From NCBI GenBank assembly GCA_012837155.1, contig CP051546.1:801347-865346 (forward strand): a DNA stretch of 64,000 nucleotides, written 5' to 3'. This stretch comes from Flavobacterium sp. GTDB taxonomy: Bacteria; Bacteroidota; Bacteroidia; Flavobacteriales; Flavobacteriaceae. The notes beneath the pieces were generated by a model. That model was not told the DNA's origin. It did not search any database and saw nothing but the letters and a program-made list of their open reading frames with translations. How positions within the stretch are numbered: position 1 is the first letter of the stretch; every line of letters starts with the position of its first letter. Below, piece by piece: positions 1 to 64,000 of this stretch. The position numbers and the translations under genes are program-made.

Positions 1-609
1 ATTGTTTTCGGGCTAACCAATTGGGTTTGCGATTTTATCCTTAAACACGGGGCCTTTTCCCAGTTTTCATTGTGCCTTTGTGCCCTCGGCTTCTGCGATA
101 TAGGTTCATACAGGGTGTTTACTTCCTTTTCTTTATTGTGATTTCGGTTTTTACCGCTTTCGGTTTCGGCTTTGTTTGTCTAAATCTGATTAAATAATTG
201 GCACTCTTTTTTATTGTTTCAAGCATTTCGTTTTTTCTTTCAATAAAATGACACAATTCCCTTTCGTATTTTAATTTCTAAAGGTTTCGATTACAATGGC
301 AATATTATAGCCCAGACAATTCGCGGACTTGCTTGTAGCAATTCACTTCTGAATTGTCTCTTTTTCGAATAGTAGAAACAATAAAACGATCTAAATTAAA
401 AATAAGCAATCCCCAAACCAGACCCAATCCCATGGCAATATATGGATTGTCAAAACACAGTAAAAAGAGCAAACTGGCGATAAAAGCCATAATTGCGGTA
501 AAAAAGACGGTAGCACCAATACCTACATACTTGGTTTGTTCGCCTTCGGAACAACCTTCGAGTAGGTTTTTATCTGCTCCAGAACAAAGGAGAAAAAATG
601 CTTTAGCAT
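1..609 (-). CDS. DUF4407 membrane protein, frameshifted, 3' end outside window
   Basis: The reverse strand reads a DUF4407-like N-terminus. It starts MLKHFF at 609, then SGADKNLLEGCSEGEQ, a first membrane segment, and a second hydrophobic stretch ending in FNLDRFIVSTIRK, the family signature. Near position 60 the text AEAEGTKG, followed by KGPVFKDK in a shifted frame, matches the later soluble part of the family. At least three frame changes are needed, one in the T run just after the start codon. Members are membrane proteins of unknown function common in Bacteroidota. Whether this copy is truly decayed or only poorly sequenced cannot be told from here; the coding sense is clear. Confidence 0.6.
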
Positions 610-762
610 AACGATTGATTTTGATTGATTTTGATTGAATATGATGATGTTGATTAGTATGCAGTAAACGTCAAAAGTTACGAATTGGTATAAATTTTCG
701 CCTTATTCTGTATAAAAAAGCTGTTCATTACAAACACTTCTCTTAATTTGAATTAATAATAG

Positions 763-2348
763 TTATATTAGTGGTGCTCCTTCCATAATTTCGGCATTGG
801 CAAATGCTGAAAATTTTCAAAATTAGCTTTAAATTTTTGAGCTAATTCAACCGCTTTATGTCGTATAAATTAGGGTCTGCCCAAGTATTTCTTGGATTCA
901 ATATTTCACTTGGAACATTCGGACAAGATTGTGGTTTTGCAAGCCCAAAAACAAATGATCTACATAGTCTACGTTGTCTAACTCGCCGTTTAATGCTGCG
1001 GTTATCATGGCGCGGGTGTATTTTAATTTCATGCGGCTGCCCGTTCCATAAGGGCCTCCTGTCCAACCCGTATTGATGAGCCAAACTTTTACATTGGCAT
1101 CTTTCATTTTTTGCTTAGCATTTCGGCATATTTTGTTGGATGCAATGGCATAAATGGCGCTCCAAAACAAGCGGAGAAATTAGGTTGAGGTTCTGTGACT
1201 CCAGCTTCTGTCCCAGCAACTTTTGCGGTATAACCAGAAATAAAATGATAGGCTGCTTGACCAGGAGTTAATCTAGAAATTGGGGGCAAAATGCCAAAAG
1301 AATCGGCGGTTAAGAAAAATATGTTTTTTGGGTTTTTTCCAATAGAATCTTTTTGAATATTATTTATATGGTAAATAGGGTAGCTTACACGGGTATTTGG
1401 AGTTATTGATATGTCTTGAAAGTCAACTTCGTTGGTTCCTTTTGAAAACAATTTTCTAAAATAGCTCCTTTTTTTGGCTCTAAATATGTCAGGTTCGTTT
1501 TCGTCAGTTAAATTGACCACTTTTGCATAGCAACCCCCTTCGAAATTGAATACGGTATTTTCGTTCGTCCAACCGTGTTCGTCATCTCCAATAGTTTTCG
1601 AGCAGGGTCGGCAGATAAAGTTGTTTTTCCTGTTCCAGACAATCCAAAGAAAATGGCAGTATCGCCATTCTCTCCTACATTGGCACTACAATGCATGGGT
1701 AAGGTATTTTTGAAAACAGGTAAAATAAAGTTTAACGCTGAAAATATTCCTTTTTCATTTCGCCTGTATAGCCCGTTCCGCCTATCAATGCGATTTTTTT
1801 TGTAAAGTCTAAAATGGCAAAATTACTTTGGCGCGTTCCATCTACTGCTGGATCGGCCATAAAACTTGGCACACAAAGCAAGGTCCATTCAGGAGTAAAA
1901 TTTTCTAATTCTTCCTTTTCGGGGCGTAAAAACATATTGTAACAAAATAAATTTGCCCAAGCAGTCTCGGTAACGACACGTACATTAAGCCTGTAATTAG
2001 AATCTGCACATACATAAGAGTCTCTTACAAAAATTTCTTTTCCAGATAAATAGTGGGTAACTTTACGGTACAATTTTTCAAAAGCTTCTGGGGCAAAGGG
2101 ATGTTGATATTTCCCCACCAAACTTATCTTCGTAATCTTATCTTTTACAATGAATCGGTCTTGAGGCGACCGACCTGTAAATTTACCTGTATTAATGGCT
2201 AACGCTCCTGTTGCACTTTCTGCTCCTTGACCAGATTGCAAAGTTATTTCGTGTAATTCCTCGGCGGATAATTGATAACGAATAGTTGTATTTTCGATTC
2301 CCAAATTTTTAACGAAATCGATTTCGTAAGCAAAGCGTAATTGTCCAT
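763..2348 (-). CDS. pckA: Phosphoenolpyruvate carboxykinase (ATP), frameshifted
   Basis: ATP-dependent PEP carboxykinase converts oxaloacetate and ATP to PEP, CO2 and ADP, the entry step of gluconeogenesis in the cytoplasm. The pieces in order give [20 protein letters not shown] and RSPQDRF (N-terminal domain), the P-loop [24 protein letters not shown], and a C-terminus [22 protein letters not shown] ... [14 protein letters not shown]. The best start is the ATG at 2348 ([14 protein letters not shown], then NLGIEN after one missing A). An upstream TTG is open but less family-like. About 529 codons match the usual 530-540. At least six single-base frame breaks are spread along it, several in short runs. 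A central metabolic gene with so many breaks and intact motifs points to sequencing indels rather than decay. Confidence 0.85.
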
Positions 2349-2424
2349 AAATTTGTGGTTGTATGTTTAATTTTTGGCGCAAAAGTAGAAATTATAATTC
2401 AGATAGAAATTTTTTATTCGATTT

Positions 2425-2805
2425 TTATGATTTTTTCTTTAAAATATTTAGGAGTAAACCGCCCCAAGCTAGGATTAATAGGAGTCCGCCCACAGGAGTT
2501 ATAAAACCAATTATTTTAAAATCGAAGGGAGTAAGATTATTTTGCTAGTAAATAAATAGAACCCGAAAAGAATAAAACACCAAAAACGACCAAATATAGA
2601 TTGTTTTTTTTGCTTTTGAGAAAGCTCATGGGTGCTTCCTATAAACACTAAAAATAAGGCATGGTACATTTGGTATTTTACCCCAGTTTCAAAAGTAGAA
2701 AGCGCATCGATAGTTAAAACTTTTTTAAGGCATGCGCTCCAAATGCACCTAAAATGATGGCTAGCATTCCGAAAATTGCCCCAGTAGAAATTATTTTTTT
2801 TCCAT
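2425..2805 (-). CDS. DUF423 small membrane protein, frameshifted
   Basis: Joining three frames gives about 126 residues: MEKKIISTGAIFGMLAIILG then AFGAHALKK, TFETGVKYQMYHALFLVFIG, and a C-terminus TPFDFKIIGFITPVGGLLLI then LAWGGLL. The AFGAHALK and F..GV.YQMYHA motifs and the P.GG....GW-like end are typical of the DUF423 (YwdK-like) family of four-helix inner-membrane proteins, whose function is unknown. I place the start at the ATG at 2805, before the first hydrophobic segment. One break lies in the K-coding A run after HALK and another near 2545. It lies 77 bp upstream of pckA on the same strand and divergent from the saccharopine-dehydrogenase-like gene. Confidence 0.65.
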
Positions 2806-2913
2806 TTTTCTATTTTAAAGTGCAAAAATATCTATTATCGTTAGATAGCAGGTATTTTTGTCAAACTTTTTGTTTGACTCAAGGTATAAGTTTTGTCTTT
2901 AATCAAGGGATAT

Positions 2914-2946
2914 TTGTTATAAATAAAACAAATGTACATATATTTG
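2914..2946 (+). promoter_or_regulatory. Flavobacterial-type promoter of the saccharopine dehydrogenase-like gene
   Basis: TTG at 2914-2916 is separated by 22 bp from TATATTTG at 2939-2946, fitting the Bacteroidota primary sigma pattern TTG-N(17-23)-TAnnTTTG. The predicted start codon at 2964 lies 17 bp downstream. Confidence 0.5.
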
Positions 2947-2963
2947 TTTATATTTACGTAATT

Positions 2964-4336
2964 ATGAGAACAGTTTTAATTATTGGAGCAGGAAGATCTG
3001 CTTCCTCTTTGATTCAATATTTATTAAACAAATCTGTTGAAGAAGATTTGCATCTTATTATTGGAGATTTATCCTTAGCATCTGCACAATGTAAAACGAA
3101 TAATCATCCTAATGCAACAGCAATTTCATTGGATGTTTTTGATGAAAATCAGAGAAAAGAGGCTATTCAAAAGGCGGATATTGTTATTTCGATGTTGCCG
3201 GCACATTTGCATAATGAGGTGGCAAAGGATTGTATTGTCTATAAAAAAACATTTGGTTACGGCTTCTTATGTGAGTGATGCCATGCAGGAATTGGATGCT
3301 TTGGTCAAAGAAAATAATTTGATTTTCATGAATGAAATTGGTCTTGATCCAGGTATTGACCACATGAGTGCGATGAAAGTGATTGATGAGATTAGGGCTA
3401 AAGGAGGGGAAATGCTTCTTTTTGAATCTTTTTGTGGAGGATTGGTTGCGCCTGAATCGGATACGAATTTGTGGAATTATAAATTTACTTGGGCACCAAG
3501 AAATGTGGTTCTCGCCGGTCAAGGAGGCGCCGCAAAATTTTATTCAGGAAGGCACTTATAAATATATCCCGTATTGGAATTTATTTCGTAGAACCGAATT
3601 TCTTGAAGTAGAAGGCTACGGCAGATTTGAAGCCTATTCGAATAGAGATTCACTAAAATATCTTGATATTTATGGCTTAGAAAATATACTTACTCTATAC
3701 AGAGGAACCATTCGCAGAGTGGGGTTTCTCGAAAGCTTGGAATGTATTTGTGCAACTCGGAATGACTGATGATAGCTATATTATGGAAGGCTCGGAAAAC
3801 ATGAGTTACAGACAATTCGTAAATTCTTTTCTGCCGTATCATCCAACGGATTCTGTTGAAAGTAAGATGCGTTTGATTTTGAAAATTGATCAAGATGATA
3901 TTATGTGGGATAAACTTTTGGAGCTAGATTTATTCAATTCTAAGAAAAAAGTAGGTTTAAAAAATGCAACACCAGCTCAAATTCTCGAAAAAATTCTTGG
4001 AGACAGTTGGACGCTTCAGCCCAATGACAAGACATGATTGTCATGTATCACAAATTTGGCTATGAATTGGACGGCAAAAAACAGCAAATCGATTCCAAAA
4101 TGGTCTGTATCGGCGAAAATCAGACGTATACTGCTATGGCAAAAACGGTTGGTTTGCCATTAGCGATGGCGGCATTATTAATTTTGAACGGAAAGATAAA
4201 AACTCCTGGTGTTCAGCTTCCTATCCGAGAAGAAGTGTATTTACCTATTTTGAAAGAATTGGAAGAATACGGTGTTGTTTTCAACGAACAAACGGTGCCT
4301 TATTTGGGATACAACGGTCAGAAAACAGCTAGTTAA
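2964..4336 (+). CDS. Saccharopine dehydrogenase family protein, frameshifted
   Basis: The N-terminus MRTVLIIGAGRSASSLIQYL is a Rossmann nucleotide-binding motif (GxGxxxS). It is followed by DIVISMLPAHLHNEVAKDCI, NEIGLDPGIDHMSAMKVID and ESFCGGLVAPESDTNLWNYK, typical of saccharopine dehydrogenase / LYS9-like proteins. The C-terminus runs through MAKTVGLPLAMAALLILNGK to NGQKTAS. In Bacteroidota this family is annotated as NAD(P)-dependent saccharopine (or related) dehydrogenase in lysine metabolism; the substrate is not settled by sequence alone. Four frame changes (near 3250, 3525, 3725 and 4030) are needed for about 457 codons. Each break leaves the protein text continuous, which suggests indel errors. 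Confidence 0.75.
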
Positions 4337-4352
4337 TTTTTAGTTTTTTTGT

Positions 4353-4384
4353 AATCCGCTTCCTGAGAAGCGGATTTCTTTTTA
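4353..4384 (+). terminator. Rho-independent terminator
   Basis: AATCCGCTT and AAGCGGATT form a 9-bp stem with a 6-base loop followed by TCTTTTT. It lies 16 bp after the stop of the saccharopine dehydrogenase-like gene. Confidence 0.8.
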
Positions 4385-4389
4385 TTAAC

Positions 4390-4427
4390 TTATAGGACTG
4401 ATTGAATCGATATAGGTAGGCTGTATT
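4390..4427 (-). pseudogene. Detached 3' end of the M56-TonB sensor gene
   Basis: Read on the reverse strand from the target duplication at 4419-4427, this stub continues the frame of the gene broken at 6867. QYS is followed by LPISIQSVL and a stop at 4390-4392. Without the ISAs1 element the ancestral protein ends ...KPVRTQYSLPISIQSVL. In the interrupted gene the last residues are replaced by IS-encoded PGQTH. The stub therefore fixes both the insertion point and the original stop codon. Confidence 0.85.
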
Positions 4428-5039
4428 CAGGTCAAACGCATTAAAAACCATTAAATTTTAAAATGATTTTTTTAATATAACCATCTGAAATACAACGAAT
4501 TAAATTTGTTTTAGCAAATTAAATTTGTATATTTATCTGATAATCAGATGCTTAATATGAAATTAAAAAACAAATTGTTTATATTTGCTCAAACTATTCC
4601 AGACTTTAGATTGAACAGAAAAAAATTACAACCCTTCGGAAAATATTGTTTTCATAACCATACTTGCCGTCATATGCGGGGCAGAAACTTGGGAAGAAAT
4701 TGAAGATTACGGCATTGTTAAGCGTGAGTTTTTGGAAACTATCTTAGATTTAGAAAACGGGATTCCTTCTCACGACACGTTTAATCGTTTTTTCTCTTGC
4801 TAAAACCCTCTTTTTTCGAAGAACATTCGTGTCTTGGATTAAATCAATATCTAACCATTACAAGGGTGTCGTGGGCAATTGACGGCAAAACAGTTCGAGG
4901 TTCTAAGCAATCTGGATTGAAGTCTGCCATTCATTTGGTAAGTGCTTTTTTCTACAGAAAACGAAATCTTTTAGGTCAAATTAAAACAGAAGAGAAATCA
5001 AATGAAATTACGGCAATCCCAGAACTTTTAAAAGTGTTA

Positions 5040-6220
5040 TACCATTGATTTTATAAAATAGTCCAAAAACACTCGAAACATTTTTTTATTCACATTGGAC
5101 TAAAATATAAAAATCGTATATTTGGCTTAAGAAAGAAAATATATGTCGTCACCAAAAATATTTACAATAAAGGAGAGCTTGTCGGAGCTCAAAAAAATTC
5201 AAAAAAAGAGCAACCCCATGATTGCAAAGAGAGTACATGCTTTACTTGTTTTTAAAGAAAATGAACTGAATGGAATTTCTAAAAGAGAGGGTTGCTCAAG
5301 CCATAGGGGTTAATCATAATAGTATTCAGTCGTGGCGCGACCTCTATATTAATGGAGGGATTGAACTACTGACAAGACATTCTAAAAAGGATACAAGCCC
5401 AGTGTTATAACTTTGGAAGAAGAGCAAGCTTTAAGAGAACAGATGTTTAATCCTGAAAACGGGTTTGTTGGATACGTCGAACTGTTAGCTTGGTTTGATG
5501 AAAAGTTTGGGAAACAAACTAATTACAGCACTTTCAAAGGGTACGTTTATAGAAAATTCAAGGCAAAAAATAAAGACCGCAAGAAAAATTCATGTTAAGA
5601 AAGACCAAATTAAGGTTGAGGATTTAAAAAAATTTCAGTAAAGAATGTGAAAACATCTACAACGAAAAAGGATGGGGATTTAAAACAATAAACTTGTATT
5701 GTCAAGATGAAAGTCGGTTCGGGATGTTTACTAGAAACGGAAAGCCTTAACGGCAAAAGGAATTAAGCCGATATGTGTCTTTCAACAAGTATTCAAAGCC
5801 ACATGGTTATTTGGTGCTTATTCACCATTTACAGGAGATCATTTTGAATTGGAATTACCCCATTGCAATTCAAATAATTTTCAACTATTCCTAAATGAAT
5901 TTTCAAAAGAGAGACCTGATGAATTTAAAATATAATCTTAGATAATGGTGCATTTCACAAATCAAAGACCCTTACCATTCCAAATAACATAGCGTTACTT
6001 TTTATCCCACCATATTCACCAGAACTCAATCCCTCAGAAAAAATATGGTGGCGAATGAAAAGGGCTTTTACTGGAAAACTGCACAAATCACTAGAAGAGG
6101 TAAGTTCTTTCATAGAGAATGAGGTGAAAAAACTAACTAATGAAATTGTCAAGAAAACCTGTGAATTTGAATATATCGTTTCATCTCCTTTTTGGACTAA
6201 ACTGTATTAGTCAATGGTAT
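5040..6220. mobile_element. IS630-family insertion sequence nested in the ISAs1 element
   Basis: The left end begins TACCATTGATTTTATAAAAT and the right end, reverse-complemented, ATACCATTGACTAATACAGT; both continue to an AGTCC box about 26 bp in. The element is flanked by TA at 5038-5039 and 6221-6222, the invariable IS630/Tc1 target. One base of the left end is ambiguous. The 1181-bp length is typical. Confidence 0.85.
5143..6210 (+). pseudogene. IS630-family transposase, frameshifted
   Basis: It starts MSSPKIFTIKESLSELKKIQ and has a helix-turn-helix part (VAQAIGVNHNSIQSWRDLYI after one frame correction) and a winged-helix region (ITLEEEQALREQMFNPENGF-like). The DDE catalytic core is visible: YCQDESRFGMFT (Asp 1), ILDNGAFHKSK (Asp 2) and PYSPELNPSEKIWWRMKRAF (Glu). 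The gene ends at 6208-6210. About six single-base shifts interrupt roughly 355 codons, the first being an extra G in a GGG run near 5290. All three catalytic positions survive. Activity cannot be judged because the rest of the window also carries many indels. Confidence 0.85.
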
Positions 6221-6866
6221 TAGACCTTGAAAATGCTATTATTACCATAGATGCAATGGGTTGTCAAACAGATATAGCAGAAGTGATTATTGAACAAAAG
6301 GCAGATTATATTTTGGCGGTAAAAGAAAACCAAAAAGAATTATATCAAGATATTGAAAGTGCTTTTTTGATTCCCTCAAAAGACAAATCAAAAATTTATA
6401 TAACCGAGGAAGTTGGTAGCGGAAGGGTAGAAAAAAGGACTTGTACTGTGATGGATGATTTGAGTCATTTATTAAATCCAACTAAATGGAATTCATTACA
6501 ATCTATTGCAAAAATAGAAAGTGAAAAGGTTTATAAAATCAACTGGTAAAACACAGAAATCAACTCGGTTTTATATAACAAGTTTACCTTGTGATGCCAA
6601 GAAAATAGCGGATGCTGTTCGTTCACATTGGAAAATTGAAAACAATTTACATTGGCATTTAGACGTTTCCTTTGGAGAAGATAAGAGTAGAAAAAAGACA
6701 TAAAAAAGCGGCACAAAATTTTTCGTCAGTCTTGAAATTATCATTAAAAATACTGCTCAATGAAACAATTAGTCCTGTAAAGAAGAGCGTCAGAAGAAAA
6801 CGTAAATAGCAGGTTGGGATAATCATTATCTTTTATCTTTGTTCAACTTTTAATGCGTTTGACCTG

Positions 6867-7968
6867 GGCTGTATTGTGTTCGAACAGGTTTTTCATTTAC
6901 TTTTCCTGGAGTCCATTTAGGGGATAATTTTAATACACGAATTGTTTCTTCTGCAGTCCCATGACCAATATATTTTAGGGTTTTTATATCAGTAAGTCTT
7001 CCGTCTTTTTCTATTATAAAGGTTGCATATACTTTTCCTTTTAAATTAGGTTGTGTTGGAGTTTTATAATTTTCGCCAATAAATGTGTAAAATTTTTCCA
7101 TACCTCCTGGGAATTCAGGTTTTTCGGTTAATTCTGTTACATTATATATTTCTTTTTCTTGGATGTTTATTGCTTTTGTTTCAACTGGTTGAGACTTGTC
7201 TTTTTTACCATCAGAAACAGTCATTACCAATTCTTTACTACCAAATTTTTGATGTGAGTTTTTTAAATTATCATCAAAATATTTCTTTGTATAAAATTGA
7301 TATTGAAATGGTTGTGGAAATTTTTGCTTCTGGCATTTTTATAAACGGAACTTCCTGCAAAATAGACAAAATCTGAAGCAGAGTATTTGACTAATTCTGA
7401 ATTAGGATGATTTTTGCCATCAATCCAAATAGCGTATTTAGACGAATTTTTAAAATCATTAAATTCATTTGGGTTGGAGATTTTGAATAATAGGTTCTGG
7501 CACATAATTCAAATATCTGTTTTTTACTTCTAAAGTAAGTTCTTCATATTGCTTATCGATAGTTAAATTTCTTATGCAATCTTTTATTTTTATACGAACC
7601 CCTGCGTAATATTCGTCCCTTCTGTCTTTTGTTGGGGGTACATTTTTTATTATTTGTTTGTTAGCTATTAGGCTATTTTCTTGAGCAACAGTTTTGAAGC
7701 ATAAAAAATACGCTATCCCCAAAATAAAAGGAATTATAATCCCTTTTTTTAATAATGCTCGTAAGGGTGATGTGTTTCTTGTCATCATAATTAATCGTTT
7801 TTTAGTTAATGAATAATCCAAATTACTGGCCAAGTAATGGGTTTGGTTCTGGTTTGCCTTTGCTAATAACAAATTTTGGTAAAACGGAACGTTGTTATAA
7901 GAGTTCACGACTTGCTCATCGGCGAGGAATTCGTGATTGAGTTGAATTGCTTTTTTATAAAAAAAGAA
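6867..7968 (-). pseudogene. Middle part of M56-TonB sensor gene, between two insertion sequences
   Basis: From 7968 the reverse strand reads YKKAIQLNHEFLADEQV, the distal zinc-ligand motif of M56 peptidases. A conserved KKRLIMMTRNTS segment and a membrane segment (IIPFILGIAYFLCFKTVAQ) follow. A periplasmic region ends in ELTEKPEFPGGMEKFYTFIG and AEETIRVLKLSPKWTPGK, a TonB C-terminal-like domain. Two frame changes (near 7490 and 7255) occur inside it. The upstream part is at 8935-9512 and the last codons at 4390-4427. Removing the insertions leaves about 1.7 kb (about 569 codons), the usual size of Flavobacterium M56-TonB proteins. Such proteins are thought to sense envelope signals and control a partner BlaI repressor. 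Confidence 0.85.
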
Positions 7969-8934
7969 TAGGTATAAGCGTTTAGTTCGCACTTGTTAAG
8001 TGCTTATTTTATTGATATTTATTTACAATTCACCATCTTTCTTATTAACACATCGAATATTGTATCCATATTTGACCTTCTGTTGTATCTAAAATGGTAT
8101 TCATCAAGATAATTTTGCATACGGTCTTTACTGCAATGGTGATGAATTCCTCGGAGCCATCCTTTTATATTCATTATGTGTATATGTAGCTCTTTAAAGT
8201 TCTTTCCATCTTCTGATGCAACTTGTTTCAAATTTTTAAACTCCTTTTTTAAAGGTGTGTAACCTTTCCATTTATCCGAAACTACTTCCGCTTCGCTTGA
8301 AACATATTTGGTTAAGAAAGCACCTAATTCTATTGCCGAAGAATGTTCAATAGCCTCAGCGTAAGCTCGACCAACACCATCTTCTAAAATTTCAACAGCC
8401 AAGACAATTAATTTTTTCAACCCTTTACTCCTTCCTTTTTTACCTTCTTCTGGACCTCCAATCACAAACTCATCAACGTGAATAACCCCTGTTAATGGGC
8501 TTTTTAGACTGCTCTTCATTACTTGCTGTAGTTTTTGTTTGAATGCCCAGCAGGTCATTTGTCGAAGTTCAAATTCATTACTTAATTCTAAAGAAGACAT
8601 CCCTTTTTTCTTCGTACTTATTTTGAAAACAATATGAAAGGCTATTAGTATTGAAAATTTAAGCTTTTCAAACATAGTTCCTGCTGTTGGACTTTCATCA
8701 TATCGGCACTTGGTACAACGTCGGTTATGGATGTTTTTTTCCTTTCCCCAAATTTATCATTATTACATCGTTTACAATTATAGCCACTAAGCCATTTTAT
8801 CTCAGATAAATATTCTAAACAATCCTTATCTTCTTTAAATCTTTGGTTAAATTTTATTGAATTCACTCCTCTGAAAATATTGCGCTCTGTCATTTGACAA
8901 AGATAATTTATTTGCGACCTAACGCTTATACCTA
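7969..8934. mobile_element. IS1595-family insertion sequence
   Basis: The inverted repeats begin TAGGTATAAGCGTT at both ends and extend, with two or three differences, to a GCGA/TCGC-type box over about 22 bp. The 966-bp element is flanked by the 8-bp direct repeat AAAAAGAA (7961-7968 and 8935-8942). This length and 8-bp duplication fit IS1595. It splits the M56-TonB gene between FWFNPIFFF and YKKAIQLNHE. Confidence 0.9.
8019..8893 (-). CDS. IS1595-family (ISXO2-like) transposase, one frameshift
   Basis: An N-terminal zinc-ribbon region reads YNCKRCNNDKFG and, after one frame change near 8720, RRCTKCRYDESPTAGTMF. Then come HVDEFVIGGPEEGKKGRSKG (first catalytic acid), EAEVVSDKWKGYTPL (second) and HIMNIKGWLRGIHHHCSKDR with YHFRYNRR near the end, the ISXO2-like transposase signature. 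About 290 codons is normal for the family. It is transcribed in the same direction as the interrupted host gene. Confidence 0.88.
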
Positions 8935-9512
8935 AAAAAGAAAATAGGATTAAACCAAAAGACTGTTTTTAAGACTTCGATGAATAAAACGTCTAAACTG
9001 TGTTTTTGGGTAACATGTGTTAATTCGTGAGAGAATAATTCGGTCTCTATTTTTTTATGGTTATAATCGATTTCATTGATGAAAATGTAGTTTAGAAAAG
9101 TGTGTGGAAGCACTTCTTCTTTCAATAAAACCAATGTTGCATTTTTATACTTAACTTTTGTATTCACATTTATTTTAGAGATTATTTTTAAAATATTTCT
9201 TACAAATCGGAAGAAAAGCAAGAACGTAATCGATCCGTAAATACTCCAAAGGACGAGAGGTAAATAATTGGTTTCTTGAACAATAACAACGCTTTCTTGA
9301 CTGAATTGAATGGTATTATTTTGTAAAATAGGTGTTGTTCTTATTTTCTCAATGATTTCGATGGTTATAAATGGAACTACAAGCGAAAAAACAAGACTAA
9401 ACAGCAAGTAAAACCTGTTAAATTGATGTATTTTTTCTTTTTCCAATAACAGAAAATACACAAGTATAAGCGTTACTAATGGAATTGTCGATTTGATTAG
9501 GAAGTCTATCAT
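8935..9512 (-). pseudogene. 5' part of M56 (BlaR1-like) metalloprotease gene with TonB-type C-terminus, interrupted
   Basis: This is the N-terminal part of the second M56 sensor. Hydrophobic segments follow MIDFLIKSTIPLVTLILVYF, the zinc-binding motif is HELTH (in ELFSHELTHVTQKHS), and the part ends FWFNPIFFF where the IS1595 element enters. M56 proteins are integral-membrane metalloproteases. In the BlaR1/MecR1 paradigm they cleave or trigger removal of a BlaI repressor. The N-terminus closely resembles that of the neighbouring M56-amidase gene (both start MIDFLIKSTI), so the two are tandem paralogues. The start codon overlaps the stop of a short in-frame remnant resembling the BlaI C-terminus. 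Confidence 0.88.
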
Positions 9513-9592
9513 TTTTTCTTTTTTTGAAGTTCGCCATCTATTATTTTCTTCGATTTCGCTAAATTGGCTTGCTTGATTTGCTTTGTCGACGT
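9513..9592 (-). pseudogene. Remnant of a duplicated blaI 3' end
   Basis: Just upstream of the second M56 gene the reverse strand encodes KKIIDGELQKKKK followed by TGA overlapping the M56 ATG. The real BlaI gene ends KKIIDGELQKKQK with the same TGA/ATG overlap at 12937-12940. The remnant is in frame with, and directly after, the stop of the amidase domain. The simplest reading is tandem duplication of a blaI-M56 unit, with most of the second blaI lost. Confidence 0.65.
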
Positions 9593-10559
9593 TTACATTT
9601 TTATGAATTCAAAGATTTTATTTGCAATTTCATTCTGTCCATTTTCAGTTACCAGATAAGTTCTGTCATTTTCGTTTGATAAGAAACCAACTTCCACTAA
9701 TAATGCAGGGCATTTTGAGTGTTTGAGCACATAAAACGGGCCGTCTTTAACTTCTCTTTTAGCAAGTTTTTCGTTAGAGATTTTATCAATTATGTTTTTA
9801 GCACTTTCCTTTGATTGTTCATAAAATGCATTTTCTTTTGAAACATAAGCATGGACACCGTTTTCATTTGTGTTTTTCGAAACGTCTACATGTAAAGAAA
9901 TTACCAAACTTGGGTTAATTTTGTTTATTCTCGATACCCTTTCGCTTAATTCAATAAAACTATCATCTTCACGAAGTAAAATGATTTCGAATTCGCCTTT
10001 ACCGTTCAGTAATTTTATTTTATTAGCTATATTTTCTACAATTTTCTTTTCTTGATTGGCACCGATTTGCGCTCCAGAATCTATTCCTCCGTGAGCTGCA
10101 TCGATTACGATTATTTTTTTGTCAAGTAAAAGTTGTGAATCGTCTTTACCGTTCAATGAACTTATTTGATTTGCAATACTTTCTGGAATATTAATTTCTT
10201 GGTCTTCCACTTTTTGTACTTCAGAATTTTTTCTCCTTGTTCTGCATTAATTAGCGTTGTTTTTTCGGCTTGTAAAGTTGTGATTTTGATTCTTTCGATG
10301 AATAAAGCTGGGCGCATAATGTTGTAGTAAGCCCAATAAACACCGCAAGAAGTGCCAACTTCATTAGTGTAGCTTTTGATTTTGAGGTGTTTTTTGTCAT
10401 CATGATAAGTCGTTTTTTGATTGCTAAAAAATTAAAATTACTAGTTAATATAAAAGGTTGGGAGGAACCTATTTTGTTGAGTAAAAGATTCTGATAAAAT
10501 GAAATATCGCGATGTGTAGCTAGTACATTTTCATCGGCTAAAAATTCATGATTAAGCTG
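9593..10559 (-). pseudogene. 3' part of M56 sensor gene, fused to an N-acetylmuramoyl-L-alanine amidase domain
   Basis: From 10559 the strand reads QLNHEFLADENVLATHRDIS, KKRLIMMTKNTS and a membrane segment (MKLALLAVFIGLTTTLCAQL). After two single-base shifts near 10270 and 10225 it continues into an Amidase_3 domain. This has KKIIVIDAAHGGIDSGA (zinc His), KKIVENIANKI (zinc Glu), LVISLHVDVS (zinc His) and CPALLVEVGFLSNENDR (catalytic Glu). Cell-wall amidases of this family cut the bond between N-acetylmuramate and L-alanine. Here the domain takes the place of the TonB-like tail of the paralogue, on the presumed periplasmic side. The fusion depends on correcting the two A-run indels; otherwise the amidase would be a separate downstream gene starting near 10210. 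Confidence 0.75.
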
Positions 10560-10613
10560 GAGGGTACTGAAAAACATCACTTATTTTGATCAACGTTCTT
10601 TTTTAGATATTAA

Positions 10614-10660
10614 AAAACCGCTTATAACAGGATTTTAAGCATCCGTTATAAGCGGTTTTA
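10614..10660. terminator. Hairpin downstream of the IS1182 transposase
   Basis: AAAACCGCTTATAAC pairs with GTTATAAGCGGTTTT across a 16-base loop. The stem lies between the transposase 3' end and the left terminal repeat, as expected for an element-borne terminator. Confidence 0.6.
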
Positions 10661-10751
10661 TTTTTGTAACTGTTTTTTATTGTTGATTGTATGTGTCTGT
10701 TTTTGACTTATACAGGTTCATTTGGTAAAATGCACGTGTAGATTACATTTT

Positions 10752-12200
10752 CTACATTAATTTGAGTATTCTTTTTAAGTTGACTGTAAAAATTGCTATT
10801 GCACCTTGCATTTGCATATTGGTAATACCGTATGATATTGCTCTATCATAACCGTGTATATTTTTTAACTCGCTATTTTTAGCTTCTATCTTGTATCGAT
10901 GTTTTGCTTTTTCTTTGTAATATTCTGTTTCTTGAAAAGCCATTTGGTCTTGATGCAATTCTGATTTTATGGATACCGAATACGTTTTTGTCTTGGCTCC
11001 ATCTTTATAACAACCTTCCTTTAAAGGGCAATGCTTGCATTTTTCGACATCAAAATAGTAAGTATCTACTTGATTTACCCCGACATCTTTAGTGCCTTGG
11101 CGCGCTTTTCGTATTGCTAAATGCCCTGCTGGGCAAACAAACCTATCGGCATCTTTATTGTAATCAAATTTATCTTCATCTTTCCTAAAGCCTTGGGTTA
11201 TAGATGGATTTAGACGCGCTACTATTTTTATGTTTTGTTCAGTTGTAATTTTAAGATTCTCTTTTCCAGAATAAGCTCCGTCGCCAATAATGGTATCTAC
11301 ATCAACTCCGTTTTCTTGACTGATTTCTAAAAGTTTAGGTAATTCTGGTCCATCGCCTTTTTCTCCAGATGTAACTACAGCCGCGGTAATGATGCGCTCT
11401 TCGGTCATAGCCAAATGAGTTTTGTAGCCAAAAAAGGAACTCTCGGCAGATTATGACCTATTTTTGCATCGGTATCTTTGGATAGGGTTAAATTTTCTTG
11501 AGTGTCTTCTACGGTTTCTTTTAGCAGATTTAATTTTTCCTTCACAGCGGGTATTGAACTTATAGACGGGCTCATTTTCTATGCGTTTTTCTAACTCTTT
11601 GCAATAAGCCAGCTCCTTTTCTAAATCATTGTCGGTATTTTTTTTGGGCATACGTTCTTTGAATTGGTCGTCAAAGGTGTATACTGTTTTTCGAAGTAAC
11701 TTGGAGCGTTCTCTCAATACATCGATGGCTAAAAACGGATTAGATCTTGATAAAGTATGTGTGGCATCAACAATAATAGACTTAGAACGGATGATGCCTT
11801 TTTCAATAGCTATGGTTACCGTTTTGTTTATCAATAGATTTAACAAGTCGGTGTCTTTCAAACGTAGTTTTCTGAATTTGGTCAACGAACTCGGATTAAT
11901 AACATCGTCTTCTGGATTCATATCCAAAAAATATTTAAAGGACATATCGTAACGCGAACGTTCCACTACATCAACATCGGAAACGGTGTAAATTGTTTTA
12001 AGAAGCAAATACTTGAACATACGAACGGGACTTTCTGCCATACGTCCATTATTGGTGCAGTATTTATTTAACAACTCATCGTAGATAAATGAAAAGTCTA
12101 TCAAATCGTTAATTTTTCTCAAAAGATTATTCCTTGGAATAATTAAATCATATAAAGAGGAATGCTCGCTGAACTGTATTGTTTGTTGCTGTACTAACAT
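10752..12200 (-). CDS. IS1182-family transposase, frameshifted
   Basis: The N-terminal DUF772-type domain reads IDFSFIYDELLNKYCTNNGR, AESPVRMFKYLLLKTIYTVS and DPEDDVINPSSLTKFRK-like text. The catalytic core follows: SIIVDATHT (Asp 1), DTIIGDGAYSGKENL (Asp 2), a Cys-rich insert KCKHCPLKEGCYKDG and IEAKNSELKNIHGYDRA (Glu). Two or more frame changes lie between 11415 and 11560. Total length is about 482 codons, normal for IS1182. It is oriented with the host gene. Confidence 0.88.
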
Positions 12201-12312
12201 GTAAAAAACCTTATAATTACAGCTAAATATACCAAAAAAGGAGTAGAAATCCTAAGCTTTCTACTCCTTTTATTTATCAATTTATTCGAAAAAAGACTTT
12301 TTCAGTACCCTC

Positions 12313-12940
12313 TTAAGCTGAATGGCTTTTTTGTATAAAATAAAAATAGGGTTGAACCAAAATAGTGTTTTCAAGATTTCTACAAAAATTACATCGAGTG
12401 TATGTTTTGTTTTACATGAGCGATTTCATGTGTAAATAATTCTTGTTCGATTTGTCTATTTTCATAATCGTTCTGATTGATATAGATAGAATTCCAAAAC
12501 GTGTAAGGCAAAGTCTCTTCTGTGAGTAAAACTAGTCTTGCATCTTTTTGTATGATAACTTTAGCTCCCTTTGCTTTAGATGTAATTTTGTAAATGTTTC
12601 GAATAAACCGAAAGCTTAAAGCTAGAGTGATTACAATATAAATGAGCCATACTAAGGGCAGCAAATAATTAGTTTCTTCAATAGCAGTTATATTTACCAC
12701 TTCGGTTTGAACTGGTAGATTTTCTGCAGTAATAGTTTGTTGTGGGATTACGTTATTATATAGAACAGGAATATCCTGATGAATTTTAAAAGAGGCAAAC
12801 GGAACTGCTAATGAGAAGAGCAAACTCACTAATAGAAAGTACCTATTGAAATGGAACATCTTTTCTTTTTCTAATATCAAATGATAAAAGAGTAAAAGAA
12901 CCAATAGGCTGATGGTTGATTTGATTAGGAAGTCTATCAT
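12313..12940 (-). pseudogene. 5' part of M56 (BlaR1-like) metalloprotease gene, interrupted by IS1182
   Basis: It starts MIDFLIKSTISLLVLLLFYH, with several membrane helices, and carries the HExxH zinc motif in ELFTHEIAHVKQ. After one frame change near 12400 it continues KHTLDVIFVEILKTLFWFNP to KKAIQL, where the IS1182 element begins. The start overlaps the stop of the BlaI-type gene by 4 bp (ATGA), so the two are translationally coupled, as in bla/mec-type operons. Together with 9593-10559 it forms a roughly 1.59-kb gene. As sequenced, the insertion separates the metalloprotease core from its third zinc-ligand region, so the product should be inactive. Confidence 0.88.
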
Positions 12941-13307
12941 TTTTGCTTTTTTTGAAGTTCGCCATCGATGATTTTCTTGAGTTCTTCCAGTTCCGAAGTG
13001 GAGAGATTGGTTTCTTTAGTAAAAAAGGAAGCAAATTGCGATGCCGAATTATTGAAAAAATTCGAAATTAATCCGTTGACATGTTTCGAGAAATAATCCG
13101 TTTTTTTGACCAATGGATAATACTCTCTTGAATTTCCAAATTCGTTATAAGCCACGAATTTTTTATCAATCATTCTTTTAATAAAGTGGCAACAGTTGTT
13201 GTTGCGGGTTTTGGCTCAGGATAGGCTTCAAGCAAGTCTTTCATAAAGGCTTTTTCGAGTTGCCAAAGGTGTTCCATCAATTGTTCTTCAGAATTTGACA
13301 AAGACAT
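12937..13307 (-). CDS. BlaI/MecI/CopY-family transcriptional repressor, one frameshift
   Basis: The full protein is MSLSNSEEQLMEHLWQLEKA ... EPKPATTTVATLLKRMIDKK ... ELEELKKIIDGELQKKQK, about 123 residues. That is the length of BlaI/MecI repressors: a winged-helix DNA-binding N-terminus with the TTVATLLKRM recognition helix and a C-terminal dimerisation helix. The first 44 codons are out of frame with the rest because of one missing A near 13176. Members repress their own operon and are released when a partner M56 protease is activated. A perfect palindrome of the expected operator type lies 23 bp upstream (13330-13347), supporting autoregulation. Both M56 partners are broken by insertions, so derepression by cleavage may no longer be possible. 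Confidence 0.85.
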
Positions 13308-13329
13308 TTGTTCTACATTTTAAGAATTA

Positions 13330-13347
13330 ACTCTACAAATGTAGAGT
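13330..13347. promoter_or_regulatory. Candidate BlaI-type operator
   Basis: The sequence ACTCTACAAATGTAGAGT has perfect 8-bp arms (ACTCTACA / TGTAGAGT) around an AA centre. BlaI/MecI operators are dyads built on TACA...TGTA, which this contains. It sits just upstream of the BlaI-type start codon at 13307. Confidence 0.7.
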
Positions 13348-13380
13348 AAAAATTTTAATATGCAAATTTTTGAACATAAA

Positions 13381-13412
13381 AATCCGTTTACTCTATTTAG
13401 AATAAACGGATT
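13381..13412. repeat. Perfect stem-loop of unclear role
   Basis: AATCCGTTTA and TAAACGGATT form a 10-bp stem around a 12-base loop. There is no clear T tract on either side. It could be a weak terminator or part of the promoter region of the BlaI operon. Positions 13464-13550 contain a 28-codon open frame with no recognisable relatives, which I do not count as a gene. Confidence 0.45.
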
Positions 13413-13579
13413 AAATATAAAATGAAATATAAATCAAATGGATTTACTTCGTAAAAACACAGATGAAAGCAGAGTTTAAATTGGTTAAACAACTAATGGA
13501 ATCTGTTTATGATAGTTGTCTTATCCCTTTAGATATAATTCCTCTATAGTTTGCCTCGATTTTTATTGGATAAAATTAG

Positions 13580-13619
13580 AACAAAGAAGCCGTCTCAGTT
13601 GTGAGACGGCTTCTTTGTT
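13580..13619. terminator. Strong hairpin terminator of the DUF3127 gene
   Basis: AACAAAGAAGCCGTCTCA pairs perfectly with TGAGACGGCTTCTTTGTT over 18 bp around a four-base loop. It lies 15 bp past the DUF3127 stop codon on the reverse strand. Confidence 0.85.
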
Positions 13620-13634
13620 ATTTAATTATTTTTT

Positions 13635-14012
13635 TTAGAAAGGCAAATCATCTGGCTCATCTTCGTTTAGACTAGTCGCTGGCGGGAATGCGGCCGCGGC
13701 AGGCATAGGAGCAGGCTGTGCTGATGCTGTTTCTACTTGTACTTTCCCAATTCTCCATCCTTGAATTGTATTAAAATAAACCGTTTCACCTTGTGGATTA
13801 ACCCATTCTCTTCCTCGTAAATTAATATCAATTTTTACAGTATCTCCAACTTGAAAGTTATTCAACAAATCGCATTTATCTTGAACAAACTGCACCAAAA
13901 TACTCTGCGGATATTGTTCGTCTGTTGTAACAACAACATCTCTTTTCTTGAAACCTGCTGATCCAACCTCTTTCGTTTGATCAATCATTTTGATTTTTCC
14001 TGTAACTTCCAT
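13635..14012 (-). CDS. DUF3127 protein (SSB-like), intact
   Basis: The 125-residue protein has the DUF3127 core: MEVTGKIKMIDQTKEVGSAG, KKRDVVVTTDEQYPQSI, VQDKCDLLNNFQVGDTVKI, NLRGREWVNPQGETVYFNTI and QGWRI. It is a predicted OB-fold family widespread in Bacteroidota. A Pro/Ala-rich linker leads to an acidic tail ending EDEPDDLPF. That tail closely resembles the C-terminal peptide of bacterial single-stranded DNA-binding proteins (DDDIPF), which recruits partner proteins. The role is not experimentally known to me; single-strand nucleic acid binding is an inference from fold and tail. It is monocistronic with a strong terminator. Confidence 0.85.
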   Translation of the reverse strand: MEVTGKIKMIDQTKEVGSAGFKKRDVVVTTDEQYPQSILVQFVQDKCDLLNNFQVGDTVKIDINLRGREWVNPQGETVYFNTIQGWRIGKVQVETASAQPAPMPAAAAFPPATSLNEDEPDDLPF

Positions 14013-14424
14013 CGTCTTTTATTTATTGAATTATGTATGTTTATTTTAGCAAGGAGCAATTTTCAATCAAAAAAGCAACCTATTTATTAGAATTCTTATT
14101 TTTGTAACTGTGTTTTTTGACATTATCGGGACTTAAAACCTAGCATCTTCTGAATTTTGCTTTACAAATATATCAATTTCTTCATTAGTAGGCAAACTAT
14201 AATAATTCCCAATGTCAACTATTTTTTAAAAATTTTGTTCAAATAAAAAGAGCATAAAACAAAAAATAAACCAAACATCTGACCTAGCCATAATCTGACG
14301 ACAACAATCAGAAGGAACTGTGCCCTACGCTTTTTGCATGAATAAAACGGACAACTGGAAAAAGCGCCAAAAAACACCATCCCACTACTATAATTTAGTT
14401 ATATTTATGCCACAAAATTAACTT
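14013..14424. other. Intergenic region with a possible coding remnant
   Basis: Most of this 412-bp gap shows no gene. On the reverse strand about 14120-14215 reads VDIGNYYSLPTNEEIDIFVK followed by QNSEDARF and a stop. It looks protein-like in composition, but there is no start codon and I do not recognise it. It may be the 3' end of a lost gene or chance. No convincing promoter pair was seen for the histidine kinase. Confidence 0.3.
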
Positions 14425-15580
14425 ATGAAGTTTTCTAAAAACAGAAATACAACCCGCTGGATCATCGTTTTTGCTTCCTTTCTAATCATTTCATTAATTC
14501 TTTGGAATACCTATACTTTTTTCCAAATTTTAAAAATGAGGAACGATTAAAAATGGAAGTTTTGGCAGAAAGTTTAAAAACCATTAACAGAGCCAATCTT
14601 GAAACTGACGATATTGAGTTACCCAGACAAATCATCAGCAATAACAATACAATTCCGGTTATTGTAACCAATCGAGACGGAAAAATAATCAACACCGCCA
14701 ATATTGACGAAGGTATTCCAGAAGACCCAATAAGAATAAAGGCTCTTTTATTAAAACTAAAAACAGAAAACAATCCGATTATCATTGAACTTTCTGGGGA
14801 ATTTCAATATTTATACTACGGAAATTCTACTTTGCTAAAAAAACTCAAATATTATCCCATAGCCTTATTACTTATTATCGTGCTTTTTTCTGCTCTGGTT
14901 TATAATTTCTATAGAAGTACAAAAATGGCGACCCAAAACAAACTTTGGGCAGGAATGGCAAAAGAAACCGCTCATCAAATAGGCACACCCCTTTCTTCTT
15001 TAATAGGCTGGGTCGAACTTCTGAAAGCCGAAAACACTGACGAAACCATTATTACCGAAGTAGAAAGAGATATTGAACGCCTAAAAACCATCACAGACCG
15101 ATTTTCGAAAATAGGCTCGGAGCCAAAACTAGAAAATAGAGATATTGTTGAAGAAACGCAAGAATCATATACTTATTTGCAATCTCGATTTTCGAAACAA
15201 ATCGAGTTTTCGTTTAAAGCACCAAACAATCCCATTGGCGTTTTAATAAATCCTACTTTACATAGCTGGACGATAGAAAATTTAATAAAAAACGCCATTG
15301 ACGCCATGAAAGGAAGGGGAAAACTAACTGTATCTATTGAGGAAGATGGCGAATTTGTAAAAATAAAAGTCTCCGATACTGGAAATGGAATTCCGAAAAA
15401 ACAGTTCAAAACCGTTTTCGAACCTGGATTTACAACCAAAAAACGCGGTTGGGGTTTGGGACTTTCGCTAACCAAAAGAATTGTGGAAGAATACCACAAG
15501 GGAACCATAAAGTACTGCATTCAGAAATTGAAAAAGGAACCACAATGCAAGTCAGTTTCAAGAAAAGTGACTTAGTTTAA
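14425..15580 (+). CDS. Sensor histidine kinase, two frameshifts
   Basis: Membrane-bound two-component kinase. A first helix follows the start (RWIIVFASFLIISLILW), then an extracytoplasmic segment of about 100 residues, a second helix (YYPIALLLIIVLFSALVYNF) and the phosphorylation box KETAHQIGTPLSSLIGWVE (His). The ATP-binding domain shows the N box (TIENLIKNAIDAMKGRG), G1 (DTGNGIP) and G2 (GWGLGLSLTKRIVEEYH). One missing base near 14530 separates the start at 14425 from the rest. A second near 15513 hides the true C-terminus, which reads VLHSEIEKGTTMQVSFKKSD then LV, stop 15578-15580. No response regulator gene is adjacent. Its 3' end overlaps the convergent transglutaminase gene by 9 bp. Confidence 0.85.
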
Positions 15581-16744
15581 CGGAATTCCAAGCCAAGAAA
15601 TTTTCGTAAACAGTAACTTTCTGCTTATTTTCGATTTGCTTAAATATTCTTTAACAAACGCTTCATGCATTTCTGCCTGTGCTAAAGCATCATAAATAGC
15701 TTTTTTTAATGAGGCTAAATTTGAGACATTCTCACTCCCGACAGAACCAATAGTCCCAATGTCTTTTTGACATTTAAGCAAATACTCCTTTGGAGTTTGA
15801 ATCATCCTATTAATTTCGTCGTCTGGCAAAGTAGGTTTAAATTTCTTATTTCTGTAATAAATAAAATCATTTAATAAAACTATGGCTTGGTTATAATCGG
15901 CAGATATTGAATTGAATTTTTCAATGCTCCCATTTTGTTTCAAAACTTCTCGTTCTTTCTTTTTACTGGTAAGATATTCGAAAATTAATTTGTTTTTAAC
16001 CCCATTTTTTTCAATTCTCTTTACCGATTCGTCAATTTTTTGAATGTCCGGCAAGGAATCATTTTTGGTAATTTCGGCAGAAAAATCGAAATATTTTTTT
16101 GACTTGTCCACCTTGATTTTCCCCTCGTAAAACTCTTGATTTGTAATAGGATAATTGAGGAATTCCCACAAATAATCAAACGGGATGTGTGATGAAATTA
16201 TTTTACTTGGGTCTGTTTTAAAATAGTAATTGTTTATTTTCTTGATAAATTTTCCATTATTTACACCTCCAGCACCCCAAGTTGGGTCAAATACATACCA
16301 CTTATTGTCAATTTTAGCCGCACACCAAGCGTGTGCTAAAATAGCCACTTTTCCGTTTTGCTGCGTATAACCATCGATAATGCGAGATTCTATTCCAATC
16401 TTATTCGAAATTTCATTAAAAACCTCAGCATAATGAATACAAACTCCTTTCTTTGTTTTTAAGGCTTTTTCGATTTTTTCTTGGGAAGTTTGCTCAGAAT
16501 TTTCAGCAAACATATTCTCTACATCATAACTAATATTTGATGCCGTCCAATAAAAAACCGCACGTATTTTGTCGTTCGCTGTTTTAAAATTAGAATTTAT
16601 ATAATTTGCAATAGCATCTGTAGAACTTCTTAAATTGCTAGGGATTGCGGCGATTTTTTTATCTAACAAAGCATATTCAGCATTGGCTTGACCGAAAGTA
16701 AAAACCGAAAAAAGAAAAGTAAAAACTACAAAAACATTTTTCAT
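15572..16744 (-). CDS. Secreted transglutaminase-like protein
   Basis: A 390-residue intact protein with a signal peptide (MKNVFVVFTFLFSVFTFGQA). The transglutaminase-like core has the family triad in order: Cys102 in KKGVCIHYAEVF, His138 in AILAHAWCAAK and Asp153 in WYVFDPTWGAG. The C-terminal 200 residues are helical and Lys-rich with no domain I recognise. Proteins of this kind in Bacteroidota are usually periplasmic cysteine peptidases or cross-linkers; the substrate is unknown. The next upstream gene on the same strand is the HIT protein, 29 bp away. Confidence 0.85.
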   Translation of the reverse strand: MKNVFVVFTFLFSVFTFGQANAEYALLDKKIAAIPSNLRSSTDAIANYINSNFKTANDKIRAVFYWTASNISYDVENMFAENSEQTSQEKIEKALKTKKGVCIHYAEVFNEISNKIGIESRIIDGYTQQNGKVAILAHAWCAAKIDNKWYVFDPTWGAGGVNNGKFIKKINNYYFKTDPSKIISSHIPFDYLWEFLNYPITNQEFYEGKIKVDKSKKYFDFSAEITKNDSLPDIQKIDESVKRIEKNGVKNKLIFEYLTSKKKEREVLKQNGSIEKFNSISADYNQAIVLLNDFIYYRNKKFKPTLPDDEINRMIQTPKEYLLKCQKDIGTIGSVGSENVSNLASLKKAIYDALAQAEMHEAFVKEYLSKSKISRKLLFTKISWLGIPLN

Positions 16745-16773
16745 TTTATTGGATTACTTTCTAAAAATAAACA

Positions 16774-17163
16774 TTACAAATTGGCTTGAATACTTTTTGA
16801 TAAAGTTTCAAATGCTTCTTTAGTCATTGAAATTTTCTTCTGAAAACGCATTTCATCCATTTCGTTTAAAGGAATTAAATGAACGTGTGCATGTGGAACT
16901 TCGAGACCAATGACAGCCATTCCTATTCTTTTGCAAGAAATTGTTTTTTCGAGAGCGACAGCAATTTTTTTAGAAAACTGCATTAATCCAAGGTATAAAT
17001 CGTCGTCAATATCAAAAATTTTATCGACTTCCTGTTTTGGAACACACAAAGTATGCCCTTTAGCATTTGGATTCACATCCAAAAAAGCCAAAAAATTATC
17101 GTCTTCGGCTATTTTATAACAAGGAATTTCTCCTTTTATGATTTTTGTAAAAATACTTGACAT
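16774..17163 (-). CDS. HIT family nucleotide-binding protein
   Basis: 129 residues, intact. The histidine triad is His91-Ala-His93-Val-His95 (HAHVHLIPL), with the upstream Hint-type segment SIFTKIIKGEIPCYKIAEDD, NFLAFLDVNPNAKGHTLCVP and KQEV. HIT proteins of this branch hydrolyse nucleoside phosphoramidates or dinucleotide polyphosphates in the cytoplasm. It lies 28 bp downstream of greA and is probably co-transcribed, an arrangement common in Flavobacteria. Confidence 0.92.
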   Translation of the reverse strand: MSSIFTKIIKGEIPCYKIAEDDNFLAFLDVNPNAKGHTLCVPKQEVDKIFDIDDDLYLGLMQFSKKIAVALEKTISCKRIGMAVIGLEVPHAHVHLIPLNEMDEMRFQKKISMTKEAFETLSKSIQANL

Positions 17164-17191
17164 CGTAGAAATGTTTAATTGTTTGAGTCGA

Positions 17192-17668
17192 TTAATCCCT
17201 AGAAATTTCTAGAATTTCAAATTTCAATACTCCGTTTGGAACGGTAATTTCTGCCACTTCTCCTATTTTTTTTCCTAGCAAACCTCTGCCAATTGGCGAT
17301 GTTACTGATATTTTTCCCGTTTTTAAATCGGCTTCACTTTCCGCAACAAGTGTGTATTTCATTTCCATTCCATTGGCTTGATTCTTGATTTTAACGTTAG
17401 ACAACACTAAAACTTTTGAAAGATCTAAGGTGGTTTCGTCAATCAATCGAGCATTAGAATGCACTTCTTCTAACTTAGCAATTCTCATCTCTAACATTCC
17501 CTGCGCTTCCTTGGCAGCATCGTATTCGGCATTTTCAGACAAATCACCTTTATCTCTCGCTTCAGCTATATCCTGAGATGCTTTTGGTCGCATCACACTT
17601 TTCAAATAGTCTAATTCTTCTCTTAATTTCTTTAATCCTTCGGCTGTATAATAAGATACTTTCGTCAT
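17192..17668 (-). CDS. greA: Transcription elongation factor GreA
   Basis: The ATG at 17668 gives MTKVSYYTAEGLKKLREELD and exactly 158 residues, the standard GreA length; an in-frame start further up only adds leader sequence. The N-terminal coiled coil carries GDLSENAEYDAAKEAQ with the acidic tip residues needed for RNA cleavage. The C-terminal FKBP-like domain ends ITVPNGVLKFEILEISRD. GreA rescues backtracked RNA polymerase. A terminator-like hairpin lies 22-50 bp upstream of the start codon. The HIT gene follows. Confidence 0.95.
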   Translation of the reverse strand: MTKVSYYTAEGLKKLREELDYLKSVMRPKASQDIAEARDKGDLSENAEYDAAKEAQGMLEMRIAKLEEVHSNARLIDETTLDLSKVLVLSNVKIKNQANGMEMKYTLVAESEADLKTGKISVTSPIGRGLLGKKIGEVAEITVPNGVLKFEILEISRD

Positions 17669-17689
17669 AACTTCATCATTTATATAAAA

Positions 17690-17720
17690 TAGAAAAAATC
17701 CCATCAGGACGGGATTTCTT
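17690..17720 (-). promoter_or_regulatory. Terminator-like hairpin in the greA leader
   Basis: On the reverse strand AAATCCC and GGGATTT form a stem followed by TTTTTTCTATTTTA, immediately upstream of greA. No gene on this strand lies upstream for it to terminate; the next gene is the divergent lipoprotein. It may therefore act as a leader attenuator of greA. Confidence 0.5.
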
Positions 17721-17830
17721 TCCACAAAGGTATTGTTTTAATTTTTAATTCATAATTTAATGCCAATCATATATTCCAAAGTTAAATAAATTAAATTTGT
17801 TTCACTAATTCTTTTTATATATTTTAAATA

Positions 17831-18247
17831 ATGAAAAAATATTTTTTCCTATTAATGGCGATTCCAATGTTTTTTGGTTGTAGTACCAATAATTTTAACA
17901 ACAAAAATCCCTATTTACCCAATTACACATTTACAATAGACATCAATATCAATTTGCCTGCTTACTCCAGTCTTCGGTATGTAAACAATGCTATTTACTA
18001 TCCCAATCAAGGGGTTCGAGGCATATTCGTTTTCAAAACTGGCAGCGGCTACAATGCTTTTGACGCCGCTTGTCCTAATCAAGCATTGGGTTCGTGCTCA
18101 ACTATGACCCTGAAAGGAATCAATACGCTTTGTGCTTGTGACAATGCAGAATATAGTTTGTTTACAGGTCAAGGCGCAGGAAAACAATATCCAATGAAAC
18201 AATATCGAGTTGAAGTTAACGGAAATCTGTTGCGTGTGTATAACTAG
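17831..18247 (+). CDS. Lipoprotein with a Rieske-like fold but incomplete ligands
   Basis: 138 residues with a lipoprotein signal (MKKYFFLLMAIPMFFGCSTN; lipobox Cys at FFGCS). The mature part has YNAFDAACPNQALGSCSTMT and NTLCACDNAEYSLFTGQGAG, a spacing reminiscent of Rieske [2Fe-2S] proteins (CxH ... CxxH). The His ligands are replaced: CPN in place of CxH, and CACD in place of CxxH. I infer a Rieske-derived fold that probably does not hold the normal cluster; function unknown. The stop codon TAG uses the first two bases of the IS5-family element inserted at 18246. Before insertion the stop would have been TAA. Confidence 0.7.
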   Translation: MKKYFFLLMAIPMFFGCSTNNFNNKNPYLPNYTFTIDININLPAYSSLRYVNNAIYYPNQGVRGIFVFKTGSGYNAFDAACPNQALGSCSTMTLKGINTLCACDNAEYSLFTGQGAGKQYPMKQYRVEVNGNLLRVYN

Positions 18248-19725
18248 TCATTCCTTAAAAACTCACTTTTGAGTTTTTAGATTTTTTATCAAAAACACAT
18301 TTGCAAAAATATGCATTAAAAATTCGAGACAAAGAATAAATTGTGCTTTGATATGGTTAAACCTCATTTTTAGATTGTAACCAATACCTGCTAAAAGTGC
18401 ATTATTAATATCTCCAGCCACGCCTTTGAGGAAATTTAATCCTAAAGCGTGGTTTCTTTTTAAATGGGATATTGTTGGTTCTATTGCCGCTCTGGCTCTA
18501 AATCTTTTTCGGGCAACGTCTTGTTTGTATCTTGATTTTTCTTTTGTGTTTTTTGGGATTACTATTTGTGTATTTTCAACTTGTGTGACACCTCTAAATC
18601 CTCTGTCTGTACTTGCTATTGTTGGTCTTGTACCTCCAATTTGCTCTCTAACTCGCTGGCTTTGTGCTAATGATTCTTCTAAGGTTTTGCTATCGTGAGG
18701 ATTGCCTGAAAATCGTTTTATTGAGGTAATGACTCCTGTTTTTCGACCTCTTGTTACCGCTACTTTTGTTCCAAATTCATACGCTTTATGAGCTTTCCCT
18801 TTTGCTATACAGGCTGTTTGAGGTTCGTGTAAACTGTATATTTTTTCCTTGCTGTTTCTTTCCTGAGTGAGTACTTTTTTGTAATTGCTAAATTCTGTTT
18901 CGTATTGTTTTAAAATTTCTTCAGGCAACTTGCGTTCCAATTCTCGAACGACTCGCTTACCAATGGTTCGCAACTTTTTTCGCGCCATTATAGCTTTCTT
19001 TTTTCGTTTGGGATGATGTCCAAAATAAGCATCCCGAAGATGTTGTTTGGCTACCCTTTTATAAGTTTGTCTTTGTTTAACTCCTTCTTTTTCAGCTATT
19101 TTTGTACAATTGTCAATTACCTTTTTAGCTAATTTGGCATCGGTTGGAAAAGTAATATTTTTTTCTTGAACAGTGGTGTCAATCTGAACTTCCTTTTCAT
19201 TTTTCGCCTCTGGATGCAAGGCTACTGTTTGACTTAAAATAAATTCTAATCCTTTCTCTTTCAGTCTCTTTCTAAAATGAACAAACTCACTCGGGTCAAA
19301 AGGTTGCTTGTTTTGAAAAAAATATTCTCCTGTAAAATATTGCCAATAAGGGTTTTCTATCCAACGTTCAACTACAGATTCATCACTCTCTTTAAACATC
19401 TCTTTTAACAGCAGTAAACCTGCTATTTTTCTAATCGGAATAGAGGGTCTTCCTTGCTCTGAATATAGGTTTTGGAACTCAAACTCCATTTTTGACCAAT
19501 CAAGCTCCCCTGCGAGTTTTACCAAAGGATGCTCAAGGTTTATAAGATCTGTCAGCCTAGTCTGAAATAAATTTTGCTGAAAATTCGGTTTTATTTTACC
19601 TAACATATTGCCACTTTTTTATACCTAAATATACACTTTTTGGCAATTTAACTTAGTGTTTTTAAGTTGTTTTTATCTACAAGTTATTAACAATCAATTT
19701 GTTGTGTCATATTTAAGGATTGACT
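18246..19725. mobile_element. IS5-family insertion sequence, copy 1
   Basis: 1480 bp with imperfect terminal repeats: left AGTCATTCCTTAAAAA, right (reverse complement) AGTCAATCCTTAAATA. A 4-bp direct repeat AACT lies on each side (18242-18245 and 19726-19729). It is nearly identical to the copy at 32746-34226. The differences I saw are one base in a T run at the left end and one substitution in the transposase gene (EYFFQ here, EDFFQ there). Confidence 0.9.
18263..19606 (-). CDS. IS5-family transposase, copy 1
   Basis: 447 residues, uninterrupted. It has an N-terminal DUF772-type domain (IPIRKIAGLLLLKEMFKESD, NPYWQYFTGE) and then the catalytic residues in EVQIDTTVQEKNITFPTD (Asp), TIASTDRGFRGV (Asp) and RARAAIEPTISHLKRNHALG (Glu). 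A long basic insert lies between the first and second Asp. The length and motifs fit IS5-type DDE transposases; IS1182 is the nearest alternative label. The C-terminus ends ...KNLKTQK, three residues shorter than in copy 2. Confidence 0.88.
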   Translation of the reverse strand: MLGKIKPNFQQNLFQTRLTDLINLEHPLVKLAGELDWSKMEFEFQNLYSEQGRPSIPIRKIAGLLLLKEMFKESDESVVERWIENPYWQYFTGEYFFQNKQPFDPSEFVHFRKRLKEKGLEFILSQTVALHPEAKNEKEVQIDTTVQEKNITFPTDAKLAKKVIDNCTKIAEKEGVKQRQTYKRVAKQHLRDAYFGHHPKRKKKAIMARKKLRTIGKRVVRELERKLPEEILKQYETEFSNYKKVLTQERNSKEKIYSLHEPQTACIAKGKAHKAYEFGTKVAVTRGRKTGVITSIKRFSGNPHDSKTLEESLAQSQRVREQIGGTRPTIASTDRGFRGVTQVENTQIVIPKNTKEKSRYKQDVARKRFRARAAIEPTISHLKRNHALGLNFLKGVAGDINNALLAGIGYNLKMRFNHIKAQFILCLEFLMHIFANVFLIKNLKTQK

Positions 19726-19732
19726 AACTAAC

Positions 19733-19771
19733 AAAAAAAGCCTGAAAAATTGAATTCTTCAGGCTTTTTAC
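19733..19771. terminator. Bidirectional terminator between lipoprotein and TonB receptor
   Basis: AAAAAGCCTGAA and TTCAGGCTTTTTA form a stem of about 11 bp with flanking A and T runs. It serves the TonB receptor gene that ends at 19786. It originally also lay just after the lipoprotein stop codon, from which copy 1 of the IS5-family element now separates it. Confidence 0.8.
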
Positions 19772-19785
19772 TTTTCAATAAAAAC

Positions 19786-21946
19786 TTAGAATTTCAAAGT
19801 TAGTCCCGCTAAGAAATTAATTCCTGCTTGCGGATAATAATACGGATAAACATCATACATATAGCCGTTAGACACATATTTTTTGTCTAAAATATTATTG
19901 ACTAATCCCGTTATTACAATCGATTTAAATACAGATTTTGGTTTAATTTCATAACCAACATTCAAATCATTCACAAAGTAACTAGCCAATTTTGCAGCTG
20001 GTAATTCGATATTATTTAAATATTGTTTGCCAACAAATTTTTGCAATATGGAAATTTGCAAACTTTCAACAGGTTTATAAACCAAATATTTCCAGCAATT
20101 ATCGATGGCGAATACGCAATAGTCGTCGTTCCATAATTCTCGCCTGCAACCGCCAAGTCATTATTCATATTGCTACTCAAAGTAAAATTAGGCCTGATAA
20201 AAAACTGATTTGATAATGCAATAGTAGCATCAACCTCTAAGCCCAAACGGTAACTTTTTTCGCTATTAGCACGAATTGGACTTCCTACATCATCTAATTT
20301 TCCAGTCAAAATCAATTGATCTTTATAAGCCATGTAATAAATATTTGTGTTGAATTTTACTTTGTCCGAAGCAAATCGCCAACCCAATTCAAAATCATTT
20401 AGCTTTTCTGGTTTCACACTTCCTCCTTCATAATCTGTTCTATTGGGCTCACGATTGGCTCTAGCATAAGAAAAATACAAGGTGCTATTTGCGGTAAAAC
20501 TATAATTCAAACCTGCTTTTGGATTAAAAAAATTAAAGCTGTCGTTTACCAAACCTGTTTCTAGACTATTGACCTTATAATGCACATTGCGAAGTTGCAA
20601 ATCGCCAAACAAACTGAACTTTGTGCTAATTTGATAATTAATCTTTGCAAAAATATTTCCGTCCGTTTTTGTAGCCGCATCATCATAATAGTGATCGCCC
20701 ACTTCACTTTTGGATGCAAAACGCGCCCAAATTACTTTTCCAAAATGGTCGCCCTCATACTTATTGTATCCTCCTCCAAAAATTGCCTCTACGGTTTCGC
20801 TTTTATAATTAGCCGAAAAAGTGGCACCATAAAAATCATTATCCAACCATTTTTGACGAATCAAATCCGTTTTATTTATAGTTGTTCCGTTAATAATTAC
20901 AGGAGTCAGCCCATAACTTGAAAACTTTGCATTCTCTTTGTAATTTTCATAATAGCCTTTCCTTTTGTATAATGAAAAGCCAAATTGGTATTCCAGCTTC
21001 CTGACACTTTTTCGTTCCAATGCAATTGATAATGATCTTGTTGGTAATTATCGGTTTCATTGTCATAGAAACGAATCTTTCCAAACTCATCCGTAAAAAT
21101 TCCAGCCGAGTTAAATGTTCGATCTTTGACCAAAGTTTCAGCGTCGATTCCGTTCCAAGATTGATACGTTTTTTCTTTTCCTCCAAAAGCCAAAGCCTTA
21201 ATTAAGGTGGTTTTACCTATATAAGTTCCTTGAAGAAAATAAGATTTCAAATCAGAACTGGCTCTGTCCAAATAGCCATCTGATTTTAAAGCCGACAAAC
21301 GTCCTGCGATTTCAAAATGATCATTCAACAAACCTGTACTAAATTTTACAGTATGTTTCTGGGTATTAAAACTTCCGAAAGAATTCGAAATTTCGCCATT
21401 ACTCACTTTAGAATAATTATCTGTTAACATATTTAGGCTTGCTCCAAAAGCACCTGCGCCGTTTGTAGAAGTTCCCACACCGCGTTGCAACTGCAAACTT
21501 TCGACCGAAGAGGCAAAATCAGGCATATTTACCCAATACGTTCCATGGCTTTCAGAATCATTGTATGGGATTCCGTTAATGGTAACGTTTACCCGAGTAG
21601 CATCGCTTCCGCGAACACGAATCCCGGTATAACCCACTCCATTTCCAGCATCGGAAGTAGTAACAACAGACGGTAAATAGTTCATCAAAATAGGAATATC
21701 TTGCCCTAAATTTCGGAATTTGATTTCCTTTTTATTCAAGTTACTAAAACTAACTGGCGTTTTTGAAGTGACACGAACTGCCGAAACTAAAACTTCATCC
21801 AGTTGGTTTATCTTGGTGGTATCTTGTTGTTTTTCCTGCGAAAAAGAGGCATTAGACATTAGCCATAAGGCAAGAGAAAAAATAATAGTGAAAATTTGGC
21901 TTTTGGCTTTTGGCTTTTGGCTCTTTTTAATAAATAAATAGTTCAT
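19786..21946 (-). CDS. TonB-dependent outer-membrane receptor, TPP-riboswitch controlled, two frameshifts
   Basis: The N-terminus has a signal peptide (IFTIIFSLALWLMSNASFSQ). A plug domain follows (INQLDEVLVSAVRVTSKTPV, GYTGIRVRGSDATRVNVTIN, ESLQLQRGVGTSTNGAGAFG). The beta-barrel ends INFLAGLTLKF with the usual terminal Phe. Frame changes at about 20960 and 20060 each preserve the flow of the protein. Because a TPP riboswitch precedes it, its likely cargo is thiamine or a thiamine precursor moved across the outer membrane with TonB energy; this is inferred from regulation, not from the receptor sequence. A start 15 or so codons downstream is possible. Confidence 0.85.
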
Positions 21947-22044
21947 CCGTAAAAGTTTTACGAATAAAAGGGGGAATTATTCTTTTGTTAAATTAAAAAA
22001 TGATTGATTCAGATTTTTCAGGATGACGTGCACTTCATCTTTCA

Positions 22045-22122
22045 AATCTATTTCCCTTAACAGCATTACCTGTTCAGGTTCGTTGGGTATAATCTCAGCT
22101 CGTAATTTAGAGCACCCCTTTG
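22045..22122 (-). ncRNA. TPP (THI-box) riboswitch
   Basis: The reverse strand carries the conserved blocks in order: GGGGTGCTC, then GAGCTGAGATTATACCC, then GAACCTGAACAGG, TAATGCTGTTAAGGGAAA. These are the pyrimidine-sensor and pyrophosphate-binding helices of the thiamine pyrophosphate aptamer (CTGAGA and ACCTGA...GGTAATGC). It lies about 100 nt upstream of the TonB receptor start, so high TPP should lower expression of the receptor. I did not find a clear terminator after it; control of translation start is possible. Confidence 0.92.
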
Positions 22123-22189
22123 AGACGGTGCAAAGATATGTTATTTGTTTGAAGTGCCAAGGTTAAAGTTTAAAGTTTTTTTGAGGCAA

Positions 22190-22594
22190 CTAAAAGTCAG
22201 GTTTTCTTCTAGATCTCTTTATTTCAGATGTGTTTTTCTTGTCTTTGATTCGCTTTTTAATAACCGATTTTGGAATTTTCGTAGTTTTTCTTAGTTTCGG
22301 AATCACAAGTCCAGCAGCAATTAGGTCTAGAAATCGCTTGATTATAATGGCTTTGTTTTTTAATTGACTTCTGTCTTCGTCACAATTTAAAATTAAAACC
22401 TTTTCCGTTGTCAATCTCGAAGCCAACTTTATTTCTAATATCTCTTTTTCTTCTTCTGACAAAGCCTTAGAATTTTTCAAATCAAAGGACAAAACCACTT
22501 TCGAGGAAACCTTATTCACGTTTTGTCCGCCAGCACCACTACTTCTGACGGCTTTAAATCGCAATTCGGATAGTATTTCCGTTTCAAAAATCAT
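22190..22594 (-). CDS. arfB: Alternative ribosome-rescue factor ArfB
   Basis: 134 residues, intact. It has the release-factor GGQ motif (VRSSGAGGQNVNKVSSKVVL), with the Gln needed for peptidyl-tRNA hydrolysis. The basic tail (KKRIKDKKNTSEIKRSRRKP then DF) inserts into the empty mRNA channel. ArfB releases peptides from ribosomes stalled without a stop codon. The start overlaps the stop of the DUF4301 gene by 4 bp (ATGA), so the two are coupled. Confidence 0.9.
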   Translation of the reverse strand: MIFETEILSELRFKAVRSSGAGGQNVNKVSSKVVLSFDLKNSKALSEEEKEILEIKLASRLTTEKVLILNCDEDRSQLKNKAIIIKRFLDLIAAGLVIPKLRKTTKIPKSVIKKRIKDKKNTSEIKRSRRKPDF

Positions 22595-24135
22595 TGGGGT
22601 TGGTGTGCAGGTTTTAATAAATCGTTTACTGTTTTTACTGGATTAAAAGTAATTAATGGTACCTCAACAAAAACGGTTGTCCATTTTGCCATCGCTCCAT
22701 TCCACAATCCAGGCAATTCATATCCTCTCAAAGTCCTGCCATTTCTATCTTTTTCGACAATAAAACCACCTGTATGATCTACAAATTGAGTTAAATCAAA
22801 TTTTTCGTTTTTGTGATTTCGGATGCCACAAACCAAATCTACTGGATTAAAATGCGTAGCATCAGCAAGAATTTTAGCTTGATTGGCATTCGCCAAATCC
22901 ACTTGCGAGGTTTCGACAATTTGCAACGAAAGATTCCCTTTTGAATCCCAAACCCAGAATGGTCCCCCTCCAGGTTCTCCTTCGTTTTTAACCATTCCGC
23001 AAACACGAATAGGTCGGTCAAGAATGCTTTTTATGTAGTTGATTTTATTCTCTAAAGTATATTTCTGAAAATCATCGAGTCGTTCTATATTCAAATTATT
23101 TTGCGCAAAAATCAAAATTTCTTTTAGTTTGTCCTCGTTCGAATGTTCAATTTCATCCAAAAACCCAAAAATTTGCTGTTGCAATTCAACTAAAATTCCC
23201 GCCAATGCTTTTTTATATAGAGCAATACTTTCGATGCGCTTTTGAACAACATTGTCAATGTTTTTAATAAAAATAATATCCGCTTCAAGATGATTCAAAT
23301 TCTCAATTAAAGCACCATGCCCTCCTGGTCTAAAAACCAACTTCTCGTTTTCATCCCTAAAAGGATTATTATTCCAATCAACAGCGATGGTATCTGTGTT
23401 TTTGTTTTGGTAAGAATAACTAACATTTATCTTGACTCCTGATTCTTTTTCTACCTTTATTTTTGCAATATTTACACTGTTTTCAAATTGATTTTGATGC
23501 GCTTCCGAAACCGTAAAATGCAAATGAGAACCATCATTTGAACTCGAATAATAAGCAGATTCATACAAATGTTCTTCAATTGCAGTTGCAATATGCGTTT
23601 TGTATTGATGAAAAGGCAGCACTCCTTTAGGTTTATTGGCAACATCAAAATAATCCGATGACAGCAGTAATTTTATGAAGTAATAATTTTTATAATCCCT
23701 TTCTAAATCGCCAAAATTCGGAAACACTTCTTTTAATTTTTTGTCCACTTCCTTAAAAAAAGGAAATTTTTCCAAACCAATAATAAAAATAGAAAGTTCA
23801 CTATCTTTTTTCTATTGATATAAGCATTAATACTTTCGTTTCCGATGTCAAAGTCATTCAAAAATGCACTCAAAAACTTAAACATTCTACTCGCAGCTCC
23901 AGAAGCTGGAACGAATTTTTTTAATTTTAAGGTCGATTTATTAGCCTCGAAAAAATCTGCTTTTTGCTGAAAATCGTTTTCCGAGAGTTTTAAAATTCCT
24001 TTAGAAATGGTTGCAGGCTCGACCAAAACGGTTTTTTGAAATTCCCTTTTTGAAAATAGTTAATTGACTTTTAATGTTTTCTAACGGAATTTCATTTTCA
24101 TAAATCTGCACAAAATCGAGGGAAGAAAATCCCAT
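22591..24135 (-). CDS. DUF4301 family protein, frameshifted
   Basis: About 514 codons. The N-terminus MGFSSLDFVQIYENEIPLEN leads to KSQLTIFKKGIS, LKKFVPASGAASRMFKFLSA, then FHQYKTHIATAIEEHLYESA and VRPGGHGALIENLNH-like text (FRPGGHGALIENLNHLEADI). Further on come EGEPGGGPFWVWDSKGNLSL and ELPGLWNGAMAKWTTVFVEV. The FVPASGAASRMFK and RPGGHGALI motifs look like nucleotide- or sugar-phosphate-binding loops; the family has no established function. Two breaks (near 24030 and 23790) occur. As sequenced, the N-terminus runs in frame with the end of the upstream NadR-like gene. Confidence 0.8.
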
Positions 24136-24711
24136 TTTTTTGGCTTTGGCCAAATCATTGACAATGGCAATCGCTTTATTCAATCTTAGATTTTTATCCC
24201 CTGACAGCGTGATAAACGGCTTATTATTATCGATTAAAGTTTGTTTAAAAACCGCAAAAACGGATTCTCTATCCTCAGGCTTGTCTCTTAAATCATCCTT
24301 TTCCCAAGGAACATCAATAGCAGTTAGAAAAAACAAATCGTATTCGTGTTCACGAGCCGCTTTGTCTAATTTTGGGTCGCAAAAGTTATAATACACTTCC
24401 GAAAAGACTTTCGTTACCAATATAGTAGTGTCACAAAAAAGAAATTTGTTAGCAGTTGACAGCGCATCATTTTCTAACTTAGTTTGACCGTAAGCAATGG
24501 GCAACATATCGCCGATAGCACAAATTTGTTTCGTTTTATCCCATTTTTTTTGAAGATAATCTCGTGCAAATTCAGGGATCCAAGCCGTTTTAAAATGCTC
24601 GGCGAGTTGTTTTGCCAATGTGGTTTTCCCAGTAGATTCGGGACCAAAAAGAGCAATTTTTATTATTCCTGAACTTCCAGATTTTGCGAGCTGTTCCAGA
24701 TTTTCTTCCAT
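24130..24711 (-). CDS. NadR-like ATP-binding kinase
   Basis: The ATG at 24711 gives MEENLEQLAKSGSSGIIKIA then LFGPESTGKTTLAKQLAEHF, a P-loop typical of the ribosylnicotinamide kinase domain of NadR. It continues IPEFARDYLQKKW, KFLFCDTTILVTKVFSEVYY and FFLTAIDVPWEKDDLRDKPE. Family members phosphorylate nicotinamide riboside, though many Bacteroidota genes of this type sit beside PnuC transporters with unproven substrates. It overlaps the pnuC-like gene by about 49 bp. The exact 3' end is uncertain because the frame runs into the DUF4301 start near 24135 without a stop; a lost stop or an indel in the A run AAAAAAA is likely. Confidence 0.75.
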
Positions 24712-25294
24712 TCTAAATAGCCATAAACGGCAATAATTGTAAATACTATATATTGAAAACTCGTAAAGGTATATCCTTTTGCAAAATAAAGAGGTATCGA
24801 AAGCAAATCTCCTACAATCCAAAATAGCCAATTTTCAATTTTTCTTTTGGCCATTAACCACATTCCAACAAAAAAGATAGCCGTCAAAAAGGTGTCTAAA
24901 TACGAATACCAGCTTGTAAATTTATTAAAATAAAGATATACTCTAATCACAAAAACGATAGTTAATACAAAAATAACGACAGCCATTACTTTTCTTTATT
25001 TGTCAGTACAGAAATTGGAAATTCATCAACACCTCCTTTTTTACGTGTCCAATGGTACCATCCGTAAATACTCATAATGAAATAATATACATTTATCATC
25101 GAATCCCCTAACAAACTCCATTTCCAAAGCAAATAAGCATATAGTAAAGTACTAATTAGTCCTGTTGGAAAAACCAAAATATTATCTTTCTTGGCACACC
25201 AAACGCTCCAAAGCCCAAAAAAAACGGCAATAAGTTCCAAGTAAACTTCGTGAATTGGGTATCCTTTGTATTGGGCAAAAAAATAATCGAACAT
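24663..25294 (-). CDS. pnuC: PnuC-family vitamin transporter, one frameshift
   Basis: Two parts join near 24990. The N-terminal half (IHEVYLELIAVFFGLWSVWC, NVYYFIMSIYGWYHWTRKKG) has the GWY.W motif of PnuC. The C-terminal half (YLDTFLTAIFFVGMWLMAKR, KIENWLFWIVGDLLSIPLYF) has the WL.WI..D.... motif that contacts the vitamin. Seven membrane segments are expected. PnuC proteins are facilitators driven by phosphorylation of the substrate, which suits the adjacent NadR-like kinase. Homologues named PnuT take thiamine in TPP-regulated operons. With a TPP riboswitch nearby but not directly in front of this gene, nicotinamide riboside or thiamine are both possible. Confidence 0.8.
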
Positions 25295-25323
25295 TTATAG
25301 TTTTAGGTTTTAGATTAACGATT

Positions 25324-26049
25324 TTAGGTTGCTTTAGACTCAAAAAAATTCAAATCATTTTCAAAAGCAGTTCCAATGACAACCAAGTCAGCACCGAAAT
25401 CGTAAGCATTTTGAATTCCTTGCAAATCTATAATTCCTCCTCCAACTAACAACGGAATTTCGATATTTTTAGAAATTATCCGAATCATTTCTAACGGGAC
25501 GGCTTGTTTTGCGCCACTTCCCGCTTCGAGATAAATGAATTTATTGCCCAGCATTTCGCCAGCTTGGGCTGTTGCCAATGCTAATTCGATATTATTTCTA
25601 TCTAAAGGGACGGTTTTACTAACGCATTCTACGGCAGTTTTTGTCCCGCTTTCGATAAGAATGTATCCTGTGGAAATAATTTCGAGTTGGGTTTTCTTGA
25701 GAATAGGTACCGCTTTTACTTGGTGTTCGATTAGAAAATCAGGATTTCTCCCCGAGATTAAGGAAAGAAACAAAATAGCATCGGCTTGGTCTGAAATTTG
25801 GGACGGATTTCCAGGAAACAACACAATAGGCAAATTACAATTTTGTTTAATCTTTATAATTAATTCTTCGAGAATGTTAGTTTCTACAAGGCTTCCACCA
25901 ATGAAAACGTGAGTGGCTGGCGATTGGTTTATTTTTTCAATTATTATTTCCGCTCTATCCAAATCGACTTTGTCGGGATCGAGTAGAATGGCGAGTAGTT
26001 TCTCGTTATTGGCTTTTGATTTTAGGATGTGATTGTAGATGTTCTTCAT
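25324..26049 (-). CDS. Geranylgeranylglyceryl phosphate synthase family protein
   Basis: 241 residues, intact. It is a TIM-barrel prenyltransferase with KLLAILLDPDKVD (metal- and phosphate-binding start), THVFIGGSLVE, NLPIVLFPGNPSQIS, KFIYLEAGSGAKQAVP and PLLVGGGIIDLQGI (glycerol-phosphate binding). The family joins a polyprenyl diphosphate to sn-glycerol-1-phosphate, the first ether-lipid step in Archaea; Bacteroidota homologues belong to the same group. The product in vivo here is unknown. A UbiA-type partner enzyme lies at 45670-46591 in the mevalonate gene cluster. Confidence 0.9.
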   Translation of the reverse strand: MKNIYNHILKSKANNEKLLAILLDPDKVDLDRAEIIIEKINQSPATHVFIGGSLVETNILEELIIKIKQNCNLPIVLFPGNPSQISDQADAILFLSLISGRNPDFLIEHQVKAVPILKKTQLEIISTGYILIESGTKTAVECVSKTVPLDRNNIELALATAQAGEMLGNKFIYLEAGSGAKQAVPLEMIRIISKNIEIPLLVGGGIIDLQGIQNAYDFGADLVVIGTAFENDLNFFESKAT

Positions 26050-26152
26050 AATTAATTTAACCTCAAATTACTACGTCTGTTCTATCACTCAGATTGCAAA
26101 TTATTTTTTAAATTTGTAATATTAAACTTATGCATTTGCGGTTTATATTTTT

Positions 26153-26806
26153 TTATTTTTCAAAAGCGTAAACCAAAGTAAAATCTTCTATTTCTTCAAA
26201 ATAGATAGAAAATTGTTGTTTTATACTTTCCATTTCTAGCATTGCGGTTGTTTTTTTGTCTCGAATTTCAAATGAATTCACTTGAATATGATCTTTAAAA
26301 CTAATTCCTTTTTCGTTTCTAATTTTGAAAATTGCTTCTTTGGCTCCCCATTTTACAGTTAATTTTTTGACGTAATCTTGATTATCGAAACTTTGCAAAC
26401 GCCGTAATTCTTGACTATTTACAAACTTATCTGCGATTCGAAGAATTTTTTCTCTTTGCATTTCAATATCGATTCCCACTTTTTGGTCGCTGATTATTAG
26501 GGTTGAAAAGTTGTGGGAATGCGAAATGGACACTTCGACAGGCTTAGTGTGACAATTATTTGGATTGAGATGAGGCTTCCCCGATTCATCATAATACAAA
26601 TCAAAATCAGAATACCCTGCTTGTTGTAGCAATTTGCGAACACTTAAAAATCCGCATTGGTGTAATTGCGATTTCATTGCGTTTAACCGCAGCAAACTTT
26701 TTTCGTTCAATGGTACTTCGCTAAACAATTGCTCGTAGGATTCGGTTATTTTCCAAACGAGAATTTGTGTTGAGAAACTGAAGTTTATGGTTTTGTATAA
26801 TGGCAT
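26153..26806 (-). CDS. 4'-phosphopantetheinyl transferase superfamily protein with a repeat-derived insert
   Basis: 217 residues, intact. The ACPS/Sfp signature is present: VGIDIEMQREKILRIADKFV (Mg-binding GIDIE) and KLTVKWGAKEAIFKI (WxxKEA). These enzymes attach phosphopantetheine from CoA to carrier proteins. Between GKPHL and SISHSHNF, where relatives have a short loop, the protein reads NPNNCHTKPVEV. The DNA for that stretch (26531-26555) matches a palindrome-type repeat dispersed in Bacteroidota genomes (CTTCGACAGGCTTAGTGTGA). The reading frame stays open, so the repeat is translated. The gene lies 3 bp from the restriction gene, but the two need not be functionally linked. Confidence 0.88.
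   Translation of the reverse strand: MPLYKTINFSFSTQILVWKITESYEQLFSEVPLNEKSLLRLNAMKSQLHQCGFLSVRKLLQQAGYSDFDLYYDESGKPHLNPNNCHTKPVEVSISHSHNFSTLIISDQKVGIDIEMQREKILRIADKFVNSQELRRLQSFDNQDYVKKLTVKWGAKEAIFKIRNEKGISFKDHIQVNSFEIRDKKTTAMLEMESIKQQFSIYFEEIEDFTLVYAFEK
26531..26555. repeat. Dispersed palindromic-type repeat inside a coding sequence
   Basis: The sequence CACTTCGACAGGCTTAGTGT followed by GACAA resembles half of the short interspersed palindromes common in Bacteroidota intergenic DNA. A related full palindrome is at 38652-38709. Here it is translated as CHTKPVEV. Confidence 0.55.
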
Positions 26807-26809
26807 GAA

Positions 26810-27610
26810 TTAAGCATATTTATATCTTTTCTCAAATACTTCAGCCCTATGATATTCTATGTACTCTAATCGTTTTACATTAATAAATCTAATGTCTAAT
26901 GCATATTTTGCATTTAATATTGAGTCTTTTAGATCCTGTTTTAATTGATTTGCAAAAATAATTTCTCCTTGATTACTGAAAGTGATGTAACCTAAATCAA
27001 ATAAAGAATCAATGTTTCTGCTTAATAAGATACCATTATTTGAGTCGTAAGCTTCCTCTTCGGTTGATTTTACGAATGGTTTTATATGACTAGCAATCAA
27101 TGTTGGATAAGATAATTTTTCAACCATACATTTTTCATCTTCATATATAGAAAAGCTTTCTTCTTTAAGTTGATTTTTATATATCAAGTGCAAATATGGA
27201 TTTCTTTTTCTTGTCGTTATGTCAAGATTTTCACCAAAAATTTGTTTTGCATCTTCAGTAAAATATAATTCGTTGTTCACAAAAACAATATCATCAAGTT
27301 TTTGTAATAGGTTTGTTAAATACCCAATTTGATTGTATTTTCTTTCAATAAAATTTATTTCTTTCGCCTTAATAACATAAAAATCTAATTCTTCTCTCAA
27401 TAAACATCCTCTTTCAACACTTTCAATATCAACTAGCATTAATGCAATAATGTCTTCTTTTGATAATTTGCCAACTTCAACTAAAGTATTAATTAAAAAA
27501 TTTAACTGATGTAATTTGGAATCATCATTAATGGATTTATTAAAACTTGAATAGGAATATACAATTTTTGATAGAATAGTATTTCGTTTACGATTCGTTC
27601 TAGCATTCAA
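26810..27610 (-). CDS. HNH-type restriction endonuclease of a type II system
   Basis: 266 residues. The C-terminal HNH_2-type region reads PTLIASHIKPFVKS, then DSNNGILLSRNIDSLFDLGY and ITFSNQGEI, the pattern of HNH nucleases in restriction systems (His in ASHI, Asn in NNG, Asp/His position in NIDSLFD). The N-terminal 150 residues are helical and probably bind DNA. The first codon used is TTG. A further protein-like stretch (IQETIGIELISIRKAINQLV then KIGFINSF) lies upstream in another frame as far as about 27700, so the true start may be further up with one indel. It is last in an operon with two methyltransferases and a controller gene. Confidence 0.75.
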   Translation of the reverse strand: MNARTNRKRNTILSKIVYSYSSFNKSINDDSKLHQLNFLINTLVEVGKLSKEDIIALMLVDIESVERGCLLREELDFYVIKAKEINFIERKYNQIGYLTNLLQKLDDIVFVNNELYFTEDAKQIFGENLDITTRKRNPYLHLIYKNQLKEESFSIYEDEKCMVEKLSYPTLIASHIKPFVKSTEEEAYDSNNGILLSRNIDSLFDLGYITFSNQGEIIFANQLKQDLKDSILNAKYALDIRFINVKRLEYIEYHRAEVFEKRYKYA

Positions 27611-27698
27611 ATATTCTATAGACTCTTTTGGTAAGATGCTAAAAATGAATTAATAAATCCTATTTTCACTAACTGATTAATAGCTTTTCTGATAGAAA

Positions 27699-28915
27699 TT
27701 AATTCAATTCCAATGGTTTCTTGAATTTTAATTGCAATCTAGAGTATTTTTCAGGGCTGTATGCTTCGCTTTTAAATTCATCTATAAAATCAATACAAAT
27801 TTTCAAGGTGGATAAGAACTTATCGCCATTATAATCTGTAAATGCATTCGTTAAACTCCAATATTCCTCATAATTCTGCTCGCTCATAAACCAATTCATT
27901 TTAGAAGTTAAATTTGTGTTTTCTACAATAAATAAATATTCCATATTTATTTTCTTGTTTTCTTTTCCTGTAATTTTATAAACGTGAGGCTTTTCAACTA
28001 ATTTAACATTATTTGAATATTTCTCTAAAAGTTCTATAAGTTGTTCTTTGGTCGGATAGGATGAATTATTGTAGCTTAAATACCAATATTTAAAGTTATT
28101 TAATTTCGAAAATAATTTATCAAATAATTCAATTGAAGTTTTTTTATCGGTAAAATTATTTTCAAAGGGTTGTAATTTTTTCCCAACAATATACTCATCT
28201 AGCATTCCATAAAAACCAAAATAATTATTCATTGTTCCAGTATATGGTGGGTCCAAATAAATTATATCAGCTTCTACTGAATCCAGCACATTAAAAACAT
28301 CATCATTTAAAGATAAATTTTCTTTGCCATTGTCAAAAATTGCTCTGTTATATTCGCTTACATTTTCAATAAAATGCAATTTAAAGGATTGATTGTGATA
28401 AGCTCTTTTTCTTTTATACTTTTCATAGCTGTATTTCTCGTCTCTTAATTGAACAATTTTATCCCAATTGATATTAAAACGCGAATATGGCATTTTGCGA
28501 ATCATTGCTCGTCGCATTAAAATTAAAGCCAAAGCTTTTTTATAATCAGAATCTAATTTTTCTATATTTTCTCTATATAAATCAAGTGCTGCACATTCAT
28601 TTGGAAAAAAGTAAACTTCGGAATATTCATTAAACATAAACCCTTCTTTCGGTTCTCCCGAAAATAGTATTTCTACATCTTCATACGACAATTTTGTTGA
28701 ATTATTTTCAATTAAAGCCTTTGAAAGTAAATAGTTTATCTCTAAAATATCGTTAGAAATCACTTTTAATCCCTTCAATTTAGATTGATAGCTTACTGAA
28801 CTTCCTCCTGAAAAAGCATCAAAAACACTTTCGGCATCTTTGGAAAATAATCTGTAATCCATTTAGCAATTTTTTCTTTATTGCCAATGAAATTTATTTT
28901 AGGAAATTTGTTCAT
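27699..28915 (-). CDS. D12-class DNA adenine (N6) methyltransferase, one frameshift
   Basis: The start at 28915 gives MNKFPKINFIGNKEKIAKWI, a classic D12-class N-terminus. One missing T near 28852 shifts into the frame continuing SKDAESVFDAFSGGSSVSYQ (SAM-binding motif I). DIIYLDPPYTGTMNN (motif IV, DPPY) follows around residue 210. Total about 405 codons. Its start overlaps the cytosine methyltransferase stop by 17 bp. The enzyme should methylate adenine in one strand of the cognate site and so protect the host from the HNH nuclease encoded next. Confidence 0.88.
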
Positions 28916-29909
28916 CATCTCTCATCATTTTTTTTATAGTTAATGCAATTTCCTTTGCTAAAATTGGCGGAACTGAATTTCCAACTTGTTGTTGCTGCGA
29001 AATTGTTGAACCTTTAAAAATATAATCTAACGGAAAAGTTTGTAGCGTTGCTAATTCTCGAACTGTTAGTGCTCTATTTTGTGAATAATGAAATATTTTT
29101 CTCATATCTCCAGTTACACAAACAGCCGGTTCTGTACTCTTGTATCTTATATATTTCCTAACATCACCACTTTTTGGTCTTATTAATTCTGGGATTTCAT
29201 CTCTATTTCCGCCATCTGAAACATATTCCATTTTTTTAAGCATTTGTTCTGAATGTTTCATAGCAATATGATTAGGAATTTTTGATTTTTCACCCGATTC
29301 AAGTTTAGGAAGTTTGTCAATAGCTTCCTTGATTGAAATCGGTTTATCAATTGTTTTTGTTGGAAAAACAATCGTATTTGAAATTCTATTGCCAATAAAT
29401 AACACCCTATTTCTAACTTGAGGAATTCCAAAATGGGCTGTATTTACAACTTTGCAATCTACGTTGTAATTCATTTTTTTGAAAAGCTCAATAATTTCTT
29501 TTTTTGTTTCGCCTTTGTTGTGTGTAAAAAGCCGAGCAACATTTTCCATAACAAAATACTTTGGCTGAACTATTTCAACAATTCTAGCAAACTCTTTAAA
29601 TAATTGATTTCTAGAATCATCAATAAATTTTCTTCCAATATTTCCAGCCATACTAAAACCTTGGCAAGGAGGTCCTCCTATTATTACATCGATCGTCTGA
29701 TTCCCAATTAATGATTTTATTTCGTCATTAAAAAGTTTGGATATATCTTTTTGAATAAGGTTATGTTTTGGAAAATTTGTTTTATAGGTTTCACAAAATT
29801 TTGGTTCAATATCGATTGAAAATATGTTGTTAAATCCAGCTTGGTCAAAACCTAATGACATTCCGCCAGCACCCGAAAAAAGGTCGATGTAATTTAGTTT
29901 ACTTTTCAT
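28899..29909 (-). CDS. DNA (cytosine-5) methyltransferase of a type II system
   Basis: 336 residues, intact, with all main C5-methyltransferase motifs in order. These are NYIDLFSGAGGMSLGFDQAG (I), DVIIGGPPCQGFSMAG (IV, catalytic Cys), KYFVMENVARLF (VI, ENV), AHFGIPQVRNRVLFIG (VIII) and RALTVRELATLQTFPLDYIF with QQQQVGNSVPPILAKEI (IX-X). The stretch between VIII and IX should hold the target-recognition domain. Its start overlaps the controller gene stop by 4 bp. With the adenine methyltransferase downstream, the system most likely recognises an asymmetric site methylated at different bases on the two strands. Confidence 0.93.
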   Translation of the reverse strand: MKSKLNYIDLFSGAGGMSLGFDQAGFNNIFSIDIEPKFCETYKTNFPKHNLIQKDISKLFNDEIKSLIGNQTIDVIIGGPPCQGFSMAGNIGRKFIDDSRNQLFKEFARIVEIVQPKYFVMENVARLFTHNKGETKKEIIELFKKMNYNVDCKVVNTAHFGIPQVRNRVLFIGNRISNTIVFPTKTIDKPISIKEAIDKLPKLESGEKSKIPNHIAMKHSEQMLKKMEYVSDGGNRDEIPELIRPKSGDVRKYIRYKSTEPAVCVTGDMRKIFHYSQNRALTVRELATLQTFPLDYIFKGSTISQQQQVGNSVPPILAKEIALTIKKMMRDDEQIS

Positions 29910-30232
29910 AAATCTAAATTAATTTGCTTAACATTTATCGAACGTAAATATTTTACTTTTTCTTCTGCTACGAGTAAAATTTCTTCTGAACAGTTAGAAT
30001 CATAAATTTTCCTAGCGATAAAATCTCCATAATATTCTTTTTTTAACTCATTAATTTCAATTTTAAAAACATCTGATAATAAAACTAATCTTTTCTCATC
30101 AAAATCTCTTTTGCCATTTTCAATCTTACTCAAATTTGCAGAGTCTAAATCTAATTTAGCTGCAAGTTGCGTTAATGTAAAGCCTTTTTTTGTTCTTAAT
30201 TCCCTAATATAATTTCCAAAAATTTCGTTCAT
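29906..30232 (-). CDS. XRE-family HTH protein, probable restriction-modification controller
   Basis: 108 residues. The XRE helix-turn-helix spans about residues 9-62: IRELRTKKGFTLTQLAAKLD then LDSANLSKIENGKRDFDEKR. It is the first gene of the restriction-modification operon and overlaps the cytosine methyltransferase gene by 4 bp. Small HTH proteins at this position usually act as controller (C) proteins that delay nuclease expression until methylation is complete. It may also regulate itself; the region 30233-30300 would hold its operator. Confidence 0.82.
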   Translation of the reverse strand: MNEIFGNYIRELRTKKGFTLTQLAAKLDLDSANLSKIENGKRDFDEKRLVLLSDVFKIEINELKKEYYGDFIARKIYDSNCSEEILLVAEEKVKYLRSINVKQINLDL

Positions 30233-30562
30233 TTGACTTTTATTTTATGACTTGTCACTATTTGACAAATATATAATACTTTTTCTATCTATGAAGTTTC
30301 ATAAATACATACTGGTTTTTCATAGTCTTTACAGCAATAACATTCTTTTTTTGATATTTTTTACCATCGAAAGATAGTAGAATAGCAGGAAATCGCTTCA
30401 AACAAAATTATTTCCTTAAAATTCAAAAGATTAGAACATTAAACCATTCATAAATATTCCTTATGCTTTTCAAATTATAAAGTTATTACGTAAATTTGCA
30501 AAAATTTTACACCCTAGCCTAAAAGGCGAACGGACGAAGTAATTACAAATATAAAATAAAAT
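30233..30562. other. Divergent promoter region between the restriction operon and ahcY
   Basis: No gene is seen in this 330-bp stretch. On the + strand TAAATTTG at 30491-30498 matches the Bacteroidota -7 element TAnnTTTG upstream of ahcY, but I did not find a convincing TTG at the right distance. Near 30250 GACTTGTCACTATTTGACAA has a partial dyad just upstream of the controller gene and could be its operator. Confidence 0.35.
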
Positions 30563-31879
30563 ATGAGTACATCGACTATGCCTTATGTGGCTTTCAAAGT
30601 AAAAGACATTTCTCTAGCAGCTTGGGGAAGAAAAGAAATTGAATTGGCCGAAGCCGAAATGCCGGGTTTAATGGCACTTCGTGCAGAATACAAAGACGAA
30701 CAACCGCTGAAAGGTGCTCGCATTGCAGGATGTTTGCACATGACGATACAAACTGCCGTTTTAATCGAAACTTTAATTGCTCTTGGTGCCGAAGTGACTT
30801 GGTCTTCTTGCAACATTTTTTCTACTCAAGATCAGGCTGCTGCTGCTATTGCTGCTGCGGGAATTCAAGTTTATGCTTGGAAAGGTCTGGACGAAGAATC
30901 ATTTGACTGGTGTATCGAGCAAACTTTATTCTTTGGCGAAGACCGCAAACCATTAAACATGATTCTTGACGACGGTGGCGATTTGACCAATATGGTTATT
31001 GACCGTTACCCAGAATTGGTTGCTGGAATAAAAGGATTGTCTGAAGAAACTACCACTGGTGTTCACAGATTGTACGAAAGAGTAAAAGCTGGAACTTTGC
31101 CAATGCCTGCCATAAACGTTAATGACTCGGTTACTAAATCTAAATTTGACAATAAATACGGTTGCAAAGAATCTGCAGTTGATGCGGTTCGTCGTGCTAC
31201 CGACATTATGTTGGCTGGAAAAAGAGTAATCGTTTGTGGTTACGGTGATGTTGGAAAAGGAACTGCTGCTTCTTTTAGAGGTGCTGGTTCTATTGTAACG
31301 GTTACTGAAATTGACCCAATTTGCGCGCTTCAAGCGGCAATGGACGGTTATGAAGTAAAAAAATTAAACACCGTTGTTGGAAATGCTGATATTATCATCA
31401 CTACAACTGGAAATAAAGACATCGTTTTAGGTTCTCATTTCGAACAAATGAAAGACAAAACTATCGTTTGTAACATCGGACATTTTGATAACGAAATTGA
31501 TATGGCTTGGTTGAACAAAAACCACGGTGCATCAAAAATCGAAATCAAACCACAAGTTGATAAATATACAATCGCCGGAAAAGATATTCTTATCCTTGCC
31601 GAAGGTCGTTTGGTAAACCTTGGTTGCGCTACGGGTCACCCAAGTTTTGTAATGAGTAACTCCTTTACAAACCAAACTTTAGCTCAAATCGAATTGTGGA
31701 AAAACAGCGCGGCATACAACAATGATGTGTATATGTTACCAAAACATTTGGATGAAAAAGTAGCGATGTTGCACTTAGCTAAATTAGGTGTTGAATTGGA
31801 AACTTTGCGTGTAGATCAAGCTGATTATATTGGCGTTCCAGTTGAAGGACCATTTAAACCAGAATATTATAGATATTAG
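30563..31879 (+). CDS. ahcY: Adenosylhomocysteinase
   Basis: 438 residues, intact. S-adenosylhomocysteine hydrolase splits SAH into adenosine and homocysteine in the methyl cycle, using bound NAD. Motifs visible: [70 protein letters not shown], the NAD-binding loop [20 protein letters not shown], and a C-terminus [20 protein letters not shown] then Y, with the NAD-contacting Lys and Tyr. The 3' end (codons for PEYYRY, stop, terminator) is repeated in the following kilobases. Confidence 0.97.
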
Positions 31880-32010
31880 ATTGCTGATTTTTGATTAGCG
31901 ATTGCTGATTTCAGATTTAGAACCCTTGCAGCAATGTGAGGGTTTTTTTGATTCCAAAATATTATTTTCCTTAACGCTAGCGCGGAAATCTTTTCCGTGC
32001 CCATCAAACC
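31859..32010 (+). repeat. ahcY-tail repeat, unit A
   Basis: It contains the last six codons of ahcY (PEYYRY), the stop, a run ATTGCTGATTTTTGATTAGC, a hairpin terminator (AACCCT...AGGGTTTTTTT) and a downstream piece with GCGCGGAAATCTTTTCCGTG. Units B (32011-32119), C (32120-32258) and D (34458-34650) are close copies. Confidence 0.85.
31919..31949 (+). terminator. ahcY terminator
   Basis: AACCCT pairs with AGGGTT around TGCAGCAATGTG and is followed by seven T. It is part of the repeated unit and recurs near 32073, 32173 and 34520. Confidence 0.7.
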
Positions 32011-32119
32011 CCAGAATATTACAGGTATTAGATTGCTGATTTTTGATTAGCGATTGCTGATTTCAGATTTAAAACCCTTGCAGCAATGTGAGGGTCTTTT
32101 GATTCCAAAATATTATTTT
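32011..32119 (+). repeat. ahcY-tail repeat, unit B (shorter)
   Basis: It begins CCAGAATATTACAGGTATTA, again encoding PEYYRY and a stop if read in the ahcY frame. It includes the terminator hairpin but lacks the GCGCGGAAA...TTTCCGTG piece present in A, C and D. Confidence 0.8.
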
Positions 32120-32258
32120 CCAGAATATACAGATATTAGATTTTAGATTAGCGATTGCTGATTTCAGATTTAGAACCCTTGCAGCAATGTGAGGTTTTTT
32201 TTAATTCCAAAATATTATTTTCCAACGCTAGCGCGGAAATCTTTTCCGTGCTCATCAA
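32120..32258 (+). repeat. ahcY-tail repeat, unit C
   Basis: It begins CAGAATATACAGATATTAGA, with three bases of the ahcY tail missing. It then carries the hairpin, the inverted GCGCGGAAA...TTTCCGTG piece and ends CTCATCAACACAAG. Its right flank (ACTCTAGTTCTTCAAAGTCT) is also partly shared with unit D. Confidence 0.8.
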
Positions 32259-32327
32259 CACAAGCAAAAAACTCTCTACAACTCTAGTTCTTCAAAGTCT
32301 CCCGACTTCGAATCAAAATAAAACCCG

Positions 32328-32366
32328 AAAACTCCTAGCCATTCAAAAGCCTAGGAGTTTTTTTTA
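32328..32366 (+). terminator. Hairpin terminator upstream of the toxin-antitoxin module
   Basis: AAACTCCTAG and CTAGGAGTTT form a 10-bp stem followed by eight T. It lies just before the antitoxin promoter and isolates it from ahcY transcription. Confidence 0.75.
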
Positions 32367-32402
32367 ACAATCCAGTTCACAACTATAACATGAAATATTT
32401 TA

Positions 32403-32410
32403 TATCTTTG
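32403..32410 (+). promoter_or_regulatory. Candidate -7 element of the antitoxin gene
   Basis: TATCTTTG matches the Bacteroidota TAnnTTTG consensus 24 bp upstream of the antitoxin start at 32435. No clear TTG partner was seen. Confidence 0.35.
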
Positions 32411-32434
32411 TGTCCTAACCGATTACTTATCAAA

Positions 32435-32659
32435 ATGACTACACTTACTGTAAATATAAAAGACATTTCTCAAATTACAATCATCAAAAAAATTTTGAAG
32501 GCTTTTGATGTGGAAGTAATTGAGCAAAACAACGAAATTACAAATCCAGAGCTAATCGAACGACTAGAGAAACATCGTAAAAATTTTCAGAAACCGGCCT
32601 ATAGAGAAGAAAACTACACCAAAGTAGACTCCAAAAATATATGGGCAGATATACAATAG
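32435..32659 (+). CDS. Antitoxin of a YoeB-type module
   Basis: 74 residues starting MTTLTVNIKDISQITIIKKI. A short N-terminal strand and helix (dimerisation/DNA-binding) are followed by a charged C-terminus (NPELIERLEKHRKNFQKPAY, NIWADIQ) that would wrap the toxin. An ATG 45 bp upstream is in frame but gives an atypical leader. The stop overlaps the toxin start by 19 bp, the usual arrangement in Axe-Txe/YefM-YoeB-like modules. It is intact while the toxin gene is split by an IS5-family element. Confidence 0.75.
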   Translation: MTTLTVNIKDISQITIIKKILKAFDVEVIEQNNEITNPELIERLEKHRKNFQKPAYREENYTKVDSKNIWADIQ

Positions 32660-32745
32660 AAATAAGCAAAGAAGCGCTAGCTGATTTGTCAAAAATAAAA
32701 AAGGCTGGCAGGAAAACAGATATTTCAAAAATTGAAAAAATATTT
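32641..32745 (+). pseudogene. 5' part of a Txe/YoeB-family toxin gene, interrupted by IS5-family copy 2
   Basis: It reads MGRYTIEISKEALADLSKIK then KAGRKTDISKIEKIF, typical of the N-terminus of Txe/YoeB mRNA-cleaving toxins. The insertion after codon 35 is followed by IS-encoded residues and a stop. The remaining part is at 34231-34407. Confidence 0.85.
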
Positions 32746-34226
32746 AGTCATTCCTTAAAAACTCACTTTTTGAGTTTTTAGATTTTTTATCAAAAACACA
32801 TTTGCAAAAATATGCATTAAAAATTCGAGACAAAGAATAAATTGTGCTTTGATATGGTTAAACCTCATTTTTAGATTGTAACCAATACCTGCTAAAAGTG
32901 CATTATTAATATCTCCAGCCACGCCTTTGAGGAAATTTAATCCTAAAGCGTGGTTTCTTTTTAAATGGGATATTGTTGGTTCTATTGCCGCTCTGGCTCT
33001 AAATCTTTTTCGGGCAACGTCTTGTTTGTATCTTGATTTTTCTTTTGTGTTTTTTGGGATTACTATTTGTGTATTTTCAACTTGTGTGACACCTCTAAAT
33101 CCTCTGTCTGTACTTGCTATTGTTGGTCTTGTACCTCCAATTTGCTCTCTAACTCGCTGGCTTTGTGCTAATGATTCTTCTAAGGTTTTGCTATCGTGAG
33201 GATTGCCTGAAAATCGTTTTATTGAGGTAATGACTCCTGTTTTTCGACCTCTTGTTACCGCTACTTTTGTTCCAAATTCATACGCTTTATGAGCTTTCCC
33301 TTTTGCTATACAGGCTGTTTGAGGTTCGTGTAAACTGTATATTTTTTCCTTGCTGTTTCTTTCCTGAGTGAGTACTTTTTTGTAATTGCTAAATTCTGTT
33401 TCGTATTGTTTTAAAATTTCTTCAGGCAACTTGCGTTCCAATTCTCGAACGACTCGCTTACCAATGGTTCGCAACTTTTTTCGCGCCATTATAGCTTTCT
33501 TTTTTCGTTTGGGATGATGTCCAAAATAAGCATCCCGAAGATGTTGTTTGGCTACCCTTTTATAAGTTTGTCTTTGTTTAACTCCTTCTTTTTCAGCTAT
33601 TTTTGTACAATTGTCAATTACCTTTTTAGCTAATTTGGCATCGGTTGGAAAAGTAATATTTTTTTCTTGAACAGTGGTGTCAATCTGAACTTCCTTTTCA
33701 TTTTTCGCCTCTGGATGCAAGGCTACTGTTTGACTTAAAATAAATTCTAATCCTTTCTCTTTCAGTCTCTTTCTAAAATGAACAAACTCACTCGGGTCAA
33801 AAGGTTGCTTGTTTTGAAAAAAATCTTCTCCTGTAAAATATTGCCAATAAGGGTTTTCTATCCAACGTTCAACTACAGATTCATCACTCTCTTTAAACAT
33901 CTCTTTTAACAGCAGTAAACCTGCTATTTTTCTAATCGGAATAGAGGGTCTTCCTTGCTCTGAATATAGGTTTTGGAACTCAAACTCCATTTTTGACCAA
34001 TCAAGCTCCCCTGCGAGTTTTACCAAAGGATGCTCAAGGTTTATAAGATCTGTCAGCCTAGTCTGAAATAAATTTTGCTGAAAATTCGGTTTTATTTTAC
34101 CTAACATATTGCCACTTTTTTATACCTAAATATACACTTTTTGGCAATTTAACTTAGTGTTTTTAAGTTGTTTTTATCTACAAGTTATTAACAATCAATT
34201 TGTTGTGTCATATTTAAGGATTGACT
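32746..34226. mobile_element. IS5-family insertion sequence, copy 2
   Basis: 1481 bp with the same terminal repeats as copy 1. It is flanked by the 4-bp duplication ATTT (32742-32745 and 34227-34230). It lies in the same orientation as copy 1, about 13 kb away. Different target duplications show two independent transposition events. Confidence 0.92.
32755..34107 (-). CDS. IS5-family transposase, copy 2
   Basis: 450 residues, intact. It is identical in reading to copy 1 except Asp for Tyr in EDFFQNK and a C-terminus extended to KTQKVSF by one extra T in the 3' run. The DDE residues are as in copy 1 (QIDTT, STDRG, AAIEPT). The near identity of the two copies and their open frames point to recent activity. 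Confidence 0.9.
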   Translation of the reverse strand: MLGKIKPNFQQNLFQTRLTDLINLEHPLVKLAGELDWSKMEFEFQNLYSEQGRPSIPIRKIAGLLLLKEMFKESDESVVERWIENPYWQYFTGEDFFQNKQPFDPSEFVHFRKRLKEKGLEFILSQTVALHPEAKNEKEVQIDTTVQEKNITFPTDAKLAKKVIDNCTKIAEKEGVKQRQTYKRVAKQHLRDAYFGHHPKRKKKAIMARKKLRTIGKRVVRELERKLPEEILKQYETEFSNYKKVLTQERNSKEKIYSLHEPQTACIAKGKAHKAYEFGTKVAVTRGRKTGVITSIKRFSGNPHDSKTLEESLAQSQRVREQIGGTRPTIASTDRGFRGVTQVENTQIVIPKNTKEKSRYKQDVARKRFRARAAIEPTISHLKRNHALGLNFLKGVAGDINNALLAGIGYNLKMRFNHIKAQFILCLEFLMHIFANVFLIKNLKTQKVSF

Positions 34227-34230
34227 ATTT

Positions 34231-34407
34231 ATTGAATTAGAAAACCATCCAACAACTGGAATTGGCAAACCCGAGAAACTAAAATACAAAGAAGAAAATG
34301 TTTGGTCTCGACAAATTAACAAAAAAGACCGATTGATATACGAAATTATCGCCCATGAAGTAGTCGTAATTGTCATTTCAGCCTTGGGTCATTATAACGA
34401 CAGATAG
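34231..34407 (+). pseudogene. 3' part of the Txe/YoeB-family toxin gene
   Basis: It continues IELENHPTTGIGKPEKLKYK, VWSRQINKKDRLIYEIIAHE and ends VVVIVISALGHYNDR. The RQINKKDRLIYE strand and the C-terminal GHYND carry the catalytic Arg, Glu and His/Tyr residues of YoeB. Joined to the 5' part it gives 93 residues in one frame with the target duplication counted once. Confidence 0.88.
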
Positions 34408-34457
34408 TTGCTTTCTTCAAGTTTGCTTTTCAAACCGTTAAAAAACTTCAACAAAAA

Positions 34458-34650
34458 ACCAGAATATTACAAATATTAGATTGCTGATTTTTGATTAGCG
34501 ATTGCTGATTTCAGATTTAGAACCCTTGCAGCAATGTGAGGGTCTTTTGATTCCAAAATATTATTTTCCTTAACGCTAGTGCGGAAATCTTTTCCGTGCC
34601 CATCAACACAAGAAAAACGGCTATAACTCCAGTTCTCCAAAATCTCTAAA
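34458..34650 (+). repeat. ahcY-tail repeat, unit D
   Basis: It begins ACCAGAATATTACAAATATT, which encodes PEYYKY and a stop, then follows unit A through the hairpin and the GTGCGGAAATCTTTTCCGTG piece. Similarity to the right flank of unit C continues through ACAAGAAAAA to AACTCCAGTTCTCCAAAATC. Units C and D therefore bracket the toxin-antitoxin module as direct repeats of roughly 190 bp. Confidence 0.8.
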
Positions 34651-34663
34651 TAACACGTATGTA

Positions 34664-34698
34664 AACAAAAAAACCGTTTCTCACGAAACGGGTTTTTT
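34664..34698 (-). terminator. Terminator of rpmA
   Basis: AAAAAACCGTTT and AAACGGGTTTTTT pair around TCTCACG, leaving a T run on the reverse strand 20 bp after the rpmA stop. Confidence 0.8.
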
Positions 34699-34717
34699 AA
34701 TGAATTGAAAAAATCAA

Positions 34718-34984
34718 TTATGCTTCAACTTCGAATGGAAGGATAGAAACATACGATTTATTATCTCTTTTCTTTTGGAACTGAACCACTCCATCTACTC
34801 TTGCGTGTAGAGTGTGATCTTTACTGATGTAAACATTTTCACCTGGATTGTGTTTTGAACCTCTTTGTCTTACGATGATGTTCCCTGCAATAGCAGCTTG
34901 TCCACCAAAAATCTTAACACCTAAACGTTTTGATTCTGATTCTCTACCATTCTTGGAACTACCGACACCTTTCTTGTGAGCCAT
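34718..34984 (-). CDS. rpmA: 50S ribosomal protein L27
   Basis: 88 residues, intact: [40 protein letters not shown], then [21 protein letters not shown]27 contacts the peptidyl transferase centre of the large subunit. It lies 23 bp downstream of rplU in the conserved rplU-rpmA operon and is followed by a terminator. Confidence 0.97.
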
Positions 34985-35007
34985 GACGTATTAGTTTTAT
35001 TTTGTTA

Positions 35008-35432
35008 TTATTCTTGTGTCTCTTCTTTTTTAGCTTTTGGAGCTTTTTTTACTTTTGGAGCTTCTACTTCTTCAGCAGCTACTTCAACAGTTTCTTTTTT
35101 AGCAGCGGCTTTTTTAGGAGCTGAAGCTGTAATACCTTCGATTACAATTTGAGTAAGATACTGACGGTGTCCGTTTCTTTTTTTGTAACCTTTTCTTCTT
35201 TTCTTTTTGAAAACGATTACTTTATCTCCTTTAAGTGTTGTAACACTTTGGCTTCTACTGAAGCACCTTCTATAGCTGGGGCGCCTATTGTGATTGTACC
35301 GTTATCGTCTAACAAATAAACTTTGTCGAAAGAAACTTTCGAACCTTCTTCATTTGCCAAACGGTGAACGTAAACCTTTAGGTCTTTGCTAACTTTGAAC
35401 TGTTGCCCTGCTATCTCTACGATTGCATACAT
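35008..35432 (-). CDS. rplU: 50S ribosomal protein L21, one frameshift
   Basis: It starts [20 protein letters not shown] then [15 protein letters not shown] is followed, after one missing A near 35222, by [20 protein letters not shown] then [13 protein letters not shown], the L21 RNA-binding signature. A Lys/Ala/Glu-rich C-terminal extension ends KAKKEETQE, typical of Flavobacterium L21. L21 is a core ribosomal protein, so the break is almost certainly a sequence error in an A run. Confidence 0.95.
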
Positions 35433-35698
35433 AACAAATTGTTTTATAATTTTTAAGGTTGCAAATATACAATTAAAATTTTATCCTGCAATTAGTTCCT
35501 TCAAAAAAATAATTGGTGTAGTTTTACACTAGGATTCCCAATAATTTTTCGAGAGTTTAAAGCTCTTTTTTTTAGGAATTAAAAGTGTTGAATTTTTAAC
35601 AAATCAAAATCAGTAACAATTCTGATTTAAAAAAGTTGTTTTTGTTGTAACAAAAATTTTAATTTTATTACCAACAATAAATAAATTTATTAATCCTT

Positions 35699-37023
35699 AT
35701 GAAAAAATCAATAATGGTATTAAGTGCTGCGCTTTTGCTTGGAGGAATTGCCTCGGCTCAAAAAGTAGATTTTGAAGAATATGATTTAGACAACGGAATG
35801 CATGTAATTTTACATAACGATCCTTCGGCACCAGTAGTGGTTACTTCGGTAATGTATCATGTAGGTTCAAAAGACGAGAGCCCAGAAAGAACAGGCTTCG
35901 CCCACTTTTTTGAGCATTTATTATTTGAAGGAACCGAGAACATTAAACGTGGCGAATGGTTTAAAATCGTAAGTTCAAACGGGGGCGTTAACAATGCAAA
36001 TACTTCAGAGGATCGAACTTATTATTATGAGGTGTTTCCTTCGAATAATTTAGAACTCGGACTTTGGATGGAATCCGAAAGGATGCTGCACCCTGTCATT
36101 AATCAAATAGGAATCGATACACAAAACGAAGTGGTAAAAGAGGAGAAAAGAACCCGATTTGACAATAGCCCATACGGAAATATTCTGACGGTTGTAAAAG
36201 AAAATATGTTCAAAAACCATCCCTATCGTTGGTCTCCAATTGGTTCTATGAAACATCTAGACGCGGCTACCTTAGAAGAGTTTCAAGCATTCAACAAAAA
36301 ATTCTATACTCCTAACAATGCTGTTTTAGTTGTTGCAGGCGATTTCGATAAAAAACAAGCAAAAAAATGGATTCGCAACTATTTTGGCATAATTCCAAGA
36401 GGCGAAACCTTGAAAAAACAAATCTTCATCGAAGAACCAATAACACAAACTATCAAAGCAACATACGAGGATCCTAATATTCAGATTCCGATGCTGGCGG
36501 CGTCTTATCGAACCCCTTCGATGAAAACTAGGGATGCGAGAGTTCTAGATTTAATCTCTTCCTATTTAAGCGATGGAAAAAGCTCTAAATTGTACAAAAA
36601 AATAGTGGATCAAAAAAAATGGCGTTGCAAATTGGAGCTTTTGGCTTCAGCCAAGAAGACTACGGAATGTACATTGTATATGGCTTACCCATGGGAACTG
36701 CTACATCTGCTGATTTACTGAAAGAAATTGATGAAGAAATCGTAAAAATTCAAACCGATTTGATTTCTGAAAAAGACTATCAAAAACTGCGAAACACATT
36801 CGATAATCAGTTTGTAAATGCAAATACTAGTGTAGAAGGAATTGCCGAAAACTTAGCCAAATATTATATGCTTTATGGCGATGTAAATCTTATAAACAAC
36901 GAAATAGCCCTTTATCACTCTATCACAAGAGAAGAAATTAGAGAAGTAGCCAAAAAATATTTGAATCCAAATCAAAGATTAATTCTAGATTACCTTCCTT
37001 CTAAAGATCAAGTTCAAAACTAA
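35699..37023 (+). CDS. M16 zinc peptidase (active subunit type), one frameshift
   Basis: It has a signal peptide (MKKSIMVLSAALLLGGIASA) followed by an insulinase-type domain with the inverted zinc motif HFFEHLLFEG (HxxEH) and the distal Glu in NEVVKEEKR. The C-terminal M16 domain follows (ASYRTPSMKTRDARVLDLIS, YGLPMGTATSADLLKEIDEE). One extra or missing A near 36612 splits it; total about 441 codons. It is probably periplasmic. The next gene, 12 bp downstream, encodes a second M16 protein without the zinc motif, so the two likely form a heterodimer. Confidence 0.88.
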
Positions 37024-37035
37024 GATTTCTTTACC

Positions 37036-38447
37036 ATGAAAAAGATAAGTATATTATTCATTCTGCTCTTAACCGGAATTATGCAAGCACAAAATCGTCC
37101 TCAACCCAAAGCTGGAAAAACACCAATAGTAAACATCAAAAAGCCACAAACATTTGTCTTAGCCAATGGGTTAAAGGTAATGATTGTAGAAGATCATAGA
37201 TTGCCTAAAGTGACTTACAATCTTACCTTAGACAATGCTCCCTTTGCCGAAGGAAACAAAAAAGGAGTTGACGAATTGTGCAGTAACTTAATGGGGAATG
37301 GATCAAAAAAAACGCCGAAAGATCTTTTTAACGAAGAAATCGATTTTTTTGGTGCCAATGTCAACTTTAGTTCTCAAGGTGCTTATGCCAGTTCGCTTTC
37401 TAAATACGCGCATCGAATACTAGAATTAATGGCAGATGGTGCATTAAATCCTAATTTTACTCAAGTAGAATTCGACAAAGAGAAAGCCAAAATGATAGAA
37501 GGTCTCAAAGCCGAAGAAAAAAACACTACTGCCATTGCTAATAGAGTGGTTGATGTCTTGGCCTTTGGAAAAAACCATCCGTCGGGCGAATATATGTCTG
37601 AAGAAACACTAAACAACATTACTTTAGCAGATGTTCAAGCAATTTACAAAAACTATTTTGTTCCTGAAAATGCTTATTTAGTAGTCATTGGCGATGTAAA
37701 ATACAACAAAATTAAACCTGTTATCGAAAAATTGTTTGGCTCATGGAAAAAAAAAATCACTCCAAAATTAACTTATACCGAGCCTGAGAATGTTGCTTTT
37801 ACCCAAATTAATTTTGTAGACGTTCCCAATGCTGTGCAATCGGAAATTTCATTGGTCAACACCTTAAATCTCAAAATGAATGATCCTGATTTTTTTCCGG
37901 CTGTCATTGCAACTTATATCCTTGGCGGCGATTTTAACAGCTACTTGAACATGAATTTAAGAGAGGCGCATGGCTGGACTTATGGTGCCAACGCAATTAT
38001 TGGTTCAGGAAAATTTGTTACAAAAATACGATCTGCTTCGGCAGTAAGAAATATGGTTACCGACAGCGCTGTCGTTGAATTTATTAAGGAAATCAAAAAA
38101 ATCAGAACCGAAAAAGTGAGCGAAGAAGTTCTTAATAATGTAAAAGCAGGTTACATTGGGCGATTTGTAATGAAAGTTCAACAACCTCAAGCAATAGCGC
38201 GATACGCATTAAACATTGAAACAGAAGATCTTCCCCAAAATTTTACGAAAATTACATTAAAACCATTAATGCTGTAACCGCCGAAGATGTGAAACGTGCC
38301 GCCAACAAATACTTTCTTCTAGATAATACTCGAATTATAATAGCAGGAAAAGGTTCGGATGTAATTCCTGGTTTAGAAAAATTAAATATTCCAATATTTT
38401 ATTTTGATAAATTTGGAAACCCCGCAGAGAAACCTAATTTTAAATAA
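37036..38447 (+). CDS. M16 family protein, catalytically incomplete partner, one frameshift
   Basis: Signal peptide (MKKISILFILLLTGIMQAQN), then an M16 fold where the zinc motif is replaced: relatives have HxxEH, this reads KGVDELCSNLMGNGSKKT. The C-terminal domain keeps LNMNLREAHGWTYGANAIIG, the Arg/Tyr pair that closes the substrate in M16 heterodimers. After a frame change near 38255 it continues YENYIKTINAVTAEDVKRAA and ends EKPNFK at 38445-38447. About 470 codons. It lies 12 bp downstream of the active M16 gene. Confidence 0.87.
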
Positions 38448-38889
38448 TAAGGATTGTCCGCAAAGTAGTGTAAGTCGAAAGTTTTAATGTCATAAAGTCA
38501 AACGAATGACGCAAATTAGCACGAATTAATTGGTGGGATTTTGAGTCATTCGTGGCTGATGATACGGATTGAAACCGATTAAAAAGGATTTTTTATTGGT
38601 CTCAAAAAGAGTTAATACTGTTTATTAGTTCATTATAGTCCCATTCTTTTTTGTCACATCGAGCGCAGTCGAGATGTTATAAAGGTTCTCGACTGCGCTT
38701 GATGTGACAATTAGACTGATTTATGAGTTTTTTTGACATAAAACCATGCGATTTTAGCGCATTTTTCTTTCAGGTCCTAAAAATTTGACCACGAATTAAT
38801 TGGTGTAAATTTGCGTCATTCGTGGCCGAAAACTTTTAGAACCGCAGTAAATATTGGCACACGGATAGCGTAAGCCGAAAATTTTTTTA
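38448..38889. repeat. Intergenic region rich in inverted and dispersed repeats
   Basis: No gene. At 38652-38709 TGTCACATCGAGCGCAGTCG (plus AGA) is followed by its inverted copy after a 12-base loop, a dispersed Bacteroidota-type palindrome. Around 38505-38560 and 38788-38823 a second motif, CACGAATTAATTGGTG with ...GTCATTCGTGG, occurs twice. Both are candidate REP-like elements or bidirectional terminators. Confidence 0.65.
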
Positions 38890-39816
38890 TTAGGCATCCG
38901 AAGTTTGTTTCTTAGCCGACAAATAAACTCCAAATAAAATCACAAAAGCTCCAAAAAATTGAGTTGGTGTAAGCTTTTCGTTATCTAATAAACCCCAACC
39001 AAAAGCGACAATTGGAATCAAATACGTTACCGAAGTAGCAAAAATAGGCGATGAAATTTGGATAATTTTAAAGAAAATAATATTGGCAATTCCCGTTCCC
39101 ACAATTCCCAAAATCATAATAAACCATACGGAATGCTGCACCTTCACATCTTGAGTCACTTCAAAAAAACCAGAGAAAAACAAAACTAAAAGTGCTGGCA
39201 AAAGGAGGACTATAAAATTTCCAGTTGTAATACTTAACGGATTCAAATTTGATAAATATTTCTTGATTACATTGACATTTATTGCGTAACAAAACGATGC
39301 AATAACAACCAAGATTGCATAATAATAATTTTGATTTGGATGATTTATTGCTCCGTTAAAAACTAGAAGAATACTACCAACAAGCCCAATAAAAACACCC
39401 CAAAATTGTCTCTTTTGAAAAGTCATCCTAAAGATTAAAGCACCAAATAGTAACGTATTTAGAGGTGTTAGTGAATTAAGGATAGAACTTACTGAACTTT
39501 CGATCTGAGTCTGCGCAATCGCAAAAAGATAGGCTGGAATAAAAGTTCCTAAAAAAGCGGTCAAAACAATATATTTCCATTGTGATTTTGGGATTATCAG
39601 CAAATGCTTAAATCCAATTATCAATAAAAAAATAGCTGCAAAAATAATTCGCAAAGACCCTAACTGCATTGGTTTTAAACCAACCAATCCCTTTTTTATC
39701 AATATAAATGAACTTCCCCAAATCAATGAAAGCACAATCAAAAAAACCATTTTAACTGTTTTGTATGCATCTCCTTTTTTTTGGCTCAAAATTGTAACAA
39801 TTTTATGAAATAGCAC
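38890..39816 (-). CDS. EamA/DMT-family transporter
   Basis: 308 residues with ten predicted membrane helices in two EamA repeats: VFLIVLSLIWGSSFILIKKG near the N-terminus (the WGSSF motif is typical) and AILVVIASFCYAINVNVIKK in the second half, ending FGAFVILFGVYLSAKKQ. Members export metabolites or amino acids across the inner membrane; the substrate cannot be read from sequence. The first 22 residues before MVFLIVLS may not be translated. Confidence 0.85.
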   Translation of the reverse strand: MLFHKIVTILSQKKGDAYKTVKMVFLIVLSLIWGSSFILIKKGLVGLKPMQLGSLRIIFAAIFLLIIGFKHLLIIPKSQWKYIVLTAFLGTFIPAYLFAIAQTQIESSVSSILNSLTPLNTLLFGALIFRMTFQKRQFWGVFIGLVGSILLVFNGAINHPNQNYYYAILVVIASFCYAINVNVIKKYLSNLNPLSITTGNFIVLLLPALLVLFFSGFFEVTQDVKVQHSVWFIMILGIVGTGIANIIFFKIIQISSPIFATSVTYLIPIVAFGWGLLDNEKLTPTQFFGAFVILFGVYLSAKKQTSDA

Positions 39817-39876
39817 TCCTTTTTTATTAATTTTGACACCAATTACAAGATAAAGAATCTTCTAAATCTAATTACA

Positions 39877-40253
39877 ATGAACGTTTCCAAATCAATTTTA
39901 ACATTCACACTCGCAAGCCTTTTGCTTATAGGCTGTAAAGGAAAAACAAGCGAAACCATTCCAGCTTCAACGATAGAAACAAATGCATCAAAAGTAAAAA
40001 AGGAAATAGCCAGTGCAAATCTTCAAACAGCAAGTTTACCATCGACGGAATGACTTGCGCAATAGGCTGTGCCAAAACAATTGAGGAAGAATTAAACGGG
40101 ATCGACGGCGTGCAAACGGCATCGGTAGATTTCGAAAAAAAATTAGCAACCATTTCCTTTGACAAAACCATTTTAACAACCAAAAATATTACCAAAGTTG
40201 TCGAAGCTACTGGCAACGGAAAAACATACAAGGTTTCGAATATGAAGCCTTGA
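39877..40253 (+). CDS. Lipoprotein with a heavy-metal-associated (HMA) domain, one frameshift
   Basis: It starts MNVSKSILTFTLASLLLIGC, a lipoprotein signal with Cys20, then a Ser/Thr-rich linker and an HMA domain (SFTIDGMTCAIGCAKTIEEE, LNGIDGVQTASVDFEKKLAT). One missing T near 40030 splits the gene. The metal loop reads MTCAIGC, with three rather than two residues between the cysteines, a variant seen in Bacteroidota. It probably binds copper or another soft metal in the envelope. Confidence 0.8.
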
Positions 40254-40277
40254 TATTTAATTTAGAAAAAAACATTC

Positions 40278-41046
40278 TTAATTATTAATGCTATTTTCAA
40301 GGCTTTTAAAATCAATTGCTTTACCGTTAATATCAAAAAATTGATACTTAAATTTTAGTTTTCCGTCAATTTCTTCTATGGAAACTTCCATTTGATAAAA
40401 CCCATTATTCCATTCCACAATCACATGATACGAATAATCGCCAACTCCAAAACTACTTGGAAGATTGCTGGTGTAAATCATTTTCTTTGATTTAAGGCTT
40501 AAAGTACTTACCTCAATATTTTCATAAGAACCAATTTCATCGTCATTAAAAGACTGCCCCATGTAGTCATAGTTTTCTGTTGGTTTCTTATTTTTTCGTT
40601 TGTCTTTATGCCCATTATAAACATCCTTAATCGAAAAAATTACATCTTTTAATGAACTTTTTCCAACGTTCAAAAGAAAAAATCGTATTTGATGACTGTA
40701 CATTAATCGATGCACTTTTTATTTTTCCCTTCCAAAGTTGCTCCTTCTCCAAGATCTGCATTCGTGATTTCTATAATTGGTAAATTTTGACCCGCAATCT
40801 GAGCAAAAGATTCTGATTTAAACTTTTTTAGTTTATTTTCAGATTCAACAATATATTTTGTTTTTTCTTGTAATTCATGCTTTAAATATTCAATTTTTTA
40901 TTGGCTGCTTGCAGTTCACTTTTTGCCTTAGTTGTTTTTTCATTGGCATAAAAACTTCCTTGATAAACAAAAAAGATTGAAAGTCCTATTAAAACACATC
41001 CAATAAATGCCAATAGTAAAGTTATCATAAATGCTCTCTTTTTCAT
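40278..41046 (-). CDS. Membrane-anchored coiled-coil protein of unknown function, frameshifted
   Basis: The start at 41046 gives MKKRAFMITLLLAFIGCVLI then GLSIFFVYQGS, one N-terminal membrane anchor, then a coiled coil (ANEKTTKAKSELQAANKKLN, LKHELQEKTKYIVESENKLK). A soluble domain follows with LGEGATLEGKIKSASI, LLNVGKSSLKDVIFSIKDVY and GVGDYSYHVIVEWNNGFYQM, ending SLENSINN. Frame changes near 40893, 40730 and 40690. I do not recognise the domain. It lies alone on its strand. Confidence 0.6.
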
Positions 41047-41186
41047 TACAAAAATTTGGATTGAAAATGACTAAAAATAGCGCTAGGTTTTCTCTATTTT
41101 TAGACTTTAAAATTAGAGCTAAATTTACTATTTAAACCCTTATACTTCAATATTATATAAACATCTTATCAACTAAAAACACACAA

Positions 41187-41565
41187 TTAGCAAATCCGTA
41201 TTGGTGTTGTTGCATAAATTGACTTTTTTGAATCATCTATCATCTTAAAATGTTTTGGTTTAAATATTATTACTGACACAATATCTTGTTCGTGTTCAAT
41301 TTGTAGAGAATCATAAATTTTTCGATATGAAACAATAAAACTTTTAGCTATAATTTATCAAATTTATTTATATTATCTAAAACAGGTTTTAAAAACTTAC
41401 TTGATGAAACTAAACTCTCAACATTTTTTCTTAATCTTTTTTTAATTCAATATTTCCTCCAGCCTTGCTCAATTCTTCATTTATTTTTAAAATGTAATTC
41501 ATATTTGGGAGATAATTAAAAGCAATATCACATTTTTGTCGTTTTTCTAACACGACTTTCTAACG
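41187..41565 (-). pseudogene. Broken gene of unknown function downstream of fic
   Basis: Three frames join into one protein-like text. VLEKRQKCDIAFNYLPNMNY then ILKINEELSKAGGNIELKK, followed by LRKNVESLVSSSKFLKPVLD then NINKFDKL, and IAKSFIVSYRKIYDSLQIEH then EQDIVSVIIFKPKHFKM, ending ATTPIRIC. No start codon is visible; the sequence runs up into a 40-bp tandem repeat whose units can encode VLEKQQK. I do not recognise a family. It may be a true remnant or a gene hit by indels. Confidence 0.45.
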
Positions 41566-41690
41566 TGTTAAGTTTTTGCTGTTTTTCTAACACGTTTGCA
41601 TAACGTGGTAAATTTTTGCTGTTTTTCTAACACGTAATTTTTTTGTGGTAAATTTTCAATGGTTTTTTACCACGTTTAACCATTCATTAA
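41536..41690. repeat. 40-bp tandem repeat, about 3.5 units
   Basis: Units begin GTTTTTCTAACACG (about 41540, 41580 and 41620; a divergent GTTTTTTACCACG at 41660) and continue with ACGTG(T/G)TAA(G/A)TTTTTGCT-like sequence. The units contain the partial dyad TAACACG...CGTGTTA. The repeat sits between the 3' end of fic and the broken gene downstream of it. Confidence 0.75.
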
Positions 41691-42745
41691 AACGTTTATC
41701 AATTCTGTATTCATATAATAGTTCGATTTTCCAACTTTTGTTTTTTCTAAAAATCCTATTTCTGAAATTTTATCTAAATAAATTGAAGCCGTTTGACGAG
41801 TTATATTCAGTTCTTTCTCTAAAAACTCAATTTTAGTATAAGGATTTCTAAACAAAATATTTATCAAATCTTGGCTGTAAATTTTAGGTAACTCGGTTCG
41901 CATTCTGGTTTTATAGTCTGCCATTAAATCCCGAATTTTAGTAATCAAAACAATAGTTTGCTCTGCGGTTACTTCAACACCTTTTAGCATATACAAAACC
42001 ATTGCTTCCCAGTCGTTAGTTTCTCTTACTCCTTGCAAAACTTTGTAGTAATCGGCTTTGTTTTGGGTAATATAACGGCTTAAATACAAAATAGGAATAT
42101 CCAACAAACCCGATAAAACCAAATAGAGAATGTTTATAATACGCCCCGTTCGTCCGTTACCATCATAAAAGGATGGATGCTTTCAAACTGATAATGTATA
42201 ATTGCCATTTTTATCAGTGGGTCAATATCCGAAAAATCATTGTCGTTTATGAACTTTTCGAGGTTGTTCATCAAGTCCAAAACTTCATTAGTGCTTTGCG
42301 GGGGAGTATAAACCGTTTGCCCTTGTGAGTTTACTAATTTTGTTCCTGCTTGGGTTCTAAATCCCGCATTGTTTTGCAACAGTTCCTTTTGTATGATTAG
42401 GATATGTTTGTTTAAAAGTAATTTCTCATTTCGCACAATCTCAAAACCAAGTTTCAAACCGTGTGCATAATTAAGAACTTCTTTACTGGCGTGTTTCTTG
42501 GTATCAATCAATACGTTTTCTTTGTATAAATCGTCGTGGGTGGTAATAATGTTTTCAATCTCGCTACTGTCTTTCGCCTCCTGAAGCGTGAGCGTATTGA
42601 TAAGAATACTTTCGTTTGGGATAGTCTTTGCCGTTCCTTTGAGTTCTGCTAAATACCGATGTGCTTTTGCTAATTGCTTCAAAACAGCAATAGATTCTGT
42701 AAAGTCTTTAGGCGGTAAAGGTTGCAAAGTGAAGTTTTCTGTCAT
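41676..42745 (-). CDS. Fic family AMP-transferase-type protein, one frameshift
   Basis: The N-terminal helix carries AKDSSEIENIITTHDDLY, matching the Fic inhibitory motif (S/T)xxxE(G/N) in a class II position. The core motif is split by one missing T near 42167. FESIHPF is followed, in the corrected frame, by YDGNGRTGRIINILYLVLSG, giving the complete HPFxxGNGRxxR catalytic loop. The C-terminal 150 residues include a winged-helix segment (FLEKELNITRQTASIYLDKI). Such Fic-HTH proteins modify targets with AMP or related groups; the target is unknown. The frame break in the active-site loop is in a TTTT run, so it is probably a sequencing error. Confidence 0.88.
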
Positions 42746-42962
42746 TGTATGTGATTGATTCCCAAATTTAGGAAAACTTATTTGAAATTTATAAGTAATT
42801 TCAAAAATACAGTTTCTTTAAAAAATAAATATCCGCTCCTCTCTATGTTTAAAATAGGTTCATTTACATGCACCAACAGGAAACAGGGTTGTTTTTAGGG
42901 GAATATACAAAATAAAAAAGTCTTAAATCATTGAAAAACAACGAATTAAGACTTAATCAATG

Positions 42963-43044
42963 TGCGGGTAATAGGACTCGAACCTACACGCCTTGCGGCA
43001 CCAGATCCTAAGTCTGGCATGTCTACCAATTTCACCATACCCGC
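42963..43044 (-). tRNA. tRNA-Leu (anticodon TAG)
   Basis: The reverse strand starts GCGGGTATGGTGAAATTGGT and ends with the matching acceptor TACCCGC and discriminator A. The anticodon arm CCAGACTTAGGATCTGG exposes TAG. The T arm has GGTTCGAGTCC. A long variable arm (TGCCGCAAGGCGT) marks it as a class II tRNA. 82 nt without encoded CCA. Confidence 0.95.
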
Positions 43045-43153
43045 AAAATTGTGAGTGCAAATATAAGCATATCTTCTTACTATCAAAGCAATTTAAATAA
43101 AAATATTCACTCTCTTTTTTTGTACTTTTGAATCTATAAAACATAAGCAAATA

Positions 43154-44542
43154 ATGGAAACTATAAAAGCATACGTCCAACAACACCAAGATCGTTTTAT
43201 CAACGAATTAATCGAATTATTAAAAATCCCTTCCGTGAGCGCTGATGCCGCTTACCATCAAGACATTATTACTACCGCGAACGCCATTAAGTTGAGTTTA
43301 GAAAAAGCAGGTTGCGATTTTGTCGAAATTTGTAATACCCCTGGAAATCCTGTTGTATATGGAGAAAAAACCATCAACAAAGAATTACCCACCATTTTGG
43401 TTTACGGACATTATGACGTGCAACCAGCCGATCCAATTGAATTATGGACTTCCCCCCCATTTGAACCCGTGATAAAAAAGACCGCTATTCATCCCGAAGG
43501 GGCCATTTTTGCTCGTGGTTCTTGCGACGATAAAGGACAAATGTATATGCACGTCAAAGCATTGGAATACATGATACAATCGAACACCTTGCCTTGCAAT
43601 GTAAAATTTATGATTGAGGGCGAAGAAGAAATTGGCTCCAAAAATTTAGCTTGGTTTGTAGAACGCAACCAAGAAAAACTCAAAAATGACGTGATTTTGA
43701 TTTCTGATACGGGGATGATTTCCAATCAACAACCATCCATTACTACAGGATTGCGTGGTTTGAGCTATGTTGAAGTGGAAGTTACAGGCCCAAATCGAGA
43801 TTTACATTCTGGATTATATGGTGGTGCGGTGGCGAATCCTATCAACCTTTTAGCAAAAATGATTGCCTCGTTGCATGATGAGAATAATCATGTTACCATT
43901 CCCGGATTTTATGATACCGTAGAGGAATTATCGCTTGAAGAAAGAGCCGAAATGGCAAAAGCCCCTTTCGATTTAGAAGCATACAAAAAAGCACTCGATT
44001 TGAATGCTGTTTATGGCGAAACAGGTTATACAACCAATGAGCGGAACTCCATTCGCCCAACACTCGATGTGAACGGAATTTGGGGCGGCTATACTAGCGA
44101 AGGTGCCAAAACCGTTATTGCCAGCAAGGCGTATGCCAAAATATCGATGCGTTTGGTGCCCAATCAGGATTGGGAGCAAATCACTCAACTTTTTACCGAC
44201 CATTTCATAAACATTGCCCCAGCAGGGGTAACGGTCAAGGTTAAACCGCATCATGGGGGACAGGGCTATGTAACGCCTATTGATAGTATTGGTTACCGAG
44301 CAGCCAACAAAGCCTATACTGAAACCTTTGGAGTTCCTGCCATTCCAGTGCGTTCAGGAGGAAGTATTCCTATTGTTTCTTTGTTCGAAAAAGAATTAAA
44401 ATCGAAAACAATCCTAATGGGATTTGGACTCGACAGCGATGCGATTCACTCGCCCAACGAGCATTTCGGGATATTTAATTTTCTAAAAGGCATCGAAACC
44501 ATTCCGTTGTTTTATAAATATTTTGTAGAAATGTCGAAATAG
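43154..44542 (+). CDS. M20 family dipeptidase
   Basis: 462 residues, intact. It is a metallopeptidase with the M20 motifs ILVYGHYDVQPADPIELWTS (metal His and Asp), IFARGSCDDKGQMYMHVKAL (bridging Asp), VKFMIEGEEEIGSKNL (catalytic and metal Glu), DTGMIS and a C-terminal FGLDSDAIHSPNEHF (metal His). The lid domain includes GPNRDLHSGLYGGAVANP. Such cytosolic enzymes cut dipeptides, including carnosine-like ones. TACTTTTG at 43123-43130 may be its -7 box. Confidence 0.93.
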   Translation: METIKAYVQQHQDRFINELIELLKIPSVSADAAYHQDIITTANAIKLSLEKAGCDFVEICNTPGNPVVYGEKTINKELPTILVYGHYDVQPADPIELWTSPPFEPVIKKTAIHPEGAIFARGSCDDKGQMYMHVKALEYMIQSNTLPCNVKFMIEGEEEIGSKNLAWFVERNQEKLKNDVILISDTGMISNQQPSITTGLRGLSYVEVEVTGPNRDLHSGLYGGAVANPINLLAKMIASLHDENNHVTIPGFYDTVEELSLEERAEMAKAPFDLEAYKKALDLNAVYGETGYTTNERNSIRPTLDVNGIWGGYTSEGAKTVIASKAYAKISMRLVPNQDWEQITQLFTDHFINIAPAGVTVKVKPHHGGQGYVTPIDSIGYRAANKAYTETFGVPAIPVRSGGSIPIVSLFEKELKSKTILMGFGLDSDAIHSPNEHFGIFNFLKGIETIPLFYKYFVEMSK

Positions 44543-44587
44543 ATATTTTGGACACAGATGATACTACCCGCAAAAGCGAAAACACGG

Positions 44588-45496
44588 TTAAACGTTTTTT
44601 AAATTGATGATTTCTTGTTCCGTAAGGTGTCTCCAATTGCCACGAGGTAAGTTCTTTTTGGTCAATCCCGCAAAGGAAACTCTATCAATTCTTAAAACGT
44701 CATAGCTAAAATGTTCAAAAATGGAACGAACCACTTTAACATTTGAAGATCGTAGTTTTAAACCAATTTCACTTTTTGCTTCGCCTTCAATATAGCTTAC
44801 ATCTTCCACAAAAAACGCGGTGTCCATCAAGGACAAGTCCTTTGTTTATTTTTTCTAAATCTTCAAACTTCAAGTTTTTGTCTAAGGAAACTTGGTAAAT
44901 TTTTGATGATTTCTGGTTTGGCAGCGTGAACTTTCGTATCATGTCGGTATCGTTTGTAAACAAAAGCAGCCCTGTGGTGTTTTTGTCCATTCTTCCTACG
45001 GCTCCAATTTTTGCGGTAGTTGATCCTTTGACTAATTCTAAAACATTACGAAATTCTTGACCTTCGTCTAGGGCAGTTGTAAAGTTTTTGGGTTTGTTTA
45101 GTAAGATGTATACTTTTTTCTCTGGTGTTAAGGTTGCGCCATCAAAATTCACGACATCGCCTGGCTTTACCATATATCCCATTTCGACAACAGGAATTCC
45201 ATTTACTTTTACGGTTCCAGATTGGATATAAATATCAGCATCACGACGGGAACACACGCCAGAGTTAGCAATGTATTTATTCAAACGAATTTCGTCTTTT
45301 ATTTTTGGTCTTTTTGGTGCCTGATTTGGTTTTTTCTCCACTTTATCAGTTGTAGCAGCTACAACTTTGGTGTTAATTTTTGCTTTTTTAGGTCCTTGTG
45401 CCCTTTTTTGCATTGCAGGTTTCGGCTTATTTGAGTTGGGTCTAGAGCTATTTGCTCTTCCACCACTTTATTAGTATTGCCTTCCTTATTATTCAT
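44588..45496 (-). CDS. RluB/RsuA-type pseudouridine synthase, frameshifted
   Basis: A long basic N-terminal tail (MNNKEGNTNK from the ATG at 45496, Lys/Pro/Ala-rich to about residue 70) precedes an S4 RNA-binding domain (DEIRLNKYIANSGVCSRRDA). The catalytic domain follows with KIGAVGRMDKNTTGLLLFTN (GRxDxxTxGLLL, catalytic Asp). After a frame change in a T run near 44815 it reads FVEDVSYIEGEAKSEIGLKL then FAGLTKKNLPRGNWRHLTEQ. It modifies uridine in 23S rRNA. The tail also needs one frame correction near 45465. It follows the isoprenoid operon on the same strand. Confidence 0.85.
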
Positions 45497-45669
45497 AATA
45501 TTCTATAATTTACTTCATCTGTTTGGTCTTTGATGACCTCGTGCGTGCAAAGATAGGTTATTATTGGTTAACAGTACTTTGATTTTTAGCCCTGATTGTA
45601 GTGAAAATCCTTTTTTGAGGGTTTTCTGAAAAAAAAGATTGTAGCGAAAAGCAGGAAACTCCTAAAAAA

Positions 45670-46591
45670 TTATATTGACATCATTAATTTTACACCATGC
45701 CAAAACACACTTGGATTGATGAGGATTATACAAAAAACACCTGCAACAATTGTGAATTTTAGTACATTATGAAGTAATACATACTGCTCTTTTGTGTTGG
45801 ATTCCCAAAGGCTTAGTAAGAAAAAAAACTAGAATTATCAGGCAGAAATAAAAATAAATATCCATGTAGCCAACGTCGAAAATTTCGATTAAAACATAGA
45901 CGGGAATTAGAGTTGCAACTGTTAAGAGTGTAATTATTTTCTTTGCAATTTCTTCTCCATAAATGATAGGTATGGTTTTGTAATTGTTAGACAAGTCGCC
46001 TTTGATGTTTTCTAAATCTTTTATTATTTCTCTAATCAAGAGCAATAAAAACAGGAAGCTGGCATGACCAAAAATGACTTCGTAAAAGTTTTTGTAATAA
46101 AAGAGTATGGCAAAAAAAGGTAATACTGCCAAAAAAAGCGGCGGTTAGATTCCCTATTATGGGGTGTTTTTTATTTTATGGGAATAATACCAAATTAAGA
46201 ATATATAGGTCGAGAAAAACATAAAAGCACGCCAAGAAACGAAAATAGCCAAAAAGGCAACAATAAAATTAAGACCAAAATAGACTTGAAGTTTTGTTTT
46301 TTGACTTACTAATCGATCGAGCATTGACTTGTTGGGACGATTGATTAAATCCTTTTTGCTGTCGTAAAAATTATTGATGATATAACCCGATGCAATGGTC
46401 AATGATGACGCAAAAACAATAATAAATAAATCAAAATCAAATAAAATAGATAGAGCTCTTTTCTCTGGGGCAAGAATAAATATGGCAGAAAGATACTGTG
46501 CTAAAACGATTATAAGGATGTTGTAACCTCTAACGACAGAGAATAAACTGATTAATTTTAATGCTATTATTTTGCTCTTTCGGCTAAGCAT
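45670..46591 (-). CDS. UbiA-type prenyltransferase (GGGP geranylgeranyltransferase-like), frameshifted
   Basis: The N-terminal half has the prenyl-diphosphate motif SGYIINNFYDSKKDLINRPN (NxxxDxxxD); the second motif is REIIKDLENIKGDLSNNYKT (DxxxD). Eight or nine membrane helices follow through to FWHGVKLMMSI, stop 45670-45672. Three or more frame changes (near 46165, 46110, 45790) lie in A, T or mixed runs. In Bacteroidota this gene, next to the mevalonate kinases, is annotated as geranylgeranylglycerol-phosphate geranylgeranyltransferase, which adds a second prenyl chain; the in vivo product is unproven here. It begins 2 bp after the mevalonate kinase gene. Confidence 0.82.
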
Positions 46592-46592
46592 T

Positions 46593-47520
46593 TTAAAATT
46601 GATAAACTACTTCTAATTTATAGTCTTTCAATGAAATTTTTGCTTTTTCTAAATCTTGAGTAAAACCAAGAATGTATCCGCCTCCGCCTGAACCACAAAG
46701 TTTTAAGTAGTAATCATTAGTATCAATTCCTTTTTGCCAAATTCCGTGAAATTGCTCTGGAATCATAGGTTTGAAGTGGTTTAAAACTACTTTTGATAGT
46801 TTTTTGGTATTGGCAAACAATGATTTCATATCGCCGCCAAGAAAACTTTCGACGCAAGCATCCGTATGTTTTATAAATTGTGATTTTAACATTTTCGAAA
46901 ACCTTGATCTTTTAGATTTTCCATAAAAATAGTAATCATTGGCGCAGTTTCGCCTACAATTCCTGAGTCTAATAAAAACACAGCTCCTGTGCCCGCTGGA
47001 CTTTGGGTGGGGATTCCTGTTGCTTCAATATCGTCTTTAGAGTTAATCAAGATGGGGATGCTTAAATAGCTGTTTAAAGGATCTAATCCTGAACTTTTTC
47101 CATGAAAAAAAGATTCCATTTGTGCGAAAATATTTTTCAGTTTCAATAATTTTTCTCGGGTTAAATTCTCGAGAACGGTCACTTTATTATTGGCATATTT
47201 GTCGTAAATAGCTGCAACCAAGGCACCACTACTCCCCACACCATAGCCTTGCGGAATACTGGAATCAAAGTACATTCCTGTTTCGACATCATTTTTTAAA
47301 GTAATCAAATCAAAAGTAACTAACTCTTTTCTAAGGTTTCTAAATAAGAAACAAAACGTTTTAGGTTTTCGTTTGATTTGATGGCTTCTGTGGATGGATT
47401 TGCCTCTCGTTTTAGTGCGCCATTATAAAAATTGTATGGAATAGACAATCCTTTTGAGTCGCGAATAATTCCGTATTCTCCAAAGAGTAATATTTTCGAG
47501 TAAAATAAAGGACCTTTCAT
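46593..47520 (-). CDS. Mevalonate kinase-like GHMP kinase, frameshifted
   Basis: Start MKGPLFYSKILLFGEYGIIR (substrate-binding GEYG motif), then FDSSIPQGYGVGSSGALVAA, the GHMP ATP-binding motif (PxGxGxGSSGAL). FFHGKSSGLDPLNSYLSIPI and TGAVFLLDSG follow, and near the C-terminus YYLKLCGSGGGGYILGF, the third GHMP motif. Frame changes near 47315 and 46890. Total about 309 codons. It phosphorylates mevalonate in the isoprenoid pathway. It sits 2 bp after mvaD and 1 bp before the prenyltransferase, so the three form one operon. Confidence 0.87.
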
Positions 47521-47522
47521 AT

Positions 47523-48658
47523 TTAATTATCCATTAATAATTGACTTCCAATTCCTATTTCATCACAAATGTACTGACCATTTTGACAATAGCCAACTAA
47601 TTTGCTCTTAATAAACTGTAAAACCTCGTTGGACACCTTTTTAGGATACAAAATATGAACATTGGCGCCGGCATCGAGGGTAAAACAAACGGGTATTTAG
47701 TTTCGTTTCGAAATTTCCAAATGGCATTTATGATTTCTAAAGTATTGGGTTTCATCAAAATAAAATACGGCATCGAAGTCATCATCATAGCATGCAATGT
47801 CATTGCTTCGCTTTCGACTATTTTAATAAATTCATCCAAGTTTCCGCTTTTGAAAACAGCAATTAATTGGTCTAAATTTTCGTGTGCTTGTGTAAACCGC
47901 CTTTCGGCAAAAGGGTGGTTTGTCATTAAATTATGACCAACGGAACTCGAAATTTGTTTCGTGCCTTTGTCAACCAGTAAAATGGTATCTTGAAAATCAC
48001 TAAAATTCGCATGAATTGTATTTGGAAATTCCACGCCAAATAAATCCGAGCTTCCTGAAATATTTTTATGTTTTCCCCAAACAACGAGATTGCCTTTTAC
48101 ACTTCGGCAGGCACTTCCGGAACCCAAACGTGCCAAGAAAGAGGCTTTTTGATAAAAATAATCTTCGCTCATTTCTGGGTTTAATATTTTTTCTAAACTC
48201 ATTAAATTCATCGCTAAAGCAGCCATTCCAGAAGCCGATGAGGCAATTCCGGAACTGTGGGGAAAGGTATTTTTAGTGTCAATGGTAAAATGATAGTCCT
48301 TTAGAAACGGCAAATAAAGAAAGACTCTTTCAAAAAATTCTTCAATTTTTGGCTTAAAATCTTCTTTGGGTTTTCCTTCAAATAGCAAATCGAACGAAAA
48401 GCTCGAATCTGTTCCATTAAATTTATCATCTCGAATGTGGTCGGGAGGCGAAGTGTTTTTTTTGGCAAAAGCCAAAGTTGTTGTGGTTTTGCAATTGTTC
48501 AAGGTAAAACTTATCGAAGGATTGGCTGGAATTTGCTTGTCTTTTTTCCCCCAATATTTCACTAGGGCAATATTACTTGGCGCACTCCATTGAAAGCGAC
48601 CTCTTTCGATGGAATGTAAATAGTTGGCAGGAATAAAATCGTTTGCTGAAAACATCAA
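47523..48658 (-). CDS. mvaD: Diphosphomevalonate decarboxylase, one frameshift
   Basis: It starts with a short leader, then RFQWSAPSNIALVKYWGKKD (the SNIAL.KYWGK signature), SISFTLNNCKTTTTLAF, SSGIASSASGMAALAMNLMS (GHMP phosphate loop) and GSGSACRSVKGNLVVW. The C-terminus, after a frame change near 47688, reads VCFTLDAGANVHILYPKKVS (catalytic Asp in TLDAGAN) and ends GIGSQLLMDN. It converts mevalonate-5-diphosphate and ATP to isopentenyl diphosphate. First gene of the operon with mevalonate kinase and the UbiA-type enzyme. Confidence 0.93.
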
Positions 48659-48710
48659 TTAAAGAATTTTTGCAAAGATACTTTTTTTGGTTAATCCTTG
48701 ATTTGTTTGT

Positions 48711-48743
48711 TTGTCGAATCGGTCAAAGTTTTGACTAATTTTG
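48711..48743 (+). promoter_or_regulatory. Flavobacterial-type promoter of tspO
   Basis: TTG at 48711-48713 and TAATTTTG at 48736-48743 are separated by 22 bp, fitting TTG-N(17-23)-TAnnTTTG. The start codon at 48757 lies 13 bp downstream. Confidence 0.55.
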
Positions 48744-48756
48744 TAGAAAAACAATT

Positions 48757-49233
48757 ATGAACAAGATTACTAAGATTTTAGCTGTTGTTGTTACGTGTTT
48801 AGTGATTGGGTATTTTTCGGGAATGATTACTCGTTCTGCAATTCTAACTTGGTACCCAACATTGGTAAAGCCAAGTTTCAATCCTCCTAATTGGATTTTT
48901 GCGCCCGTTTGGAGTATGCTTTATATTATGATGGGAATTGCTGCTGGGTTGGTTTGGGATCGAATCGATTTTAGCAAGGAAATCGTGAAAGAAGCATTGA
49001 TTTTTTTTGCAATTCAATTGGTTTTAAATGCTTTGTGGTCGTATTTATTTTTTGGTTTGAAAAACCCAATGTTGGCTGGCATAGAAATTATTTTATTATG
49101 GCTAATGATTTTTGAAACGTATACAAAGTTTGTTAAGATTAACAAAGTTGCGGGTTATTTATTGATTCCGTATTTGCTTTGGGTAAGTTTTGCAATGGTT
49201 TTGAATGGCAGTATTTGGTGGTTGAACCGATGA
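48757..49233 (+). CDS. tspO: TspO/MBR family membrane protein
   Basis: 158 residues, five predicted helices, intact. Conserved aromatic motifs: TRSAILTWYPTLVKPSFNPP then NWIFAPVWSMLYIMMGIAAG (the W.P.W.....Y..M.G pattern) and LNALWSYLFFGLKNPMLAG. TspO proteins bind porphyrins, haem or sterol-like ligands and are tied to stress and tetrapyrrole metabolism. It is transcribed alone, divergent from mvaD, and shares a bidirectional terminator with the next gene. Confidence 0.93.
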   Translation: MNKITKILAVVVTCLVIGYFSGMITRSAILTWYPTLVKPSFNPPNWIFAPVWSMLYIMMGIAAGLVWDRIDFSKEIVKEALIFFAIQLVLNALWSYLFFGLKNPMLAGIEIILLWLMIFETYTKFVKINKVAGYLLIPYLLWVSFAMVLNGSIWWLNR

Positions 49234-49264
49234 TTTTTTATTTATTTACGTATTGCAACTTTCG

Positions 49265-49310
49265 AATTCAAATTAAAAAAGCTCCTTTTGGAGCTTTTTT
49301 AATTTGAATT
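49265..49310. terminator. Bidirectional terminator with 21-bp perfect arms
   Basis: AATTCAAATTAAAAAAGCTC (plus C) pairs perfectly with GGAGCTTTTTTAATTTGAAT (plus T) around TTTT. It serves tspO (+) and the repeat protein (-), whose stop codon overlaps its edge. Confidence 0.9.
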
Positions 49311-52208
49311 ATTTGGCTATAAATACCCAACCTGATTTTGAAGTTCCATCCTCCATTTCGGCGACATAAAAATACGTTCCATCAGGGAGCGCTTCTCCTG
49401 TGCTATTAGTTCCATCCCATTGATCGGTATAATTGCCGTAACTATTTACTTTTCTTCCATAGCGGTTGAATAATTCGAGTTTGGCAACTTTACATTCTTT
49501 CAAATTGAATTTTTGATTGTATTCATCGCCATTTGGCGAGATGGCATTAGGGAATACGCAAAGAGAATTTACAGTAGCTACTTTGCTAAATTCACAACCA
49601 TTCGAGTCTTTAACAGTAATTGTATAATTACCCGGAGGAAGGTTAGAGTAGGAAGTTTCAGATGTAAATGAACTATTGTTGACGCTATATTGATAAGGGC
49701 TCAACCCACCTGTTATTCCTGTAATTTTAATAGTTCCCTCGGGTTTATCATTAACAACATCAGAAGTTGTAAGGCTAATAGCTGTTGGTGATTGATAAAT
49801 AGTAACGGTTATCGATGTTGAACTGGCACACAGACCAGCTCTTGGGGTAAAGATATAAGTTCCCGAAGTTGTATTGCTTATGGTTGTTGGATTCCAAGAT
49901 CCAGCGATTGCATTATTCGATGTTGTTGGTAAAACAGGAACCGTAGATCCTGAACATATTGGGGCAATTGCGGTAAAAGTTGGGACGGTTTTTTGAGTCA
50001 CATTTATGGTTAGAGGAACAGTTGCCGTTGCGCATTGTCCAGCATCAGGTGTGAAAGTGTAGGTTTTAGTTTGGGTGTTGTCTAATGCTGGCGACCAAAC
50101 ACCTGTAACACCATTTATCGAAGTTGTTGGTAGAGGCGTTAAAATATCTCCAGCACAAATGGCAGCAACAGGATTAAAAGTGGCGATTAATGGGTTTATA
50201 GTTATGTTTATTTGGGCTTGTAATGAGCATTGTCCTGGGTCAGGAGTAAAAGTATATGTAGTGGTTCCTGAAATGCTGGTGTCTATAGTTGCTGGATTCC
50301 ACTGTCCTGTAATTGAATTGTTAGAGGTTGTTTGCAATATTGGAGCCGTTGTTCCTTGACAAATAGGAGCGATTAAATTGAAAGTTGGAGTAATGGTGGT
50401 TACAACAACATTTAATTTGGCTATTGTAGCACATAAACCTGAATCAGGGGTAAAAGTATATTCTGCCGAGGCGGTATTGCTTATTGCAGAATTCCAAGTT
50501 CCATGAATACCGTTATTTGATGTCGTTGGCAATGTGGGTATTGTTGAAGACCCATAACATACATTCGGAATTGGATCAAAAGTTGGTACTGCTTTTGGAA
50601 TTACACTTATTGTTAAAGAAGTAGTTGCAGTTGCACATTGTCCCGCTGTTGGTGTAAAAGTATAGGTTTTAGTTTGAGTGTTGTCTAAAGCTGGAGACCA
50701 AGAGCCTAAAATTCCTTCTAAAGAAGTTGTTGGCAATGGTGCTAAAACATCTCCAGCACAGATAGGTGCAACTGGAGCAAAAGTAGCTGTTATAGGATTT
50801 ACAACAATGGTAAAAGGAACAGTTGTAGTAGCACATTGTCCAGAATCAGGTGTAAAATTATAAGTTGTAGTTTTGGTATTATCCAAAGCAGGAGACCAAG
50901 TTCCTGTAATACCATTAATCGAAGTGGTAGGCAACGGATTTAAAAACGCCTCCAGCACAAATGGCCGAAACTGGAGCGAAAGTAGCTAAAAGCTGATTTA
51001 CAACTATGGTCATATTAGTTGTAGCTGTTGCACATTGCCCCCGCTGTTGGTGTAAAAGTATAGGTTTTAGTTTGAGTGTTGTCTAAAGTTGGAGACCAAG
51101 AACCCAAAATTCCTTCTAAAGAAGTTGTAGGTAACGGATTTAAAACATTCCCAGCACAAATAGGAGCCACTTGGGCAAAAGTAGTTGTTATGGGATTTAC
51201 AACTATGGTCATGTTGGTTGTGGCAGTTGCACATTGTCCAGGTGTTGGCGTAAAAGTATAGGTTGTTGTTTTGGTATTATCCAAAGCAGGCGACCAAGTT
51301 CCCGCAACTCCATTGGTTGAGGGTTGTAGCCAACGGGGTCAAAACATCCCCAGCGCAAATAGGCGGATGTGGTGGAAGAAAAACAGCTGCTAATGGGTTT
51401 ATATTTATATTTACCACCTTGGTCGTTGCACATTGTCCTGCGCTTGGAGTGAAGGTGTAGGTTCCGGGAGTTGTATTGCTCACAACAGAAGGGCTCCAAG
51501 TTCCCATAATACCATTGTTAGAAATAGTAGATAAACCGGAGGAGTATCGCCAAGACAAATAGATGCGGGTAGCGTAAATACAGGCGCTACATTGTTTACT
51601 ACAAAGATGGTAAATGATAAAGGATTAGCACATTGTCCAGGGTCTGGAGTAAAAAGATAAGTTGTAGTTGTGTTATTATTCACTACGGATGGATTCCAAG
51701 TTCCTGTTATTCCATTGGTTGATGTTGTAGATAACAAGGGAGAGGCTCCTCCTTTACAAATTGCAGGTAAAGTAGCGTCGAATGTTGGATCTACTTTTGT
51801 GTTTACAACTACGGTAGTTGTGTTTTGAAAAGTGGCAGAGGCCGAATCAGTAATGGTCACAATATAATTCCCAGCATCAGATGAAACGGCAGCATTGTTT
51901 ACTAATGGATTTTGGGCATTTGAAGTAAAACCATTTGGACCAGTCCAACTAAAAGTATAGGGAGCAACACCTCCGCTTGGATTTGCAGAGAGCGTTAGAT
52001 TGTCTCCTTCGCAAATAGTTATCGTAGCTATTGCTGAATTTGCTAAAGCAAAAAATGATTTTTTCGATGCAAGAGGATGAGTAATCAAGCGAGTAGAAGT
52101 GTTTCCTTTTGAATTAGGAGAAGTATTGTTGATATTAACGCCATTAGCAAATAAATGGAAAGAAAATAGGCTTAAAAAAAGTACGACTGATAAGTAGATT
52201 TTTTTCAT
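49309..52208 (-). CDS. Large secreted repeat protein with T9SS type B / gliding-motility C-terminal domain, frameshifted
   Basis: Signal peptide (MKKIYLSVVLFLSLFSFHLF), an Ig/PKD-like domain (ICEGDNLTLSANPSGGVAPY, DAGNYIVTITDSA), then about ten repeats of some 70-75 residues. Each follows the pattern (P/A)TF...PIC.G....LPTTS.NGI.G.W.PA.DNT.T.TYTFTP..GQCAT. A SprB-like repeat follows (ITGGLSPYQYSVNNSSFTSE, NYTITVKDSNGCEFS). The type B sorting domain reads CVFPNAISPNGDEYNQKFNL, ELFNRYGRKV and WDGTNSTGEALPDGTYFYVA, ending GWVFIAK. The product should pass the inner membrane by Sec and the outer membrane by type IX secretion to the cell surface, probably as an adhesin. Four or more frame breaks lie between 50940 and 51560. 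Confidence 0.85.
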
Positions 52209-52339
52209 TGATTTTGGTGTGTGTTAATTAAAAAACTTAGGAGATAAGCCGAAAATTTGTCTTTTAGGGTTGTATAAAACAACAATTATTCAAAAGTATG
52301 GAAAATACGTATCAAAAATACAATTAATTTGCCAAAACG

Positions 52340-53548
52340 TTAAAAAGAATTTGCTAAAATAAATCCGCTCGTCCAAGCATTTTGAAAATTAAATCCGCCA
52401 GTAACAGCATCAATATTTACAATTTCTCCTGCGAAATATAGGTTTTTATGTAGTTTGCTTTCCATGGTTTTAAAATTAATTTCTTTCAAATCAATTCCGC
52501 CGGCAGTAACAAACTCTTCTTTAAAAGTGCTTTTGCCATTAACTTGAAAACAGGAATTTGTCAATATGTCGGATAAATTTTGCAATTGAATTTTTGTTAA
52601 ATCAGCCCATTTAACCTCTTCTGAAATGTCCGAAGCTTGAGCTAAATTTTCCCAAAGCCTATTTGGGAGTGCAAAAGGCGATTTTTTGACAACTATTTTT
52701 TTGGCGTGCTCTTGTTTTATGTTTTTGAGTATTTTTTTTGCATCCTCACTATCAATATCATTCAGCCAATTGATGGCAATTGTAAACTGGTACTTCTTTT
52801 CGAACAAAATGCGTGCTCCCCAAGCAGATAATTTCAAAATTGCAGGGCCGCTCATTCCCCAATGTGTAATCAACAAAGGGCCTGTCGATGAGAGTTTTGT
52901 ATTTTTGATTTTTATAGAAACTTGGGCTGAAACACCAGGTAATTCTTTTATTCTAGAATCTTTAATATTGAAAGTAAATAAAGAAGGCACGGGATTTACG
53001 ATGGCGTGACCAAAAGTTTGTAGCATTTCCCATATTTTAGGATTGCTTCCTGTGGCTAGGATTAATTTTTCGGCAATATAATTTTTGTTTTGGGTTTCTA
53101 TTTTCCAAAAAGTATCTTTTTTAAAAATAGATTGTACACTTTGACCAGTTAGAATTGTGATTCCTAATTTTTGAGTGGCTTTAAGGAAACAATCGATTAT
53201 TGTTTGCGAAGAATTCGAAACGGGAAACATACGTCCATCGTCTTCAATCTTGAGTTCCACACCATGATTGCTGAACCATTCTACGGTGTCGCCAGAGCAA
53301 AATTGGTGGAAAGGGCCTCGCAATTCTTTTTCGCCACGCGGATAAAATTTTACCAGTTCGTTGGGTTCAAAACAAGCGTGTGTTACATTGCATCTGCCTC
53401 CGCCAGAAACACGAACTTTAGACAATACTTCGCTTCCTCGTTCTAGAATAGCTACTTTTAATGCTGGTTTTTTTTCGACAATATTGATTGCCGTAAAAAA
53501 ACCGGCTGCTCCGCCACCAACAATGATAACATCAAAATTCTGATTCAT
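52340..53548 (-). CDS. HI0933-family NAD(P)/FAD-dependent oxidoreductase
   Basis: 402 residues, intact. The FAD Rossmann motif is NFDVIIVGGGAAGFFTAINI, followed by VLSKVRVSGGGRCNVTHACF (the family's SGGGRCNxT signature), AEKLILATGSNPKIWEMLQT, SSTGPLLITHWGMSGPAILK and a C-terminal KNLYFAGEIVNIDAVTGGFN then FQNAWTSGFILANSF. Function of the family (YhiN/HI0933) is not well defined. The start overlaps the stop of the GDPD gene by 4 bp. Confidence 0.9.
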   Translation of the reverse strand: MNQNFDVIIVGGGAAGFFTAINIVEKKPALKVAILERGSEVLSKVRVSGGGRCNVTHACFEPNELVKFYPRGEKELRGPFHQFCSGDTVEWFSNHGVELKIEDDGRMFPVSNSSQTIIDCFLKATQKLGITILTGQSVQSIFKKDTFWKIETQNKNYIAEKLILATGSNPKIWEMLQTFGHAIVNPVPSLFTFNIKDSRIKELPGVSAQVSIKIKNTKLSSTGPLLITHWGMSGPAILKLSAWGARILFEKKYQFTIAINWLNDIDSEDAKKILKNIKQEHAKKIVVKKSPFALPNRLWENLAQASDISEEVKWADLTKIQLQNLSDILTNSCFQVNGKSTFKEEFVTAGGIDLKEINFKTMESKLHKNLYFAGEIVNIDAVTGGFNFQNAWTSGFILANSF

Positions 53549-54230
53549 ATTTTATCTGGAAAATTCGAAATAATTCCGTTTACGGTCGAATGATTTTATT
53601 TTTTGAATAGCTTCTTCCGAGTTTACTGTCCAAGGAAAAACTTTGAAGCCGTTTTCTTGTATCAAAGTTACATTTTCTTTCGTCAACAATTGATAATAAG
53701 GGTTAATGGAAAAAGCTTCTATTTTTTTGGCGAAAGCCAGAGCGTTCTCCATGGATTCATCGGTTAAAACGCCAATTTGTATGTTGGATTTAACTCATAA
53801 ATCTCTTTCAGCATGTTCCAGTCGAAACTCGAAATTATAAAATCGGTAAGCAGCCATTTTTTATCTAAAATAGAATGATTTATTAAGTCGTTTACGGGTT
53901 TTGCTGTGCCAATTCCTTTGAGTTCAATATTGATAAAACAGCGTCGATTGACTAAATTTAAAACTTCAGCTAGTGTGGGAATTTCTTGAAAATTAGCAAT
54001 TCGGAATTGCTTCAATTCCCGCAAAGAAAGTTTGTTTACAGCTCCTTTTCCGTTTGTAGTTCGGTCAATTGTTTCATCGTGAATGACTACCAACTCTCCG
54101 TCCAACTCAAATGCACGTCGAGTTCTATGCCATCAGCATTCAAATGAATCGCTTTTTCGAAAGCAATTAAAGTGTTTTCAGGCTCGTTACCCGAAGCACC
54201 ACGATGACCGATTTTGAGAATTTTATTCAT
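53545..54230 (-). CDS. Glycerophosphodiester phosphodiesterase, frameshifted
   Basis: It starts MNKILKIGHRGASGNEPENT then LIAFEKAIHLNADGIELDVH, the GDPD signature (HRG..PENT and E.D). VVIHDETIDRTTNGKG (catalytic His) and FINIELKG follow. The end reads GIISNFPDKI with TGA overlapping the flavoprotein ATG. Three frame changes (about 54118, 53762, 53590) occur. Around 228 codons, a little short for the family but complete. It cleaves glycerophosphodiesters to glycerol-3-phosphate and an alcohol. Confidence 0.83.
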
Positions 54231-54334
54231 TCGAATTAATTTTTGGGTAAAGGTAGCGAAGAAAATGATTAAATTAGGAAACGTTGTCTTTACGACTTGG
54301 AAAAGTTAGATTTAAAAGAGGGTAGAGCAATACG

Positions 54335-54375
54335 AAAAAAGCCTATCAAAATTTATATCTGATAGGCTTTTGTTT
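54335..54375. terminator. Terminator between acs and GDPD genes
   Basis: AAAAGCCTATC and GATAGGCTTTT form an 11-bp stem around an A/T-rich loop, with A run before and T run after, shortly past the acs stop. Confidence 0.8.
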
Positions 54376-54393
54376 TGTTATCTAAAACGCAAA

Positions 54394-56306
54394 TTATAGT
54401 TTTCCGTCTTTTATTTCGTCAACAATTTCTGGATTTAATAAAGTGGTTGTGTCTCCAAAATTCGAAAAAATCACCTTCGGCTATTTTGCGAAGAATTCGT
54501 CGCATAATCTTGCCTGAACGTGTTTTTGGTAAGCCAGAGACAAACTGGATTTTGTCTAACTTGGCAATAGGTCCAATGTGGTCAGAAACGTGTTGATTTA
54601 TCTCTTTTGTCAAGTTCTCTCTATCGCGATATTCTCCGGATTCTTTTAGGATTACAAAGCCATAAAGTGCATTTCCTTTGATGTCATGAGGGAATCCTAC
54701 AATAGCACTTTCTGCCACCGCTGGATGTTCGTTTATAGCATCTTCAATAGGTGCAGTTCCTAGATTGTGACCAGAAACAATGACTACATCATCTACGCGA
54801 CCTGTAATTCTATAATAGCCTACTTCATCACGCAATGCGCCATCTCCCGTAAAATATTTCCCCGGGAAAGCACTAAAATAAGTTTCTTTGTATCGTTGAT
54901 GGTCTCCCCAAATGGTTCTAGCAATTCCCGGCCAAGGAAATTTGATACACAAACTTCCGGTAACTTGATTGCCTTCGATTTCATTTCGCTTTTCATTCAT
55001 TAAAACAGGTTGGATTCCTGGGAGTGGTAGCGAAGCATACGTTGGTTTTGTAGGGGTTACAAAAGGGATTGCAGAAATCATAATGCCTCCAGTTTCAGTC
55101 TGCCACCAAGTGTCTACTAGGGGGCATCGTTTTCCCGCCAACGTGGTCATTATACCAGTGCCAAGCCTCTTCGTTGATGGGTTCGCCAACTGAGCCAATC
55201 ACTTTTAATGAGGCTAATGGGTATTTTTGAATGTACGATAAATTCTCTTTTGCCAAAGCCCGAATAGCCGTTGGTGCAGTATAAAATTGGGTTACTTTGT
55301 GTTTTTCTATTACTTCCCAAAAACGACTAAAATCGGGGTAGGAAGGGACACCTTCAAAAATTACCGTTGTGGCCCCGTTTAATAAAGGACCGTATAAAAT
55401 ATAAGAATGTCCAGTTATCCAGCCAATATCGGCAGTACACCAGTGAATGTCGTTCTCTTCATAATTGAAAACATTTTTAAATGTATAAGCGGTGTAAACC
55501 ATATATCCTGCGGTGGTGTGCACCATTCCTTTTGGTTTTCCAGTTGATCCTGATGTATAAAGAATAAACAATGGATCTTCGGCATCCATAATTTCGGCAA
55601 CATTATTATCCGAAGCGGCGTCTAAAAGAGGTTGCAACCATTGGTCACGACCTTGTTTCATATTTATTGGAGTATGGGTTCTTTTGGCTACTAAAACGGT
55701 TTCCACTCCAGGGCAATTTGTCAATGCATCGTCGATAATTCCTTTCAAGTCGATTGATTTGTTTCCACGAAATCCACCATCCGATGTAATGACCATTTTG
55801 CAATCGCTATCATTGATTCTTGCGGCTACTGCTGTAGAAGAAAATCCTGCAAAAACAACCGAGTGTATTGCTCCAATTCTTGCACAAGCTAAAACAGAAA
55901 CGGCTAATTCTGGAATCATTGGTAAGTAAATGCAAACTCGGTCTCCTTTTTTTATGCCTTGCTCAAGGAGCACATTTGCCATTTTTGAGACTCTTACATA
56001 CAAGTCGTTGTATGAAATATGTTGTGCTTCCTCTTTTGGATCATTTGGTTCAAAGATGATGGCTGTTTTGTCGCCTCTTTTTGCAAGGTGTCTGTCAAGG
56101 CAGTTTTTTATGATGTTTACTTTCGCTCCTTTAAACCATTCTATCTTGGCTTGAGACAAATCTAATTCCATCACTTTTTCCCATTCTTGATACCATGTAA
56201 AGTTTTCGGAAGCAATTTTTCCCCAAAATTTTCTTGGCTCACGAATGGATTTATTGTAATGTTTAAAGTATTGTTCTAAATTTTCGATTTTGTAGTAACT
56301 ACTCAT
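54394..56306 (-). CDS. acs: Acetyl-CoA synthetase, two frameshifts
   Basis: About 637 codons. Motifs in order: FWGKIASENFTWYQEWEKVM, DRVCIYLPMIPELAVSVLAC, PLFILYTSGSTGKPKGMVHT (P-loop of adenylating enzymes), ENDIHWCTADIGWITGHSYI, VDTWWQTETGGIMIS (A5), YFTGDGALRDEVGYYRITGR and LPKTRSGKIMRRILRK, with the catalytic Lys that can be acetylated. It makes acetyl-CoA from acetate via acetyl-AMP. Frame changes near 55125 and 54470; the true C-terminus reads DTTTLLNPEIVDEIKDGKL. Confidence 0.93.
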
Positions 56307-56603
56307 AACTTTTTACTTTATTGTTGTTTCTTAGAATTTAATTAATAAATGAATCTTTTGGGGAAACGATTTGCAAGTATATTAAATATTTTTTTTAGAA
56401 AGAGCGAAAAGAAATGAATTCTTTCTTCTTTGTCGAATGATGAGGGAAATTTTCATACTTGCTTCTCCTTCAAAATAAACGAAAGAATAAACCATTTATG
56501 CGCAAGAGCAAAGATACACAATTGCGGTATTGCTTAAAGAGAATTATTTCGAGCAGCACTAACAGGAAGCGTTAGTAAATAGAAATATTGATAGTTAAAA
56601 AGA
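56307..56603. other. Intergenic region upstream of acs
   Basis: No gene is seen between the acs start and the tRNA-Phe terminator. It should hold the acs promoter on the reverse strand; I could not pick one confidently. Confidence 0.3.
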
Positions 56604-56640
56604 AAAAACCCTTGAAATCACTAGGAAATCAAGGGTTTTG
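56604..56640 (-). terminator. Terminator of tRNA-Phe
   Basis: AAAACCCTTGA and TCAAGGGTTTT form an 11-bp stem with a T run on the reverse strand immediately after the tRNA. Confidence 0.8.
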
Positions 56641-56713
56641 TGGTACCTCCAGGGATCGAACCAGGGACACATGGATTTTCAGTCCATTGCTCTACCATCT
56701 GAGCTAAGGTACC
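56641..56713 (-). tRNA. tRNA-Phe (anticodon GAA)
   Basis: The reverse strand starts GGTACCTTAGCTCAGATGGT and ends AGGTACC plus discriminator A. The anticodon arm TGGACTGAAAATCCA exposes GAA; the T arm holds GGTTCGATCC. 73 nt without encoded CCA. Confidence 0.95.
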
Positions 56714-56802
56714 TTTCTTAAGGCGGGTGCAAATATAGAATGATTTTTAATTTAAACAAAACAATTATTAAAAAAAATCTATTCGTAACTTCGCATCGTT
56801 AA

Positions 56803-57546
56803 ATGCAAATTATGATTTTAGCCATTGATGTTGGGAATACTAGAATTAAAGCCGCTGTCTTTGAGGAGAATACCCTTTTGGAGACTTTTGTTATTATGAA
56901 AGTTGAATTCCAAAAAGGAATTGAAAATATTTTGAAAAGCCGTAAAAATATAAGCGATTTAATAGTTGCTTCTGTAACAGACATCGAAAAACAGGCTTTT
57001 ATAGCATTTGAAAAGGCTGTGGCTATTCATTTTGTTTCGCATAATGATGCGTTCCCTTTTGTTAACTGTTATGAAACGCCAAAAACGTTGGGAATGGATA
57101 GAATGGTGCTTGCAGTTGGAGCAACGCTCTTGTTTCCTAATCAAAATCGATTGGTTATTGATGCCGGAACTTGTGTTACTTATGATTTTATTGACCAGAA
57201 TGACAATTACCTTGGCGGAGCGATTGCTCCTGGATTGCATTTGCGGTACCAAGCATTGCATAATTTTACGGCAAAACTCCCGTTGCTGAAGTTAGAAGAA
57301 CCAAAACATTTTATTGGAAAATCGACATCAGCATCGATTCATTCTGGGGTGGTAAATGGTTTAGTTTATGAAATTGACGGGTTTATCGAGGAATTTAAAT
57401 TACAGTATTCAAACTTTATAATAATTTTAACGGGAGGAGACACGGATTTTTTGGCTAAACGATTAAAAAATACCATATTTGCCAATTCAAATTTTCTTTT
57501 AGAAAGTTTGAATCAAACATTTCAATATAAAATAAAAAATGATTAA
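56803..57546 (+). CDS. coaX: Type III pantothenate kinase
   Basis: 247 residues (244 if the second ATG at 56812 is used, giving MILAIDVGNTRIKAAVF, the more usual start). CoaX phosphate motifs: LAIDVGNTRIKAAV, TPKTLGMDRMVLAVGATLLF (GxDR), VIDAGTCVTYDFI and LTGGDTDFLAKRL. It catalyses the first committed step of CoA synthesis and is insensitive to CoA feedback. It is first in a five- or six-gene run and overlaps the next gene by 8 bp. Confidence 0.93.
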   Translation: MQIMILAIDVGNTRIKAAVFEENTLLETFVIMKVEFQKGIENILKSRKNISDLIVASVTDIEKQAFIAFEKAVAIHFVSHNDAFPFVNCYETPKTLGMDRMVLAVGATLLFPNQNRLVIDAGTCVTYDFIDQNDNYLGGAIAPGLHLRYQALHNFTAKLPLLKLEEPKHFIGKSTSASIHSGVVNGLVYEIDGFIEEFKLQYSNFIIILTGGDTDFLAKRLKNTIFANSNFLLESLNQTFQYKIKND

Positions 57547-58789
57547 AAAAATTATAATAAGCGCTTGTTTACTTTTGTCATTAATGTCTTTTGGACAGGG
57601 AGGGAGTTCTTCTCCTTATTCTTTTTACGGAATAGGAGAACTAAGAAATAAAGGAGCACTTGAAAATCGATCCATGGGAGGATTGTCGATTGCTCCGGAT
57701 AGTATTCATGTTAATTTACAAAATCCAGCAGGTTATGCCAATTTAAAATTAACAGCTTTTACCATTGGCGCAAGCCGTAGTTCCACAAAATTAAAGACAA
57801 ATAACGAGTCTGCGAGTACACAAAGAACCGCATTGGATTATTTGGCTTTGGCTTTGCCTTTTAAGAAATTTGGAGTTGGTTTTGGAATCATTCCTTATTC
57901 TTCGGTGGGATATAAAATAGAGTCTATAGCTGTAGATGCCAGTCAAAGTAGCCAACGATTTGATGGTTCTGGAGGTGTAAATAAAGTTTTTTTAGGACTG
58001 GGATTTAAGGTAGCACGCAACTTAAGCATTGGAGCCGATGCTCATTATAATTTTGGAAAAATAGAAACAAGCAGTCTTGAATTTGTTCCTTTTGTTCCAA
58101 TAGGTTCTCAAGAATTAAACACGGCTGATTTGTCAGGGGTAAATTTTAATTTAGGCATGATGTATCAGGCAAAAATAAACAAAAAATTAACCTTTTTTAG
58201 TGGTTTAAACTTTTCGCCAGAGAACACCTTAACATCTCAAAATACAAGAAATATTGCCACAGTTGTTTTTGGTTCAAGTTCGAATGTTCAAGTTGTCGAT
58301 GAGTTAGAGAATTTAAGTAGTACTACAAAATTAAAATTGCCAAGCAAATTGTTCTTCGGAGCAGGAATAGGGAATTCAGGAAAGTGGTTGTTGGGGGCAG
58401 AAGTGGCTATGCAAAACAAAGGAAATTTGTCTAATTCTTATAATACAATCAATAATGCCACTCGCGGAAAATATTCAAAATATACTATTGGAGGGTATTA
58501 TGTTCCAAATTCGAATTCGTTTTCGAGTTATGCTAAAAGAATTACTTATAGAGGAGGGCTTAAATACGAAAAAACAGGTCTTGTAATTAATTCGCAATCT
58601 ATCAATGATGTTGGGTTTACTCTTGGCGTGGGATTACCTATTTCAGGCACTTTTTCTAATGTGAATTTTGGTTTAGAAATGGGAAAAAAAGGGACAACAA
58701 CTGCCAACTTAATTCAAGAGAATTATGTTAATTTCAATGTGAGTTTTTCTCTTAATGATTTATGGTTCAGACAGAGAAAATTCGAATAA
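57539..58789 (+). CDS. Outer-membrane beta-barrel protein (OmpP1/FadL-like)
   Basis: 416 residues with a signal peptide (MIKKIIISACLLLSLMSFGQ). SSPYSFYGIGELRNKGALEN then RSMGGLS and SIHVNLQNPAGYANLKLTAF resemble the N-terminal part of FadL/OmpP1-type channels, with glycine- and aromatic-rich strands throughout (NFGLEMGKKGTTTANLIQEN). Its place between coaX and lptC is common in Flavobacteria. Substrate unknown; a hydrophobic-compound channel is an inference. Confidence 0.75.
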   Translation: MIKKIIISACLLLSLMSFGQGGSSSPYSFYGIGELRNKGALENRSMGGLSIAPDSIHVNLQNPAGYANLKLTAFTIGASRSSTKLKTNNESASTQRTALDYLALALPFKKFGVGFGIIPYSSVGYKIESIAVDASQSSQRFDGSGGVNKVFLGLGFKVARNLSIGADAHYNFGKIETSSLEFVPFVPIGSQELNTADLSGVNFNLGMMYQAKINKKLTFFSGLNFSPENTLTSQNTRNIATVVFGSSSNVQVVDELENLSSTTKLKLPSKLFFGAGIGNSGKWLLGAEVAMQNKGNLSNSYNTINNATRGKYSKYTIGGYYVPNSNSFSSYAKRITYRGGLKYEKTGLVINSQSINDVGFTLGVGLPISGTFSNVNFGLEMGKKGTTTANLIQENYVNFNVSFSLNDLWFRQRKFE

Positions 58790-58829
58790 TTGTATAGCAC
58801 TACAAATTTAAATACGTCAAGTATAGCAG

Positions 58830-59384
58830 ATGACTTTACTAAAAAAATATCGAATTCTAACGGTTGTCACGGTTTTTGCCGTGACACTATTTTTTGGGTG
58901 TGAAAGTAATTTTAAAGAAGTTCAAAAAATAAATTTTTCAGAGTTTGTACCTAGTGGCGATGCAAATGAAATAAATTTGAAATACACTGATTCGGGACGG
59001 ATTAAAGCTATTTTGGTAAGTCCAAAAATGCTCGACTTTTCTAGTGTGAATTTTCCTTTTTCGGAATTTCCAAAAGGAATTGATGTTACTTTATATGACA
59101 ACAAGGGGAAGCAAACCTTCATCAAATCGGATTATGCGGTTTCCTATAAATTAACAAATATTATTGATTTAAAAGGAAATGTAAAAATCACTTCCCAAGA
59201 CGGGCAAATGCTTGAAACCGAACAATTGTATTTTGACCAAAAGAACAACTGGTTTTTTACCGAAAAAAGCTTTAAGTTTACTGACCCCAAAGGGGTTTCA
59301 AACGGACAAGGAATCGATTTTAGCAAAGATTTTAAAGTAATTAATTCACAAAAAATAATGGGCGAAGTTATTTCTGCCGAATAA
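58830..59384 (+). CDS. lptC: LPS export protein LptC (lipoprotein form)
   Basis: 184 residues. Lipoprotein signal (VVTVFAVTLFFGCESNF) followed by an LptC-type beta-jellyroll: LKYTDSGRIKAILVSPKMLD, GIDVTLYDNKGKQTFIKSDY, LKGNVKITSQDGQMLETEQL and FKDFKVINS-like end (FSKDFKVINSQKIMGEVISA). Bacteroidota LptC is often predicted as a lipoprotein instead of a single-pass protein. It bridges the inner-membrane transporter and periplasmic LptA in lipopolysaccharide export. It lies 40 bp after the outer-membrane protein gene. Confidence 0.85.
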   Translation: MTLLKKYRILTVVTVFAVTLFFGCESNFKEVQKINFSEFVPSGDANEINLKYTDSGRIKAILVSPKMLDFSSVNFPFSEFPKGIDVTLYDNKGKQTFIKSDYAVSYKLTNIIDLKGNVKITSQDGQMLETEQLYFDQKNNWFFTEKSFKFTDPKGVSNGQGIDFSKDFKVINSQKIMGEVISAE

Positions 59385-59398
59385 ATACCACACAAACC

Positions 59399-59593
59399 AT
59401 GAAATATTTAAAATACACCCCTTATCTTTATCTTATTCTTGGAGCCGTTTTTATTTATGATGGTGTTGCTAAATGGGGTCATACAAACGAAACCCCGATG
59501 ATAAGTTTTTTTATTGGTTGCTTGGCTGTTTTTATGTTTTTTTTTAGACGAAGATTTGCAAAAAAGATTGAAGACCAGAATAAAAAGCCTTAA
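59399..59593 (+). CDS. Small two-helix membrane protein
   Basis: 64 residues: MKYLKYTPYLYLILGAVFIY then DGVAKWGH, and TPMISFFIGCLAVFMFFFRR with a basic tail KKIEDQNKKP. Two membrane segments with both ends probably inside. No known domain. It is 14 bp after lptC and 3 bp before the CNNM gene, so part of the operon; orthologues at this place are common in Flavobacteria. Confidence 0.75.
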   Translation: MKYLKYTPYLYLILGAVFIYDGVAKWGHTNETPMISFFIGCLAVFMFFFRRRFAKKIEDQNKKP

Positions 59594-59596
59594 TTT

Positions 59597-60855
59597 ATGG
59601 AAATTAGTATTATAATATTGTGTCTAATACTATGTGCCTTCTTTTCGGGAATGGAAATTGCCTTCATTTCTTCCAATAAAATATATCTTGAAATCGAAAA
59701 AAGCAAGATAATTTTCTTTCTAACATTCTTACGAAACTTACTGAAAAACCTTCAAAATTTATTGCAGCTATGCTTATTGGAAACAATATAGCACTAGTGA
59801 TTTATGGGTTTTTCATGGGAGATTTATTAATGCGATGGGTTGAAATGTTGGGCTATCATTTTTCTGAATTTCTAAATTTATTAGTTCAAACCTTTCTTTC
59901 CACCTTAATTGTTTTGATAACGGCAGAATTTTTGCCCAAGGTTTTTTTTCAAATTTATGCCAATTCGCTCATTAAGTTTTTTGCGATTCCGGCCTACTTT
60001 TTTTATCTGGTATTTTATTTTATTTCCACTTTCTTTATTTGGATTTCGGATTTTGTATTAAAAAAATTCTTTAAAACCGAAGGCGATTATGTGCCGTTGT
60101 ATTTTAGCAAGGCAGAACTCGGAAATTATATTACCGAACAAATGAGCGCGGTCGAAGATCATGAGGATATGGATTCTGAAATTCAAATGTTTCAAAATGC
60201 CTTGGACTTTTCGGGAGTGAAAGCCAGAGACATTATGTGTCCCAGAACCGAAATTGTGGCAGTTGAACTTTTTGATACCGTGTCTGAATTAAAAGAATTG
60301 TTTATAAAAACAGGTTATTCTAAAGTGGTAGTTTATCAAAATTCTCTCGACGATATTATAGGGTATGTGCATTCGTTTGATTTATTCAAAAAGCCGAAAA
60401 GCATTAAATCGATTGTCATACCAGTCGAGTTTGTTCCAGAAACTATATATATTAAAGATGCGATGGAATTGCTTACCAAAAAGAGAAAAAGTGTGGCGAT
60501 TGTACTTGATGAACACGGAGGAACTTCTGGAATTATAACCATTGAAGATATTGTAGAGGAACTTTTTGGAGAAATTGAAGACGAACACGATTCAGACGAG
60601 GAATTAACTGAAAAAGAGATTGAAGAGGGTGTTTATATTTTTTCAGCTAGATTAGATGTCGAATACTTGAACCAAACCTATAAGTTGGTCATTCCTGAAA
60701 GTGATTCTTACGGCACTCTTGGCGGTTTTATTGTAGATTCGACTAAAGAAATTCCTCAAAAAGGCGATGCAATTACCATCGGAATCTATCATTTTCTTAT
60801 AGAAGAAGCTACAAACAAAAAAATTGAATTGGTTAAAATGACGATAAAAGATTGA
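59597..60855 (+). CDS. CNNM/CorC-type membrane protein with CBS domains, one frameshift
   Basis: The N-terminal CNNM/DUF21 domain has FFSGMEIAFISSNKIYLEIE, then after a frame change near 59710 FIAAMLIGNNIALVIYGFF and ITAEFLPKVFF. A pair of CBS domains follows (GVKARDIMCPRTEIVAVELF, VAIVLDEHGGTSGIITIEDI) and then a CorC_HlyC domain (SARLDVEYLNQTYKLVIPES, YGTLGGFIVD). Members are linked to Mg2+ or Co2+ efflux and, in Bacteroidota, gliding protein GldE is a relative. About 420 codons. Confidence 0.87.
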
Positions 60856-60964
60856 TTTTTTTTGGGAAATCAAAATTTCTTGTAAATTATAACGCGACTA
60901 GTATAATTATTAATTAGATAATTGTATTTTCGCAAACTGAATATAAAAATTAACAACAATAAAA

Positions 60965-63063
60965 ATGGCAGTTTTAGCAAAAATTAGACAACGTTCCGCT
61001 TTAATGATAGTAGTTATTGCATTTGCATTATTTGCATTTCTAGTACCAAGTCTATTTGATAAAGGGAATTTTGGTAAAAATTCTACCAATGTAGGAAGCA
61101 TTAATGGGAAAAACATTTCATTTGAAGATTTCCGAATAAAAGTAAGCAATGTTGAAAAAAGTCAACAAGGCGTTACTTCAACCGCTGCGGCAAATAGAGT
61201 TTGGGATCAAGAAGTTTCCATAGCCTTGCTAACAGCCGAATTCGATAAGTTAGGAATAAGAGTGGGCGAAAAGGCATTATTAGAAGTCTTGAAATCAGAT
61301 CAAAATATTGGGAAAAACCCCATTTTCTTGAATAGCGCAGGAATTTTGACGAAGCTAAATTTAAAGAATATTTCAAGTCAAATCCGCAACAAGCACAGGT
61401 TTTGAAAGAAAGAGAAAAAGACGCTGAGCTTAATGCAAAATATCAAATATACAGCAACTTAGTAAAGGCGGGACTTTATACTACCGAAAGCGAAGGAAAA
61501 CTGAAATATGAAATGGAATCTAACAAGGTTAATTTTTCGTATGTGGCTGGATTGTATTCGACGGTTAAAGATAGCGATGTAAAAATTTCTGATGAGGAGA
61601 TTGTAACTTTCATGAAAAAAAATGAAAAAAAATACAAAGCAGAGGAAACTCGGGAAGTCGAATATGTGCTAATCGAAGACAAAGCCTCGCCACAGGATGA
61701 AGCTGAAGTAAAATCTAAAATAAACGCAGTCTTGTCAGGAAGCATAGTTTACAACCAAGCGACAGCTAAAAACGACACTTTGCCAGGATTTAAAAATGCA
61801 ACAAATACAATTGAGTTTGTGAATTCAAATTCAGATATTCCTTATGATTCGACTTATGTGGCTAAAAAAGATTTGCCAGCAATTGACGCAGATAAATTGT
61901 ATAATTTGGCTCCAGGAGAAATTTACGGGCCTTACAAATTTGGAAACTACTATTGTGTGTCAAAATCATTAGGAAAAAAACTGGGTGTAAATGCAAAAGC
62001 AAGCCATATCTTAATTAGCTACGAAGGGGCTCAAGTTCCAAATCAAAAAGAAAAACGCACCAAAGAGCAAGCTAAAGCTAAAGCAGAAGCGATCTTGGCT
62101 CAGGTAATTGCAAATCCAGATAGTTTCTTGATGCAGGCATTTACCAGTTCAGACGATTCATCGGCGCAACAAGGAGGTGATTTAGGTTATTTTGGTCCAA
62201 ATCAAATGGTAAAACCTTTTAACGATTTTGTTTTCAATAATCCTATCGGGAAAGTTGGTTTGGTTGAAACTCCTTTTGGATTTCACATTATTAAAATTAC
62301 CGATAAACAAGACGGAATTCGTTTAGCCACTATCGCTCAAAAAGTGGAGGCTTCAGAAGCTACTTCGGATAAAATATTTACTCAGGCTACTAAATTCGAA
62401 ATGGATGCTACGGCTAAAGATTTCAATCAAACAGCAAAAGAGATGAAACTTACAATTGCACCCGCTGTTACTGTAAAAATTATGGATGAGCCTTTTGGAG
62501 CCTTGGGAAATCAAAGAAACATCGTGAGATGGGCTTTTGAAGACGGAACAGATGTTGGTACTATAAAAAGATTTGAGGTAGCTAATTTAGGTCACGTAAT
62601 TGCGAGACTTAAAAAAGTGAATAAAGCAGGTTTAATGGCAGTTGATTTAGTTAGATCTTATGTAGAGCCTATTCTTAAAAACAAGAAGAAAGCGGAGTTG
62701 ATTAAAATGAAAATGACGGGAACTTCATTAGAAGCGATTGCAAAAAATACGGGATCGACAATTCAACAAGCGACCGATGTGACTATGCAAAATCCAGTTT
62801 TAACTGGCGGTGTTGGTCAAGAACCTAAAGTGGTAGGAAATGCATTTGCATTAGAAGCGGGTAAAATTTCGGCTCCAATCGAAGGAAATACAGGAGTATA
62901 TGTGGTAAAAAACATAAACACAACTAAGGCAGCAGTATTGAAAAACCATGCAACGTATGTTGCGCAGCTAAAAGCGCAAAGTGCAGGAGATGTTAATAGA
63001 GTTATTCCTGCGCTGAAAGCCAATGCTGAAATTAAAGATAATAGAAGTCAGTTTAATTACTAG
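60965..63063 (+). CDS. ppiD: PpiD/SurA-type peptidylprolyl isomerase, one frameshift
   Basis: Start MAVLAKIRQRSALMIVVIAF, one N-terminal membrane anchor facing the periplasm, then a SurA-N-like chaperone part. After a frame change near 61350 (FDEAKFKEYFKSNPQQAQVL) come two parvulin-type regions. The clear one reads AKASHILISYEGAQ, AFTSSDDSSAQQGGDLGYFG and GKVGLVETPFGFHIIKIT. About 700 codons, like PpiD proteins. It helps outer-membrane proteins fold. It follows the CNNM gene by 109 bp and ends in a terminator. Confidence 0.9.
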
Positions 63064-63083
63064 ATAACATTCTTCTCAATTAT

Positions 63084-63125
63084 AAAAAAATTCTGTCCTG
63101 ATATTTTGGGACAGAATTTTTTTTA
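63084..63125. terminator. Bidirectional terminator after ppiD
   Basis: AAAATTCTGTCC and GGGACAGAATTTT form a 12-bp stem (one G-T allowance) with flanking A and T runs. It separates ppiD from the convergent GHMP kinase gene. Confidence 0.85.
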
Positions 63126-64000
63126 TAGAATCATTTTTTTGTAAGGAACAATAATTTCATATCCTTTTTCTTTGAAATAGCCCGTTGGATTTTCTTTTGA
63201 AACGACTAAAACAAAGTCGCCACCCCAAGCACCAAGGCTTTTTATGATGCCTTCAAAATCAGGAAATAAGGATTCTTTTACCGTTTTCATTCCTAGAATA
63301 CCGCTCATTTCGGTTTCGTGTTTTTGTATTGCCAAGGCAAATTCTTCGAGGGTTTTTGCATTTAAAACTTCCTGAGTTATTTGGTCGTTTTTGATGATTA
63401 TTTTCGCTAAGTCTTTGTTCTTGTTCTTATAGTAAGTAGCAATGGCTGTTTTGCTATTTTGCTTTTGTCAAGGTAAACAAAGTATAGATTTTCAGTATAT
63501 TTAGGGGCAAAAGTTACTTTTTCGACAATTGGTTTTTCGTTTTCTAAATGATACAGAATAGGATTGTCATTTTGAGCACAAGCAATATCATAACCGCTTC
63601 CGCCAAAACTATTTTTCAATAAAACAAAGGCGTCTATTTGAAGCCATTGCGCAATAGCATTGATTAAGGTCGATGAGGTTCCTAAACCCCAATTTCTAGA
63701 AAAGCTAAGTTTTGTGCTAATGGAATATCCTTTGGATTGATGAATAAAATCGGGATTTAATAAATATCCTTCGTGTAAGATTGCTGTCAGCGTGTTTCTT
63801 ACAGACGATTTTTCTGTGATTGTTTTATTCGAAATAGCAACGAATGAAAAAATGTCTTCAAACCAAATGCTTCCGTCAGCATCATAACTTTTCCATTTAA
63901 TTTCTTGATTGCTTCCTTCTTCAACAATTAAATTCTGTCCAAATTTTGTAGGTAATGCAAATGCTTTGGCACCATCAAGAACTAAATATTCTCCTGTGAT
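63123..64000 (-). CDS. GYDIA-family GHMP kinase, frameshifted, 5' end outside window
   Basis: The readable parts are ITGEYLVLDGAKAFALPTKF at the window edge, SFSRNWGLGTSSTLINAIAQ (GHMP phosphate loop), KNSFGGSGYDIACAQND (the GYDIA motif), then, after frame changes near 63640, 63465 and 63340, LAIQKHETEMSGILGMKTVK and SLGAWGGDFVLVVSKENPTG. The last holds the GxWGGDF form of the third GHMP motif. In Bacteroidota this family is found near mevalonate pathway genes and may fill the phosphomevalonate kinase step, which has no other candidate in this window. About 290 codons are visible. Confidence 0.83.

Follow-up and report, generated by a model that had tools for sequence, protein, structure and literature searches.

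Insertion-sequence decay of a BlaI-M56-M56 sensor cassette beside an unclosed scaffold gap in Flavobacterium sp., and an IS630-type element with 3-bp TNA flanks

A BlaR1-like M56-TonB gene of Flavobacterium sp. (GCA_012837155.1) is interrupted by an IS1595-family element and by an ISAs1-family element, the latter bearing an IS630-type element nested within its transposase gene (Table 1). Decay of the sensor cassette by common resident elements, with the first 8.3 kb of the window representing an overlapping contig end, is the reading preferred here, at a probability of roughly 0.92. The locus is a real and ordinary instance of insertion-sequence decay, the sole unusual part being the TNA target rule of the IS630-type element. 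The window denotes the whole stretch of DNA analysed, namely 64,000 nt of contig CP051546.1 (801,347-865,346, forward strand).

Table 1. Features of the interrupted sensor cassette, in window positions.
Feature	Position	Strand	Basis or remark
Stretch assembled again upstream of the 1000-N gap	7..8298		genome 792022-800343
M56-TonB (BlaR1-like) gene	4390..9512	-	three pieces: 8943-9512, 6876-7960, 4390-4418
ISAs1 target duplication GGCTGTATT, left	4419..4427		exact repeat
ISAs1-family element	4428..6866	+	transposase gene on +, interrupted by the IS630-type element
TTA 3-bp target duplication, left	5037..5039		lone TTA in uninterrupted ISAs1 copies
IS630-type element (DDE_3), ends TACCATTGA...TCAATGGTA	5040..6219	+	inside ISAs1 transposase; own transposase frames broken in this reading
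TTA 3-bp target duplication, right	6220..6222		matches left TTA
ISAs1 target duplication GGCTGTATT, right	6867..6875		exact repeat
IS1595 target duplication AAAAAGAA, left	7961..7968		exact repeat
IS1595-family element, 966 bp	7969..8934	-	transposase gene on -, with a disrupted frame in this reading
IS1595 target duplication AAAAAGAA, right	8935..8942		exact repeat
Amidase_3 domain after the sister gene's M56 part	9596..10210	-	PF01520, E 3.2e-44
Upstream sister M56 gene, M56 part, interrupted	10251..12940	-	tblastn with intact relatives
IS1182-family element within sister M56 gene	10560..12312	-	flanks TTAAGCTG; NF033551
BlaI/MecI-type repressor, C-terminal part	12937..13173	-	PF03965, E 9.7e-13

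The identity of the M56-TonB gene, first proposed from the letters alone, is upheld by intact relatives, in which both domains exceed the Pfam cut-offs on one chain: M56 and TonB_C scored 41.1 and 31.5 bits in the 581-aa orthologue at locus L098, which served as the reference, and 35.5 and 29.1 bits at L136. TonB_C fell slightly below its cut-off at L137 (23 versus 24.6), and no reading frame of at least 300 aa was found at L100. The pieces in the window reached 31.7 bits for TonB_C, above the cut-off, and 22.7 bits for M56, below the cut-off of 31. Each piece was aligned separately to the orthologue, and the coordinates in Table 1 assign the target duplications to the elements rather than to the gene. 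The preliminary description proposed aligning the reconstructed gene to intact relatives; compared piece by piece, the gene tiles the L098 protein, 9512-8922 corresponding to residues 1 to about 195 and 7971-6868 to residues 190-572, so that the pieces meet near residues 195 and 572/573, and the last piece (4390-4419), reading LPISIQSVL-stop, matches the ends of orthologues (C-terminus VPITIQSKI in L098). As judged by this alignment, the three pieces are parts of one M56-TonB gene. The M56 domain and the adjoining BlaI-type gene are held in common with BlaR1-type M56 sensors, which end in a penicillin-binding sensor domain, whereas the protein here ends in TonB_C.

The gene had been described as cut at two places; both cuts are real, but they are unequal in consequence. 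ISAs1 swaps just the last nine residues, whereas IS1595 makes a severe cut, entering at about residue 195, some distance downstream of the HELTHV metalloprotease motif. The sensor function has probably been lost. Frame breaks are also present at about 7.2-7.5 kb, within low-quality sequence.

The three family assignments made earlier are all corroborated by NCBIfam models on cleaner copies, and the direct repeats of ISAs1 and IS1595 are exact in the window, at 9 and 8 bp respectively. For ISAs1, the target duplication of which is usually about 8-10 bp, the transposase model (NF033564, E 4.5e-115 for L124, an intact copy), inverted ends (19/19 matched) and 9-bp duplication were all found; the window copy resembles the family in its transposase model and 9-bp repeats and differs in being split by another element. 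Exact 9-bp repeats were present at 9 of the 12 other places in the genome, all holding uninterrupted copies; the three exceptions are L125, where a 10-bp repeat can be made out by eye, and L130 and L134, which lack a repeat. The IS1595 element, with the transposase (NF033547, E 8e-45 for L004, an intact copy) and the 8-bp duplication of its family, occurs at 27 places in the genome at 99-100% identity, 22 of them with exact 8-bp repeats; four of the five misses are members of two composite copies with mutually matching outer ends, and the fifth (L029) is without explanation. Duplications of 8 bp are given for the IS1016 group within IS1595 in the available part of PMC10045372, and the window copy, alike in this respect, is otherwise unremarkable. 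Because repeats of the same length flank other copies, those around the two window elements are not due to chance.

The window is immediately preceded by a run of exactly 1000 N, and an 8.3-kb stretch is found on both sides of it, stopping 3 bases ahead of the run and resuming 6 bases past it. The pair differs by 11 mismatches and 126 gap openings over 8377 columns in BLAST, and by 65 mismatches and 103 indel events in MAFFT (81 single-base; 62 in homopolymers of three or more). The two stretches are most simply overlapping, unmerged contig ends at an unclosed scaffold gap. Masking is a conceivable origin of the N run, against which speak the repeat edges 3 and 6 bases away. The assembly does contain the stretch twice, the ISAs1/IS630 nest being present both times, and a true tandem duplication broken at the repeat would resemble unmerged contig ends; such a duplication is nonetheless improbable, given that both copies end a few bases from where the run of exactly 1000 N starts or stops, that the flanks of the nested elements are identical between them, and that the differences are mostly short indels, as noisy contig ends would give. 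With the repeated 8.3 kb taken as contig ends, the apparent second nest, which is the sole second nested copy and has identical flanks, is best regarded as this locus seen twice, and no small frame break in this low-quality sequence can be relied on.

The same noise, and the position at contig ends, could be taken to mean that chimeric joins between repeats, made during assembly, gave rise to the interruptions. This is extremely improbable, as neither matching target duplications of 9, 8 and 3 bp nor gene pieces tiling an orthologue are expected of chimeras, and both contig ends contain the nest as well as the left IS1595 junction (the left repeat being, by eye, one A short in the other reading). 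The right IS1595 junction was found in one contig alone. The insertions themselves can be read from the sequence.

The IS630-type element does lie inside the ISAs1 transposase, as had been stated. It is about 1.18 kb long with two overlapping reading frames, and its family call is taken from the copy L035, which matched DDE_3 (PF13358) at E 3.6e-22 and NF033545 at 107 bits in the second frame (E 1.1e-30; cut-off 100) and 56 bits in the first. The claim of insertion at a TA site has to be abandoned: a 2-bp TA duplication was not found, the duplicated bases being TTA, and matching 3-bp TNA flanks occur in all 26 full rows from its own genome (L033-L058, two of which are one locus), as TTA in 13, TAA in 12 and TCA in one. 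The empty site is a single TTA in 12/12 uninterrupted ISAs1 copies. The IS630-Tc1-mariner superfamily duplicates a 2-bp TA target, and the element, although sharing DDE_3 and the transposase model with IS630, is termed IS630-type rather than a plain IS630 member because its duplication is a 3-bp TNA. Duplications of 3 bp are described for ISAzo13 and Zator in the available part of PMC10045372; the likeness is one of duplication length, whereas the transposase here matches IS630, and no ISAzo13 model was among the matches listed for it at E 0.01.

Relatives of this transposase are rare: of the genomes searched, they occur in 5 of 121 in the genus and 6 of 346 in the order, own genome included in both counts. 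Only G000, G036 and G135 therefore offered several copies on which to test the TNA rule; the copies fetched from the congeneric genomes G036 and G135 had TNA flanks in 9/9 and 8/9 cases (17/18 together). Eight other loci were checked for element ends: inspection by eye showed TTA flanking L198 at either end, L196 has TAA on one side and TTA on the other, and the remaining six gave no convincing ends on inspection. No report of a 3-bp IS630 duplication was found among the listed titles and abstract openings in the literature outside ISfinder, nor in the available part of PMC7471000. It is tentatively suggested, at somewhat less than even odds, that an IS630-type subgroup in a few genomes of the genus and order duplicates three bases by a TNA rule.

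Beyond what the preliminary description covered, the analysis brought to light the scaffold gap, the frame breaks at about 7.2-7.5 kb and a cut in the upstream sister M56 gene, which tblastn recovered in pieces at about 12940-12315 and from 10580 downward. Between them sits an IS1182-family element, flanked by 8-bp direct repeats (10552-10559 and 12313-12320), for both frame-broken pieces of which NF033551 is the best model, at 174 and 153 bits against a whole-protein cut-off of 270. It entered at nearly the homologous place to that of IS1595 in the M56-TonB gene. Among 16 of the listed IS1182-family places, 13 have identical 8-bp flanks at a fixed offset and three are off. IS1272 reportedly inserts by replacing an inverted repeat (PMC5678879), in contrast to the direct repeats here, and a preference for inverted-repeat sites was not detected over the 16 places (mean best stem 4.75 versus 4.746 for shuffled pairs, with the observed mean reached by 993 of 2000 shuffles). 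The Amidase_3 domain is either fused to the sister gene or a separate gene. At L137, the cassette order BlaI, M56, M56-TonB is unbroken, and a beta-lactamase-like gene is nearby.

In the proposed course of events, set in an insertion-sequence-rich Flavobacterium with a BlaI-M56-M56 sensor cassette, ISAs1 would have inserted into the final codons of the M56-TonB gene and the IS630-type element next into that ISAs1 copy; IS1595 would have entered the M56-TonB gene, and the IS1182-family element its sister. The order of ISAs1 before IS630 is the only one that we infer, from the nesting and from the uninterrupted copies elsewhere. To call it fixed by nesting, as was done earlier, is too strict, because the nest might have formed elsewhere before arriving: ISAs1 with the IS630-type element already aboard may have entered the M56 gene as a unit, mobilised in trans by other ISAs1 copies, 5 of 12 of which have an open 373-aa transposase frame. 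Such a move is very improbable, the compound having been found at no other site and all 12 other copies lacking the nested element at that spot.

The nest in the sensor cassette is a clear yet ordinary case of gene decay, and its practical lesson concerns assembly, a seeming duplication of the nest being best explained by a pair of contig ends that were left unmerged. The TNA rule, if true, would mean that the strand-transfer spacing has changed on an otherwise IS630-like enzyme. Should the rule be confirmed and prove absent from ISfinder, the element would offer a natural variant for probing the determinants of the 2-bp spacing in IS630-Tc1-mariner.

The reading frame of the M56-TonB gene (see the table) was matched piece by piece, rather than as a reconstructed gene, to an intact orthologue, the 581-residue protein of L098. 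Window positions 9512-8922 correspond to residues 1 to about 195 and positions 7971-6868 to residues 190-572, while 4390-4419 encode LPISIQSVL followed by a stop, where the orthologue ends in VPITIQSKI. A motif-limited search covering 22 loci returned ten open M56 frames from seven loci (one truncated by a contig edge); the position of the break near residue 195 (own numbering) is common to all ten, and eight extend as far as the end of the C-terminal piece (6868-6877) as well. Both M56 and TonB_C score above the Pfam cut-offs in L098 and in a second intact orthologue, L136, and 13 of the 14 loci with M56 relatives in named genomes belong to Flavobacterium, the remaining one being an Arachidicoccus MAG. 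The effect of the ISAs1 element is confined to the final nine residues, which it replaces so that the frame ends in PGQTH. The IS1595 element cuts at about residue 195, downstream of the HELTHV motif, which stays in the N-terminal piece, and this insertion should have destroyed the protein.

Positions of the interrupted gene and of the elements in it and in its sister gene
Feature	Window position	Strand	Ends	Flanking sequence
M56-TonB gene	9512 to 4390	minus
ISAs1 element	4428-6866		perfect 19-nt ends	GGCTGTATT at both flanks
IS1595 element	7969-8934			AAAAAGAA at both flanks
IS1182-family element in upstream sister M56 gene	10560-12312			TTAAGCTG

The IS1182-family and IS1595 insertions lie at homologous positions, within about five residues, of tandem paralogues. 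A BlaI-type gene fragment precedes the sister gene; in F. tiangeerense (L137), all three genes of the cassette (BlaI, M56 and M56-TonB) have open reading frames, and a beta-lactamase-like gene lies close by (8331-9218, PF13354, E 2.4e-35). An Amidase_3 domain follows the sister gene at window 9596-10210 and may be fused to it. Other IS1182 copies are split by the IS630-type element (genome 1196130-1197315 and 2479081-2480266) or by ISAs1 (649537-650792). A Flavo-1 RNA was also recorded at window 45584-45662 (71.8 bits).

Cleaner copies of the elements matched the family models NF033564 (ISAs1), NF033547 (IS1595), and NF033545 (IS630-type). Uninterrupted ISAs1 was found in at least 12 places (40 of 140 candidates scored), nine of these 12 having exact 9-bp repeats. 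IS1595 occupies at least 27 places at 99-100% identity, 22 of them within exact 8-bp repeats, and a 78% relative at least 16 more (40 of 147 candidates scored). Two ISAs1 copies that lie close together, L130 (genome 2437.6-2439.5 kb) and L134 (2431.9-2433.7 kb), lack target repeats of their own. Judged by eye, their left flanks look like reverse complements of each other, which may point to a rearrangement between the two copies. Paired IS1595 copies 62 bp apart occur at genome 186590-188580 (L011/L014), where each has its own 8-bp repeat, and at 1308809-1310798 (L005/L023) and 389183-391170 (L026/L027). The latter two share the same spacer and match at their outer ends only (TAAGTTTG, TACTTTAA); the pair has thus apparently transposed twice, behaving like a small composite transposon.

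The genome is a single contig of 3,096,288 bp (completeness 86.21%), and the base directly before the window (G000:C1:801347-865346) ends a run of exactly 1000 N. Window 7-8298 aligns to genome 792022-800343, upstream of this gap, at 98.2% identity (11 mismatches, 126 gap openings). Global alignment gave 65 mismatches and 103 indel events, 81 of them single-base and 62 in homopolymers of at least three; a second nested IS630-type element has flanks identical to those of the first. Most simply, a single locus is represented here by the ends of two contigs that were left unmerged; a true tandem duplication of the 8.3-kb stretch is unlikely. Unmerged ends would account for the broken reading frames there, including a pckA-like one by eye, and the small frame breaks in the M56-TonB gene are therefore not trustworthy. 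Because of the overlap, the nest and the left IS1595 junction are each read twice, the junction with one A fewer in the second reading; the right junction has a single reading. Milder indel noise occurs elsewhere: across the 27 IS1595 copies, 14 substitutions and 41 indel columns depart from their own majority.

The preliminary description, in which IS1595 and ISAs1 cut the gene and an IS630-family element is nested in the ISAs1 transposase, holds in its main facts, save for the TA target assigned to the nested element. At least 26 full or nearly full IS630-type rows, plus partial ones, were found (40 of 75 candidates scored). All 26 full-ended loci, of which L033 and L058 are one locus, the window's, read twice, have identical 3-bp flanks (TTA 13, TAA 12, TCA 1), 3 bp being the longest repeat in every case. 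All 12 uninterrupted ISAs1 copies have just one TTA where the element inserted. Together, these flanks and empty sites show that TTA rather than TA is duplicated. Two congeneric genomes carry transposases at 55-56% identity; TNA was also found in 9/9 fetched copies of one (12 matches) and 8/9 of the other (11 matches), where one of the eight has a 7-bp repeat and the ninth has unlike flanks. PMC10045372 gives 2-bp TA duplications for the IS630-Tc1-mariner group in general, in contrast to the 3-bp TNA here, and PMC6352166 gives 2 bp for a Thermus IS630 member. The second frame lies at -1 relative to the first in the four copies inspected and the same 182-residue first frame is common to 16 of 27 copies, which, in the light of general IS biology, suggests programmed frameshifting. 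One copy, at genome 3083174-3086883, is present as three pieces lying apart, which suggests that it has itself been a target of further insertions.

The interruption of the M56-TonB gene is ordinary insertion-sequence decay; what is unusual is that the IS630-type element duplicates TNA.
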